Assembly (NCBI GenBank): GCA_025677825.1
Contig: JAIXMO010000065.1
Span: forward strand, 62,001-126,000
Source of the DNA: Helicostylum pulchrum
Lineage: Eukaryota; Mucoromycota; Mucoromycetes; Mucorales; Mucoraceae
Reading direction: 5' to 3'
DNA length: 64,000 nucleotides
Shown: one piece after another, positions 1 to 64,000 of the stretch
Position numbering within the stretch: position 1 is the first letter of the stretch
How the letters are laid out: every line of letters begins with the position of its first letter
Notes under the pieces: generated by a model
What the model was told of the DNA's origin: nothing
Databases searched by the model: none
What the model saw: only the letters and a program-made list of their open reading frames with translations
Position numbers and translations under genes: made by a program

Positions 1-369
1 GGGACCAAAATTTTCGAGCGTTGGAGCTTTCGAAATCTCGGTGACATGCGTTTGGCCAGATCACTGCATCAAACTGTGAGATGACCAAGTTCCATTGTTG
101 ACACACTTGTGTACAAGAAGACAGTGTAAAACCGTCTAAATAAATAAAGATAGATACTAATAGTTCGGTAGGAAACGGTCCATGGTTTATTTTAACTAAA
201 GATTCCGGCATTATTTTTTGCTTAATAAAAAAAGTAAGAAAGAAGAAAAGGAAGTGTAGAAAAAAATTAATTTCTTTTAAAAAAGCAAAACGAAATCACT
301 ATACACACACCACGCCCCTTTCTATTTGTACATTAAAAGGGTTTCTAACTGCAAACAACATCCCCTTAG
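1..369. other. Window edge, no gene recognised
   Basis: A+T-rich sequence downstream of the small Cmc4 gene. I see no open frame, tRNA or repeat that I can support. It holds the 3' flank of CMC4 and perhaps the flank of a neighbour outside the window. Confidence 0.4.
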
Positions 370-673
370 TTACTTTTTATACTTTTTTTCAGGACAGCAG
401 ACACTTTTTCCACCTTGTCCTATTAAAGCTTTACAACATTTTTGCAAGTTTTCAAGTGCGTTTGTACATTTCGACTCTTGATAGTCATTCTTTGTTAAAC
501 AATCTTGAATGGCACAAGCTTAATAAAAGTGTTTTAGTACACACAGTTTTACTGTAAAAAAGTATTTTTACCGTATTTTTGACAAGGAGGAACCTAATAA
601 TACCAATTAGATTTATTTATTTTTAAAAATAGTCGTTTTTTTTCTTTCTTACTTTTGTAACTTCTGAAGGCAT
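370..673 (-). CDS. CMC4: Cmc4-like twin CX9C mitochondrial intermembrane-space protein
   Basis: A 63-residue protein from three exons: 673-653, 593-572 and 518-370. The exons join in frame with GT-AG introns, and the first two coding exons are only 21 and 22 nt. The protein has a short N-terminus (MPSEVTKVPP), then CQKYACAIQDC, a CX9C pair further on (C32 and C42), a CC doublet and a terminal VCCP segment. ACAIQDCL followed by a Y..SKC stretch is the signature I associate with the Cmc4/p8-MTCP1 family. Family members are imported and oxidatively folded by the Mia40 relay; yeast Cmc4 has no sharply defined function. Length matches the family (about 60-75 residues). It is divergent to the Boi-like gene, with about 750 bp between them. 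The gene is easily missed because no single open frame is long. Family assignment is from recalled motifs, not a search. Confidence 0.8.
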
Positions 674-1426
674 ACTTAAAAAGTAAGGGGGTAAAGAGAG
701 AAAGAGAAAAGTTAACAAAAAAAAGAGAGAAAGCGGAGGTTTGGAATCTCGGATAGTAAAAAAAAAAACTAACCAATTGTACACAAAATTTATATTTTGA
801 CGTTTTACTTTGTGCAAAACTAAAATTGTTTGTTTAGAATACACACAAAAGAAATAGTATAAATGGTATTATACCCCGTTACCCAAGAATTGGGTTTTAT
901 TACAAGCTGGAAGGGGTATTTATTTTTTTGCCTCCCAAACACCCTCCTTTTTTTGTTGTTGTTCTTCTTGTTGTTACTTATTGCCAGTAAGATTGTAATT
1001 GACAATTTTACATCACTTTCGATCAGTCAATAAAATAATGCAAATGTCCTTAAACTAAGCTAAAAATAGATGGTGGTGGGGGTTTTTGTCTGTGTTGATT
1101 TGGATATATACGGTTTAATATACAAATATAGAGTTATTATGCGTAAAGAAGTAAAAGTTGGCTTATGTCAAAATATCACATGAAGTACTACTAAACAATT
1201 TAACCTGTAAATCATAATCATATTCTTGTTGTACAATTATTAAGTGAATTTGGTTTGTAAGGTTAGAGCCCCGCGTGCAGAAATACTGAAACATGCCTAA
1301 TAAAATACTTTATGGTGTAACCCGTTCTTTTTTCATTCTTTTATTTTTATTTTTCTCTTTCTTAGCAGCCCTTTTTTTTCCCTTACTTTTTTTTAGTTGT
1401 TCTTCTTTTTCTTCTTTAATATTGCT
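674..1426. promoter_or_regulatory. Shared upstream region of CMC4 and the Boi-like gene
   Basis: About 750 bp between divergent start codons. It is A+T-rich with poly-T and poly-pyrimidine tracts close to the plus-strand start (about 1330-1420). No specific operator was recognised. Co-regulation is possible because of the divergent arrangement but is only inferred. Confidence 0.4.
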
Positions 1427-4400
1427 ATGCCTGAAGTAGAAGTAGTATATACTATACACAAGTTTGAAGCAGAAAATGTGGACGAGATCTCAATAAACGT
1501 TGGTGAAAAAGTCATTGTACTTGGAAAAGATGAAGGTTACAATGACGGCTGGTGGCAGGTAACTTTTTTTTGGCTGTTGAGTTATTTTATAAAAAAAAAC
1601 AGATTTTTAATTATTTTTCAGGGACGTAATATAAGAGGCGAGACAGGATTATTTCCAATTACATACACCGTTAAACAACTACCAACAACAGTACTCGAAA
1701 ATAAAATTGATTCACTTGAAAATACAATATCAAAAATGAAGGTCCCTTCTACCAACGCCAAAACGATTCAAACCAATGTCAATAAATCATTACTAGAGAA
1801 TAAAAGCCCAGTAGAAGAATGGACAACAGAACAAGTTGCCAATTGGTTAATAACTATAGGTTTTGATCAACAAATTGCAAACAACTTTAGAGGTAATTTT
1901 TTTTTTTTAGTTTAACGCCCCCGCCTCTCCCTCCCTCCCAAAATCTTAATATGAAAATTTTTATTAGATCAAGAAATAAGCGGAGACATCTTGTTAGAAT
2001 TAACTCTTGATTCATTAAAAGAACTTCAAGTAACAACTTTTGGAAAAAGATTTAAAATCCACAGTGCAATTAACGTTTTACGACAAGAGTCTAAAAAGCA
2101 AAAAGTAAAAAAAAAAAAAAGTTAATTAATTTTAATATATCGTGCCCTACTAATCCGTTTTTATTCTAGTTTTCTACCGCAACTACAACAGAGCCACGGG
2201 TTACCTCGCCTTTTCCAGAAACTGCCACTACTTATTACAATAAACAACCCTATATAGACGATGATTTAGTATCTGATTACAGCTCGGTCATTCGAAACTC
2301 ACGTAAACCAATCGTCCCTTCTAGACCTTCTCTACCTTTAGATATGGACTTGATTGCTTCTTCACCGAGATTATCAACCCTAGTAGAAAGACAAGGTTCT
2401 ATCAGTAGTGTACATACCACAAACACCGAGAGATCGCAAAGACCACAACAACAGCATGTATCACAACCACAACAAGTACAACATGTACAGCAACAACAAC
2501 AAGTACAACAACATGTACAGCAACAACAACAAAGGATACATCAATTACAAGCTCAACAACAACAAATACAACAACAACAAATACAACGCCCCATTTCTCA
2601 CCAAACAACAACGCCCTCTGCACCTGCTCCAACAACAAACGGATCTTCAGAATGGAGACGTAACACAATAAATAATATAAAACCGCGGGAGGTATATAAT
2701 TTTTCCAACCCGTTATAATATCGTATAATTAATTTTTTAATCCCATTTTAGATTGAAGAAGTAAAAGGTCGATATAGTTTTATGCGTAGTTCATTATTAC
2801 CCAACAATAAACTTCAATCCGTTATACCCAACACATCCATGGTCAGAAGATCTGAAGATGTGTCAACTTTGGCTGAAGTTTCCACTTGTCCCGATATGGA
2901 AGGTTGGCTATATAAACAAGGTGATAAGTACAAGACTTGGAATAAAAGGTGGTTTGTACTTAAAACAAACAATTTATTTTATTTTAAAAGTCCAAAGGTC
3001 AGTTTGTAACACAATATTTTTTTTTTTATAAATTTAATTAATTTAAGGGTTCTTTTGTATAGGCTGTACGAATGAAGGGTATTATTAATTTAAAAGGGTA
3101 TCGCATTGAAGTAGATGAATCCATTCATCCCGGAAAATATTGCTTTAAAGTACAGCATGAACGCGAACGTACTTTTTATTTCTATACTGATTTTGAAAAA
3201 TCGATGAAGGAGTGGTTAAAGGCCTTAATGAAAGCAACTATTGCTAGAGATTTTGCAAGTAAAGTATATACCCGTATAAAAAATTAATATACATATATTA
3301 ATCATCTTTACTTTTTAAAAATAAAGCTCCCGTCATGTCCTCAAGTACAATACCTACTATCTCTTTGGAAATGGCTAGAAAAATGCGACCTAGACCTCCT
3401 TCCACCATATTCTACCAAAAAGACACTCGTTCTTCCACACCTTCCAACTACCGTATCCACAACAACCTAGACCAACAATTTTCTCTAATGTCTGTCGAAG
3501 AACACGATACACTACCTATTGTTCCTTTCTCTCAACTAAACGACAGTGTCAGATCCCGCGCACCTTCTGCTATGAGCATTAGCCGACAACAACAGCAACG
3601 CGTCATGTCCCCTGATAACGTTTCCGAGTACTCCTCTTCACGACTCAAGGATTCCGGTTTTAACAGTGCACACGGAGCCAACCTCAGTCGATCAATTACC
3701 GAAAGCAGCAGTAACAGCTCCACTCATAAAAGCATTTCTGCTAAATCAGTACAAATCCAACCTGTCGTCGCCGTCAACAGTCCACCCAGCGTTATCTTTT
3801 ACCCCCACGAAGAAGACGAGGATTTAATCGACCCTGAACACATGAGCGTGATTGAAGTCAACCGATACAACGGCCAACCCGAAAAAGAGACCTTATTCCG
3901 TCACGAAGAAGAACCCGAGGATGTATTCACAACCACCATGATGAAAAAACAGCAACGGTATGTAGATTGGGTCAATTCCAACATTCAAAAGGAAAACCAT
4001 ATTCGCCATATCACTGATTTACGTAGCGGTGAGGCATTGTTGGATTTATTGGAAGCACTAAGTCAGCAGGAAATCATTCGACCCGTGACAACATCTTCTC
4101 AGTCTGAAAACGTGCATAGTATGGACCGCGTTGTTACTGCGTTCAAGTTTATGATAGCTGAAAGTATTGAATTGGATGGTGCTTGTACAGTGAGAGGTAA
4201 AACAAAAACAAACAAAAAACTTACGTCCCCCCCCCCCTTCTTAAAACTAATACACATATATAGATGTATTAAACGCGAACAGTGATAAAACCATGTACAT
4301 GCTAGACTCTATCAAATACTGGAGCAAATTAAACCGAAACGAGCCTGCAGTAGGCGGTAAAAAGATGGCAAGTGGCGGTACCTTTGGGGAAGACGATCAA

Positions 4401-4463
4401 TGCAAATTAAGAGAATTAGAAACTGAAAATATCCTTCCACCAAATACCTTTGCTTCACGTTGA
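1427..4463 (+). CDS. Boi/Pob1-like polarity scaffold: SH3-SAM-PH plus C-terminal CH domain
   Basis: Eight exons (1427-1558, 1622-1892, 1968-2104, 2170-2691, 2752-2997, 3063-3258, 3327-4196, 4264-4463) give 857 residues in frame. Domains in order: SH3 at about 4-63 (NDGWWQGRN, GETGLFP), SAM at about 112-175 (VEEWTTEQVANWL), a CAA-encoded polyglutamine linker, PH at about 403-500 (MEGWLYKQGDKYKTWNKRWF), a Ser-rich linker, and a calponin-homology domain at about 708-835 (YVDWVNSNIQ, DLRSGEALLDLLEALS). SH3-SAM-PH is the order of yeast Boi1/Boi2 and fission-yeast Pob1, which bind Cdc42, formins and exocyst at growth sites and recruit them to the plasma membrane through PH. The C-terminal CH domain is not part of yeast Boi proteins and suggests direct actin contact (inference). 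The first intron is 63 bp without a stop, so retention would be silent to the frame. Confidence 0.85.
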
Positions 4464-4725
4464 AAAAAAAATTGTTACACTATTATTAATTACTTTTATA
4501 CATATACTATCTAATATCATACACTTTATTTATTTTGCTTTCTTATACATAACATCTCCCCTTTCCTTTCTTCCTTCCTTCCCTTTTTTTTTTAATGATT
4601 ATTACACGATAAAAAAGGAACATAAAAAAACAGAACAATAAAAAAACAATATGTATCGGTTTGCTCTTCAAACGAGCAAAAATAATTTACTTTTAGTGTA
4701 CAAAATAATGTTAAAAAAAACTTTT

Positions 4726-5868
4726 TTACGTGTTTAAAACCACAGGTGTTAAACAAGGCGCATAAAACATCTCACCAGAGAGAATACCCAGTAACGTTTT
4801 AGCTGTAACTGCAATCCATATCACGACCAAGATACACGTCAAGATAGCCCCCAACACCAAAAAGAACATGGAATCCAACACGTTCCCTATCGCCACCGTC
4901 GACGCTGTAAACACGCCTAACGGAAACGTCAATCCCCACCACCCCATATTAAACGGGATTTTTTGCTTCACCGTATTCCCCACAGAGAACACCGCGACAA
5001 ACAGATACCAGACCCCATACCCCCACAGTATCAGCGCCGCAATGAACCCAGCACCATATGCCGTATCCCCTAATCCCATAATATACTTATCTCCCAACAG
5101 CCTTTTCGCCGCCGACCCCAACTGAATCATACCGTATGCACCCTGACCTAATGGTCCCAACGGTAAAAACGACGAAATAATCACTTCCTTGGGCGGTAAA
5201 TTGTGCACAGCTAAACGATAGAAATAAATCGCAATGATTGAAAGTGCCAAGCAAAGTCCCATACCCATCGTAATGTATGAAATAATCAGCACAATCAACC
5301 CACGATGCTCGTCAATATGGTTTGCCAACAACCCACCAGACGCCCCAGTAACCACCGCTGGTACAATCGGCAAAAGCCACGTACCATTCATGGACTCCAG
5401 CTGATGATTATGATGCACAATGATATAGAAGGGGACCGCAATACAGCTAAACATGGTAAACACAAACTGAACACACCACAACACAAACGCCAGGTCCATT
5501 CCCCACTCATACTTTCCCGAAATAGCCAGAATCGTAAAGTTGGTAATGGTCGTTAGTCCCATGGGCAACGTGCCAATAAATAAAGATTGCGCCGAGTGCT
5601 TCATCATCAGTTGAAAGATGGAAGGAAACATAATGTACCGCAGGCAAGTTATAATAAAAAAAACACTGAATATAACCACGTTGGCAATATACAGCACTAC
5701 GGCAATGGTCGGCAGCCCGTAAAATTGGAACGGAAACGTGTACAGCAGGATAGATAAAACTCCCGTGCCCATCGTGACGCTAAACCACGATGGCGTAAAA
5801 TGACGAATGATTTCTTTAGGTACATTTTTTCGAGCTGGTTTCTCTGCTACTGTTGCTGAATCTGACAT
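4726..5868 (-). CDS. TDT-family transporter, sulfite/C4-dicarboxylate exporter type (Ssu1/Mae1-like)
   Basis: Single-exon gene of 380 residues. After a short basic N-terminus the sequence HFTPSWFSVTMGTGVLSIL begins the first membrane helix. H-x-x-P-x-W-F followed by MGTG is the hallmark of the tellurite-resistance/dicarboxylate (TDT) family, which includes yeast Ssu1 sulfite pump and fission-yeast Mae1 malate permease. Around ten hydrophobic helices can be seen, with a conserved PLGPLGQGAYG segment near residue 240. Length fits the family (about 350-450). Fungal relatives at the plasma membrane either export sulfite or carry malate; the sequence alone does not decide between them. The 3' end faces the Boi-like gene about 260 bp away. 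The start is the first ATG before the family motif. Substrate remains open. Confidence 0.85.
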   Translation of the reverse strand: MSDSATVAEKPARKNVPKEIIRHFTPSWFSVTMGTGVLSILLYTFPFQFYGLPTIAVVLYIANVVIFSVFFIITCLRYIMFPSIFQLMMKHSAQSLFIGTLPMGLTTITNFTILAISGKYEWGMDLAFVLWCVQFVFTMFSCIAVPFYIIVHHNHQLESMNGTWLLPIVPAVVTGASGGLLANHIDEHRGLIVLIISYITMGMGLCLALSIIAIYFYRLAVHNLPPKEVIISSFLPLGPLGQGAYGMIQLGSAAKRLLGDKYIMGLGDTAYGAGFIAALILWGYGVWYLFVAVFSVGNTVKQKIPFNMGWWGLTFPLGVFTASTVAIGNVLDSMFFLVLGAILTCILVVIWIAVTAKTLLGILSGEMFYAPCLTPVVLNT

Positions 5869-6463
5869 GATGTATAGAGAAAGGCAAAAGAGATAAAATA
5901 GATTAAATGATGTTGGAATGCATCAAAATGGTGCAATCGCTGAGTTTCGACACACAAAAATGCTGTGTCACATTCGAAATATGCGAGAAATGCCCTCTTC
6001 CTATAATAAATTAATCTTAACGAAAAGTGTCTCAATTAAAAAAAAAACATGCACAAACAAATACACACAGACAATGCTTTAATATTTGACATTTTTATAT
6101 GACACTTGGTGACATCGAAACACCTGACAGTAGAGCTATCAAAATTGTTTCGAGATGCATACTTGACCAGCTCTCTTGGAGAGAGTCATATTTACAAGCT
6201 TTCTTTTTTTTAATAAAAAAGGTTTATTACTAAAATACACTTTAAAAGTACTTTGTAAATAATCTATTTTTTTATATATATATAAATAAGAGTAAGTGGG
6301 GGGAGAAGGAAGGGGAATAGCAAAAAAAAAAAAAGGAATTAAACAAGTGTAAATAAGGGAGAAAAGGTTTTTTTTTTTAAAAAAGAGTGAATAATGACAA
6401 AAAAAGAGTATATATGTATAAAAATAAGGGTGTAGTTACGACGACGCTCGAAAAAAGAATAAT
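5869..6463. other. Intergenic region, promoter of the TDT transporter and 3' flank of the CPR gene
   Basis: About 600 bp, A+T-rich, with a short palindrome CTCTCTTGGAGAGAG near 6173 and long poly-A/T runs at 6200-6400. No coding signal was seen. Confidence 0.35.
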
Positions 6464-8733
6464 TTAACTCCAAACATCTTCTTGATAACGCCCAGTGTTT
6501 CTCAAGTTCTTTACGAAATCGTGTGCTTTATCTTCTCCAAGCTCACCAAACTGTTGAGCAAACTTGACGAAAGTTTGGTTTACGTCACGAGCCATGACCT
6601 TGGCATCACCACATACGTAAACGTAGGCACCCTTCTTTAACAAGTCCCACATCTCTTGTCCGTTCTCCATCAACCTATGTTGAACGTACACCTTTTGCTC
6701 TGTCTCACGAGAGAACGCAGTAATAATACGAGACTCGCCACCTAACGTCTCAAAGAGCTCAGGCCATTCTTCATCGTACAAGAAGTCTTGTTGCGAGTTA
6801 CGGCATCCAAAGAAGAGTACTGTAGTTCCAACAGGCTTGCCTTCCTTCTTTTGAAGAGCACGTTCTCTGACGAACCCACGGAAAGGTGCAACACCAGTAC
6901 CAGGTCCAATCATAATAATAGGAACTGTAGGGTTTCTAGGCAACTTGAACTGAGAACGACGAACATGAACGGGGACACGAGCAACCTTTGACTCAACATC
7001 CATTAAAACATTACGTGGGCCGTTAATACTATACTTAGGTACAACGACATCTGCCTCCATAGCATTAATAGCTTCATGAATACGCCAAAGATAGTTTGTA
7101 TTGACACCATACACTGTGCGGGGAGAAGCGGCATCGGGGATATAATCCAATGTAATTGCAGTAACCGCAATCTTTTTAGGATCTTCCTTGGAAGAAGAGG
7201 AGATGGAATAATACCGGGGTTGTAAGCGAGAAACACTTTCCACGATCAAATCAAACGGAACCGTATCAAACGCACCATTGGGATCCATGGATTCTTCCAA
7301 TGCCAACATTTCAAGCACTTCAGCCAAGTTGCGTGTCACATCTGCCACGCGTGTACGATACGCATCTTTATCAGTAGCCAACTTTTTTAAATCCTCCTTG
7401 GCTTTTTCAGTAGGTGCATATTCGACCAATGACATTAATGTTTGTCGGGAAACTGCGGCACAGATATCAAGGTAGTGACGGAAAATAGCACGGTATGTGG
7501 TAGGTACGGGGAAGGGGAATTTTTTAGAGGCTGCTGCGTCAATTGCTTTAATGTGTACAGCTGTGTCGAGCTTATCTGCTAATCCAAGCACGGTGGCAAG
7601 ACGCTCAACTTCAATTTCGTTGTTTGTGGGCCAAATAGCGATATGATCACCGGTTTGATAGGTCAAGTTGGTGTTGGAGATATCGATTTCCATATGAAGA
7701 CAGTGTCTATTTCCTCCCTTGAATAATTCTCTTGATGTAACTGCTGCGTTATAAGGACGCTTAGCATCATATACAACACGACTACGAATAAAAAAAAACA
7801 TTTAGCCAATCAATTTTTTTTTTCGAATTTATATACACAAACTTACGCTCCCTCTTTAAGCCATTCACTTAATTCACCATGATAGATCTTGTCTTGATCA
7901 TACTCGGTTAATTCCTCAACACGGAAAGAAGCTTGTCTAGGACCAGACTGAGTGCTATTTTCATCAACGCCCATGGCCTCACAAAACGCAGGCCACATAT
8001 CCTCTTGCCAAGCTAAAAAGTCTTCCTCCAAAGACCCATCATCATCGCCTTCACCACGACTACCGATTCTCTTCGCACCCATGTTTGTTAAATTGGTATC
8101 TACTTTTCTGATGACTTCGTTGTAGTGTTCATAAGTCTTATTACCGAGACCAAATGCAACGTATCTTAAATTAGTTAAAGGTTGTTCATCGCTATCGTTT
8201 CCAGAGAATTGAGGTGTCTCTTCTGATACCAAATCCCAAAAGTCAACGGCGTTATCGGTGGGTTCTCCCTCACCATAAGTAGCCATAACGAAAAACACAA
8301 GACAATCTTCAGGCACTTGATCGAGATAACTTAAATCGTATAATTCGATATCGGCTGCCATTGAGCTGACACCGTATTTTTGAGAGCATTCTTTAGCGAG
8401 ACGAGAAGCGTAGTCTTCTGCTGTACCTGTTTGAGAACCATAAAAGAAAATAACTCTACGACCCTATAACAAAATAAAAAAATAAGTATGTATAAAATAT
8501 ATGTTAAATAAAATAAAAAACGTTACTTCTTGCTGCATAACTTTAACAAAGTTACGTTCCTTCTTGGGAGGACCGGTTCTAGCATCGGTTGGTTTGATTT
8601 CGGGTTTTGCACCAGTTCTGAATAATTTATCTGCAATCTGGTGTCTAGCAAACCAAGCAATGGTACCAAGACCAAGAGTACCCAAGAATACAATATCAAG
8701 CGTATCGAACAGTTGTTGTGAAGAACGAGCCAT
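6464..8733 (-). CDS. NCP1: NADPH-cytochrome P450 reductase
   Basis: Three exons (8733-8527, 8463-7847, 7781-6464) with GT-AG introns give 713 residues, the usual size. An N-terminal membrane anchor (about 12-30) is followed by the FMN flavodoxin domain (FFYGSQTGTAEDYASRLAKE; MATYGEGEPTDNA; GLGNKTYEHYN), the connecting/FAD region (RPYNAAV; PRYYSISSSS, the R-x-Y-S FAD motif) and the NADPH domain (GPGTGVAPFRGF; VYVCGDAKVMARDV). It ends YQEDVWS with the penultimate aromatic that stacks on FAD. The enzyme sits in the endoplasmic reticulum and passes electrons from NADPH to P450s such as the sterol demethylase and to squalene epoxidase. All cofactor motifs look intact. Confidence 0.96.
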
Positions 8734-11700
8734 ACTAATAAAAGATAAAATAAATAAACAACTGAAAGAGGGGAGGGTTGTTCTTTTTTTTTTTATAATT
8801 GATCTAAAATAAATAAAAAAAAGGGCTCCGCCTTAAAGACAACTCGCTCTTTTTATAACAACACACCCCCATAAACTTTTCTCGGTCCCATGTCTACCCG
8901 AAACGAAAGTATTGGTTCACTTTCACATGGAAAACAAAAAAAAAGTTACAGGTTTTAGCTATTGGGTTTTTCACTTTGCCCCGGTGACGTATTCCTACAG
9001 CTAATTCGCGATTGTGTCAGCGCTATTTACCTAATACAATATTTCACGAGTTTTTTTTTAAAAGAAAAAACCTATGCAGTGCAGTGCAAAATATTAAGAT
9101 CTTAATTGTTTCTTTATATAACAAAAGGTTTTTATATACCTCACAGTATCTTTATAAATACTCTTCCTCTACTTATTTGCCCCTTTTTTTTTTATTTAGC
9201 TTCTTACTGAAAAAAAAAATGATCTGACTTGTTGTGGTGATACACAATTTAACGTGTCATCCTGTCTCGCCATAATTGGTACTAGTTTGTGCAAACTTGT
9301 AACAGAAGAATCTAAAGGGGAGGATAAAAAAAATATATACATCTCCACTCATTAATTTGACTGTGTGTGTATCCGCTTGAAAAACATTGTAATCTGTGGG
9401 GCATATATCCTGTGATATGCAACAAATTTAAAGTTTAACCTATGCTAACTAATAAAACCTATCCGGCTGATAACATCACTCTTTTTCTTTTTTTTTTTCT
9501 TTGCTTTCTCTGTACTTTTTTACGGTTGTATATAAAATGAAGTAATACTTGAAGTTTAATATACATTGATATACAGCTGTACTTCATAAACAAATACTGT
9601 ACCTTTTAATTGCTCAAGTAACTACGCTTAAGCAATTAGATCAGCAATGGGTTGATAGGTTTTGGGTCTCGCTTAAATTAGCCTAGAATACATATTGTTC
9701 ACTCCGATTGATCGATCATATTTGTACAAAAAAAAAGGGTAAACAACCAACGATCTTAGCAATGATGCATTATTTATTCGATACTGTTTATACATCACGA
9801 GACATTATGCAAAGACCCCTTGATTATTGTTTAAAAGCGGAACCTTCCCTTTGATAATTCTGTCAATTTTACCCGAGTTAACTATAATATTCGGACCTGG
9901 TTATTCCGCCAATAACATCAGTGTATCTGTTTTCCCCCCCAAAAAATTGCAATTCCATTATCTGATCCTCACTTGCAAAAAAAAAAAGCAGTTTAAATTC
10001 ATCAAGTAGCACAAAAGGGAAAGGCATAATCTGCTTACATTTAAACATGTAGCCACGTGAATAGATAGAGTTCAACACTTGCATATTTAAACAGATATAG
10101 AATGAAAGAAACGCAGAAAAAAAAAAACTCTCTCAGTGTCTTTTAGTCAGCTAAAGATAACAAGCTTTTTTTCTGAAATCATAAACACCACTGAAACATT
10201 ATCACATTATATTGAACTTCTTATTATTATAGCAACTAAACCAAAAAAAATAAAAAATTGCACGCACAGTACCCTGCTTTCAGGGTAGATCTAGATTTGC
10301 GATCTGAAGAAAATACTCTTCTTTATGCTCAAAACAACGAAAAGGAAAAAAATCGCGGGGTCTCGGTCATAGTCACAGAAGTATTTCTTATCAGATCTTT
10401 TTCCCGTGTAGATAAATTAAAGACCAGGTCAATATTTAAATGGTAAAGTAAATAGACTACGCATTGATTACAAAAAGCTAAGGTACATAACCCGACTCGC
10501 TGAGTATATTGTTTCAGCTTATTAAGTAGGGCTATATGACTCATTTTTCTATTTACCGTGACGGATTACTAGCCGTTTGATTTAGTAGTATTGGATTTAA
10601 TCCAGTTTCACAAAAAAACTTTGAAATAGAGCCGAAGAATACAGTGCTCTCCCGCCTAACTACTTTTTTTTTTTTTTTTTTTTGAGTAATTTTTGGATGC
10701 TTGCATCGGCTTTTAAGACCAAATGTTAAAACGATTACAAACATTTTTTACTCAAGCATTTTGAGGATATATCAATCGAGTGCAGGATAAAATAATGTAT
10801 GTGTTTAAATCTCCTTATTTTATTATTACATTCGAGTTGTTGATCAGCGAATCAAGAAAATGTATTAGTATATTCAGTCCCATCTCATTTAAAGTTCGTC
10901 TTCCATATAGGCAAGCAAGAATAAGATATCATGCTATAGCCAATATTAATATGTACAGTAGATCAACATATATTTTATTTGCATATACATCAACTACTAT
11001 TTATTATTATTAATGGATAACGGATAGAGTGTCGGTACGAGAGAAAAAAAATTATATAAAACATAATCATTGTTTTTGATTACGCTTATAGTTATTTTTA
11101 ATACCTTTTGAGGATTTGAATATGCTACCAAATAGCCCTTGATAAAGCACGTTCTCCGAACTAATCAGTAAGGCACTTTGAATAGCGGAGAAATATACAT
11201 ATGCGATTCGTGGGGGGGGGGATCACAGACTTTCTAAAAAAAAAATAGTAATTAGTTGTTGGCTTAGTTTTTGATACGATGATAATAATTACCGGCAGCA
11301 GCCCAAACAATAATATGGCCGCTAAGAAAAACTCAAATTTGCAGTGTTTTGTTCAAATTCAGTCTTTCTCCCGCATTCTTGGCAGTTAACATTGCTCTAT
11401 GATTTTAAAGATTAAATTATAAGAATCTACTTGTGACTAAATGTGGTTTAATTCTTTTTAGAATATATATGGTATCTTTTTGCTTTTTATTAACTGAGAA
11501 GATGAAATCTTCTTTCTTTTTTTTTTTTTTGCCCATCAAAGAGATAGGTCGCCAGTTTTTTTATAAAAAAAAGGGCCCAAAAAGTCCTTTCCTAGGCAAA
11601 GAAGAGTAACGCAGGATTCCAACCCATACATCTGGTATATCAGCATTAGAAAGCGAGTTATTGTTGAAAGTGGTCAAGGCTTATTTCACGGCAATCAGAG

Positions 11701-12288
11701 TGTACAATAATAGGACAGATGGATAGCATCCATAACCCTGGGATAATTTTTTTTTGGCGTACTATATTGCATGGAGGAATTTCGTTAGTACGCACTCTAT
11801 TTATGCGCTTCGTAAAAGGGAAGTGCGGTATATTACTTTTTTACTTACCTTTATAAAGCTTTTTTTTTTTAAAAAAAAAGCAGCTCTAAACGCTCGTGGT
11901 GGACCACAAGTGCTCTTAAACACAGGCTGTTTCTAGAACAGTATCCTTTTGTAACGGACGTAAAAAAAAAAGAAAACAAAAACACTAGAAAAAAGAAGAA
12001 TCAATAAAAGATTTACATAAGAAAAAAAATATTATTTACTCTGTATACACAGTAAAAAAAAAAAAGAAAGAAAAGTGATTTATGATAAAAAAAATGATTA
12101 ATTTTTATTACGCGTGATAAAATACACAGTCTAAATATATTTACTCTCGTGGTCAATGCTATGCGTCTCCTTGCGGGCTAGCAGACTTAAAATATTTAAC
12201 GAAATATCTGCTTTTCGGTGGTCAGTTGAATGTTTAAACGTCTTGCAAAAAAAAAAAGATTGGACTTTTCATTCCGTGCTTTTTAATA
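8734..12288. other. Gene-poor A+T-rich region
   Basis: About 3.5 kb without a gene I can support. The first few hundred bases must hold the CPR promoter. The rest has only short frames, poly-A/T runs and a G10-like run near 11210. A stretch around 11800-12125 resembles one around 13210-13460 (shared TTTATAAAG next to a splice-donor-like GTAAG on the minus strand, and AAGAAAGAAAAGTGATTTAT). This suggests decayed copies of one element or gene family. Confidence 0.35.
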
Positions 12289-13200
12289 TTAAGTACAAAC
12301 ATTTAAACGCTCCAGTCGGCTAAAACAGGATGAAATTATGCCAAGTTTATATTTATCTCTTGGTAAGTAGAACTGGCTGAGCATGTGTAGTATGTACAGT
12401 TTGTAGTATTTCAAGTCCATTGCGAATAAGCGGCACTTGAAGCCTTCATATAAAAAAAAATAGTTTAGCATACAATTCATGCATTCTTTTTACACCAATA
12501 TACGAGTTTTTTACCTTCAACTAATAAACCATAAACCACTTTGTTGGTTACAATGCACATTCTGTCCAATTCATTTTTCATTATGTTGCAAAGCTTGATA
12601 AAATCTTGATGTTGATTTTCAGATTTTTTCAAGCCAGCAATGGATTGGAGACTTTTAACCTCACAAAGGAAAGGAAGAGCAGAGTGGTTGTTAAATTCAA
12701 CCTGAACGGAAAGGTCGGTAATTCTTCAATTCAAACCACTTCGGTGCTCTTTTGAGCCAAGAGACTCGCCTGTTGATCTATTATGTATTTTGTTAATAAA
12801 AGTTACTAAAACAAAAAGTAAATGAGTGGTTTAATTTATTTTAATTTCGATTTATATTATCTCAACAATACCACCAATTTCTGGGTATTTGACAGTTGGA
12901 TCCGAGTTATGGTACGGACTCTTTAAACTTGATTTAGCTTCTTTCCATTCATCTGGCTTCATATTAAAGAATAGGCGTTGCTTATCATCAAACCACATAA
13001 TTCCGTTCAGTGCTTTAAACAGTCATTAGTATTAAGAATATGCTGATTTATATAGTAATATAAACAGTTTTTACTTACTATTCCTGAACAAAGTTTGGTT
13101 CTTGGCCGGTTCTTTCAATCATATTTATGCAATAGTTTCTAAAATCATGGAATCTCTTTGAAATATTTAAACCACTCACGACCCACTAATTGTGTACAAA
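12289..13200 (-). pseudogene. Decayed multi-exon gene of unknown family, possible PD-(D/E)XK-like segment
   Basis: Four protein-like blocks lie in order on the minus strand. Block 1 (about 13199-13080) carries REWFKYFKEIP then, in another frame, NMIERTGQEPNFVQE. Block 2 (about 13014-12852) carries ALNGIMWFDDKQRLFFNM and ends at a TAA. Block 3 (about 12720-12515) carries EFNNHSALPFLCEVKSLQSI and ELDRMCIVTNKVVYGLLVEG, followed by a GTAAAA donor. Block 4 (about 12450-12289) carries FKCRLFAMDLKYYKLYILHM. The frame change in block 1 and the stop in block 2 argue for a pseudogene, though a mis-built intron could explain either. The E-V-K inside a hydrophobic strand resembles the E-x-K half of PD-(D/E)XK nucleases, but no upstream D could be fixed. 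I recall similar hypothetical families being abundant in Mucorales; this was not checked. Confidence 0.45.
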
Positions 13201-13797
13201 TCTTATTCAGAAAGAAAGTATGGCGTATTACTTTTTACGTACCTTTATAAAGTGTCAAAAAAAAAATAAGGTAACTATACAGTATCACAGTTGAGTAGAC
13301 CATACTTGAACGATTTTAGCAAGCGCTCTTTTTGCATGGCGGTTGGTTTAAGAAGAACATTATCATTTTGTACGAACATAAAAGAAAAAATGTACATGAA
13401 AGAAAGAAAAGTGATTTATTTATTTTTTAAAATAAATAATCATTGTATTGATAAAATAGCGGGTCTATTTGCTCATGCAATCTATTTAATCATTTTTATA
13501 TAGGTACACGTCTACAAACTTGTTGTTACAACTTATTTAACAAGCCAGAAATGACTCATGCGTCACATATTTTTTGCCTGAGCGTGTAAATAGAACGTAT
13601 ACCAAGAATTCCCTCTTATTTAGTATAAGAATGTAGTGTATCTAACTAAAATGTCGTGACTCTTTCACTTTTTTTAAACTAGTCACACATTTCCCAAGTG
13701 AAAAAAAAACGTACTAACTAGCTCCCAAACAAATAAAAAAAAAAATAGGCTTTTAAAAAAACCACACTTTCTTTTTTCTTTAAAGCAAAAAACAGTA
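13201..13797. other. Intergenic region upstream of ELP4
   Basis: About 600 bp. It includes the second copy of the degenerate repeat described for the preceding region and the ELP4 promoter. The last 60 bp are A/T tracts. No other signal was recognised. Confidence 0.35.
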
Positions 13798-15264
13798 ATG
13801 AGTTTTAAGAAACGAAACGTAGATCAACAACCCAAACTACCACCCGGTTCACGCCTCAGTGCCTACAACGGCCAACTCCTTATTTCTACCGGTGTCCCTT
13901 CCCTTGACGATATCTTGGGCGGCGGCCAACCCGTCGGCACCATTATGCTTATAAAAGAGGATCGCGCAACCACCTACGCCCAACTTCTCTTAAAGTACTT
14001 CATCGCGCAAGGAATTTCGTCTGGCCACCACTGCGCTGTTGCCTCTCGTGACGAAGACCCTGCTGATATGTTGAAGACCTTGATGTGGTTATCTACTTCC
14101 GATAGAGACGACGACAACGACGACCCAAAGAACGCAGAAAGTGATCGTATGAAGATCGCCTGGCGGTACTCACATTTAAAGAGATTTGAATCTGGTATTA
14201 AATCCAAAGCAGGTAATATAAATTATTGTGAACAGAAGGGAAAAAGGAGACTTATATACGTTTTAAAAAAGCATCACCCGTACCTGCCGCTACACCAGCA
14301 GTAGTAACAAAAGATCAAAAACAAGAACAAACACCTGTAGACGAACCTAAACCATACTGCAGCCAATTCGACCTTACCAAACGAGTTCCTACCGAGGTAC
14401 TAGACGAAGCCAGCACCGAAATCATTCAGTGGCACGATAACGCAGAAGCAAACGATTATGAGGATCTGTTGAGCGGTATTCGTAAAGTTATCTTGGACGG
14501 TAATTTCAGTTCGGCTATACCCGTTGCACCTGGAACCCCTCGTAATGCTTTAAGAGTCGCTATTCATTCATTAGCATCACCTAGCTGGCAATCCAAATCA
14601 CCTCACGTAAGAACATAGAGAAAGAAATTACAATTTGTGTTTTTAACTTTTTTTTTTATTGCTAGGATTTATTTAAATTCTGTCATGCACTTCGTGGTTT
14701 ACTTCGTTTTTCATTTGGTACAGCAGTTATTACCGTACCTGCTTACCTCTACGACGAAGTACCTCATGTCATGAAACGCATTGAACATATGGTCGACGCC
14801 GTTATTGAAATCGAATCATTTGCAGGTAAAAAAAAAAAAAAAACTTATACCTCAAACAACGTATACATACACTAACATATAAAAAAAAAGGCGACCCAGT
14901 ACATAATGAAGCATCCTACACACAAAACTATCATGGATTTTTCCATGTTCATAAACTACCCGTCTTGAACTCACTTTTACCACCTAGCACCAAACTGTCC
15001 GTACTGTCAGCAGGAGGCAGTAACGATTTAGCGTTCAAGCTTCGCCGTAAACGATTTGCCATCGAAACGTTCCATTTACCTCCTGAGGGAGGTGTTGTGA
15101 CCCGTCGTACCGAACCACCATCTACTGCAGCAACAAGTCCTGAAAAGACCAATAATACAAACGAATCAAAGCCTTCGTCCATCATGTCATCACTTGCTAA
15201 CCGTGGACCTAAAAAGATTGGTTGTGGTTCTACTCCCGGAAAAGTTGACCCTTTGGAGTTCTAG
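13798..15264 (+). CDS. ELP4: Elongator complex subunit 4 (PAXNEB domain)
   Basis: Four exons (13798-14212, 14272-14606, 14666-14825, 14891-15264) give 427 residues. The N-terminus carries the RecA-like fold start GVPSLDDILGGGQPVGTIML, in which the Walker A is degenerate, as expected for Elp4. Conserved blocks follow: HHCAVASRDEDP, KIAWRY, YCSQFDLTKR, LRVAIHSLASPSW, CHALRGLLRFS, AVITVPAYLY, and VIEIESFAGD next to NYHGFFHVHKLP. Elp4 forms the Elp4-Elp5-Elp6 hexameric ring of Elongator, which binds tRNA and supports mcm5/ncm5 modification of wobble uridines. The tail is Ser/Pro/Lys-rich. Splice sites are all GT-AG and the frames close exactly. Confidence 0.93.
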
Positions 15265-15471
15265 ATGCAAGTTCTTTTTTTCTTTTTTTAAAACGAATAA
15301 ATATATACACTACTTTTAAATAACCTAAGCAGCTAAGAAAGTTTTCAACAAGTGTTTATAAAGCGCTACTTGTCATTCTATGGATAAATAATTACCCCTC
15401 CGAAGTACAGTCCTTAATTACCAATATATTTTAGTTCCCCTTTTCTTTATTTATTTGTTTTTACCAGAAAA

Positions 15472-16920
15472 ATGGTACTTGATATTGGAACCAAGTTGAG
15501 TAAACGACTTGTTGTTGGACTTGGCATACTTGTAATTCTCTGTCTTGTTTCGTTCAATGCCCATTCTTTATACCGAGATGGCCCCTTAATGACCTTGGAA
15601 GCTCATCACCAACACACCTACTTGGTAGTCATTGGGTCTCCTGTCACTTTTGCGTCTCGCCGAAACCTCATTCGTTCAACATACTTCGGTATCGACGACA
15701 ACCTAGACCCTATTTCTTCTACTACTGCACAACCTATTGAATATGCGTTCTGTATTTACGGCGACGCTACAAGCCCCAACACACCTGAACGTCGAGCCTT
15801 TGAAACCGAAAAGATGGAATACAACGACATCTATTCCTGGGACTCCTCAACCCAATTCACTGAAACCACTGTACTTGACTGGATCAAACATCAAAAATCC
15901 GGGAAACAATACGATTTTATCATCATACAAGATATCCATAGTTTTATACCCCTTGAAAGACTTGTCAAAAAGATTGAAGCTGCTGGACAAGTAGACAAGA
16001 CACTTTATTGGGGAGATAATGAACAAGGATTAGTGATTGGATCCCAAGCACAAACAAAGAAGGGTTCATTTAACAGTCAAGTCTGGAAAAACAGTATAGA
16101 GTCTACTGATTTAGATAGCATGCTACTAGTAACCTACGTATACCAAGATCAAGATTTCCAAGCGCTAGCCACCGCCTTCGGGTCCAAACCAGTTAGCATG
16201 ACGAAAATGGTATCAAAAAAAGCAATTGTTACATCATCATATATCTATGACAAATGCATGGAGCCTAGTGCGACCAAGGCGTCCTTAAACAAAAGGGATT
16301 ATGCAGATAAGCATGGTTATGTATTTATCAGCCGGTCACGCGAGTTTGCTCAACAATCCTTACGCGCTGATCAACGTCGAACCGTCTGGGGAAAAATTGA
16401 TGTCATTGAAAAAGTGTTACCGAAATTCGACTGGATTATGTGGCTAGACATGGACGCAGTGATCATGAACTCTAACCAAACCATTGAAGCACTTTTAACT
16501 CACTTAAAGGCCGAGTATTACAACAATGGCACCGAATTTGAAGATAATATCGACTTTATTATTGTACGCCCTGGTACCGATAAAATGATTAATGCAGGAG
16601 TATTTTTAATCAAGAATACGCACTGGTCGTTTAAATTCTTGCGCGAGATCCAAGCGCGGGAAGAATGGTACCGTCAAGGTCCTTCGTACGAGCAAGGCGC
16701 TATGTGGGACGTTATGCGACAACCCGAGAACATAAAACGCACGCTTTATTTAGACAGAGAAAATCATATCTTCAATACATTTCCCAAATTCTACAGAGAC
16801 GGCGATTTCGTTGTACATTTTGCACCGGATAAGTGTCCCAACGCAGCTACTTTGAAAGGCTTGGCAGCAGCTGACAGAATCTACCAAGGTCAAAAAGTTA
16901 CTTTTTCACAATTACTTTAA
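15472..16920 (+). CDS. Type II Golgi glycosyltransferase: degenerate GT31-like module fused to GT34 (Gma12/Mnn10-type)
   Basis: Intronless, 482 residues. A short cytoplasmic N-terminus (MVLDIGTKLSKR) precedes one hydrophobic anchor (about 13-30), which is type II Golgi topology. Residues about 45-190 resemble a beta-1,3-galactosyltransferase (GT31) fold: SRRNLIRSTYFG matches the R-R-x-x-I-R-x-T motif and EYNDIYSWD matches the E..Y.DI block. The acidic D-D-D strand is replaced by FIIIQDIHSF, so this part is probably not catalytic. Residues about 235-475 are GT34: RDYADKHGYVF, WGKIDVIEKVLPKFDWIMWL, the DxD motif as DMDA (about 326-329), NAGVFLIKNTHWS, YEQGAMWDV and a terminal VVHFAPDKC. GT34 enzymes add alpha-linked galactose or mannose to glycoproteins in the fungal Golgi. 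Donor and acceptor cannot be read from sequence. Confidence 0.85.
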   Translation: MVLDIGTKLSKRLVVGLGILVILCLVSFNAHSLYRDGPLMTLEAHHQHTYLVVIGSPVTFASRRNLIRSTYFGIDDNLDPISSTTAQPIEYAFCIYGDATSPNTPERRAFETEKMEYNDIYSWDSSTQFTETTVLDWIKHQKSGKQYDFIIIQDIHSFIPLERLVKKIEAAGQVDKTLYWGDNEQGLVIGSQAQTKKGSFNSQVWKNSIESTDLDSMLLVTYVYQDQDFQALATAFGSKPVSMTKMVSKKAIVTSSYIYDKCMEPSATKASLNKRDYADKHGYVFISRSREFAQQSLRADQRRTVWGKIDVIEKVLPKFDWIMWLDMDAVIMNSNQTIEALLTHLKAEYYNNGTEFEDNIDFIIVRPGTDKMINAGVFLIKNTHWSFKFLREIQAREEWYRQGPSYEQGAMWDVMRQPENIKRTLYLDRENHIFNTFPKFYRDGDFVVHFAPDKCPNAATLKGLAAADRIYQGQKVTFSQLL

Positions 16921-17058
16921 AAGACAGTTGTCCAATGAGAATACAATATACTACATCATACAAGACAAAATATTCGGCGTATATTTTACAGTTTCATCAT
17001 TTCTTTTTTTTTTTCCTCTTTCTTTTTTTATACAATAATAAAAACTACTAATAAAAAA

Positions 17059-17729
17059 ATGTAAACATATATTCATACATAAACATACAAAACTATATAT
17101 TAACTTTCTGTTATATTAACTTTTTATTATATAATAGGTCTGAACCTTATGACCCATATATTCCCAACGCACAACGCGGTGGTGGTGCTGCTGCTGAAGG
17201 AGCCGGTGGTGGTAACCAAAAGACAGCTCGAGTACAACAACAAGTAGATGAAGTTGTCGGCATCATGCAAGAAAATATTGATAAAGCCATGCAAAGAGGT
17301 GAAAGATTAGACGATCTCCGAGGAAAAACAGGTAAAAAGGAAAAAGGAAATATATTTCTTCTTCTTTTGTTGCTCAATATATATTATTTTCTTTTGTAAT
17401 AGAGGACTTACAGGCTACAGCTGGTCACTTTCGTCGTGGCGCTAACCAAGTGAGAAAGAGAATGTGGTGGAAGGATTTAAAGTGGAAGATTATTATTGCT
17501 ATTACTATCTTGGTTATTCTTGGTATCATTATTGGTAAGTTTCTTTCTTTCTTTCTGTGGTACTTTCTTCTTTTTTAAAAAATACTAACCTTTTTATATT
17601 TCACCAGGTTCTATTGTGGGAACACAGGTAAAAAAAAAAAAAAAAAAAAAAAAAATTGAATGAGGCTCAGATAATAATACTAACTAACATATCCAATTTT
17701 AGACAAAGAGTAACGAACCAAGCGCATAA
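17059..17729 (+). CDS. SNC1: Synaptobrevin/VAMP-type R-SNARE with intron-split start codon
   Basis: Five coding exons (17059-17060, 17138-17331, 17403-17534, 17608-17627, 17703-17729) give 124 residues. The start codon is split: AT at 17059-17060, then a GTAAAC...TAG intron, then G at 17138, yielding [10 protein letters not shown], a typical fungal synaptobrevin N-terminus. There is no other in-frame ATG before the SNARE helix. The R-SNARE core runs from about residue 29 ([18 protein letters not shown], then [14 protein letters not shown]) to WWKDLKWK. The central arginine is in the block GERLDDL. A single C-terminal membrane helix follows ([20 protein letters not shown]) with a short luminal tail TKSNEPSA. 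The protein acts on secretory vesicles, pairing with plasma-membrane Q-SNAREs for exocytosis at the hyphal tip. It faces the TBC gene tail to tail about 100 bp away. Confidence 0.92.
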
Positions 17730-17825
17730 TTCCTTTTTCTCTCTAACTAAAATACAACTACATAAAAATAAAAAAAAACTAAGCAAATCTATTTATCTAC
17801 ACATTTATTATTATTAATTTATAAG

Positions 17826-19082
17826 TTATAATTCTCCATTTTCACTCATTTGTCGCTCGATAGTTTCGTGTCTAAAGTTATAAGCATCTGCAATTACCTT
17901 TATATAAACAAAAGAGAATTTATCAATAACAGAGAAGGACGCATTACATTGAGTTACATACCATTTCCATATTTAAAAGCGGTAAGCGGAATAGCATCGT
18001 TCTAATCTCGGATTGTTCTAAATCCTCCAGTGCTTCTTTAGCACAAAGCAAAATAGCTATAATTCATTTATATTAGTATTTAAATAACGAAATAAAAAGT
18101 CATTGTTTACTTACACAGACAAACAAAAGGATGAAATGCAAAAGGATCCGTCATTGCAAAGTAAGAATCTAGTTTTTTTTTTACAAAAAAGTAAATATCT
18201 AGGGGTTGGGAATAAATATTATTACACGCATATGTTATTTACCCCATAACCGGACAAGGTTTTCGAATCTCATTTCTTTAGCCAATAAATTTTGTAACCA
18301 AGAAGTTGACCATTCATTAATATCTACCTCTTCGTCATCAAAGTAACTACAACTATAACAACAAAATGATGAATTATTTTTAAAGCTTAGTAATATATAC
18401 AACAACAAAAACTTACAGCTCCGGTAATCCACACCTAAACAAGGTCATAAACTGAGCTACTTGTTCTTTAAGACTAACATTCAAATTATACTCTTCCATT
18501 GCCTGTAAAAGCCTTTCAAAGCAAAAGAAAGCATCACATTCAGTATCCATTACATAAATAAACGGAGCACAAAGAGGTACCAAACTGGCCGTATACTCAG
18601 CATCACGATTGGTATTTAAATAGGCCAAAATAATGTTCACAAACGACTGAACATTCTCTTTGCCTTCGACCTCTGGAACTCTTCTTTGATACCTTGCTAC
18701 CTCACCTCGAATCCTCTTTGCTATTTCACTATCCTCTTTATCAATTTGATCGTACTCTTCACTTCTAGCCTTACCAGAGCTCAATTCTTTTGCTATATCA
18801 ACAAAAAAATCTCTTTTAGACTCTTATATATAATAAAAGGATGAGGGGTTTTCCTTACAACGATCTGCTTGTTGTACACCTAAAAGGTATTTCCAAACCT
18901 CCTATTAAGAGTTAATCAATGAGTAACTTTCACACCCAAGTTGTTGAACTTACACCACGTATTTGGTCCGGTACTCCGTGTCTCGCTAATATACGTAATC
19001 TTTCCAAGTCAACATATACTTCAGATTGTAGAATCTCTTGAAAGTCGTTTAAGTAAGATAGTTCTTCTTCATCATGATTCAT
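17826..19082 (-). CDS. TBC-domain protein (Rab-GAP fold), catalytic fingers not canonical
   Basis: Seven exons (19082-18954, 18901-18859, 18792-18417, 18352-18243, 18168-18115, 18056-17962, 17897-17826) give 292 residues, so the protein is little more than one TBC domain. Visible TBC blocks are GVPDQIRGEVWKYLLGV, EDSEIAKRIRGEVARYQRRV, EYTASLVPLCAPFIYVMDTE, CDAFFCFERLLQAMEE, EVDINEWSTSWLQNLLAKEM, FENLVRLWDSYF and FHPFVCLSILL. TBC proteins switch off Rab GTPases in membrane traffic using an Arg finger in IxxDxxR and a Gln finger in YxQG. Here those positions read RIRGEVARYQRR and EYTASLVP. The glutamine is absent, so activity is uncertain. The specific subfamily is not recognised. The length is close to TBC1D7, but I have no motif evidence for that identity. 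Confidence 0.8.
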
Positions 19083-21230
19083 ACTTGTTAAAAAAAAAAA
19101 TCAACCGAAAAAAAAAAACACAAAAAAAAAGAACACAGAGAGAGAGAGAGAGAAAATGAGTTCCTCCCCCCGTGGCCTGGAACAATATTATTTATTTTAA
19201 TTATTAAAAAACGAATCTCCTACTTAATTCCTCTCAACCTCTCTTTCTCTCTTTCTCTCTACTTTATACAAGTCTTTTTATATGATTGATGCAAAAAAGA
19301 GAAAGAAAGAGAGAGAAAAAATCATGTACGACACACACAAAATACTATCAAGACAACATCAGTCATCTTGCTTAAAACAATAGAAAATAAACACACGATA
19401 AAAACTCTATTGAGATGTATATTAAATTCCTCCCTAAACTCTATACCTTGCAAGCTTTTTCTTCGTATTTTTGCACTCTATCAATTGTTTGAAAATCTCT
19501 GTTTACCATTTTGTAAACAGAACCGATCATCCCCAGATGACCTGAGCTGATTTATACTTCCACAAAAAGTTGGACTCGGAATATGGTAATATTTTAACCA
19601 GTCCCACAATAGATTGTTACTGATTTTTTTTATGATGGTCGTTTATGCAGTGCTTGGATTTGTATAAATAAAGCGCCTACAGAAGTGGAGTAGCGTAATT
19701 ACAAATAGCATCTCACTCACTCACCTGTAGTTTTTTTACAGAAAATTTTGCCTTTAGGCTTGTATTTTTTTATTTTTTAAAGAAAACACACAGAGAACAA
19801 CAGTTTGGTTGAATTCTTTTTGGTCTGTTCACACCCTAAAAAAATAAATAAAAAATCAGGGCCTGGAAACAGGGAGCACTGTACTTGAAATAAAAAAAGA
19901 ACCCAAAGAAAAAAAGAATAAACTAAGGAAACCAGTAACCATTTGGCTACCAAAAGTACTAAAAATAAACTTTTTCTTTCCCAGGTATATTTAACCAGAT
20001 TAGATTTTGAGGGAAAAAAAAGGGCTTTGCATGACAGCAAACTAATCGAAACAAAGCCACATTGTAACCCCTCACAAGAATGAACTTTTCAAGCTGCGTT
20101 ATCACTCATTGAAGAACAGCGTTTAGTATACGTACAGGAATACTTTTTATCTCTTTCCCTCTTTCTTTTCTTTCAATAAAGTGGTGGTACCAAACGGGGC
20201 TGGTTATACAGACCAATTTTCTATTGTACCTGCTATAAATTACACTGACAGAAGATCCATTTAAAATAGAGGGTTTCGACTTTTTGACGTATTTAAAATT
20301 TAATAACCTTAAATTTTTGACATTTTTGCTTTTAGTAACCCTCCTCTTGGTTTCTTACTTGACTCTCAGCCTGTCAATTTATATAAACTCCATTTAGTTA
20401 TATAAGAGCTTGAATGGAAACGATCTACATGATCACCTGCCACATGTCTTCATAGGAGCCTCTACGTAATTGGTCGCAGTAAAAGGATCTATAAATTTCC
20501 TTAAATCTAAAATTTTTGTTAAAATTTATGAGGTTAAACCCATACTTGCTTGTAAGAAAGGGTTCAAAAGAAGTATTAGTTACTTTTGATCAATACGATT
20601 CTGTACCTTCAAAAAATATATCTTGTTTGCAACTAAAATAGCCGAAAAAAAATAAAATATTAAACACTTCTAATCATAAACGAGATAAATTCGTTATTAT
20701 CGTAAACACTTTTTTTTTTTCGTCACGGGTTTCTTCTTTTCTGGGGGTAAAGCGCTGTAATACTAAAAATGCCACAGCATCAATATTTGTATAGCTTTAG
20801 GTGCCATGTGTCCACTCTTCACAATTACAGTATTAACTCTTTTAAATACAATTACCGGCTTCGTTAAAATATTATGCCGACAATGGTTGCGGCATAAATG
20901 GCTGTCAACTTGAATACCCTTTTTCCTTTTGATCGTATTATTTTTATTTTAGCCGTGACATGCACTACACTTGCATGATTATCATTTTGTGTGTGTGGTC
21001 CTGTGTTAGAAAACAATAAATAAAACAATTTCTCCCCTTTTCTATTTCTCGAGTCCGTCCATAAATTTTTCAAATTCAAAATTTTTTGATTGGAATTTGT
21101 CTTATATGTACTGGTATAGCAAAAAGCGATTAGCAATGGTATCATTTCCATTCTAAACCAATGAAAACACAAGCCGTCTACTTTATAAACGAGGGGTAGA
21201 ATACTCCCTTTTTTAATACTTCTTTTCATT
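19083..21230. other. Gene-poor region between the TBC and F-box genes
   Basis: About 2.1 kb holding both promoters. A pyrimidine-rich stretch and a GA-rich stretch (about 19230-19320) and a GA microsatellite (19137-19155) lie near the TBC start. The rest has no frame, repeat or RNA gene I can support. Confidence 0.35.
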
Positions 21231-23126
21231 ATGTCTCTTGCACTACAAACACTACCCTTTGAAATCATTGAACTGATTTCAAGAAACTCCACTACCCAAG
21301 ATTTACTAACCGCTATCCAAGTATCCAAGCCCTGGCACACCTCCTTTTACACTTTTCTGTACCGGCATCTATCCATTGATACGCATGAAAAACTCTTTCG
21401 AACTCTCTCTGCTTTTAAAACCGATCTTCTCCCGGGATACTTTGTTCGTTCACTTACCCTCTTAAATGTCGAGCTTTCACCAGACAATCTCACCTATACA
21501 GTCAAGATGTTCCCTAATATCGACACTTTAAATATCGATTGGAATATGTGGGGTTCCCATGATACCCACTTTGATACAGACGCACCAATTTCCTTTATCC
21601 ATCCTCCTCAAGGACTACCACCCACTATTTCCAACTTATTCCACCACTACGGGTCCAACAACTTGCGAACTCTTTCTATTGATACCTTAAATAACGAAAC
21701 CACAGATATATGGTCTATCTTGGCTCTTTGCCCTCGTCTCAAGAGCTTACGATTAGTCAATCTCAACTATGAACATATTATTACTCTGGGCTATATAGAG
21801 ATGATTCACCAATTATGTCCTTATCTTATCTCTCTTGAAATCAAGTGTACTCGAGCCGATCCTAGTCAAACTCTTTTGCCCGAATTCAACGATAGTCCTG
21901 TTTCATTTCGATCAACCTTACTCAACACATTCTCACTTTCTTCTAAATCCGGTTCCGCTAAATGGCCACTCTGGCTACCTTATTTTGCAATCAAGTACCC
22001 TCACTTACAACACTTATCATTCAAGCACTGTGGGTTAGGAAAGGACGAGGACGGAGGCAGTACCGATATACCCGATACATCCTACACCAAGTTCATCAAA
22101 TCCTGCAAACAACTAAAATCAATCCGATGGGGTAAAATAATATTACAGCATAACCAAAAGGAAGGACTATTCAATCCCAAACCTGTACATGGACAACCAC
22201 CAAAGCACCCCTTTCTAAATATGGAACGAATCGAAGGCTACGAGAACTTCTTTACCCCAAACTCGTTAATCAACTCTCCCATGACCCAACCCAACTCTAT
22301 CATATCCAACTTACTCACCTCTCTCACTCTCGGCCAACCACCCTCCAAGACCACTACCCAACAAGTCATGAAATCCGTAGGCCACTGTAAAAACCTTATT
22401 CATTTAAAGATCCAAGAGTGCTACGTAGACCCTTATTTAACCTACGACATTGAAGATATCTTAGTGAACTGCAAAACCTTACAGAGCTTGTATATCAAGG
22501 ACGTTCATGTTGGTGCTACAACACATGACCCACCCGTAACACAAGACCATCCACTGAAGAAACTCATCTTAAAACGGTCTTCGTTCACCCAAGGCGTATT
22601 TAAACGTATCTCACTTTACTGCGCTGGCCTAAACCACGTTGAGCTCTTGGGCTGCTTCCAAAGCGACCGCCGAGACCAGGTCGTGATTGATTTACCCGCT
22701 CAAAGTCTCAAGACGCTGAAAATACAAGGACTTCGTACACGAAGCTACTACGCAGGGTGCCGTATCCGATTCTTTTCCATCTGCACAGAGCGAGCTAGCG
22801 ATTGGTACTACATGAGTCAATACGATATTTGCTACCACCCGGTTGGCCAGAAGATCTATTTTCAGAAGTTCCGAAATATGGAGTTTGCGAGCTCGCTGCA
22901 GAGACTGGACCATCGCGACGTCGCCGAGTTGAAATCGCTAGTGACAACGAAAACATTAAAAGCTTGGGATATCAAGGCCGTAACTAACAGCCTATATGCT
23001 CCGCACACTATAAACCTAGATAAGTCTAGTTGGAAACCGGAAGGTATTTACTACAGTGGGTTTGTCAATGTTGTTTGCCATTCTGTTGAAAATCTATCAA
23101 TTAATAATTTAGCCGTGTGTAAATAA
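21231..23126 (+). CDS. F-box protein with leucine-rich-repeat-like body
   Basis: Intronless, 631 residues. The N-terminus is an F-box: LPFEIIELISRNSTTQDLLT, then VSKPWHTSFYTFLYRHLSI (about 7-50). This segment would bind Skp1 of an SCF ubiquitin ligase. The rest is a long series of imperfect leucine-rich segments (for example LRTLSIDTL, LKSLRLVNLNYEH, LISLEIKC, LQHLSFKHCGLG, LIHLKIQECYV, LQSLYIKDVHV, LNHVELLGC), typical of substrate-binding F-box/LRR proteins. Large families of such F-box proteins occur in Mucoromycota. The substrate is unknown. Codon use and frame are unbroken, so the gene looks functional. The start is the first ATG, directly before the F-box. Confidence 0.85.
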   Translation: MSLALQTLPFEIIELISRNSTTQDLLTAIQVSKPWHTSFYTFLYRHLSIDTHEKLFRTLSAFKTDLLPGYFVRSLTLLNVELSPDNLTYTVKMFPNIDTLNIDWNMWGSHDTHFDTDAPISFIHPPQGLPPTISNLFHHYGSNNLRTLSIDTLNNETTDIWSILALCPRLKSLRLVNLNYEHIITLGYIEMIHQLCPYLISLEIKCTRADPSQTLLPEFNDSPVSFRSTLLNTFSLSSKSGSAKWPLWLPYFAIKYPHLQHLSFKHCGLGKDEDGGSTDIPDTSYTKFIKSCKQLKSIRWGKIILQHNQKEGLFNPKPVHGQPPKHPFLNMERIEGYENFFTPNSLINSPMTQPNSIISNLLTSLTLGQPPSKTTTQQVMKSVGHCKNLIHLKIQECYVDPYLTYDIEDILVNCKTLQSLYIKDVHVGATTHDPPVTQDHPLKKLILKRSSFTQGVFKRISLYCAGLNHVELLGCFQSDRRDQVVIDLPAQSLKTLKIQGLRTRSYYAGCRIRFFSICTERASDWYYMSQYDICYHPVGQKIYFQKFRNMEFASSLQRLDHRDVAELKSLVTTKTLKAWDIKAVTNSLYAPHTINLDKSSWKPEGIYYSGFVNVVCHSVENLSINNLAVCK

Positions 23127-23360
23127 ATAAATTGTATCTAGTAAAAAAAATTAAATCTTTTTATATGTACACATGTTGCAAGTTCTTTTTACACTCATTT
23201 CACTTTATCAGTCGTGAGTGTAAAGCCTCCTTGAACTGGATTTTTTTTTAAGGTTTGACGGTTGTTACATCCAAGTCTCCTTAATTATTTTCAAAAAAGA
23301 ATATAAATACTGCCTCCCCCTTTTTACAGTAATTTATTTCTTTATTTTCATTGTACTATT

Positions 23361-24353
23361 ATGCACCCAAATATCTTACACTCTTCAATGAAGAAAAATC
23401 AGAATATCAAATTACTCATTGCCAAATTATTACCCTTTTTATCAGATTTCGGTAAGTGGGATGGTACTTAGTACGATATATTAAAAAAAAAAATGCAAAC
23501 TTTTTTAACAAAATTAATTATTAGCAGATGTTATGTCGTCGTCGTGTCAAAGAAACTTTGCTCAAATCATCAATGACAACTTATTTGGAACCACAGCGGC
23601 TACTGGGGGTAAGGCCTTCGAGCCTTACGAAGGCTATGGACGATTACGACGCCCCATATCTACAATGGAAAGTAAGTTTACCGCCATAGCAAAAAGTTTC
23701 AAAATAACTAACCTCACACTTTACAGCACGTAGCCCTCTTCTTATCCGGAGGAGACTTGCGAGGTCTCCGTACATCGATGGATGTCAAGATCCCCCAACT
23801 GATGGGAAGGGGTAGCTTCTTTACAGAAGCTACCAGGACGTTTAGGGAAACTCTTGTTTCTTCCGTCGAACCGTCCTATGCGTATGATACCGAAATCGAT
23901 GTGGTTTTGTATGTTATCGCTCTCGCATTTAGACGCAGTGTAACTCAATACCGTAATTTCGATGAAAAAGATAAATACAAAGATTTACTTATAACCGAAA
24001 AAAGCGATAGTAAATTACTCGCCAAATTGCATATTCGAAAGCTGCCAATATCTTTTGCATTACTAAAAGATTCTCTCGACTTGCCGGTGTTCGTTTATAT
24101 TACGCGTATATGCAACACTTTAGTTAGCCGTTACTACTACAACGCAATCGAATCAAGCCAGCTAGTTTCAGCGTCAATTAAAGTTTGTATGTATTTATTA
24201 TTATTATATTATTATTATACTAATACTTTCTTAAATTTTATAGCGATGAAAGACATCCCTTCTCTTAGTTTATTTTTATTTCTTTCTTTTTCTTTCCCTT
24301 TACATCCCCCACAGTCTTTTAGTTCCCTCATTACGACTTTTAAAGAACTTTAA
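23361..24353 (+). CDS. Hypothetical protein, unknown family
   Basis: A four-exon model (23361-23451, 23528-23671, 23734-24186, 24244-24353) gives 265 residues in frame. The first acceptor could be TTAG or GCAG (both keep frame). The third exon uses ACGTAG at 23733, because the closer TTACAG leads to a stop after about 25 codons. The protein starts MHPNILHSSMKKNQNIKLLI and contains SGGDLRGLRTSMDVKIPQLM, VEPSYAYDTEIDVVLYVIAL and AFRRSVTQYRNFDEK. No domain is recognised. The last exon is low-complexity (SLFLFLSFSFP) and the least certain. It could be a lineage-specific gene or an old remnant, but the open frame across three exons argues for a gene. Confidence 0.5.
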
Positions 24354-24717
24354 ATAAAAACTTAATTCTCTCTTCTCATACAAAAAGAACTGCCACTTTC
24401 CTTTCTCCAGAACACGCTACAGAACTTTTTTTTTTAAAAAAAACAAATACAAGTTGTATAAGCTCGAAAATATTACTTGACTTTAACCCTCCAGTTTACT
24501 ATTCACAATTTGATACATAATCGACAGGTGTCACTGTTACAATAGCCACTACAATCAAGCTGGTGTAACAACTTGCCCAATAGGGTAGGGCAAGAATTCT
24601 ATTACTCATCAAAAAATCATGCCACTTGAAGAAAAAAATATTGCACATGCCAAACTGCAGAAAATTTAGGGGGGTAACTTTTTTTTTTTATTATTAAAAA
24701 TACAAAGTTGTTTTTTT
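24354..24717. other. Short intergenic region between convergent genes
   Basis: About 360 bp containing the 3' ends of two converging genes. Only poly-T runs are seen. Confidence 0.3.
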
Positions 24718-26110
24718 TTACCAAGATACTTTTGCAATGACAGGACGATGGTCACTAATAATAAGCCCATCATCGAACTGGTTCGAAAGAACCGCAACGT
24801 AAAGTACCTTTACTTTTACTTGATTACTTTGCAGGGCCATGATGAAATCGATGCGGATAGGGGCACGCTTGTATTCATCTCCAGAGCCAAAGCTAGTAAA
24901 CGTGTCTCTGTACCCATAGGGACCAGATAAGGTACCCGCGGCACCCTTTGAATCCACACGCGTAATGAGTTCATACTGCGTATCCAGGAAATACTTTTCT
25001 ACATCTTCTTCTTCCAGCTCCTTTTGCCTTTTCAAGTTTGCAAGGATTTGACCTGGTCTAATAACTCTATGTGTTGGTAACGTGATGCTTCCTTCCTTCG
25101 TACTTGTGGGCATGCCAGTTTTATTTGTAAAGGCCGATGCACAGGTATCATTTAATCGGTCTAGGTTAGCTAATGTATCATTTGAACCTTTGGTATTTTC
25201 GTACTTTGATCCCGTCAAGATCAAGTAAGCAGGATCCGATTCTGTCGAGTTCAAATCGCCTAGTAAAAACACAGGGCCTAATTCATTAGCGCTTCTGGCT
25301 CTTTCTAAAACCAATCTCGATGCTTCTTCTCTGGCTACAAGACCTTTATGATCCAAATGAGCGTTGAAAATACTGAACTTTGTGTCATCTGAATTTCTAA
25401 TAAATCTATTTTGAATAATTTTTTTTTAGTTTCTTCCGTTTATTTTCGTTCGTTTCACCCCCCTTACGTTACTTGAGTAGCTGTACGTGGATGTTTAGCA
25501 TCCCAGCCTTTACTACCAGCCGTATCTGGCTCCTAAACGCACTTGTCAGAACGAAACTCTTTTTTGCTTTGTTTGTTATTTGCTTACCTCTGATAACCAA
25601 AGTGTTTTCCATGATTCAACTGTCAAAATTTCTCTATTTACAAAGTAAAACGTTTTCAATTTATTTTTTTCGCAACCCTTTTTTCATTGTTTTACCTTTT
25701 ATAAAAGACAGCTGAGAATTCACCTTGTTTATCACCATCATTTCTACCAGCACCTACCCACTCGTATTCATCTGCTAACAATGCTTCAAGATCGAGGATT
25801 TGGTGGTAGACAGGTTCCTGGTCCCCCAAAAGAAATATAAATATCCAAGTCCAAAAAAAGTTTTATATAGTTAGCGTACCTGCAAGGCTAAAACGTCAGG
25901 GGAATACAGAAGAATTGTATCCATAACCTTCCATTTTCTAATAGACCAAGGTTGTTCTTCGCCGAAAAGAGAGACGTTAAAAGCGTCATCTCTGACGGGA
26001 GGAGCAGCGAAAGGACTTGTTGGTGAATCCTTATGATGATCATGACGAATGTTGAAACTCATCAAGTTTAACTTTGTAGCTCTTTCGTTTGATTCATTTT
26101 CTCTTGCCAT
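24718..26110 (-). CDS. Endonuclease/exonuclease/phosphatase-family hydrolase
   Basis: Five exons (26110-25880, 25817-25696, 25633-25588, 25532-25468, 25405-24718) give 383 residues. Family motifs run in order: LNLMSFNIRHDHH (first metal-binding Asn), DVLALQEPVYHQILDL (catalytic Glu), EYEWVGAGRNDGDKQGEFSA, FSIFNAHLDHKG (His), PVFLLGDLNSTESDPAY (Asp/Asn), IRIDFIMAL (Asp) and ISDHRPVIAKV (Asp-His). This is the Mg2+-dependent DNase I-like fold shared by AP endonucleases, sphingomyelinases, inositol phosphatases and Ccr4 deadenylases. No signal peptide or LRR is seen. The WVGAGRNDG block resembles fungal proteins often annotated as secreted-type EEP hydrolases, but the substrate is unknown. The 46-nt and 65-nt exons were placed by frame; alternative splice sites there lead to stops. 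Confidence 0.85.
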
Positions 26111-26396
26111 TTTTTTTTTTCTTTTTTCAAGAATAAAAAAAGAAAAAGAAGTGAAAAAAAAAAGAAGCTCGGCATCTGAAACGTGCGTGGGATCTTATTT
26201 GATAAAAACGTCCCTGTTTCATGCTTTTCTTGGTTGGGTTTAAACGAGACCCTCGTCTCAAAAACGTACAGAAAAAAAAAAATGAAATTTTGAATTTTTT
26301 ATTTACAAAAAAAAAAAAAAAAGTTAGTGTATAAATGAATCATGTATAAGTTGTGTATGTGTTTGTTTGTGTGTGTGTGTGTGAATGTTTTGATTA

Positions 26397-26800
26397 TTAA
26401 GCAGAAGCAGGAGTTTCTAAAGTCTTTTGAGCTTCAGCAGCATTACCGTAAAGTAATTCATATCTCTTCTTGGTCTCTTCATCTAATGTTTGTGCTCTTC
26501 CTCTACGTTCAAATTGAACCATATATCTATCAGACTTGTATGAACCACCACCCAAGGCAAAACACATGACAATATAAAACTATACAATTGTCTTAGTAAA
26601 CAACATTCTCTCTTACTCTCACTTTCTCTTTATTTATTTACCTTATTAACAGTTTGTTGCCTCTTATACCAGGGAGTGAAAGCATAAAGCAAACCAGAAG
26701 CAAACACACCAACACTTGCCCATTGAGCAGCTCCAATAGCGAAACCCTTCATGGCGTGGCGACCAGCACTTTCTTGTTCGGTATTGGTAACAACTCTCAT
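26397..26800 (-). CDS. Small two-helix membrane protein, weakly Rcf2-like
   Basis: Two exons (26800-26642, 26579-26397) give 113 residues. It begins MRVVTNTEQESAGRHAMKGF and has a first hydrophobic segment AAQWASVGVFASGLLYAF, a short loop FTPWYKRQQTVNK, a second hydrophobic segment FYIVMCFALGGG, then YKSDRYMVQFERRGR and an acidic, helical tail. The E..(9-10)..H..KG..GA pattern, a P-x-Y-K/R-R turn between helices and an E-R after helix two recall the N-terminal half of the yeast respiratory supercomplex factor Rcf2. The similarity is weak and from memory. A mitochondrial inner-membrane role is therefore only a suggestion. The gene itself is well supported by clean splice sites and composition. 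Confidence 0.7.
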
Positions 26801-27446
26801 ATTAATTTTTTTATGGAAAAAGGTATTTTTTTTAAAATATAAAAAAGAAAAAAAGATTAACTAAACAAAAGTGAATTGCATTTATACTGCTCCCTCTTCT
26901 GCCGGAGTTTCAAGAACAGAGAGATAAATCGTATCATTTTAATTTTAACAGTTTTGATTTGTTTGTCGGGAGAAAGTATTAACAGGGTAAAACTTTTGTG
27001 TGTGTGTATTTGTTTATCCTAGCATATATGCTTACACCCGATCCGAACCAAAAGTTTGCTTTTTTAAAAGCTTGGAAGAAAAAAAAAAGTGTTTTGTATA
27101 CTTGTTACTATGAATCTGAAACAAAAAACAAGAGCGTTAAATAATATCCCGGACGAGAACTGATTGGAGAGTTTCTGGTTCTTATGCTTATTAAGAAAAT
27201 CAAGTACTGTAATAATTGAGTCATACGCTACTCCGGCATTCTCCATTAAAAAAAACTTGTATTTCCCACCTTTTCTTTAAAAACTAGCACCAATAGTATC
27301 TTCAAAAAAAAAAAAAGACAGAATATAATTTTAAAGGTTGCACGCCCCTTTTTATCATTGTACTTTGGTTTAAATAGTTGCTTTTGAAACCTTTCAGTTA
27401 TTTTTTAATTTGAAAATATGAACTTACGTGTATATATCTAAATCAC
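26801..27446. other. Intergenic region, no gene recognised
   Basis: About 650 bp, A+T-rich, between the small membrane-protein gene and the Fanzor relic. If the Fanzor element carried a guide-RNA region downstream of its ORF, it would be expected within this interval. I could not identify a terminal structure. Confidence 0.3.
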
Positions 27447-28250
27447 TTAAAGTGAAACCGTTTTCTCCACGGCGATCGGTCTGTTGAATGGATTTGGTCT
27501 ACCTTGACCCTCCCAAATAGAATTGGCAATGTCAAGCATATTTTTCGTAGCATTGACATCGCGTTGCCAAAGTAAATTACAAGGTTTTCCACATTTCAGG
27601 ATACCGTTGACTTTAACTCCATTTGAGAGCTTTGGAGGTTTCATTTTTTCTTCACCTTTACACATGTTACAAGTCTGTAATAAATACAGGTTATTTTTAA
27701 ACAACTGTTAAAAATAAATAAACTAAAATATACTTACTACAGAAGTTCTGAACTCGTTGATATCGACAATTGAAGCAAGACTCTGTTTCTGTCGACAGAT
27801 TATTTCTCTATATAGTATGTTAGTGACACCGGATTACCTTTTCTTCATCCTGACTGCATCTTTTTGCTTCACTCCGTCTCCAAAAACGACAAGTGAAACA
27901 AGTGTACTGTCTACAAATTTACTTGGTTTCCATTTACGACTGTATATTTTTAAGAACGTCGGCATTGATTATTAAATATATATTGCTGCATGCAAGCTTA
28001 CCTTTTCTCTTCAACATTGTCATTGCTGACGACCTTGATAGTCATAGAAGGAAAAAGGTGCAGATTCCTGGCTGTAAAACTGCAACAGGCGAGGCAGATG
28101 TTCTAGAAGATACGTTATATGTACTTTGTAAGTTTCAAGATTCACAGTTTTAGCAATGGGAATGTTAGTTTCAATATCTTTAATATTTTTTGCTATTTTC
28201 AACTTGAACATGGTCGGGTGTGTAGTAAAATATCTAAATTGTAACCTAGA
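27447..28250 (-). pseudogene. Fanzor (eukaryotic TnpB-like RNA-guided nuclease) pseudogene, C-terminal half
   Basis: Three or four minus-strand blocks. The block at about 28240-28020 carries LLQFYSQESAPFSFYDYQGR and then meets stops. The block at about 27958-27741 carries STLVSLVVFGDGVKQKDAVR, then an in-frame TAA, then SGVTNILYRE and SIVDINEFRTSV. The last block, 27687-27447, carries TCNMCKG, a KCGKPC pair and LLWQRDVNATKNMLDIAN, then a stop. FGDG...E(F/Y)(R/K)TS, a four-cysteine zinc finger and RDVNAxxN are the RuvC-II, zinc-finger and RuvC-III signatures of TnpB/Fanzor proteins. The RuvC-II Glu and RuvC-III Asp are both present. The premature stop(s) and missing N-terminal/RuvC-I part indicate a dead copy. 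The last exon has a normal acceptor (TTACAG), so an intron-containing eukaryotic copy decayed here. Confidence 0.7.
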
Positions 28251-29534
28251 AACAGTTAATTGTTTCTATAGCAATTTTTTTTTTTTTTGGGTTCTACAAC
28301 AACTCTTAGGTAACTGAGGGTACACCCGATAAACTTTGGGGAGGGAAAAAACTGTCGTCTTTGCATCAAGGACCAAAAAAAAATAAAAAATTAACATAGT
28401 TTCCCAAGTCTTTTGGACCTTTAACGGAACAATTTGAATAAAACCAACATATCTCACCTGGTCCCAAAGTATTATTTTTCGATATAAGTATCTTTTAATT
28501 GTAAACGAAAAAAAGAAAGGAAAAAGAGAGTGTATATTGTCTCAACTTCCACCATGTGTAAGAACGTTTCAAAAAGAACATTAGAAAAGAACATTAGAAA
28601 AGAACCACATAATTAAACACGAAGTTATAATGGTTGACACTGCTTTCTCGACCCTTTGGAAATACCGTTGTTTCTGTGTCACCAAGTTTACACTTAATAC
28701 AAAAGCATTAAAGAGGTACACATTTACGTGATTTTTATCTTTACAGTAAAAAAAAAAGTGCTTTAGATTAAACACCTTATGAAACGCTGTGGTTTTTTAT
28801 TTATATATAATTATTTAAGCATGATTCAAAAAAATATAATTTTTCATTTTAATTTCAATTCTAGCGCTCAAATGCAAAGCAAAGAGACCCGGTTCCCCCT
28901 CAAGCAAGCGGCCCGAACCCACCAGGCAGTGACAAAAGAGCCAAACCACAAGGCATCATTCAAAGGGCACACACTTACCCGAAGGTTAAGGTGGTGGCAC
29001 AGTATTCCCAAAGGTCCAAAAACGATTTCGGCAGGACATCTGAGCGCGGATAAAAAAAAGAGAAGAAAAAGAAAGAAAAAAAAGAAGGAAATTCGCCCCT
29101 TTTTATACTTCTTTTTCCACTCAAAATCAAATCGGGGAGGTGAAAAAATGAGCTTTAACTGTATATGGAGTGTTTTTTTTTGCAACTTCGGTGCGAGAGT
29201 CACGGACTCTATAAATAATATCCTAATGCTTATTAAATAAAACTCAGTTTAAAACCACCTCTCTTTCCCAACTCTTACATCCAAATGGTACACACTTGTA
29301 CAATAAAAATGATTAACTGGCGTATAAGTACGTAAATACGAGTATGGCGGTATAATTACGCCATGACTATTAAATGGATCACATGAGAACATAAAAGTGA
29401 CTCTATTTTATCTTCCTTATTTATCACTTCCTTTAAAAAAGTCTCTTTTCGCCTTTTTTTTGTTTCTTTTTTATGTTTATACAAACTGATATGGCTATTC
29501 TTAGATCAATGACCATCAGTAAAATTACTTTAGT
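28251..29534. other. Gene-poor stretch with a GC-richer island
   Basis: A+T-rich, except for about 28865-29055, which is noticeably richer in G+C and C-rich on the plus strand. That island has long open frames on both strands. None matches a family I know. A tiny tandem repeat of AAGAACATTAGAAA lies near 28575-28605. The upstream exons of the Fanzor relic could have lain here, but I could not establish them. Confidence 0.35.
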
Positions 29535-29714
29535 GAAAAGTAACAGGACAACTTTTAATTGACTGTGCAAATTAAACCAAGCATTTTTTCACCGGTGGTA
29601 AGTAACAGACAAAAAAGACTTGAAAAGTAACAGGACAACTTTTAATTGACTGTGCAAATTAAACCAAGCATTTTTTCACCGGTGGTAAGTAACAGACAAA
29701 AAAGACTTGAAAAG
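29535..29714. repeat. 87-bp tandem duplication (two full copies plus a short start of a third)
   Basis: The unit starting GAAAAGTAACAGGACAACTT at 29535 recurs without visible change at 29622, and GAAAAGTA starts again at 29709, giving a period of 87 bp. The two copies appear identical, which implies a recent duplication or an assembly-level artefact. Each unit contains TTTTTTCACCGGTGGTAAGT. No coding frame spans it. Confidence 0.85.
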
Positions 29715-30597
29715 TACCAGAAAATTTAAACCTTCTTTTTAGGGATATATATAGTTGATGATTTGGATTACTCTGTAAATGATCACTAGGTCTATTTCAT
29801 TTTATTTAACTTTGCGTCGTTGATCTTTATTGATTAGAATCGTGCCGTTACACCTACTATTTACACAGAAGTAAATAATTTGGACTATTACGCGATAAAC
29901 CCCCCCCCCCCATTATTGCTTTGAAAAGAGGATTTTACTGATTTCTATATGCAGAGAGTTCAACTAGTATTGTTTGGCTTGAGCTTTATATTGCTTGTCG
30001 TAATATTTGCAGGCTTGGACAAAGCTATCGTATATTTGATTTATGTTATTTATATTCCGGTAAAGTACAAATCACTACAAAAACTTTTTTTTTTTTCTGG
30101 AAATTTATATCTTATATTTCCACACACATGTAGATGTTGTATTTTATCAAATAGAATAATCATGTAAAAACCAAACCCAAACCCCCCAAAAAAAGAAAAA
30201 AAAAAACCCCCCTTTTTTTTTTTGCTAAAATAAACGATAGGAATTTGCTTTTTTATAAATATAATCCGTCGCGCTCATAAATACGTGTTTACTAAGAGAA
30301 AGTAAAAGGAAATGGCTCTGTAATAAGGAGTCTTTAAGCTTTTTACATACTATAAACCTTGTTGGCTAAAAAAAATTGTTTTCTTCATCAAATAAGACTT
30401 CTCAGGGTTTAATTTCAAAAAGGGTCCTTTTTTTTTTACGTGTGCCTTACAATTTTAGAGCAATCATACATCCGTTTGTATTGATCTTAATCACAAGAGG
30501 GTGTATTTTACACAAGACTATACATAAACTACTATTATCTTTTTTCAAAAAAAAAATCTATTGTTATGAATCAAACTATGGTATAATATATGAAATT
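29715..30597. other. Intergenic region downstream of the arrestin gene
   Basis: About 900 bp with homopolymer runs (C12-like near 29901, A/C/T runs near 30180-30225). No gene recognised. Confidence 0.3.
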
Positions 30598-33013
30598 CTA
30601 GTTATTAGGATAGTACGGATAACTTTGATGCTGAGGAGGAGGACCTTGATAATTATGATGTGATGGCATACCCATCATACCATAATTTGGTGCAAACGGA
30701 GCCGGGAACGGCATAACGTTAGGTTGAGGCTGTGGACGATAATTAGGGTTATAATTGTTGTACTGTGGTGGTGGTGCATGGTTGTTGTTGTACTGCGGAC
30801 TGTGATTATACTGATTATACTGTGCATATTGCTGGTTATACTGAGGATTATATTGTATTTGATTGAAATGAGGTCTAGGTTCCGGCACTGGCATACCAGC
30901 AAACGTAGGTAGCTGATATTTATTATCCGGTTCAGGTGAACCCGTTCTTGTATCGCTGGATCGAGAAGGTCTCAATGGTAAAGCCGGAGGGAGATTACCC
31001 ATCACTGGAGATACAGGAGGTGCTGCTGTGTCTGCATTTCTAACCGCCCAATGCGCAGAGTCCTGTTGCCCTAATGTACTGCCTGTTGCAGTAGTAGATG
31101 TACTGGAGGAAGGTTGTATTCTCGCCATATTATCACGTCCTGGACTAGGGAAATTACCTACCACTGGAGATACAGGAGGTACTGATGTATCTGCATTTCT
31201 AACAACCCAATGTGACGAGTCGTGACGGCCTAACGTACCACCTGTTGCAGTAGTAGATGTACTGGAGGAAGGTTGTATAAGTCCTGGATTATAATCATTG
31301 AATATTGCCGAGGGACTCATAGCGTTTTTTGAATTATTTGAAGACGAAGGTAAAACTGTTTGTTCGGGTGGAGGAGACTCAACTGTGTTAAAAGCAGGTT
31401 GGTAGTATTGTAATGGGGGTGATGATCCTCCTGAATTTGTAGCAAGTTCCGATTCGGCAGGTACAGTGGTATCTTCTGTTTCATCTAATGGGGGAGAAGA
31501 AGGGGTAGCGATTAAAATAGGTAACGGATGTTGATCTTCGTTGATAGGTGAACGCGAATCCGGCTTATAAAATGCATCACCATCTGGTCGTGAAGTTACC
31601 ATAGGAAGAGGAATATAAGCTGGTTTAGGAGGCGTATACCTTGGTTTCTGCTGAACCATTTCCACTGGCGCTTCTACATCCAACTCCAAATGCTTCATCG
31701 TCTCAGTTACTTGATCATACTCTGAAGAATGTATGGATATATCATCAGCTCGGTGCTCTTCATTTATCTCGGATTCTTCATCGTCCTCATCATCATCAAT
31801 GTTAAATGTAAGTTTGGGACAGGTACCAACCGTAAACGGTAAATTAAACAAAACAAATTCTTGCGACGTTTCTTTACGGTAAGGGTTTTCCTCATTTAAA
31901 TTCACTGATACATGGATAGTATATTCTATCTTAAAGGACTGCCCTGATTTATATACTGTTGGACAGGTGTCCTTGGGAATAGCCAAGTTCAACTTGAATG
32001 TTTTTGTAAAACTAACAGGTCCCGATATTTCGATATTCGCAGTGACCTCTTTGAGCACTTTGGGTCCAAATAATTCGGTCCTATAAAATTTCGTAAGGTG
32101 ATACAAGAAAGCTATTAATATACATTGTGGCCCCCTCTCCAATAAAATAAAAAAACTTACATGTTTCTACCGTAATAAACTGATCTTAACAATTGTACTG
32201 AAATAGCTTTATCACGAACCATAACACCAATATGTTCAATTTTGATAGAAATTGGAATCGTATCACCTAAAAAAAAAAGTGTAAGTTGAGAATTTAATCT
32301 CTTTTTTTTTTTTTCGTAAGTTTACCTTTAACAGCTGCACGTTTTCCAATAATGGTAGAAACTCTTACAGGTTTATGAGCGCCCGTCAAGTAAAGTTCCT
32401 TTTCCACTTTAAAATCATTGCGGTACTCTGGGGACTCGACATTAATTTCCTCTAAAACGTTAATAAAGCACGTTGCTGAAGCACTGAACATTGTAAATAC
32501 TTTGTTGTAAGTAGCAGTAAGTCGGTAAGATACTTTCAACAATTTACTAATCTAAGTTTTTTTTAGTTAAAAAAAAGGAGCTCACGTGGAGTGGAGAGAG
32601 ATAAAATGTGATATGCATGGTACTACTTACTTCTAATGTACTTGGTACTTTACACTCTTTGGAAGTAGGAATTGTAATCATAAAAGGGAATCGATGCGTA
32701 TGAGGATCAAGAGCATAATACTTTTCACCGTCTGGTGCTTCAGCAGTAAGAACAGACTTTGAAAATAAAACCATGGTTCTACCACCGAGGTCTACAAGAC
32801 CTTCTAATACTACCTTGATATTCTTAGTTTTAGTCTCCTTTTTTAAGTCAAGTACAATATCACCTAAATAACTTTTTTTTAGTGCCTTTCAATTAACCAC
32901 ACACAAAAAAAAAAAATCCTTTTACCCGAAACGTCTTCACCAGGAAAGAAATATCTTTCTTGTTTAAGGTCAATGTAAAATTCACTTTCTCGATTCTTGA
33001 ATAAATCTGTCAT
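30598..33013 (-). CDS. Arrestin-related trafficking adaptor with PPxY motif
   Basis: Five exons (33013-32926, 32863-32631, 32551-32326, 32266-32161, 32080-30598) give 711 residues. Residues about 1-330 form arrestin N and C domains: FPGEDVSGDIVLDL, KNIKVVLEGLVDLG, HRFPFMITIP, KVSYRLTATYNKVF, VRDKAISVQLLRSVYYGRN and EYTIHVSVNLNEENP. An acidic linker (DDDEDDEESE) leads to a long Pro/Ser/Gln/Asn-rich tail. The tail contains PPPQYNN, a PPxY motif that would bind WW domains of a Rsp5/Nedd4 ubiquitin ligase; such adaptors bring plasma-membrane transporters to Rsp5 for endocytosis. The tail also has an internal 53-residue direct repeat. Client transporters are unknown. The start ATG at 33013 directly precedes the first arrestin strand. 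Confidence 0.88.
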
Positions 33014-33594
33014 AATATTTTATTTATTTATTTATTTTTCTAATTCAAAATAAAATATTAAAAGAAAAAGAAAGAAACAGGAAGGAAGAGTGGATTTTTT
33101 TGTTTAAAAAAAAAAGAAAAGGTCGGTTATTGAAAAATGCCGGCCATTAAAATATAAAATAAGATTTTATGCTATGTAAAAACTGCCCATTTTGAGGTCT
33201 ATGCAATACCCAAGGCTGACGAATGTTTGTTTGAACACATTTTTTTTAGGGAGGAATATTTCTCTTTGAAAAAGTAACAATAACAAATCTGCAGGCTCAG
33301 TAACTTCCCAAGCCTGCAGAGAAGCATGGTAACGTTTACAAATAAACTGTCAATTACTTCTCGTACTACTTCAAAAAAAAAAGTGAAAAGGGAAATAGCA
33401 ATAAAGAGCGTGCGAGTGACCAGCAAACCAATCCTCAGCACCATGGAGACTCATGTCTGGTCTTCATATGCATAGCAAGTTGCTCGTTTAAAAGTTTACC
33501 TACGTTTTAAATCATACAATTGCTGTTTAATAAAATGGCCTTGTTTTTTTTCCCGCTTACCTTGTTTTAACGCGCCTGTATTATTTTATTCTTA

Positions 33595-33688
33595 TTAGCT
33601 TTTAATGAACTCATCGTTTAATCTATCACCAGTACTAGATTCTGTTTTTAAATCCGTAGTTCTATCACGACTACTATAAGATGATGGT
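33595..33688 (-). CDS. Possible C-terminal exon of a small unidentified gene
   Basis: After an ATTTTAG acceptor, the frame reads PSSYSSRDRTTDLKTESS then TGDRLNDEFIKS and TAA. This polar composition looks coding and unlike the surrounding A/T runs. Upstream, between 33700 and 34085, no exon join is convincing. One option passes a Leu/Val-rich segment (a possible membrane helix) through a GTAAGC donor. This may be a small membrane protein divergent to COQ10, or a relic. Treat as a hint only. Confidence 0.25.
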
Positions 33689-34085
33689 CTAAAATATATT
33701 ATATCACTTCTGTCACGGTAACTCGTCTAAATATACTTACGATACCGCTTACAAAAACAGTAACACTAGTAATACCAGATTACATTGGTACGTACTACAG
33801 CCATTGCAGAGATAGCTGACTTTAATACAATTTTCGTTTTAGCTGAATAATATATGCACACAAACATTGATAAGAAGAAATAACAGAGTAATAGTAGCAA
33901 GCAATTTTTTTTTTTTTGCTTATTCAAAGTGTCAAGGAAACATATTTGAGAAGGATGGCGGTGTTGGACAATGTTTTCGGGATTTTCAAAGTGACTGCAG
34001 ATTAGGCTGATTCCTGTTCGTTTTAATTCGCCACCCCTTACCCCCCTCCCTCTGTTATTATACCTAAATATATATAAATAGCAAA

Positions 34086-34761
34086 ATGACTGCAATCAAC
34101 AGACTGCAAAGTCGTCATTTTTTCACCTTACCTAATGTATTAAGCTCGAAAAAGCAATACTCGGAAAGAAAACTATTAAAGTAAAAATAAGCCGAAAATA
34201 AAAAATAAAAAGAGTCTAACACACATAATAGTTTTTCACAAAACCAACTTTACAATGTTGTCTCTAATGTCAATGATTACCATAACTTCATTCCATTCTG
34301 TACGGCTTCTAAAGTTTACACAAATAAACTTTTAGGTAACAATATCAATGTCATGACTGCTGAACTTTGCGTTGGCTTCAAGTTATTTGAAGAAAAGTAT
34401 ATGTCAAAAGTAACCTGTGATAAACCTCGTTCAGTTACCGTAAGTAATTTATTATTTTATGTGAGTCTCTTCAAATGCCAATGATTCCAAATCCTAGCTC
34501 TTGTTAATTTAGGCTGTTGCTGCTGACGCCAAATTATTTAACGATATGACAACTTCCTGGAAATTTACGCCAAACGTACCTCACGCTAAATTAAATTCAG
34601 TAGAAGCAGCAGATCATCCTACATGTTGGGTAGATTTTAGCATTAGTTTCGATTTCGCTTCACCTCTTCATGCTCAAGCATCAAGTGTCTTTTTCGATCA
34701 GGTATCGAAAATGATGTTGCAAGCCTTTGTAGATAGATGTCAAACAGTTTATAGAAAATAG
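34086..34761 (+). CDS. COQ10: Coenzyme Q-binding protein Coq10 (START-like domain)
   Basis: Three exons (34086-34180, 34232-34439, 34513-34761) give 183 residues. Conserved blocks are QLYNVVSNVNDYHNFIPFC, NVMTAELCVGFKLFEEKYMS, WKFTPN, CWVDFSISFDFASPLHAQAS and a final VFFDQVSKMMLQAF. The N-terminus (MTAINRLQSRHFFTLPNVL) is basic and short, consistent with a mitochondrial targeting signal. Coq10 binds ubiquinone in the inner membrane/matrix and is needed for efficient use of coenzyme Q in respiration. It is not an enzyme of Q synthesis. Splice sites are GT-AG and the first exon-exon join recreates the QLY start of the domain. Confidence 0.9.
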
Positions 34762-36495
<1,734 letters not shown>

Positions 36496-36581
36496 AAAAA
36501 ATATAAAATAAAAAAGAGAGAAAAAAAAATATAACAATAAAGAAGATGCTTTTTTTTTAAAAAAAACAGAAAAATGTTTAT

Positions 36582-37601
36582 TTATAAACGCATATAAATA
36601 CATGCAATAATAAAGGTAATCAAAAGTATACCAGAGTTCATATTGTGGATGTAATTTGCACTGCTATCAGAGAACATTCCTATTTGTCCTAATCCGCCTA
36701 AATCTTGTGCATAACCCAGAGGTGGATATCCTCCAGGCATATCTACGTCTGTTGCCCTCGGTGTCGCTCTCGGTGTTGCATGGAGTGTCATTTTTGTTTC
36801 GCCTGCTGAAAGACGATGGCCTGAATGTGCTGGAGCATCTGTAGTTGGAGGGGGTCCAGCGTGACCGGGAGGTCTGGGAGGAGGTCCTGGTGGTGGTCCT
36901 GGTGGCGGTCCTGATGGCGGTCCTGGTGGTGGTCCTGGTGGTGGTCCTGGTGGCGGTCCTGGCGGTCCTGGTGGTCCTGGATGATGGCCTGGAGGACCTG
37001 GAGGAGGATGTGGCGGTGGAGGACCTGGAGGGGGAGCCGGTTGATTATGATGAGGCGGTGGTGGAGGCGGAGGATGATGAGGTGGCGGAGGGCCTGGTGG
37101 GGGTCCTGGTGGATGATGAGGTGGAGGTGGAGGAGGTGGCGGAGGAGGTCCTGGTGGATGATGAGATGGTGGTGGAGGCGGAGGATGATGAGGTGGAGGA
37201 GGTCCTGGCGGTGGACCTGGAGGGCCTGGAGGCGGTCCTGGTGGAGGTCCTGGCGGGGGAGCATCTGCTACTACATCAGGTTTTGACGGTTCAGAAGATT
37301 TGGCGTTGTCAGCAGCTTGAAGTTCGACCAAAGCGGCCAATATAGACAATGTATCGTTTTCCATATCTAATTGCTCATTCACAGCAAAAATAGTATCCTC
37401 TACTCTTTTCTGATCTGATTCATGACCCCAAACAGGTTCTTCTAATTCATCATTAATAATTCGTGTCTCTGTAACTAGACCAGTATTTGTTTCTACAATA
37501 TCAGTCCATTCATTTTCTGCTTCATTGTAAGCAAACTCCAATTCTACTGGAGGCTCTGATGAGCCTATTTCAGCCCATAAACCGTCCAAATTATCCTCCA
37601 T
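36582..37601 (-). CDS. Proline/glycine/histidine-rich, probably tail-anchored protein
   Basis: Single exon, 339 residues. An acidic N-terminus (MEDNLDGLWAEIGSSEPPVE, about 1-105) is followed by about 150 residues of PPGPPPG/PPPPHH repeats, then a short variable part (ATPRATPRATDVDMPGGY) and a hydrophobic C-terminus (SGILLITFIIACIYMRL). With no N-terminal signal sequence, the last helix would make a tail-anchored protein with the proline-rich stretch in the cytosol. The repeats could bind SH3, WW, EVH1 or profilin (inference). The opposite strand of the repeat also reads open, but only as Val/Leu/Glu monotony. The acidic, non-repetitive N-terminus supports the minus strand. No family recognised. 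Confidence 0.6.
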   Translation of the reverse strand: MEDNLDGLWAEIGSSEPPVELEFAYNEAENEWTDIVETNTGLVTETRIINDELEEPVWGHESDQKRVEDTIFAVNEQLDMENDTLSILAALVELQAADNAKSSEPSKPDVVADAPPPGPPPGPPPGPPGPPPGPPPPHHPPPPPPSHHPPGPPPPPPPPPPHHPPGPPPGPPPPHHPPPPPPPHHNQPAPPPGPPPPHPPPGPPGHHPGPPGPPGPPPGPPPGPPPGPPSGPPPGPPPGPPPRPPGHAGPPPTTDAPAHSGHRLSAGETKMTLHATPRATPRATDVDMPGGYPPLGYAQDLGGLGQIGMFSDSSANYIHNMNSGILLITFIIACIYMRL

Positions 37602-38163
37602 TCTGTTGTTTTAACCCAATATTGGAGTTAGCAATGTCAGAAATAATAAACATTGTTTATTGAATATTATAAGAGTCTCCATTTATACAGAAAAAAAAAA
37701 TTGTTCATGTTTGTTGAGTTTCTGTTTGAACTGAGTCAATCGCCCGAGCCGACACAGTTTTTTTTCTGCGCGTGTATTCAGAGCCAGTTATTCTCCACTG
37801 TAGCGTATTGAAACAAACAAATCGCTTTTTTTTTTCCCATTCGTATAAAGATATGTAAGCTTTAATTGTTGTAGTGTTGTTTTGGCGCTTTTTTTTTTAT
37901 TCATGTTCACAAATTGATTAATTATAAAAATTTAACGAAATGGATTGGTAAATAAAAGGGAAGGGTTTGGGGGGGATAAACTGCATGTATAAAATACGAG
38001 TGAAGATGAAGTTAAAAGCTGCATATAAGAAAAATAAAGGGTAGTTAATTGTTTACATAAATAATTAGAGATAGAAAATAGTAATAACGAATGTTTGTTA
38101 AATAATTAACTTTGGGGAGAGTTTGTACACAAGAGTACTTCAAAAAAATGGAGGAAGAGGGAT
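37602..38163. other. Intergenic region between two minus-strand genes
   Basis: About 560 bp; A+T-rich, promoter of the proline-rich protein gene and 3' flank of the Ras-GEF. Nothing else seen. Confidence 0.3.
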
Positions 38164-39603
38164 TTATACGACACTAGTCAAAAGTGAAGGAGTAGAAGAT
38201 TCAATTACTCTAGGTTCAATCTGTAAACTTCGTTCGTATAACCTTTCTACATCATGACTTTGTTCCAAATTAGATTTGATAAAGCTTTGGAATTCAGGTA
38301 TAGAATGGAAATTATATGCAAATGATTGAAATTGTTTAATTTCGCGAATCACTTCGGCCGCCTTGTGTCGTTTAGCGAAATTAATTAAGTTGTTGGACTT
38401 TCGAAGGAAATCAGGATTACCATCTTCGATGAAAGTTAAATCTTGCAAGTAGATTCCCAAAAAAGGAATACAAGGCGGGTTGACGGAGTGTACAATAAGG
38501 CGGTATTCAGTAAAGTTACGGTTTGCTCCCATTAATTTGCGAATCTGAGCGAGTGCCTGAGTTGTGCTTCGATTGCTCATCTATTTTTTTTTTTTTTTTT
38601 TTTTTTTGTTAGTATAGAATATTTAACACCCATTTGTTATATTTTACCATCCAAGTTTTCTTCAACCGTCCTACTGCGCTATTATCAAATGCTGATAAAA
38701 TAGCCATACACGTATTATAGTTATTCAAAAAGCGACAATGCTAAAATATAGAGTGTGAAAGTATGAATAAAAAAAAGGAGCTTTGGTCACACTATAAGAA
38801 CTTACGTCTGCAACTTGTGCCCAATATTTGATGACGATAGCCCGCTTTTTAGCTTCTTCAGGTGATAATATACTTTGCGTGACCCAAGCCGTGAGTCGAT
38901 TACAGTAATGAATTGATTGCTTGATATTTATGGCGACTGAGCCATCAGCCCCTTCTCTGGACCAAGCCTTACCGAGACACTCAATAGGACGGATGCTACT
39001 ATAAAGTTTAAAATCCATAATACTTAATTGTCTAGCCATCTCAAGCGGGTCAGTATCTAACAATTGAATATTAGACATGTTCTTGGGATAGATTGGGTCA
39101 GGACCAGAAATTGGGTTTGGAATAATCTTCTTCATTTCTCCGCGTGCACTTAGCTCGATTCTCTTTCTGATCAGCTTCATCAGTTGGTTTGCGGCAAAAG
39201 AAGATGAATCGCGAATATTTGTATTTGTGAAATATTCAAATCTACTCAGCAAGTATTCATCTTCATCGATATAGTAATTTTCTAACCAATTCTTCATAAC
39301 ATTAAAAACTCTAATCATATAAAAAAGACTTAATAAAATATTATTATTTTAAAAAAAATATAATTTTTTTTTCTTACCTTAAACGAATAAGTTTTTGTTT
39401 GCGCTCAGTCCATACGTCTAGCTGTTCCGGAGTTAGTCTCTCAGGAGGCAAGAGGTTATACCGATCCTCCAACAAGCCCACAAACTCCTCCGTCGTACAG
39501 AAGGAACGATAAGTAAGTAAGAAAGTAGCAATAAAGTTTGTGTCTAAGTAATACAAAAAAGGTTCAATGATCCTCTTTTTTTTTACCCCGCCCTGAATTT
39601 CGC

Positions 39604-39634
<31 letters not shown>

Positions 39635-42160
39635 ATTACCTAAAGTATCGTGTACCGTAAGTCGTTCCACAAGGGCAGCAAGGGTTCCACCCTTGACAGT
39701 ATTATCACTACCAAACTCAATATCATTTGGATGATGGTCGTTACCCAGGGTATCATTTGAGTCCTGAGATCGGTCGTCTGTACGTAGACTAAGCTGTCTT
39801 CTACGATGCATGAATTCGGTTGCCTTTCCGTTACCGCTGCTTGTGGTAGAGATGATGGTTCCAGCCGTGGCACGACGCATACTGAACCTAGAAGGCAAGC
39901 CATCATCATTTGGAGACGTAGCTACGCTAAACTCACTTTGGTCGCTATCTACACCACCGTCTTGACTGCGGGAGCTCGGGTTTGTTGTATACGTACTCTC
40001 ACTTTGATCCAGGGTCACATCCGAGAACGAAAGGCGAGGGGAATTCTTGGTGTTCGTGTTCGGTCCCGTGGAAACCGTGGGCGACAAAGTTATATAATCA
40101 TCTCTGTTTACGCCCATTGTGCGTCTACGCTCTGTGACCATGGCAACTACGCTTTGTTCGATGCTTTGTAAGGCGTTTTCCACTCCGACAATCGCTTCAT
40201 CGATTGTATGGACTGCGTCAGTGACACCAGTATTTATATCTGTGAGCGTTTGAATAGCACCAAATAAGTGACCGATGGCTGTGTAGAGAGATTGACGACT
40301 AAGACGATACGATGAAATGGAAGGAATTTGATGAATGTCTATGTTATCTAAATTGATATCATCTAAAATAACAATATATTGACTTATTTGACTTGACAAA
40401 ATACGGAACATGGAAACAGCGGTTGCTCTCTCTTGATCAAATTGTGTAATGTTTTCATTGAGTTTTGTAAGTATCTCTGATCCTTTTAATGAAAGCTCTT
40501 CTGTGGATACATAGATTTGATGTGCATAGGCTTGTAAACTCAATACGAGATCTTGGTTCAATAAGAATTTGGCTTTTTGAATTAACGAATTGTTGGCTTC
40601 AATACCCGAGGTATTGGTGGGAACTTTTTTATCATCAGGTGTAATGGACGCAGTAGATATATTGACGTTACTATAATTATTAACACTCTCAGATATAATT
40701 GAGTTTGAGCTTGGTCTAGGAATAGAAGGGTTAAAAGAGGTTGGTTCAAAAGGAAGCTGGGTTACATCGTCTAGCAATCGAGGGTTCACATAACTAACAA
40801 GAATATTATTACGCTGGCAAACTGTGACAAAGTTTCGGACTGCGATTAAAACATCATTTGCATCACGTTGAACTTTTTGAAACATGGCCACGATACAAGT
40901 AGAGAATTCAGATATTTCAGATCCCATTTTTGAAGATAAAACTAATTTAGAAAGAGAGGACATCACAGCTCTTCTTGGTTCACGAAACGCCGGGTCTTGC
41001 ATGGGTTGTGAATCCTTTTCCATTGATCTTGAAGCATAGAGCATTAATCGAACTGCTTCAACAATAATAGCTGTCTTGGATTGTAATTCTTCAGATTGAC
41101 CTTTTTGAGCAGATAAATTTAATTGATGAATAGCAAAAGCAATATCCTTTGCTAATTTGTTCCAAGATAGCTCTTCTACTAGTAGCTCTACATGGATAGG
41201 TACTGCTGGTTTTTCATCCACGTACTCTTCTTCACTTTCATAATCTATCGACCCATTTTCTTCAGTTTTTTTCTACATTGGTATGACAAATTTAGGGGTG
41301 GGAAAATACTTTATTTTATTTTATTTACGTACCAAGTGGCCTGTCTCACTGTCAATTTCATCAAAATCCCAGGTTGTCTCTTGAGTAACCAGATTACAAA
41401 AATAGGGGCGACCCTGAGGTGTTTTTCGCTCAACCCAGTTTTTCATAAGCTAAACAAAGAGAAAAATAATGCATATTTTTAGTACCAATTAAAGTTTAAA
41501 AATACTAAAGAAAAAAAAAGAGACAAACCTCTTGAGAAGTTTTAACTTCACTTTGGTATTCAAAACCGTCTGATTGGTCTGAATGGAAGCTTCTTCTATT
41601 CGTTTTCTCGGGTTGTTCTGTAATAATATCATTGTCTTGATATAAACTTGGATGTTCTGTTTCTATTTGACCAGTGTACTCATTATAGTAATTCCAGGCC
41701 TTTCCATCCTCAGACATTTGGATTGTCCAACCGTCGGGGAGGTTAGCATTATTTCGACTGACTTCGGAGCTATTAGAGCTGTGAGCAGATCGGCTTGAAT
41801 CGATGTAGCTTTTTAATACGGGTGGATTAGGCGGAAGTACTTTATCTGGTGGTCTAGGAAATTCTGGTATATCTTCAACCACTTCCACATAGTTGCTGGG
41901 AAACCAACCTCTGTGTCCATTACACCTACATTGGATGATAGCCTGATTAGTTTTGATCTCGTGCATCGCTTTTATTTTATTGGGATCTTTTTTTTTTTCT
42001 TTTTTTTTTACCATCCATCCCACCATCCCGACTCAAGTTTTGCAAGTACATCTATGTGGTCGCCTTTTTGAAAGTTTAAAGAAGAATGCTCTTCAGAGCG
42101 ATAAGCATAGATAGCCCTTACTCGGCCAATAATTTTCGGCGGCAATGGTAATGCGGCCAT
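38164..42160 (-). CDS. Ras guanine-nucleotide exchange factor (SH3-WW-RasGEF_N-RasGEF), Cdc25/Sos type
   Basis: Eight exons (42160-42012, 41925-41529, 41449-41333, 41272-39640, 39543-39378, 39310-38806, 38740-38648, 38580-38164) give 1158 residues. SH3 is at about 10-65 (RVRAIYAYRSEEHSSLNF; GWWDGWCNGHRGWFPSNYVE). A WW-like segment (DGWTIQMSEDGKAWNYYNEY) is at about 115-145, and a second (NWVERKTPQGRPYFCNLVTQ, then ETTWDF) is coded mainly by exon 3. A long helical middle follows, then the RasGEF_N block (GTLAALVERLTVHDTLDTNF, FLLTYRSFCT) and the catalytic Cdc25 domain (DPLEMARQLSIMDFKLYSSI; LNNYNTCMAILSAFDNSAVG; PPCIPFLGIYLQDLTFIEDG). It loads Ras with GTP at the plasma membrane, linking to cAMP/PKA and morphogenesis. 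The last intron contains a T26-like run. Confidence 0.93.
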
Positions 42161-43143
42161 AATAATTTTTTAAAAAAAGGGGGGGGGGGAAATTAAAGGG
42201 AGCGGACAAGTAAAAAGGAACAGACAAACTTGCTAATCTCTTTCTCGGTTTATTTTACACAAAAAGAAAAAGGGTAATAAAAAAATATAACAAAAAAGAG
42301 AGAGAAAAAGAAAAAAAAAGGCTTTATAAAAAAGATTATCGATTTAGAAGAGAAAACCAAAGGAGGGGTTCAAATCAAACGTAGGACAATAAAATGACTT
42401 CAAAACTGCTACGTTCTCATAAGTTACCATGAAATTATGGATATATACAAGTTTACGGGAAAAGTGTGCAGTGCGGTAAAAATGACGAAAAAAGAATATA
42501 TATCTTGATATAGAATTATTTTTAGCCAGATCTTCTTTCTTTATTATTATCTGACTTGTAGTAAACAAGAACTATATATATAACTGCTTATCAATAACAA
42601 TACTACTGTGCAGCATTAAAAAGTAATCTTTGTAGGAGGACTTTGGTAGCACAATCCTTATAACTTTTTGTAATACCATAAATAAATAAAAAGGAAAATC
42701 CACTTTTACTTCTCTATTCTTTTTCAGTGTAACATTAAGTTTTGACTTTAATAAAGGAAGATTTATATTAAAAGCTACTTATTTGATTAGCAAATTGAAT
42801 TAAAACTGACCAAATATAGTATTTAAGTATACGTCTCTCATGGCCCTTGCGTTTTTTTTTCTTCATATAATATTTCTGAAGTATATTCCAATAAAATAAT
42901 TACGTGATATATAAAAAAATCATCTTTTTTTTGTGTGATCAAATAAATACAATCTTCTCTCCCACAGTTTTTTATTTAAAGCTATATCTACTATATTTGG
43001 CTTTTGCCCAAAAACACCACTTGGAAAACATATGCAGTACATCCACTCTCAAATGGAACATTTAGCCGATTAAATTCGAACAAAATTTGAAACACCCTTC
43101 GATCCCTGTGAACTTACGTCTTACCTTTTTATTTTTACTTTAT
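42161..43143. other. Intergenic region upstream of the Ras-GEF
   Basis: About 1 kb, A+T-rich, with a G-run at 42180-42190 just upstream of the Ras-GEF start. No gene recognised. Confidence 0.3.
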
Positions 43144-43436
43144 GCGAAGAAGATTCCACCAACATTACGAATGAAGATGGGACTGAAGCTATGTATTTCG
43201 AGATTGAAGGCAATCCTTACAATTTAAATAAACTGACAGATTCCGAGGAGTACCTGAAAAACATACCTTCGGACATCGAATTGTATGAGAACAGCAGTAG
43301 AGAAGCTGGTAGTAGCAAGAGTATGAAATATACCGGTTCAGACAAGGAGCAGATATATATATATATATGCTACATGATGGAACAACCTGTAGTTTATATT
43401 TTATTGGAGGCTTCAACCCGATTTTAGCTCCTTAAC
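43144..43436 (+). pseudogene. Possible transposase (HTH N-terminus) relic
   Basis: An open frame of about 95 codons without a confident start reads CEEDSTNITNEDGTEAMYFE, YLKNIPSDIELYEN and then MKYTGSDKEQ. The K-Y-T-x-x-D-K-E-Q pattern resembles the start of the helix-turn-helix region in Tc1/mariner-like transposases that I recall from Mucorales. After it comes an AT microsatellite (ATATATATATAT near 43354), then a stop. No DDE domain lies downstream. Assignment is tentative. Confidence 0.3.
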
Positions 43437-46400
43437 TGAGCATTGTTAGCAACCCTTTCACTTATAAAACGTACTTAGAGGTCGAAAAAGAAAGAACAAT
43501 TCAACATTTATTTTAGAAACCGAAAGTCAAATAAGGCGAAGTCTAGCTGTGCTTGTACGCCAAATTCTAAAATATATCCTTGTTTAATTGATTATAGACG
43601 TCAGTTCAGTCGGTCTTAGTAGAGTAGATGCATTGTAAACCCCAAATGGTGTCACCTGATATCAAGGGTCAATGCTATAATATGCGCGTTTAAAGTGACA
43701 CGACATATAATATTTATAAAATATAGCAATGGTGTCATAAGTCAACATTGATAAATTCTAGACTTTTTTTTTATTTTATATATTTTAATGATTATGTCAC
43801 TGATTGATATTAAATACCCCACATCCATATATACATAAAAGAGTGCCGTATCACCCAAGTAATTTTTTTATATAAGTTTTGCATGTAAAGTTTATTATCA
43901 GAAAGATGATTTTTTTAGCAAAAAAACGACATAATTTCTCTCACGACATTTAAAGTGAATTTATATACACATATCGCTTTTTATTAATTTGTATAGCTGT
44001 CATTTACTGTTTTAAGCAACATCACCAGCCAAACAAAAACAAAAACATTCATTGTCGATACATATTTAGGTTTATGTGGCACTGCTATGTACTGTATGTA
44101 GTACCAATAATAATGTTTATTAAAGATTTATTAAAATTAAATATTTTCATTGATGTCAAAGAGGGGGGTTCATTGGAGCGCGGGGAGCCAAGCATGACTC
44201 GATTACGGGATGATTGTTGTACTGATTCGTTCATTTTTTTAACAATTAAGATAAAGAAAAGAGTGTGATAAGACTTACACAAAATAATTGGTATAACGAT
44301 TTTCACGTTACAGTCGATTTCTCCAATAACAAAGAAAAGCTTAGCCTAGATTAGAAAATATGGACGCGCAACGTAAACCGTTTGAGGTCAATTTTGTACT
44401 CGCTAGTTTTAGGCGTTACGATTAAAAAAGAAACTATCTATTCAATCTATAGAATTGGTTCTAAGAAGTGATTAGATCAATTGCTTTTGTGAGCCTACTG
44501 ATTGTATGAACTCCGATAGGCTCAAGAACCTTGGATCCAAATTACTATCGCTCGCGACTAATTTTGTAACTTTTTTTTTTGGGCTGATTGCTCAAGCACA
44601 ACGTAAAAAAATATATTACGTATTCAATATCTTGTTCTATTTTACTATCTTGTGAGTTATATTAATAAGCTTACACTCATCACTTGGCCTGATGTATATA
44701 CTCAAATGCGCTTTTGTCGGCGCAATCAATATTTTGGGCGCTCTCTCTAGCTCCAAAGCGGTGTACGGAAGAAAGCTTAGTGGGCTTAGAACATGAAGGA
44801 GAGAGAAAAATTGTAACGCCAAAAACTATCAGATTATTTTATCAGATTGATTTACTTATCAACTATTTTAACTACAGAAGCTTTAAAGATACTAGAACTT
44901 CGAAATCACATGCGTATTAATTATAGACAGAAATTAGAAGAGGTGCAAGTTGTTCTAGATTATTTGCAGATAAATATGGCCATCACTTCATAAGACAATG
45001 AAAGTTTTTTTTTTCCTTTTTGATTACAAACAAATCGTAATCGTAATAAATAATCGTAATCAAGATAGATAATTTGTTCGCTACATAATATATAAAATGT
45101 TCCCGGTAACTATTGTACACCCTCCCCCTTGGCTTACACGGCTTGAAAGAAGAAGAAAAAAATGGTGTGATTAAATATTAATTTCTACCAGAGAGAGAAG
45201 ATGTTTCAAACCTTATGTCCTCTCGCAGACAGTTTTTTGCTCTATAGCAGGGTCAATCAATTCTTGTGTTTTAACAGAGGAGTAAGGACGACACAGCTTC
45301 TGAAGAGGGGTTTATTGGGTTACTCAGAAAAAAAAATGGATGTAGAGCCTTTTTTTTTAAAAAAACAATAAACAAATACATAGTAGGTAAGAAAAAAAAG
45401 TATTTCATGCTATGCATTTTTACGTATATGGAAATTAGCAAGCCCCAAATTGGGCCACGTGTAGAAAGGGTATTTCGTCGATTACATGTATTTAATCTTA
45501 CTCTGCAATTACTTTTACATCAAGTAGTTATTCAGTAAAAGTAGTAAAAGTGGAGCTTATATTTCGTGTATATGCATATTAGGTTTTTGTTTAACCGTAG
45601 GCCAGTTTAAACACAATGCAGGATCTGCCGAAAATAAGTTACGGGGGTACCCCCACTATGACCATTCGAGTGTCATGCATTTTAGGCAACCGACTTTTTG
45701 TTTATTATTAAAATTTTATGCTGTGACAGATTTTGCTGATAAAAAAAAAACTTTGTGGCTAAACTACAAAAAAAAAACGCACAGTGAATTTAATCAAATT
45801 TAGCGCTAGAAGCACGTAGATTACAATGAACTCAAAATACACTAGGCAACAATTGAAAAAAAAAAGGGCGTAAATACCTCTCTTGAAATAATGTATAGCG
45901 GTGAGGGGGCACATATTTTTTCCAGTAAGGACCGTCCTTTTAAATATTTTAAAAGTGCGTTTAAAAAAAGTCTCAAATGGCATGGACCAGATTTAATTAT
46001 AATTTTTAAAGTTGTGCCTACATCTAGCGATTTCATTGTTCTGTCAGGGCAAACATACCATTCAAATTCTCAAATAAAAAAAAAATTGTGAGAGTTGTAG
46101 AAGGGAATTATCACTTTCTTGGGGACAAAGAAAAGAAGTAAAAAAAAAAACTTATAAAATAGCGGCTTCTCCCTTTTTGTTTATGAATGGAGAAACAATT
46201 TAACCTTGTTGACACCGGCAACGGATTAATTAATATAAAGTAATGCAGCGGTTTTTATTTATTTATTTTGTAAAAAAAGGGAAGGAGGGGAGGGAAAAAA
46301 AGTTAGCCCACACTTTTTTTTTGAACTTTTACACTGCAAAGTAGAGAGTAAAATAGAAATGATTTATATAAGTAGTAGTAAAGTGAGAGGATTAGAAAAT

Positions 46401-46456
46401 ATTAAGGGGTAAAAAAAGAGTGAGAAAAAAAAAGAAAGGAAAAACTATGTACACTG
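43437..46456. other. Gene-poor A+T-rich region
   Basis: About 3 kb. I see a perfect 12-bp palindrome GGGGGTACCCCC at 45643-45654, an inverted repeat GAGCCTA/TAGGCTC at about 44491-44522, and many homopolymer runs. No gene, RNA or complete mobile element could be supported. Confidence 0.35.
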
Positions 46457-47570
46457 TTATTTCGTGATGGGATCTTCAAGGGCTAAGACGGTACCGAATA
46501 CGTAATCCCATGCTTTCGAGGTAATACCATAACCGCTATCAAATTTTTTGTAGTGATGAGCGACGTGATATCTTTTCAGTTCTTTAAAGTAAATTTCGGG
46601 CACTTGAGCGTGGTGAAGATAGTAATGGACCATATCGTAACAAATGTACCCAAAGAAAATACCGGCGATAAATGCATTCGAAGTTGCGGGACGAAAAATA
46701 GCATGAGATATATTTATAATGGGAAAACTAATAAGAACGGTTAAAGCAGGAGGCATAACTAATCTTAATCTACAAGTATAAAAAAAAAAGAAGGATGTTA
46801 GTGTCATAATAATAAAAAAAAAGCTTTTTTTTTTACCGGTCCATTGGCATATGATGATGAATTCCATGTAAAGTAAAATGTACTAATAAGGCAAGTGGAT
46901 GATCAGGTAACAAGTCATCAAGATGGAATAAAAATCGATGGAGTACATATTCGAGGAAAGTCCAAGTGAGTACACCGATACCAAAGTATAAAGACATTGC
47001 TTCGGCAGATATATTTGAAGAATTCCATGATTTGTACAAGAGGTAACATACAAAAGGTAACCACATCATAGGTACTACAAACCAATTGGTTTTTGAAAGC
47101 ACATCCAATAAGGGGTTTTCAAAGTAAGGTACACAATAAGGCGTGTATCTTGGTCTGTGAACTTGTTCAAGATAATATTCCTTTGAATAGGTAGCATTCC
47201 ATAGTTGAGGAAATAACGCTTTACGAAGATCAAGAAATTCCTCGTCGCGAGAATCCTTTGATGTTTCAAAATTTCGCTTCTTTCCTTCACTAAGGTCTTT
47301 GGACATATTAGTTACTTCGCCTTCTGTGTCCAAGTCACCAATATAGTGTTCTTTTAACAAGTCATAGGCTGCTTCTGAATGAGTATGGTAAGTAATGTCA
47401 CCAAGTACCGAACTAACATCTGTTCCTGCAAATTCTAAAAGTATTCCGTCGCCCCCGGGGTGATCTGCCAAAAAACCAGTAATATCATATACTTTGTCAT
47501 TGACAATAACCCAACACGAGTTTCCGTTAGTGTGGTTTCTAACTTGGCTTTTTGTAAAAGTTGTCGCCAT
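46457..47570 (-). CDS. SCS7: Fatty-acid/sphingolipid 2-hydroxylase with cytochrome b5 domain
   Basis: Two exons (47570-46837, 46769-46457) give 348 residues, normal for Scs7/FA2H. The N-terminal cytochrome b5 domain (about 1-80) has the heme-ligand motif DHPGGDG (His37) and a second His in YHTHSEAAYD. Membrane segments follow, with the histidine clusters of the fatty-acid hydroxylase superfamily: LEYVLHRFLFH, HFTLHGIHHHMPMDR, MVHYYLHHA and YHVAHHYKK. These hold the di-iron centre. The enzyme sits in the ER and places a 2-hydroxyl on very-long-chain fatty acids of ceramides, with electrons through the fused b5 domain from a reductase. All predicted ligands are present. Confidence 0.95.
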
Positions 47571-47878
47571 CTAAGTCAAATAAGCTTTTTATTTTTGATT
47601 TTATTTTTTTAAAGGGTTACAAAAAAAGAAACAAAAGAACCCAAAAAAAAAAAAAACAGTTTGTGATTAAATATGAACTGATTCAAGCTCTGTATCACAA
47701 CAAAGGTTTTTTTTTTTAATAACCGAAAAGAAAGAGTAAAGAATGTACAAATTAATATCACAATGAAACCCGCATTTTATTATTTTAGCAATTAAATCGC
47801 GTTAGGAAGTGCACTACAATAATAATAAAAAAAGCATGAATACATCATAAAGAGACAACTTTTTCTTTTCTTTTTTTT
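47571..47878. other. Short intergenic region
   Basis: About 300 bp upstream of the hydroxylase and downstream of DPB2; poly-A/T runs only. Confidence 0.3.
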
Positions 47879-50100
47879 TTACCATTTTTCGGACTTGAGG
47901 CTATTGGGATAATAAATACTCCATTCAAAATCTGAATTTGGGAAACTTCCTGGGTTAATACAATGAGTTCCTTCATAAGTAATACCATAGTTTTCGCATT
48001 TATCTGCAATAATTAACTAGAATAATATATATAAGTTTTTTGTCTCTTGTATTATCTTTGCCTTGATCTTTTTACTTACGGTTTGAGGAAGAGGATATAA
48101 TCTTAACGCGTTATCATAGGACCAATAGACGGGCTTTACAGATAAAGGTAATGGGCTTAGATGACCTTGATCAATGATAGTATGTACAAGCTATGTAAAA
48201 TAACGTAGTTTGTTAGTATTACTATCGTATTTGCATATGTACATAATACCCACGTGTCTAATAGGGTCATTATCAACTTGCAAGTTGGGGGTTAGTAATG
48301 TATTTCTCCAAATTTTGCTTAATAAGTCTTCTCTAAAAATGACAATATCCTGTGTACAGTAACGGATACGGCACGGATTAGTTGTAAATGTGAGTTTTCT
48401 GACCTTGTGTTGCATACGACTAATAAAACTAGGCGGAATTTCTCTTTGCGGTAATGTGTTGCCGCCCCATGGGTCCTTCGGCCCAGGAACAAATACAAAG
48501 TTGGAGTGAGTTGCCAAGTTGTGAAACTCTCCAATAAGATCGGCCAACGCCGAAAAATTATCCTTGTACTCGGCTGTTTGTGAAGCCGAATATCTGAAAG
48601 GTTTACTAGAAAAATTTCCAATAAAGATAAATGCAAGTGGTACCTGCGCATTGGAGTAACCATCTAGAATTATCCTTAACGCCTTCATAACCTTTTTTTC
48701 TTTCTTTTGTTAACCTCACATTTTCTTAACATGATAAAATAAATATATTTTTTTTTTACCTTGGGTTGGTCCAAGTGCAAGTCAGATATAATAACAAATG
48801 AAATGTCTTCGTTTGTCTTTTCTTCTATTTTAAGTAATTTCTATACATGTTTTTGACATATTTTTGTTAGTTGCAATTTTTTTTTTTCAAGAAAAAGATA
48901 TATACATTACTTCGTCAACAAGAGGTTTAGGTAACCCCAAGAAATCGACGTGACTAAATAACGCACTATATAGTATGGCTTAATAAACGGGGGGTAATAC
49001 ACACTAACTTTTTAATGTCTTACTCGGTCATTTCTCGAGACTCAGCAGGTGGAAGATTGACCTCTTGTACATGAAACTTGTGATCGTCACCATAATTTCC
49101 TTCTACCAACACAAAGGATCCATCTGTAAATAGACCATAGTTATATTCCTATCTACATGTTAATGCACTATACAACAACGCTTATATCAAATGCAACACA
49201 CTTACAGCCTGATCAAGAACTAGTTCTATATGTGCGTCCTCGTCTTCCAAGAAAACTTTTCCTTCCTCAACCTGAGTCAGCATACCAAATAGAATAAATT
49301 CCTCTCCGTCATGACCAATCAAGGCCTTTATTGGTGTGATCTACAACAACATAAATCAATACCCCCAACTCTTTGCCCTCTATTTTTTTCTTTTGTGTGC
49401 TTACTCTAATAAAATTCGCAGAGTCTGTCATTCTCATTGTGGGAGGACAAAAATTCTCGTTTCTTAGTAGTCTCTGTTTCACTAATAATAATCTTTCTCT
49501 AAACATTTCTCCCTTCTCTCTCGCTCCAGCTAATAATTTACTTGCTTCTTTCGATCTATTATTCGTTTATCAATCATTTCGTTCGATATCATCCCTTTTT
49601 TTTTTTACCTGGCAAAAGCTCTGGTATGTTCATCATATACTAATTTAGGCATACTGAAAGCATCTACTACATGAAAATGTTGTGTTACATCCACAGTTTC
49701 AGCACTTTGTTCGTCTATCGTCATATCCTGTAAAGAGTCGTTAATTTCTTCGTCGGCTCTTTGGAAAGGTGTCAACGTAGCTGCAATAGCTGCCGAACTT
49801 TGCATCGTTATAATAACATCCCGGATCATAGCTTCATCGACAATCACAAGTCTTTCCTCTACAAAATAAATTTTTTTTTCGTTACTTTTTGAGTGCCTCC
49901 TTTTTGTGTGTGGATCTCGTACCGCTAAATCGCTTTTTGTATGCTCTAATGATCTTTTCTATACTGTCTACTACATCGTCTTCTTCGATCAATATTTCTT
50001 CCAAGTATCGAGTGGCGTCTGTTTGTACGTGAAGTCCATATTTCTTTGTAAATATGTTATAAATAGCTCTCTTCACCTTTGTCCTTGCGTTCGTTGACAT
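47879..50100 (-). CDS. DPB2: DNA polymerase epsilon subunit B (Dpb2/POLE2)
   Basis: Ten exons (50100-49923, 49858-49609, 49498-49405, 49340-49206, 49148-49024, 48965-48911, 48840-48760, 48691-48254, 48190-48080, 48016-47879) give 534 residues, close to human POLE2 (527). The N-terminal helical domain reads [18 protein letters not shown]. Then [17 protein letters not shown], an OB-like part ([34 protein letters not shown]), and the inactive calcineurin-like phosphoesterase domain ([44 protein letters not shown]). It ends ILADKCENY...HCINPGSF. It binds the Pol2 catalytic subunit and links leading-strand polymerase to CMG helicase. Exons 5 and 6 use upstream acceptors, because the nearer ones break the conserved GLFTDGSF and LFSHVDFLG blocks. 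Confidence 0.93.
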
Positions 50101-50374
50101 ATTCTTATTTTTAACGAAAAAAAATATTCGCGTAGAAAAGAAAAAAAAAAAGAATACAAACGACGCGATTTGTTGGTGTCTTTTTTTTTTCTTCGGGTTG
50201 TAAAAATAAGAAGCAACAACACAGGGGAAACTTTCATTTGTAATTTTCTAATAAACGATAGACATAGTACTTTTAAAATATAATTTAATACAAAAAAAAA
50301 AAAAAAAAAAAAAAGTAGAATAAGCACCAAAAGTTAAATTATGCAAAAGCATTTTATTTACAAAATCATATTTT
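50101..50374. other. Short intergenic region
   Basis: DPB2 promoter and FMP27 3' flank, less than 300 bp, with an A22-like run near 50292-50313. Confidence 0.3.
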
Positions 50375-53300
50375 TTACAGTGCAGGATGATAAACACCCT
50401 TATAACTTTCTCCAAATAGCATTCTACCTTTATAAATATTTTCATCTACCTCTTCTTCTTGCTTGTACTTGTTCATGTAAAAGTTAAGCAGCTCTTGATC
50501 TACGTTGAGCGATATCCGTTTATTTATTACTTGCTGCTCTACAAGTCTTTCCAATTCGTCCTCGGGGTCATTAGAGTGTAACGACTTTACATCAAAGTCT
50601 TCTTCCTCGGTATTGTAACTACTTTGACTTGTAACGGACGGCCTAATTTTTTTCTGCGTTGTTGTATCGCTCTTGATTGAAGCGCCAGACTTTATGGATT
50701 GACTGGTAGATATAGAAGGTGTTGGTTGTTTACTATTCGACATCAATTTATTTTTCAGTAACGCAGGACTATGACGAAGAGCCGCTCGTAGAAATTCTAT
50801 AATACACATATTTATCAGTATAAATGTCTTTTTTTTTTAAAAAAAAAAAAAATACTTACGTCTCTGAATTTCTTCCATCATTTCAGCTAAAGACCATGTC
50901 ATGTTTCTATACTCCAAATTAGGCTGCTTAAACGGGAAATTATACAAGTTATAAAACGTATTCTGTGTAGGTCCTCGTAAACTAAGACAATGCTTCGTTG
51001 CTGGAATGCGAATATAAATAAACGTGCGATTGGTAGACGACCGATTCTTCATTACTGTAAGCTCGTCCGACTTCATACTCTTTTTCCTTCTTACCGTCTC
51101 CTTTACTTTTTTCGTAATCAGATCAAAGCTGGCGAAACTTCCCTCACGTTTAGACAACCTACTGTTAAATGTTTTATCTACAGAGCTGGTGGAAAGTGAT
51201 TGATTATCCAATTTGCTGCTGTTCCCTGACGTGACATCTAGACCATCTACTAGCGAAACTGCATCCTCGTCGTCCTCATACTCTTCTTCAATTTCTTCGC
51301 TGTCCGTTTCATCAGTTTCAACAGTTTCTTCTGCAACAACGATACGCGGGAAAAAATAGTCCTTCATGGCGGTACCAAACGCCATACTTATTTGAAGATT
51401 CAAAGGCACCAAATTAATTTCCAACTGCTGAATAACCGGTATCCCACCTACAGGAGGTAGCGACTCCAACACGCCTCTCACCATCTTTTGCCTTGAATCA
51501 AACACCTGCCCTGGCTCTACGTACGCATCCAACACATCTGTAAATACGGGTTCATCCGTCATATTCTTCAGTTGCATCCTCTCCACTTCAATCGTACTTT
51601 TACTCGACCCATTCTGCTTATTGAAGAACACAAACTTGGTATTTGTCAGTATCCATTTACACAGTGAGCTCTCATTATTTAGTACCGCCTCCCACACAAT
51701 TTCATCTGACGTAAAGCTAAACCGCATCGCATTATCTGTCTCCTCCAAATGAATATCGCGTCGAAACGTCTGTATGCACCGAATGGCCTCCACGACCAGA
51801 TACAGCTTTTCCAGGTTTTGCCGCATCTTCTTTTTATTGCTGTTAAATTCACGGACCCCCAGTGAGTCTAAACGAGGCAACGCTTGCATAAACCGTTGAT
51901 GCAGCTCCAACAAGACGCGGGACCGTGTCTGCAAGACGCCTACTTGTTTTACAGTTTCTGCCAAGTCACTGCGTTCAGCCGCCAACATCACGTCTCTAAA
52001 CCTGTTTAAACGTTCCTTCTTTCTTGGCGACCCACTGTTTCCTAGCAAAAGATTGATCAGTGTATAGTACAGAACATGTCCCTGCTGCGAGTTCAGCATC
52101 AGCTTAAATTGCGGGAAATGCAACTGCATCGTATTCGTCCTATCCTCAAACGGACTCTTGCGGGACGTATTATACTTGTTAATCTTGATTCTTAAATGGT
52201 TGTACCTATCTAGCTGTATCGTGCCGCACAACTGCGACGCCACGCGTTGAAAGTTATCAAAGTACTTGACGTCCTTGTAGTACCACAACTGCTCCGGCTG
52301 CACCCACGCCGCCCAATGCGAGTTTCGGCATTGCCCATAGGCGCTCTGCGTTAACAAATCAACCGCCAGAAACTCCATGCGTTTCGCTACCAACAACTGC
52401 GCATTATCCAAAGCCACAATAATCCTGTCCTTAACAATTCGTACGTCTTTATCCGCTGCACCACTACTACTGCTGTTATCAATTATGCTAAACGCCTTTA
52501 CATGGATCCGCTCATTTGTAAACACGATCAAGTGATCTAGCCCCTTGTCGCTTTGAAAATTCACCTGCGGGTTCACCATATCGATCAAGTACTTGCTCTT
52601 CATTTCATACGAGTCCGGAATATTCTTGTACTGGTAATCGGGGTCATCCACATTCTCCGTACTGCTTTCAAACACGTGAATGTTTTCATGCGGCTGCTGC
52701 GGCTGCTGTGATTTACTCTTATTCTCTTCTTTTTCGTTATATGCCACGAAATTATTCAGGCGTTCCGCCAACAGCTTGTCAATTAGTTTCTGCGTCAACT
52801 TCTCGGGTTCTTGTTCGGTCACCGGTTGCTTGGTTGCGGTAGTGGTAGCTACCGGTACATCTGGTTTCCATTGCTGTTGCTTTTCTGCCGTATGCACAAG
52901 ATCTTGTAAAAACTTGAAACAGCGAGAGGAGAGGTTATATACTTGAACAGACCGATGATCCTTGATCTCTTGCCAGTAATAAATGGCGTCGCGAACAGAA
53001 TTGTTCCAGATGATTTGCGGGTTGTGGATAAAGAACCTGTCTTGAAAGGGACCCATGAGCGTCTCCCAGCGACAGAGATCGTTACGACGGCCAATAGATG
53101 ATGTGGTGGTCTGTGGTGAGTCGCGACCACTGGCGTTAAGTTCGGTTTCCAAGATCATTTTTGCAATGTACGTATGGAGCATGTACCGGTTTGTACGCAA
53201 GTAATTTATTTTTTCGACTAGTATTGCGTGCTATTTTTAAGAAATAAAAAATTAATGCACGAAATAAAAAATAAAAAAGTTTAGTTTCTTACTTGGTCAG

Positions 53301-56300
53301 ATACTTCTTTCTCATAGGGATGCATTGTATGCATAGCATTAAGCACAATATCCAGCTGCTTATCATACTCTTCAATTGTAATATCCAAATCACTTCCTCT
53401 TTTTAACAAATGAGCTTTTTGAAATTCATGCGAGTCTAAAATATCTTTTTATTAGCCGCGCATAATTCTCATATACACATGAATATTCTTTTACCTGTCC
53501 CTTTTCCCATAATACAATCATGCGTCTGTCGTAAATAATCTCTACTTGCCGTACTCCCTTCATCATTCTGTCTCACATAATAAAACAACGGTGAAAACGC
53601 GAACGGATGCACTCTAATTTTCTTATACCGTATATGATTCTGATGCGCAAACGACACCGAGTCCAAAATCACAAAATCTCTTGGATCTACCCACTGAAAC
53701 TCATCCGCTTCTTCTTCCTCCTCATCATCATCCGACGCAGTAGCCGACAACGACGCCTTTATCACCCGTAAATCAATCGCATGTAACTCAATTTCCAATT
53801 CATGAAAGCTCATTTCCGCCTTAAGCGCCGGGTCCACCGTATTCAACTCTCGTCGTTGATGCAAATCCACACTGAACTGACTTACCAGCGCCTTGAGCCC
53901 TGCGGACCCGCCACCTTTAACATGCATATAACTTTCTTCGTCCGTACAAAAGAGCCCAATGGCCAATGGGTTGATGACAAACTTGTACTTTACTGTATTT
54001 AGGTGCTCGCCAAACGACTTGGATTTCTCTGCGTCGCGCGGGAACAAATTGCCTTGTCGTACAGGAATTGAGATGGGACTGCCTAGAAGCCTATACCAGT
54101 GCGAAAAGTGTTCAATAAAGCAGGGGCTGATATACATGGCGTTTTGCGACGTGGCGTCTGGAGGAGCTTTATGTAGTTTAATAATACTTAGTGATAAATG
54201 AACAAAGTCAGATCTAAACCCATGAAACGCATCATAATTATCCTTACCAAAAAAAAAAAAATTAGCTTTTAAAATTATTACTGAACAAATATATTTTTAC
54301 CTTGTCAAGAAATGTTTCTACTTGCTTTGTAGATTGAAACAAAACATTATAATGCGGCGAGAAAACTTGCGACCGACACCTGTTCAAGCGATGCACGCCT
54401 ACACACTTGTTGCACCTATTACACCCTAACCTTTCAAACCCCAGCCCAATGCCCATGCGAATCCCGTCCGTCAACTTAAGCACCACTTTCAAAAACCTAT
54501 TTGTATCTTCTTCATTAACCATACTTGACTTTCTCTCAAAGCTATCAGGTAGACTTGGTACAAACCCACCACGTACAAGATCCGGCACGCCAAACGCATA
54601 CTGCTGACTTACAATCTGCATAAACTCATGCTGCGGGTTCTTGTATCCTAACAGCCACACCACCTCCTGACTCCAAATCTTTGTCAATCCCGCACCTCGA
54701 TTCAATAACTCGTAAGGGTCTCGCGTTCCCTTCACCACCAGCGCTAAATCTCCACCACCGACAAAACTCAATTTTGTTTGAGTATGTATCGAGAACCTGA
54801 CCTTGTCCCAGAACCCGAGCCGCGAAGACGGGTCGACTTGTTCCGCAGAGAGACTTTCCAGCACGCGACCGATATCTTGGATCGCAGGACTGTACGAGAC
54901 GGACCAGCAGATGGTCGTCATAGAGGGCGTCAGAATACGGTAATCAACCACAGAGTAAAACTTGACTGGAGACGTGGTACGTACAGCAGAGAGTGTATAT
55001 CCCAAGAAAGATCCAAGACCGGGTATGATTGGAATATCAATAATACGACTACCGCACGATCCACCAAGTTCATCACCTAACGCATAGTTTCCTTCTAAGG
55101 ACCAAGCGACTCTGCTTTGGTTCCGACTGCGCCGTGTGCTTATACTTCCATCATCTTCTGCAGTTTGTAGCGGCGGCACGTACAACAACGGTAACGGATA
55201 GTCTCTTACTTTCACCCACGTCTGCCCCGCCTTAATCGAAAGATGAAACGGAACAATCACCGAGAAATTATTATCAAGGGGTACCCCATCACCTATCGTA
55301 TGAATAAACTGCCTTGTTTCCTGCAACGAGAAATCCGCCGGTTTAAAACTAATCTTTGTAAACTGCGACGAGAAATGCGCTAAAGCCGGGTACAGCGGAC
55401 GCGGTTGAATCTCTATGATAAACGACACCGATTCCGGTCTCTGCACTTCATCCAACGTTTCATCCAGCGCCTCAAACGTCACCGAGTTTCGATAATCGTC
55501 CTTTACATGTAGCTCCTTATAAAACGTTTCCTCTTGCGACTTTTGGTCCTTAATATTCTTTATCCAAATACTTGAGAAATGCACCAACAACTTTTTCTTT
55601 GCTTCACAGATCTGTGCATCGACTTCTGTTAGATCATCTTGTTCTTCAACAAGCGTAGAACTTTCTTCTTCCGTGGTACAAGTGTCGTGTGCTACTGCCA
55701 TTTCTTGAATCTTGACCTGTAGGGCTTCTTCATACGCAAGCCTTTTTTGCTGCTCCACAAGTCCCGTTCGAAAAATACATCGAAGCTTCGCTTCAAACGG
55801 GTCGTCGTCAAAAAGCACCTTGAGCACGTGCGTCTTTATCTGAATACACGGGATCAAAACAGGGTCGTTGTTACATGTGGGTCCGAAATATGTAAACGCA
55901 TCCTCCGTCAGCAGCCTTGTATGCAGCACCTTGATCGCCTTGATCACCCCAATCACACTATCCAGCACAGTCGATAACGTGTAACTGTACGGAACACTTG
56001 CAAAGATCTTTCTTGACTTGAGATCGATCTGACGCTGATGCTTGATAGAAATCTGTGCTTGATCTATTTCTAGCAACTGCTCCCAGAACTGGGGATGTAC
56101 CGCCGACTGACCCAACACCATCATATTTCTAAACTTGATTACCAGCACTGCCTTGCGCTCAATTACTAACCCGTCCATACGAAGGTACAGTTGATTATCT
56201 TTTGGTAAAAACAAATGAACGTCTCCTCTTTCCACCTGAACATCCAAATCCACAAGTACCTGCACCTTACTACTTTCTTTTTTCTTCTTTCCGCTTAATT

Positions 56301-58320
56301 GCTGTTTCATACTTAACAAAGACCTTACGAACAATAAACAAACATAATGATGCTGCACCGAATAACAAATTCCGTACTTTTTCACCTTACAAGCAACCGT
56401 TACCTGTCTCAGCGCTTCTTGCACCGCACACACCTTTGCCACCAAATTCAATTGCGAGATCCACACAATCACTTTTTTCTTTTCTTCTTCAGCCAAATGG
56501 CCCGTACCCGACGCTTGCTGCAAGTACAACGTATCTACATGACATCGAACGTTCCAGTCTTTTCCTCCCTCGCACACCATATTGAATTTCTGCGTATCAA
56601 GCACCAACCGCGTCCAAACCGTTTCCTTTGGTGTGTTGTCAATGTACCCTTCAGGCACACGGTCCATGCTGATTTGTGCTCTGTCCAGACTCGTGACTAC
56701 AATAGACCCTTCAGTTACTTCCAGACTAAACTTCAAACCATGTAACAAACTCTCTACCCACACTGGACGCTCCTTGCTATTAGAAGTAGGTCTTACCTCC
56801 TTCATACGCGCCGGAATCATACTTAGCCAAACCACACTTGAACACATTGTATCCGAATCATTCCACAATGACACCACCGGTTTCTCAATTGACACCTCGG
56901 ACTGCACACCCTGATCCAACGAAACGACCGTTTCATACTTTACACCTTCCTTTACACCGACCCAAAACCGAATTTTAAATACCAACACCGCATGTTTCAT
57001 CTGTAAAAACTGAGTTTCACTACCACTTTCTACATGACCTATTTTTAATCTATACATTGAGAATTTGGCAGATACACGATATGACCATTTTTGGTTACTG
57101 GAGGAACTTGTGGTGCGAGAGACTTTATCCATGAGTTGAGTCCATTTAGTTGTCAGTTGCTGATACCCAGTTATATTTCTCATCCACTGGTACTCTTCCT
57201 GCGCAAACAAAACGTCCAAGTGACTCTCTGAGCCCGACGAAGCGGACGGAATATCGTCTCTACCTCTTGTAACGTACTCTCCTGACACTCTTACAATAAA
57301 ACTCTCGGCCGCTATAACCCCAACGGTTTCCGGTACGTGCAACTGTACCTTTGGCGAGTTGAACACAATTGCAAACGTACATAACGGTAAATCCGTCCAC
57401 GTCTTTTCAAACTCTTTGCTCTCTGTTGCCAAGTTGTTACTGGTGATTAAATGACTTGCGTGTATATTGACAACAGGCGAATTTAATATACATGTGACAC
57501 TAATAAACTTGGTGTACGGAGCAAACGTATGCTGCGATTTTGCCATTGTAATATCTATACTGGGTACCAACACCACCTGTGTATTTGAAGCCGAACACGT
57601 CCATTGACTTGCTGTGACCTGAACAAACGGAGTATGATGACGCCGTACCGTGATTGAAATACTGTTTATACTCGACTCTAACTGGGCCCAAACAAGTTGC
57701 ATACACTCCACTGTTACACGCATTGAATTCAAAACTTCTCGTGATACACTATTAGTAGTACTACTGGATGATGATGATACTAGTTTCATGATTTCGTCGC
57801 AATAAAGAACTGTTTTTCCCAATTGAAACTCTATGTCTATATTTGATTGTAGTATACCAGACAACGTGAGTGTGCTCGGTGTAGTGATGGATGCAATTAA
57901 TTGTTGTTGCCTGTTTAATAGTTGTAACGGTCCTATTTTAATCTCTAGCTGTTGATGGTATTGAATTGAAAGGTGGTCAAGTTTTAAGGCAACAAGCGTT
58001 TCTTTGGTTAGTAGTGAAATGCGATGGATCTCAATAACAATGTGTTTGGTAATACAAGTGACGATGATATGCGTCATGCGTAATGAAATGATGTATAAAA
58101 CTAATCTTTTAACCCATGTTGTTGTAAGTGGTGGTGATGGTTCTATGCGTAGTTGAATACCTGTTATACAAATGACGAATTGATACTGTTTAAATGATGC
58201 GTTGATTTGGCCTATTTCAAGACCGAATTTATGGTCCAAGTAGTGTTTGATAGATGTGATGATATGAGGATGATATATAAACAAGATTGCAACAAACAGT
58301 AGTAGTAGTAGCCAAACCAT
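50375..58320 (-). CDS. FMP27: Fmp27/Hobbit/BLTP2-family bridge-like lipid-transfer protein
   Basis: Five exons (58320-54301, 54242-53495, 53435-53293, 53230-50860, 50796-50375) give 2567 residues, similar to yeast Fmp27 (about 2600). An N-terminal membrane helix (MVWLLLLLFVAILFIYHP) anchors the protein, as in other RBG bridge proteins. The family's GFWDK block is present near residue 1167 (RLGFWDKVRFSIHT; GTRDPYELLNRGAGL). Later blocks are GFRSDFVHLSLSIIKL, CFIEHFSHWYRLLGSPISIP, HLNTVKYKFVINPLAIG and LRAALRHSPALLKNKLM. The family forms long hydrophobic-groove rods at ER-plasma-membrane contacts that move phospholipids and affect PI(4,5)P2. The tail is Ser/Gln-rich and acidic. An upstream ATG at 58449 would add a hydrophobic stretch. 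I prefer 58320 because its MVWLL start is directly followed by the family-like segment. Confidence 0.93.
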
Positions 58321-58627
58321 GATGCTGTATATAAGAAGAAGAAGAAACAGAAGAAAGAAAGAAAAAGAGAGAAAAATAACAAAAAACTTGTAATGTATTT
58401 CTATACAGCCAAATACGGTAATACCGACACCCGTCTTTATAACAAACAAATGACCTTGGATAAAAATATTGTTTTTTTTTTAATATGTATATATATAAAA
58501 AAAAAGGGGGGGAAAAAAAGAAGAAAAAAAAAATATATACAAAAGAGAAGTTCTAATATATATGTATATGTATATTTTGGGGGAGAGGACATGGATAAAG
58601 TATAAAAAAAGATATAAAGAAGTTTGG
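58321..58627. other. Short intergenic region upstream of FMP27
   Basis: About 300 bp, purine-rich and A/T-rich; nothing recognised. Confidence 0.3.
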
Positions 58628-59885
58628 TTAAATGGGATAAGGAGGAGGAATCCAATAGTCTTTGACGTTGGATAAAGGTAAACTTTGATGCCTCCAACTC
58701 TGATGCTGCTGATGCTGCTGCTGGGAAATCAAAAGAGCCTGCTCAATTGACGAAGGATAACTATCTACAGCAGGAAACCTAGTGATCTGACACAACCGTT
58801 CATCCAAGCCAGCAATGGCCAACAGCTCTTGTCGTAGATCAGCGGCTAAGCCACGCACAGTATGACGTAACACCACGGACGCTTGCATGCCCTCAGTGAA
58901 ATCACTGCACTGAACCCACGAAGTGGTTCTATTCTCCATAAAGAAAATAGGAGGTTCAATTAAATCAATATCAATTTGAGCTGAAATATTGTCATCCAGT
59001 ACGTTTAATTCAATCGATGCAATACTGTCAAATGATATCATCATTTTAAAATGATAATTACTATCACGAATATGCCAACTAAACGTTCTTTCGTTGAGTT
59101 TATAATAACACATCAAATCTTGTTGACTGATTTTCATCCGATGCCATGATCCAATCGTAACTGCTGTAGCCGTAATCAATCCATGATGGCTGTGCAAAGG
59201 TGGCTCACTTTCTACATACACATGCATTTAATTTTTTTTAATATATTTTTAATTTAAAAACAACAAAAAATTACAAACCCATTCTACGTGGTACAACAAC
59301 TCCAAATGATTGTGGTGTAGGTGAAGGTGAAATCGTAAGACTATAAATATCTTCTTCCAACTCATTCGGTCCTGTAATTGAAATAGAAGGTGGATCACTT
59401 TGTTGCTGTTGATGATAATGAAACATGGATGGAGGAGGGGGAGGTGGAGGAATCATCATATCTGTACTCCACGCACGATGAATAGGTAATTTCGCACTGT
59501 GCAAGTGTCTATTCATTTGAAACTGTTGCTGTAACTGCTGCTGTTGAGTCTGTTGCTGCTGTTGCACAAGCTGCTGTTGCTGCGTATACCAATACGTACC
59601 TTGATGAGATGTCGCCTCTGCGCACAATCTAGCTCGTGCCACTTCTTGTTCTTGACGCAACAACACTCTGCGCTGCAGCATCTTTACTTTGGCTCGGCGG
59701 TTCTGAAACCATATCTGAATAGATCGTTCTGGCATTTGTAACTTGAACGCCAACTGCTTTCGCATCTTGGAATCAGGTGTTGCACTCACACTAAACGTTT
59801 CTTCTAAAATTGTAAGCTGAGACGGAGTAACACGAGTACGTTTTTTCGAGTCATCTGAACTAAGAGGAGGTGTTGAATCGGACAT
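58628..59885 (-). CDS. Homeobox transcription factor with conserved fungal C-terminal domain
   Basis: Two exons (59885-59279, 59211-58628) joined by a GTTTGT...TGTAG intron give 396 residues. A homeodomain lies near the N-terminus (about 14-74: KKRTRVTPSQLTILEETF; then RSIQIWFQNRRAKVKMLQRR), with the WFQNRR recognition helix intact. A polyglutamine and polyproline linker follows. The second exon encodes a domain that I recall in fungal Pho2/kal-1-like homeobox proteins: IGSWHRMKISQQDLMCYYKL, FSWHIRDSNYHFKMMISFDS, IDLIEPPIFFMENR and WVQCSDFTEG. Homeobox factors of this type regulate phosphate, purine or developmental genes in other fungi; the target here is unknown. Without the join, both halves look like separate small genes, but frame and family architecture favour one. 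Confidence 0.85.
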
Positions 59886-60134
59886 GATAATTTTTGTATT
59901 GTAAAATAAAGGAATGTATAGTTTAAAAGGAATGTATAGTTTAAAAAGAGAGTATAGAGAGAGAAAGGGGGGAGGGGAAGGAGAGGAGGGGAAGCGAAGG
60001 GAAGAAAAGGGATATTGTTTAAAGGAAGGGAGAAGGGGTGGGGGAGAGTGAAAAAAAAGAAAGAGAGGTGAGAAAAAAGTTTTATTATATATTGTTGTGT
60101 GACGATTCAATATACCTCTCTCTTTATTTCTACA
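59886..60134. promoter_or_regulatory. Bidirectional promoter between homeobox and RecQ genes, purine-rich
   Basis: Only about 250 bp separate the divergent start codons. From about 59945 to 60085 the plus strand is almost entirely A/G, with several G-runs (for example GGGGGGAGGGG near 59967-59977 and GGGGTGGGGG near 60035-60044). Polypyrimidine tracts are common just upstream of fungal start codons; here it serves the minus-strand homeobox gene. Confidence 0.5.
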
Positions 60135-62611
60135 ATGTCGCATCAATCACAGTTAAACGCTATTAACCAAGAGATCCTATCTCTGGACTCTACTATTGAG
60201 CTTCTAAAACAAGACCGGGACATACTTGTCCAACAACGCAACAAAATAATCGACGCCTTACAACAAACCGCCATTCAAAACGACCTGTCTCAAGATTCTC
60301 TCAAATACGATCAACAAGATTTCCCTTGGTCCACCGACCTTGTTGAAAAGGCTCAACAACATTTCGGTATAACGCAATTCCGCCCTTTACAATTGCCCAT
60401 CCTCAACGCCGCCATGGACCAACAACGAGACTCCTTTATTGTCTTACCTACCGGTGGTGGCAAATCGCTTTGCTATCAGTTACCTGCTCTCTTAGAAGAC
60501 GGCTTTACCATCGTTATATCACCTTTGGTATCATTAATTAAAGACCAAACCTATCAGTTAAATGAAGCTCGAATTCCTGCTGCCTATTTAACTGCCAGCT
60601 CAACAAAAGAGCACGTCAATCAAGTGTACAGAGACATGGTTCCCGAAAAGGATTCAACCACCACTGTTTATAAATTACTCTATGTCACACCAGAAAAAAT
60701 CGCTAGAAGCAAACGGTTTATGGCTCGATTAAATAAAGCGTATGATGCTGGTATGCTGACACGTATTGTAGTTGATGAAGCTCATTGTTGTTCACAACAA
60801 GGACATGATTTCAGGCAAGCTCCTTTATTTTTTTTTATTTTTTTTCTAACGTATACTTTTGTAGACCTGATTATAAGCAGTTGAATATATTAAGAGTACG
60901 TACCAGAAAAAAAAAAGAGATAAAACTGTTTCTATACATGTATAACTTACCACAAAAAAAAACAAACAAAATAGACTCTGTTTCCCAAAACAAAAATCAT
61001 GGCGTTGACAGCCACATGCCCTTGGTCTGTGATGAAGGATGTGATGAAAATTCTAAACATGAAACAACCTCATGTCAAGGAAGGTACACTCGTCTTTAGC
61101 GCACCATTATACCGTAAATATATCATCTTTTTGGGTCACATACATCTTGAAATCTAAAAAAAAAAACTGTATAGGTCCAAATCTCGTCTATAAGGTTGTA
61201 CAACGACCGGACACTGCGGATGAGACCATCCGACACATTACTCGCTGGATTCAACAGACGTACCCCAACCAGTCTGGCATCATTTACTGTTTAAGTAAAA
61301 AAGATGCCGAGGTGGTAGCTCAAAATATCATTAAAGAGAGCAAGAGATCGATCATGTGTGGAACATATCACGCCGACATGGATGAAGTAACTTTTCTTTT
61401 AGTACAACGTAAAATTTAGCGTCATTTTTTTTAAAATAATCTTTTTTTTTTTTTAGGAAGACAAAGAGTTAATCCATCAACGTTGGAGGAACAAACAACT
61501 TCAAGTGATCGTCGCTACAATTGCTTTCGGTATGGGTATTAACCATTTAGAAACTAGATTCATTATTCATCATTGCATGTCCAAGTCAGTTGAAGGATAT
61601 TATCAAGAAAGTGGTAGAGCTGGAAGAGACGGAAACAAAGCCGAATGCATAGTCTACTATCGCGGAACTGATGGTATACTATAACAATATATGTTGAATT
61701 TCCTTTTTTTTTTTTTTTAATAACAAACATATATAAACAGCTATGCGCTTATCTTCGCTTGTCGTTGGTGAAGTGACCGGAAGGTCCGGCCGTAAGTGAT
61801 TTTTTGACCTGCATCAATATTTACTTACTCTTTTATTTTTAGTTCGTGAGATGGTTAAATACGCTCAGGATTACACTACCTGCCGAAAGATAGCATTTGA
61901 AGAATACTTTTCGTTGGACTCTAGTCAAAAAGAAGGCTTGGTCAACGAGATCACACCTGACCAGGCTTGTGGCATTTGCGATAATTGTACAAGACCTACA
62001 AACTCGGTTCTATTTGAAAACATTGGACAAAAAGTGGCAACCATTGTCCGCTTATGCAACTTGTTGAAATCTGTAAATGAACGAGTCACCATGATTAAGT
62101 TGGTACAAATGTTGCAGAAGCGTGGGTTAGGTCTGATAAAATCTCGTGTTGAAGAAGATACCAATATTATGATCCCATTTGATCGTAAATATAGCGAATA
62201 CGTAAAGTAAAAAAAAAAAAAAAAAAAAAAAAATATTATCAATTTACGAAACCTGTTAATTTTTTTCCGTGTTTCATATATAGAATATTGAACGTATTAT
62301 CAATCATGCGCTTATTGAAGGTTACTTGACTGAAGACTTTAATTTTACACCTTACAACACAATCACGTAAGAAGAAGGAGAGAGTTTTGTACATATGTAC
62401 ACATTTAAACTAAAAACCTATTAGCTACATTACTGCGGGTCCAATGGCTGGAGACGTGTTGATAAATCCAGATATCGAAATAGAATTTTCATTTCTACGT
62501 AGTTCGCTTATTCAAGTAACCAATAAGAACCCAAGAAAGCGTCCACAAAAAGAACTTGTTCAAACTGCAACTAAACGTAAACTTTTACCAGAATGCATTG
62601 TATTGGACTAA
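60135..62611 (+). CDS. RecQ-family DNA helicase, RECQ1-like
   Basis: Nine exons (60135-60814, 60865-60895, 60975-61113, 61175-61386, 61457-61673, 61741-61791, 61843-62201, 62284-62366, 62425-62611) give 652 residues, close to human RECQL (649). After an N-terminal coiled coil come helicase motifs: [27 protein letters not shown] (Walker A), [20 protein letters not shown] (DEAH), [38 protein letters not shown] and [12 protein letters not shown]. The RecQ-C-terminal zinc part has [12 protein letters not shown] then ACGICDNC. No HRDC domain is present, as in RECQ1. It unwinds forked and recombination DNA in the nucleus. Two oddities are reported as findings: the first intron starts with GC (AG|GCAAGC), and the aromatic-rich loop reads SQQGHDFR, not the usual SQWGHDFR. 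Confidence 0.93.
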
Positions 62612-62922
62612 GTTAAATTTCTATTTTCAGTATTCTTTTTTATAAAAAAAAAAACTTATTGTTTCCCATTTGTGGAACGTTGTATATACCCCAACATTTT
62701 TATATTTTATTTTTTATTCCGGTAAGTCAGCAGATAGGAATGTGTATACATAGTGTTGTAGCACGGAGAAAGCGAATATCGGTCAAAAAAAAAAGGGGGG
62801 GGGGAACAAACAAGCTTGATCCAACAGCAACTCCGATTTTTTCCCTTTTAAATATCAAGCCCATTTTTTTCTTTTTCCTTTCTTTCTCTCTTTTTTTAAC
62901 AGTTCCAAAAAAATAACCAATT
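62612..62922. other. Intergenic region between two plus-strand genes
   Basis: About 310 bp with A and G runs near 62787-62805 and a pyrimidine tract directly before the next start codon. Confidence 0.3.
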
Positions 62923-64000
62923 ATGCTTTCAACTCATGCAAATAAAAAATTACGACCTAGACTTAAGGTGGTTGCAACCACATTCTCACAATCCACGCCT
63001 ACAAATATTTGCTCACCACAACGTACGGATTTTATGGACGACACACCTTACTCACCTGCTGCCTCTACAACTTCATTTATTTCCTCTGTTTCTTGGGTAG
63101 CTGAGAAATCTGCTTCTGAACTTGGTTCTTTATTAAAAAATGCCTACCGATCCTTACGCGAAAAAGAAAAGAGTAAGTATACATACATACTTTGGATATG
63201 TAAAAAGAGACCTAAACTAACAACTGGATGTATAGACTTGCTACTAGCAGCAGAAATTGGTAAATCATTATTAGAACATAACCAAAATTTAAAAAGAGAT
63301 TATGATAAATTACTACAAAACGTAAAATCCTGTGAATCAGTTACAAAACCAGCAGAAGAAAATACTTATGACCAAGATGAAAATACCACAATGCGTATAC
63401 TCTCCAGTAAAAAAGCATACGACACAATCATTGAATCACTGGAACAAAAGAACGCTGAAATCAAGAGCATGCTGGACCAAACCCAACACCACAGCGACCT
63501 CACCGAACAACAATACGAAAAAAAGCAACGTAAACTGGAATCCGAAATCGAGATACTTAAAGACCACCTTGATATTGCCGCTAATAAAATCCACGAACTT
63601 GAAGAATCCAACCAACAAAAGAGACAACAAAGAAAGAACCTGGACGAAATACGAGAATTTGAACAACAGCAAAAGACGGATGATTTATTTCTCATGAAGG
63701 AACTCACCGTGAAAATGCAAGAACTATTTACTGAAAACAAGCAACTTCAATCCTCAAAGAAGTCTGTAGAAGAAAAGCTCATCACTTCACTCCATGACCT
63801 GGAGAAACTACGATCCAATTTTGAACACTTTGAACTAACCCACCAGGGTTACTCCACCTTACAAGAATCCTTTGAACGACAAACCACACATATTAAAGAA
63901 CTAAACGACTCGTTGGAAGATCACCGACAAATTCTATCCAGACTACGTGATAAAGGATTATTACATTCAAACACAACTAGCCTGCATGACTTTGATGATA
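62923..64000 (+). CDS. Coiled-coil protein with BICD-like CC1 box, truncated by window end
   Basis: Two exons are visible (62923-63172, 63236 onward); the frame stays open to base 64000, so the C-terminus is missing. The first about 80 residues are Ser/Thr-rich (MLSTHANKKLRPRLKVVATT; SVSWVAEKSASELGSLLKNA). Exon 2 opens with NLLLAAEIGKSLLEHNQNLK, followed by about 230 residues of near-continuous coiled coil (for example KKQRKLESEIEILKDHLDIA). A-A-x-x-G within L-L-x-A-A-x-x-G-x-x-L-L-E-x-N is the CC1-box pattern of dynein-activating adaptors such as BICD2, BICDR1 and Spindly, which binds dynein light intermediate chain. That function is an inference from one short motif. Other long coiled-coil proteins (septal, spindle-pole or golgin) remain possible. 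Confidence 0.65.
   Translation, partial: MLSTHANKKLRPRLKVVATTFSQSTPTNICSPQRTDFMDDTPYSPAASTTSFISSVSWVAEKSASELGSLLKNAYRSLREKEKSKYTYILWICKKRPKLTTGCIDLLLAAEIGKSLLEHNQNLKRDYDKLLQNVKSCESVTKPAEENTYDQDENTTMRILSSKKAYDTIIESLEQKNAEIKSMLDQTQHHSDLTEQQYEKKQRKLESEIEILKDHLDIAANKIHELEESNQQKRQQRKNLDEIREFEQQQKTDDLFLMKELTVKMQELFTENKQLQSSKKSVEEKLITSLHDLEKLRSNFEHFELTHQGYSTLQESFERQTTHIKELNDSLEDHRQILSRLRDKGLLHSNTTSLHDFDD

Follow-up and report, generated by a model that had tools for sequence, protein, structure and literature searches.

A dead, internally deleted copy of a Fanzor1 transposon in Helicostylum pulchrum, and a family guide-RNA region possibly split by an intron

The DNA analysed here, a stretch of 64,000 nucleotides from the Mucorales fungus Helicostylum pulchrum that we refer to as the window, contains, at positions 27376–28224 of the minus strand, the relic of a DNA transposon that carried a Fanzor1: a dead copy with internal deletions. 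TnpB has its eukaryotic counterpart in the Fanzor elements. Taken alone the relic is unremarkable, and its relatives elsewhere in the genome make up a clearly bounded Fanzor1/ghost system like that of Spizellomyces punctatus, with a covarying scaffold. We read the family as a Fanzor1 DNA transposon with inverted termini of about 15 bp, TA ends, no visible transposase and a 3′ guide-RNA region that would use the flank as guide, and we assign this reading as a whole, including the death of the window copy, a probability of roughly 0.88.

An earlier note, made from the letters of the window, had described a broken Fanzor gene at 27447–28250. These limits are corrected here to 27376–28224, a left terminus being found at 28205–28224, and the blocks that the note had named all lie on the minus strand in the order it gave: FYDYQGR (within an open stretch at 28020–28265), VVFGDG (within a second at 27834–27968), DINEFRTS (27741–27764), the zinc finger and RDVNATKN. 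Read in the direction of the gene, the copy starts with the left terminal repeat TACACACCCGACCATGTTCA (28205–28224; one mismatch to the family pattern), which is joined directly to the middle exon at a first deletion junction (28203–28204) where about 2.6 kb of the copy designated C102 is gone, including the N-terminus and RuvC-I. The lack of a RuvC-I/N-terminal part that had been remarked upon is therefore real, and its cause is deletion. The remnant of the middle exon (..KLKIAKNIKDIETNIPIAKTVNLE..FYDYQGRQQ; 28023–28204) has 97% amino-acid identity to the C102 copy and ends at a second junction (28021–28022), where about 277 bp are gone relative to C102 and a TGA/frame break follows FYDYQGRQQ near 28022. 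Both junctions show matches of about 2 bp by eye, and a further internally deleted copy is present on C95.

Beyond the second junction are a coding intron (GTAAGC..ACAG; 27940–28001), an exon with VVFGDG and DINEFRTS, the latter containing the alternative RuvC glutamate (27738–27939), a second coding intron (GTAAGT..TTACAG; 27675–27737) and the last exon, with the zinc finger, RDVNATKN (RuvC-III) and a stop codon at 27447–27449 (27447–27674). The splice sites of both introns, read from the sequence, are normal, as had been stated, and P0006, the database gene model of a relative on C147, reads EFRTS-V-TCNMC across the second. The in-frame TAA is also real (27834–27836), and none of the six closest copies has a stop at that codon. 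Two hairpins, discussed below, lie at 27443–27473, and are followed by the 5′ part of a predicted scaffold intron (27376–27427, with GTAAGT from 27427). In the alignment to relatives similarity stops at 27376, about 34 bp before the right terminus, so that the 3′ part of this segment and the right terminus are missing. Upstream of the relic, at 29540–29720, is a direct tandem duplication with a unit of about 90–100 bp (ACTTTTCAAGTCTTTTTTGTCTGTTACTTACCACCGGTG...). Scans of the window with Rfam at gathering thresholds and for tRNAs with the bacterial model gave no matches.

The identification of the relic as a Fanzor is supported both by paralogues in the genome, for which the earlier note had recommended a search, and by a profile match in a close relative. 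The last exon has at least 39 matches in the genome at E ≤ 0.001 and the first exon of the window copy at least 35, each count including the exon itself and each a lower bound, as the genome search scored the best candidates only. By itself, the window's last exon scores 19.3 bits against PF07282 (the TnpB/Cas12f TNB zinc-ribbon domain), below the cut-off of 26.3, and it is not one of the 18 places at which the genome search matched PF07282. The gene remnant is more than a chance reading of the letters: this exon recurs at 84–96% amino-acid identity in six other places, among the 39 in all. The C147 copy is 91% identical to it, and gene model P0006 of that copy reaches 26.8 bits, above the cut-off. 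Matches from the family to the solved Fanzor SpuFz1 (8gkh) are weak (E 0.017, 0.13 and 0.082, all above 0.001). The aspartate of the RuvC-I DPG motif is present in all 34 aligned relatives and absent from the window copy, and the glutamate of DINEFRTS and the aspartate of RDVNATKN are assigned from sequence as further RuvC catalytic residues; an AlphaFold model of relative P0027 (34 sequences; pLDDT 59.7, pTM 0.29) is too poor for placing them. Pfam matches seen in single copies (Met_synt_B12, VMAP-M14 and others) are below cut-off and were dismissed as chance.

Two further sequences deserve mention in their own right. Locus L002 (C158:323164–323349, minus strand) has a TnpB-like TNB domain in a stop-free frame of 476 aa and is not obviously of the window's family. 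P0005, a partial protein on a contig of 916 bases filed under the oomycete Albugo candida, has 72% identity to the C102 exon, reflecting either transfer or contamination.

Alignment of the paralogues, which had been proposed as a route to the element ends, defined both termini. The closest copy with both ends is 3796 bp long. The inverted termini start TACACACC and have TA at each end; the majority sequence is TACACACCCGGCCAT on the left and, as the reverse complement, TACACACCTGG(A/T)CAT on the right, the two being similar over about 15 bp and differing mainly at positions 9 and 12. Allowing for up to three mismatches, the left pattern is found at 28 places in the genome and the right pattern at 36, and the reversed-pattern controls at none. 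TA is present at 34 of the 36 right ends and exactly at 20 of 23 left ends, which is consistent with Tc1/mariner duplication. Eight left-right pairs were identified, spanning 258, 664, 962, 1787, 1874, 1911, 3796 and 5210 bp. Two of these (C102 and C132) enclose a fitting Fanzor last-exon match, one (C113) encloses Fanzor fragments on both strands, and five, short copies of 258–1874 bp, enclose no match to the first or last Fanzor exon. A last-exon match lies less than 400 bp upstream on the same strand at 10 of the 36 right ends. Near position 544541 of C57 (L080) is a 39-bp element with little beyond two termini.

No transposase was seen by eye in the open reading frames of the C102 copy or inside any of the paired elements. 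Matches to the Tc1/mariner-type DDE_3 transposase number at least 159 elsewhere in the genome (150 of 215 candidates scored), and these are a possible source of transposase in trans. Two candidates for a transposase of the element's own were rejected: at C104:99146 a decayed DDE_3 fragment lies 2.6 kb inward from the left end, but the stretch read contains no right terminus, and near C115 the DDE_3 match falls beyond the limits of the paired element. The stretch L078 (C104:99090–102300) has a Fanzor-element left end, then a region common to the short element on C96, with a decayed Tc1-like DDE_3 at 2617–2970.

The flanks of the termini are biased on one side. Among the 23 left ends read (28 found), C occupies position −1 in 18 (binomial P 7e-10) and A or T position −2 in 21; the bias of the right flank is weaker, 13 of 36 having G at +1 (left/right asymmetry, Fisher P 0.003). 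This bias predicts a target-adjacent motif (TAM) of about WCTA, and its one-sidedness is as expected of a TAM: the excised site would read WC-TA-right flank, and the guide would copy the right flank. The left flank of the window copy, AC at 28225–28226 beside the TA of the element, fits the WC|TA bias, with a candidate TAM at 28223–28226.

The earlier note had also expected a guide-RNA region beside the reading frame, and two covarying hairpins are indeed present at the gene end. H1 (5 bp, with a 7-nt loop in the majority) falls within the last codons or close to them; H2 (4–6 bp) is around or after the stop. Both are kept in the window copy (H1 at 27457–27473, H2 at 27443–27455), where they overlap the last codons and the stop. 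Covariation was scored on 26 stretches of 50–60 nt from the same genome, picked by eye from last-exon loci with decayed copies included; loci without a visible motif (including L002, L004, L015, L021, L022, L024 and L030) and ghost-type ends were left out, as was a second alignment (A3) in which one subfamily is out of register. There are several features of note. First, the structure pairs 87.9% of cells, as opposed to 32.1–47.9% when slid by 1–3 columns. Second, nine of the ten pairs show two-sided change (41 such cells), and the covariation score is 0.453 compared with at most 0.142 for the slid structures. Third, none of 500 shuffles reached the observed score and pairing; the number of further pair types was reached in 27 of 500. 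Fourth, H1 is paired in 96.2% of cells and H2 in 78.6%, the lower value being due in part to shifts of H2 within the alignment in some groups; with RNAalifold by itself, H1 is recovered and H2 is not. Finally, the base of H1 is a G-U pair in 23 of the 26 sequences, which argues for an RNA of this strand. Judged from these alignments, the hairpins fit a guide-RNA scaffold.

Between the hairpins and the element end, in several subfamilies (the group names used here are our own), is an intron-like segment of 51–89 nt that usually ends 7 nt from the element end. The order after H2 is TTTAGATNNNTACAC, GTAAG, a stretch rich in A and T, a CTRAC resembling a branch site, a run of T and an AG 7 nt before the end. 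We lean towards the interpretation that the Fanzor guide RNA is split by a spliceosomal intron of about 51–89 nt between the hairpins and the guide, with its 3′ splice site mostly 7 nt from the transposon end. The 3′ ends are CCAG|GTGTGTA or CTAG|TTGTGTA in group A and GTAG|AAGTGTA in group B, and group C, as judged from three loci, has GTACGT..CTGAT..AATAG with 22 nt left to the element end. Across the 36 group A-type right ends, GTRA(A/G) follows the TAC tail at the expected place in 22, YTRAY is present in 27 and AG in 35, a count that may be biased as the right-end search pattern itself contained AG. An exact genome-wide search for TTTAGAT..TACAC..GTRAG gave 10 places, and none in the control; seven of the 10 are known loci, and the other three scaffold-plus-splice-site matches are at C83:70472, C86:9904 and C125:125428.

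Read by eye, the coding introns that homology places in these genes have splice sites like those of the segment, with GTAAGT in three of five groups and ends of ACAG, ATAG or CAG. That coding intron is missing in at least 10 loci of groups A4 and B, and the scaffold segment is present in eight loci lacking it (seven B/A4 loci among the 18 representatives, and L033, read by eye). With splice sites and a scaffold start point of our own choosing, removal of the segment from 18 representatives leaves 57–61 nt in 12, 47–48 nt in four and 79 nt in two, and in nine of the 18 the minimum-energy fold after removal finishes with a hairpin directly abutting the element end. A strict composite splice test, its criteria fixed in advance, was passed by nine of the 18 representatives and by 4 to 32 of 1000 shuffles. 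Group B fails because AAGTGTA contains a later AG, group A4 because of its GTAATG, and group C because of a last exon part 22 nt in length. The spliced form has a lower fold z-score than the unspliced one in 16 of 18, but the scores are mostly not significant, and only two of 18 are below −2.

The main competing explanation, which we regard as possible but the less probable, is that the guide-RNA region is real and remains unspliced, the 51–89-nt segment being a loop, unstructured or variable, with UACAC..GUGUA as its closing stem, and the apparent splice signals arising by chance or serving another purpose. The modest pass rate in the composite test and the indecisive z-scores speak for it, GTAA could pair with an upstream TTAC in several subfamilies, and a genome search for intronless or 'spliced' DNA copies gave no match (one in the control). 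The available text on the S. punctatus Fanzor likewise reports a contiguous RNA, with a 75-nt scaffold and a guide of 14–15 nt (PMC10432273). However, the AG of the right ends is at a fixed place in 35 of 36 – with some bias from its inclusion in the search pattern – and its base reads T on the terminus strand in all 36 listed right ends, whereas the matching base is C in 26 of 28 left termini, a difference that a symmetrical repeat would not give. Moreover, the interior of the segment is hard to align between subfamilies, yet its start and end signals recur. Pattern matches that proved uninformative were a looser-pattern hit to a spliced copy (one stretch, in three overlapping loci, on the other strand; judged chance by eye) and a single match in viral contigs (L120), by eye inside an unrelated-looking ORF; prokaryote genomes gave none with the pattern.

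It seems improbable that the conserved 3′ region is simply a subterminal repeat bound as DNA by a transposase, with no guide RNA. Its position at the element end and its inclusion of the terminal repeat would suit such a role, but compensatory changes preserve the stems of H1 and H2, the sense strand shows G-U pairs, and the hairpins end Fanzor genes that have differing termini (groups A, B and C). That the window copy is a domesticated short protein, still expressed, can be set aside almost entirely, for although its last exon is open over 86 codons from stop to stop, the frame is broken, a TAA lies in frame, and RuvC-I and the right end are lost. With no RuvC-I, frame or right end, the window copy should neither cut, move nor yield a complete guide.

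Bacterial IStrons have an intron that, in later work, comes into conflict with the guide; removal of the intron predicted in H. pulchrum would make, not break, the guide. In the text available to us, IStrons are alike in that one end is common to an intron and to a transposon with a TnpB-type nuclease, and differ in that theirs is a group I intron, self-splicing and taking the whole element out, in contrast to the short spliceosomal intron predicted here inside the scaffold (PMC4227781). Close parallels exist with SpuFz1 of S. punctatus, for which the available text describes an element that has inverted ends and carries a Fanzor1, many short 'ghost' elements with these ends and no Fanzor, a right-end guide scaffold with the flank as guide, and conserved bases beside the left end that indicate the TAM (CA and CATA there, WC|TA here); it differs in that its locus is about 2.1 kb with one ORF, rather than about 3.8 kb with a multi-exon gene, and in that its 75-nt scaffold is contiguous, whereas in H. 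pulchrum an intron-like segment lies between two covarying hairpins and the element end (PMC10432273). In that text 'intron' is absent and 'splic' occurs once, in a reference.

PpFz1 is from another member of the Mucorales, Parasitella parasitica, and its RNA, in the text available, is 75 nt long and has a stem-loop of 4 bp next to the guide (PMC11423790). This size matches the spliced model (a scaffold of 57–61 nt in 12 of 18 representatives, its start point being our choice) plus a short guide, an agreement that is suggestive only. The TAM differs, being ATN in PpFz1, and in the same text 'intron' is absent and splicing is mentioned for cyclophilins and in a reference title only (PMC11423790). 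The available text on the SfAV Fanzor1 reRNA differs from our model in having 'intron' or 'splic' nowhere (PMC10711439). Fanzor-only elements with Mariner-like ends and TA duplications are described among the Tc/mariner Fanzor1 elements and resemble the H. pulchrum family, whose TA ends may stem from such a duplication; Fanzor1 is also reported, in the part of that account at hand, from Mucor, Rhizopus and Phycomyces, although these Mucorales examples are MuDR-like with 9-bp duplications or unclassified, and guide RNAs were then unknown (PMC3627910).

Homology, termini, deletions, hairpin covariation and flank bias are visible in the sequences; for mobilisation, TAM, cleavage and splicing we infer the following cycle. 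A complete element would encode a multi-exon RuvC/zinc-ribbon Fanzor1, and a structured guide-RNA region would run from the last codons to the right terminus and continue into flanking host DNA as guide. A TA-specific transposase acting in trans would move the element, and the Fanzor-guide complex would recognise the empty donor site (the right flank preceded by a TAM of about WCTA) and cut it, favouring restoration of the element; short copies keeping the termini and the guide region could ride along. In the subfamilies studied, splicing would yield the mature guide RNA by joining UACAC and GUGUA into a small hairpin at the scaffold end that directly abuts the guide; the scaffold would then be compact, at about 58 nt. 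The transposon guide RNA would thus be licensed by the host spliceosome and limited to nuclear, spliced eukaryotic transcripts, and maturation of the guide would be coupled to the Fanzor messenger RNA.

These observations bear on how Fanzor guide RNAs are made and on what keeps Fanzor elements in genomes. The H. pulchrum genome offers 36 right ends with different flanks, and hence many natural guides, together with a TAM-predicting left-flank bias and, as in S. punctatus, gene-free short elements that keep the guide region. We found no precedent for a splicing-dependent transposon guide RNA in the open-licence PMC literature searched. The intron-split guide RNA is a testable prediction: if it is true, splicing would be required for making a transposon guide RNA, and guide RNAs read straight off the DNA could be wrong in intron-rich hosts.
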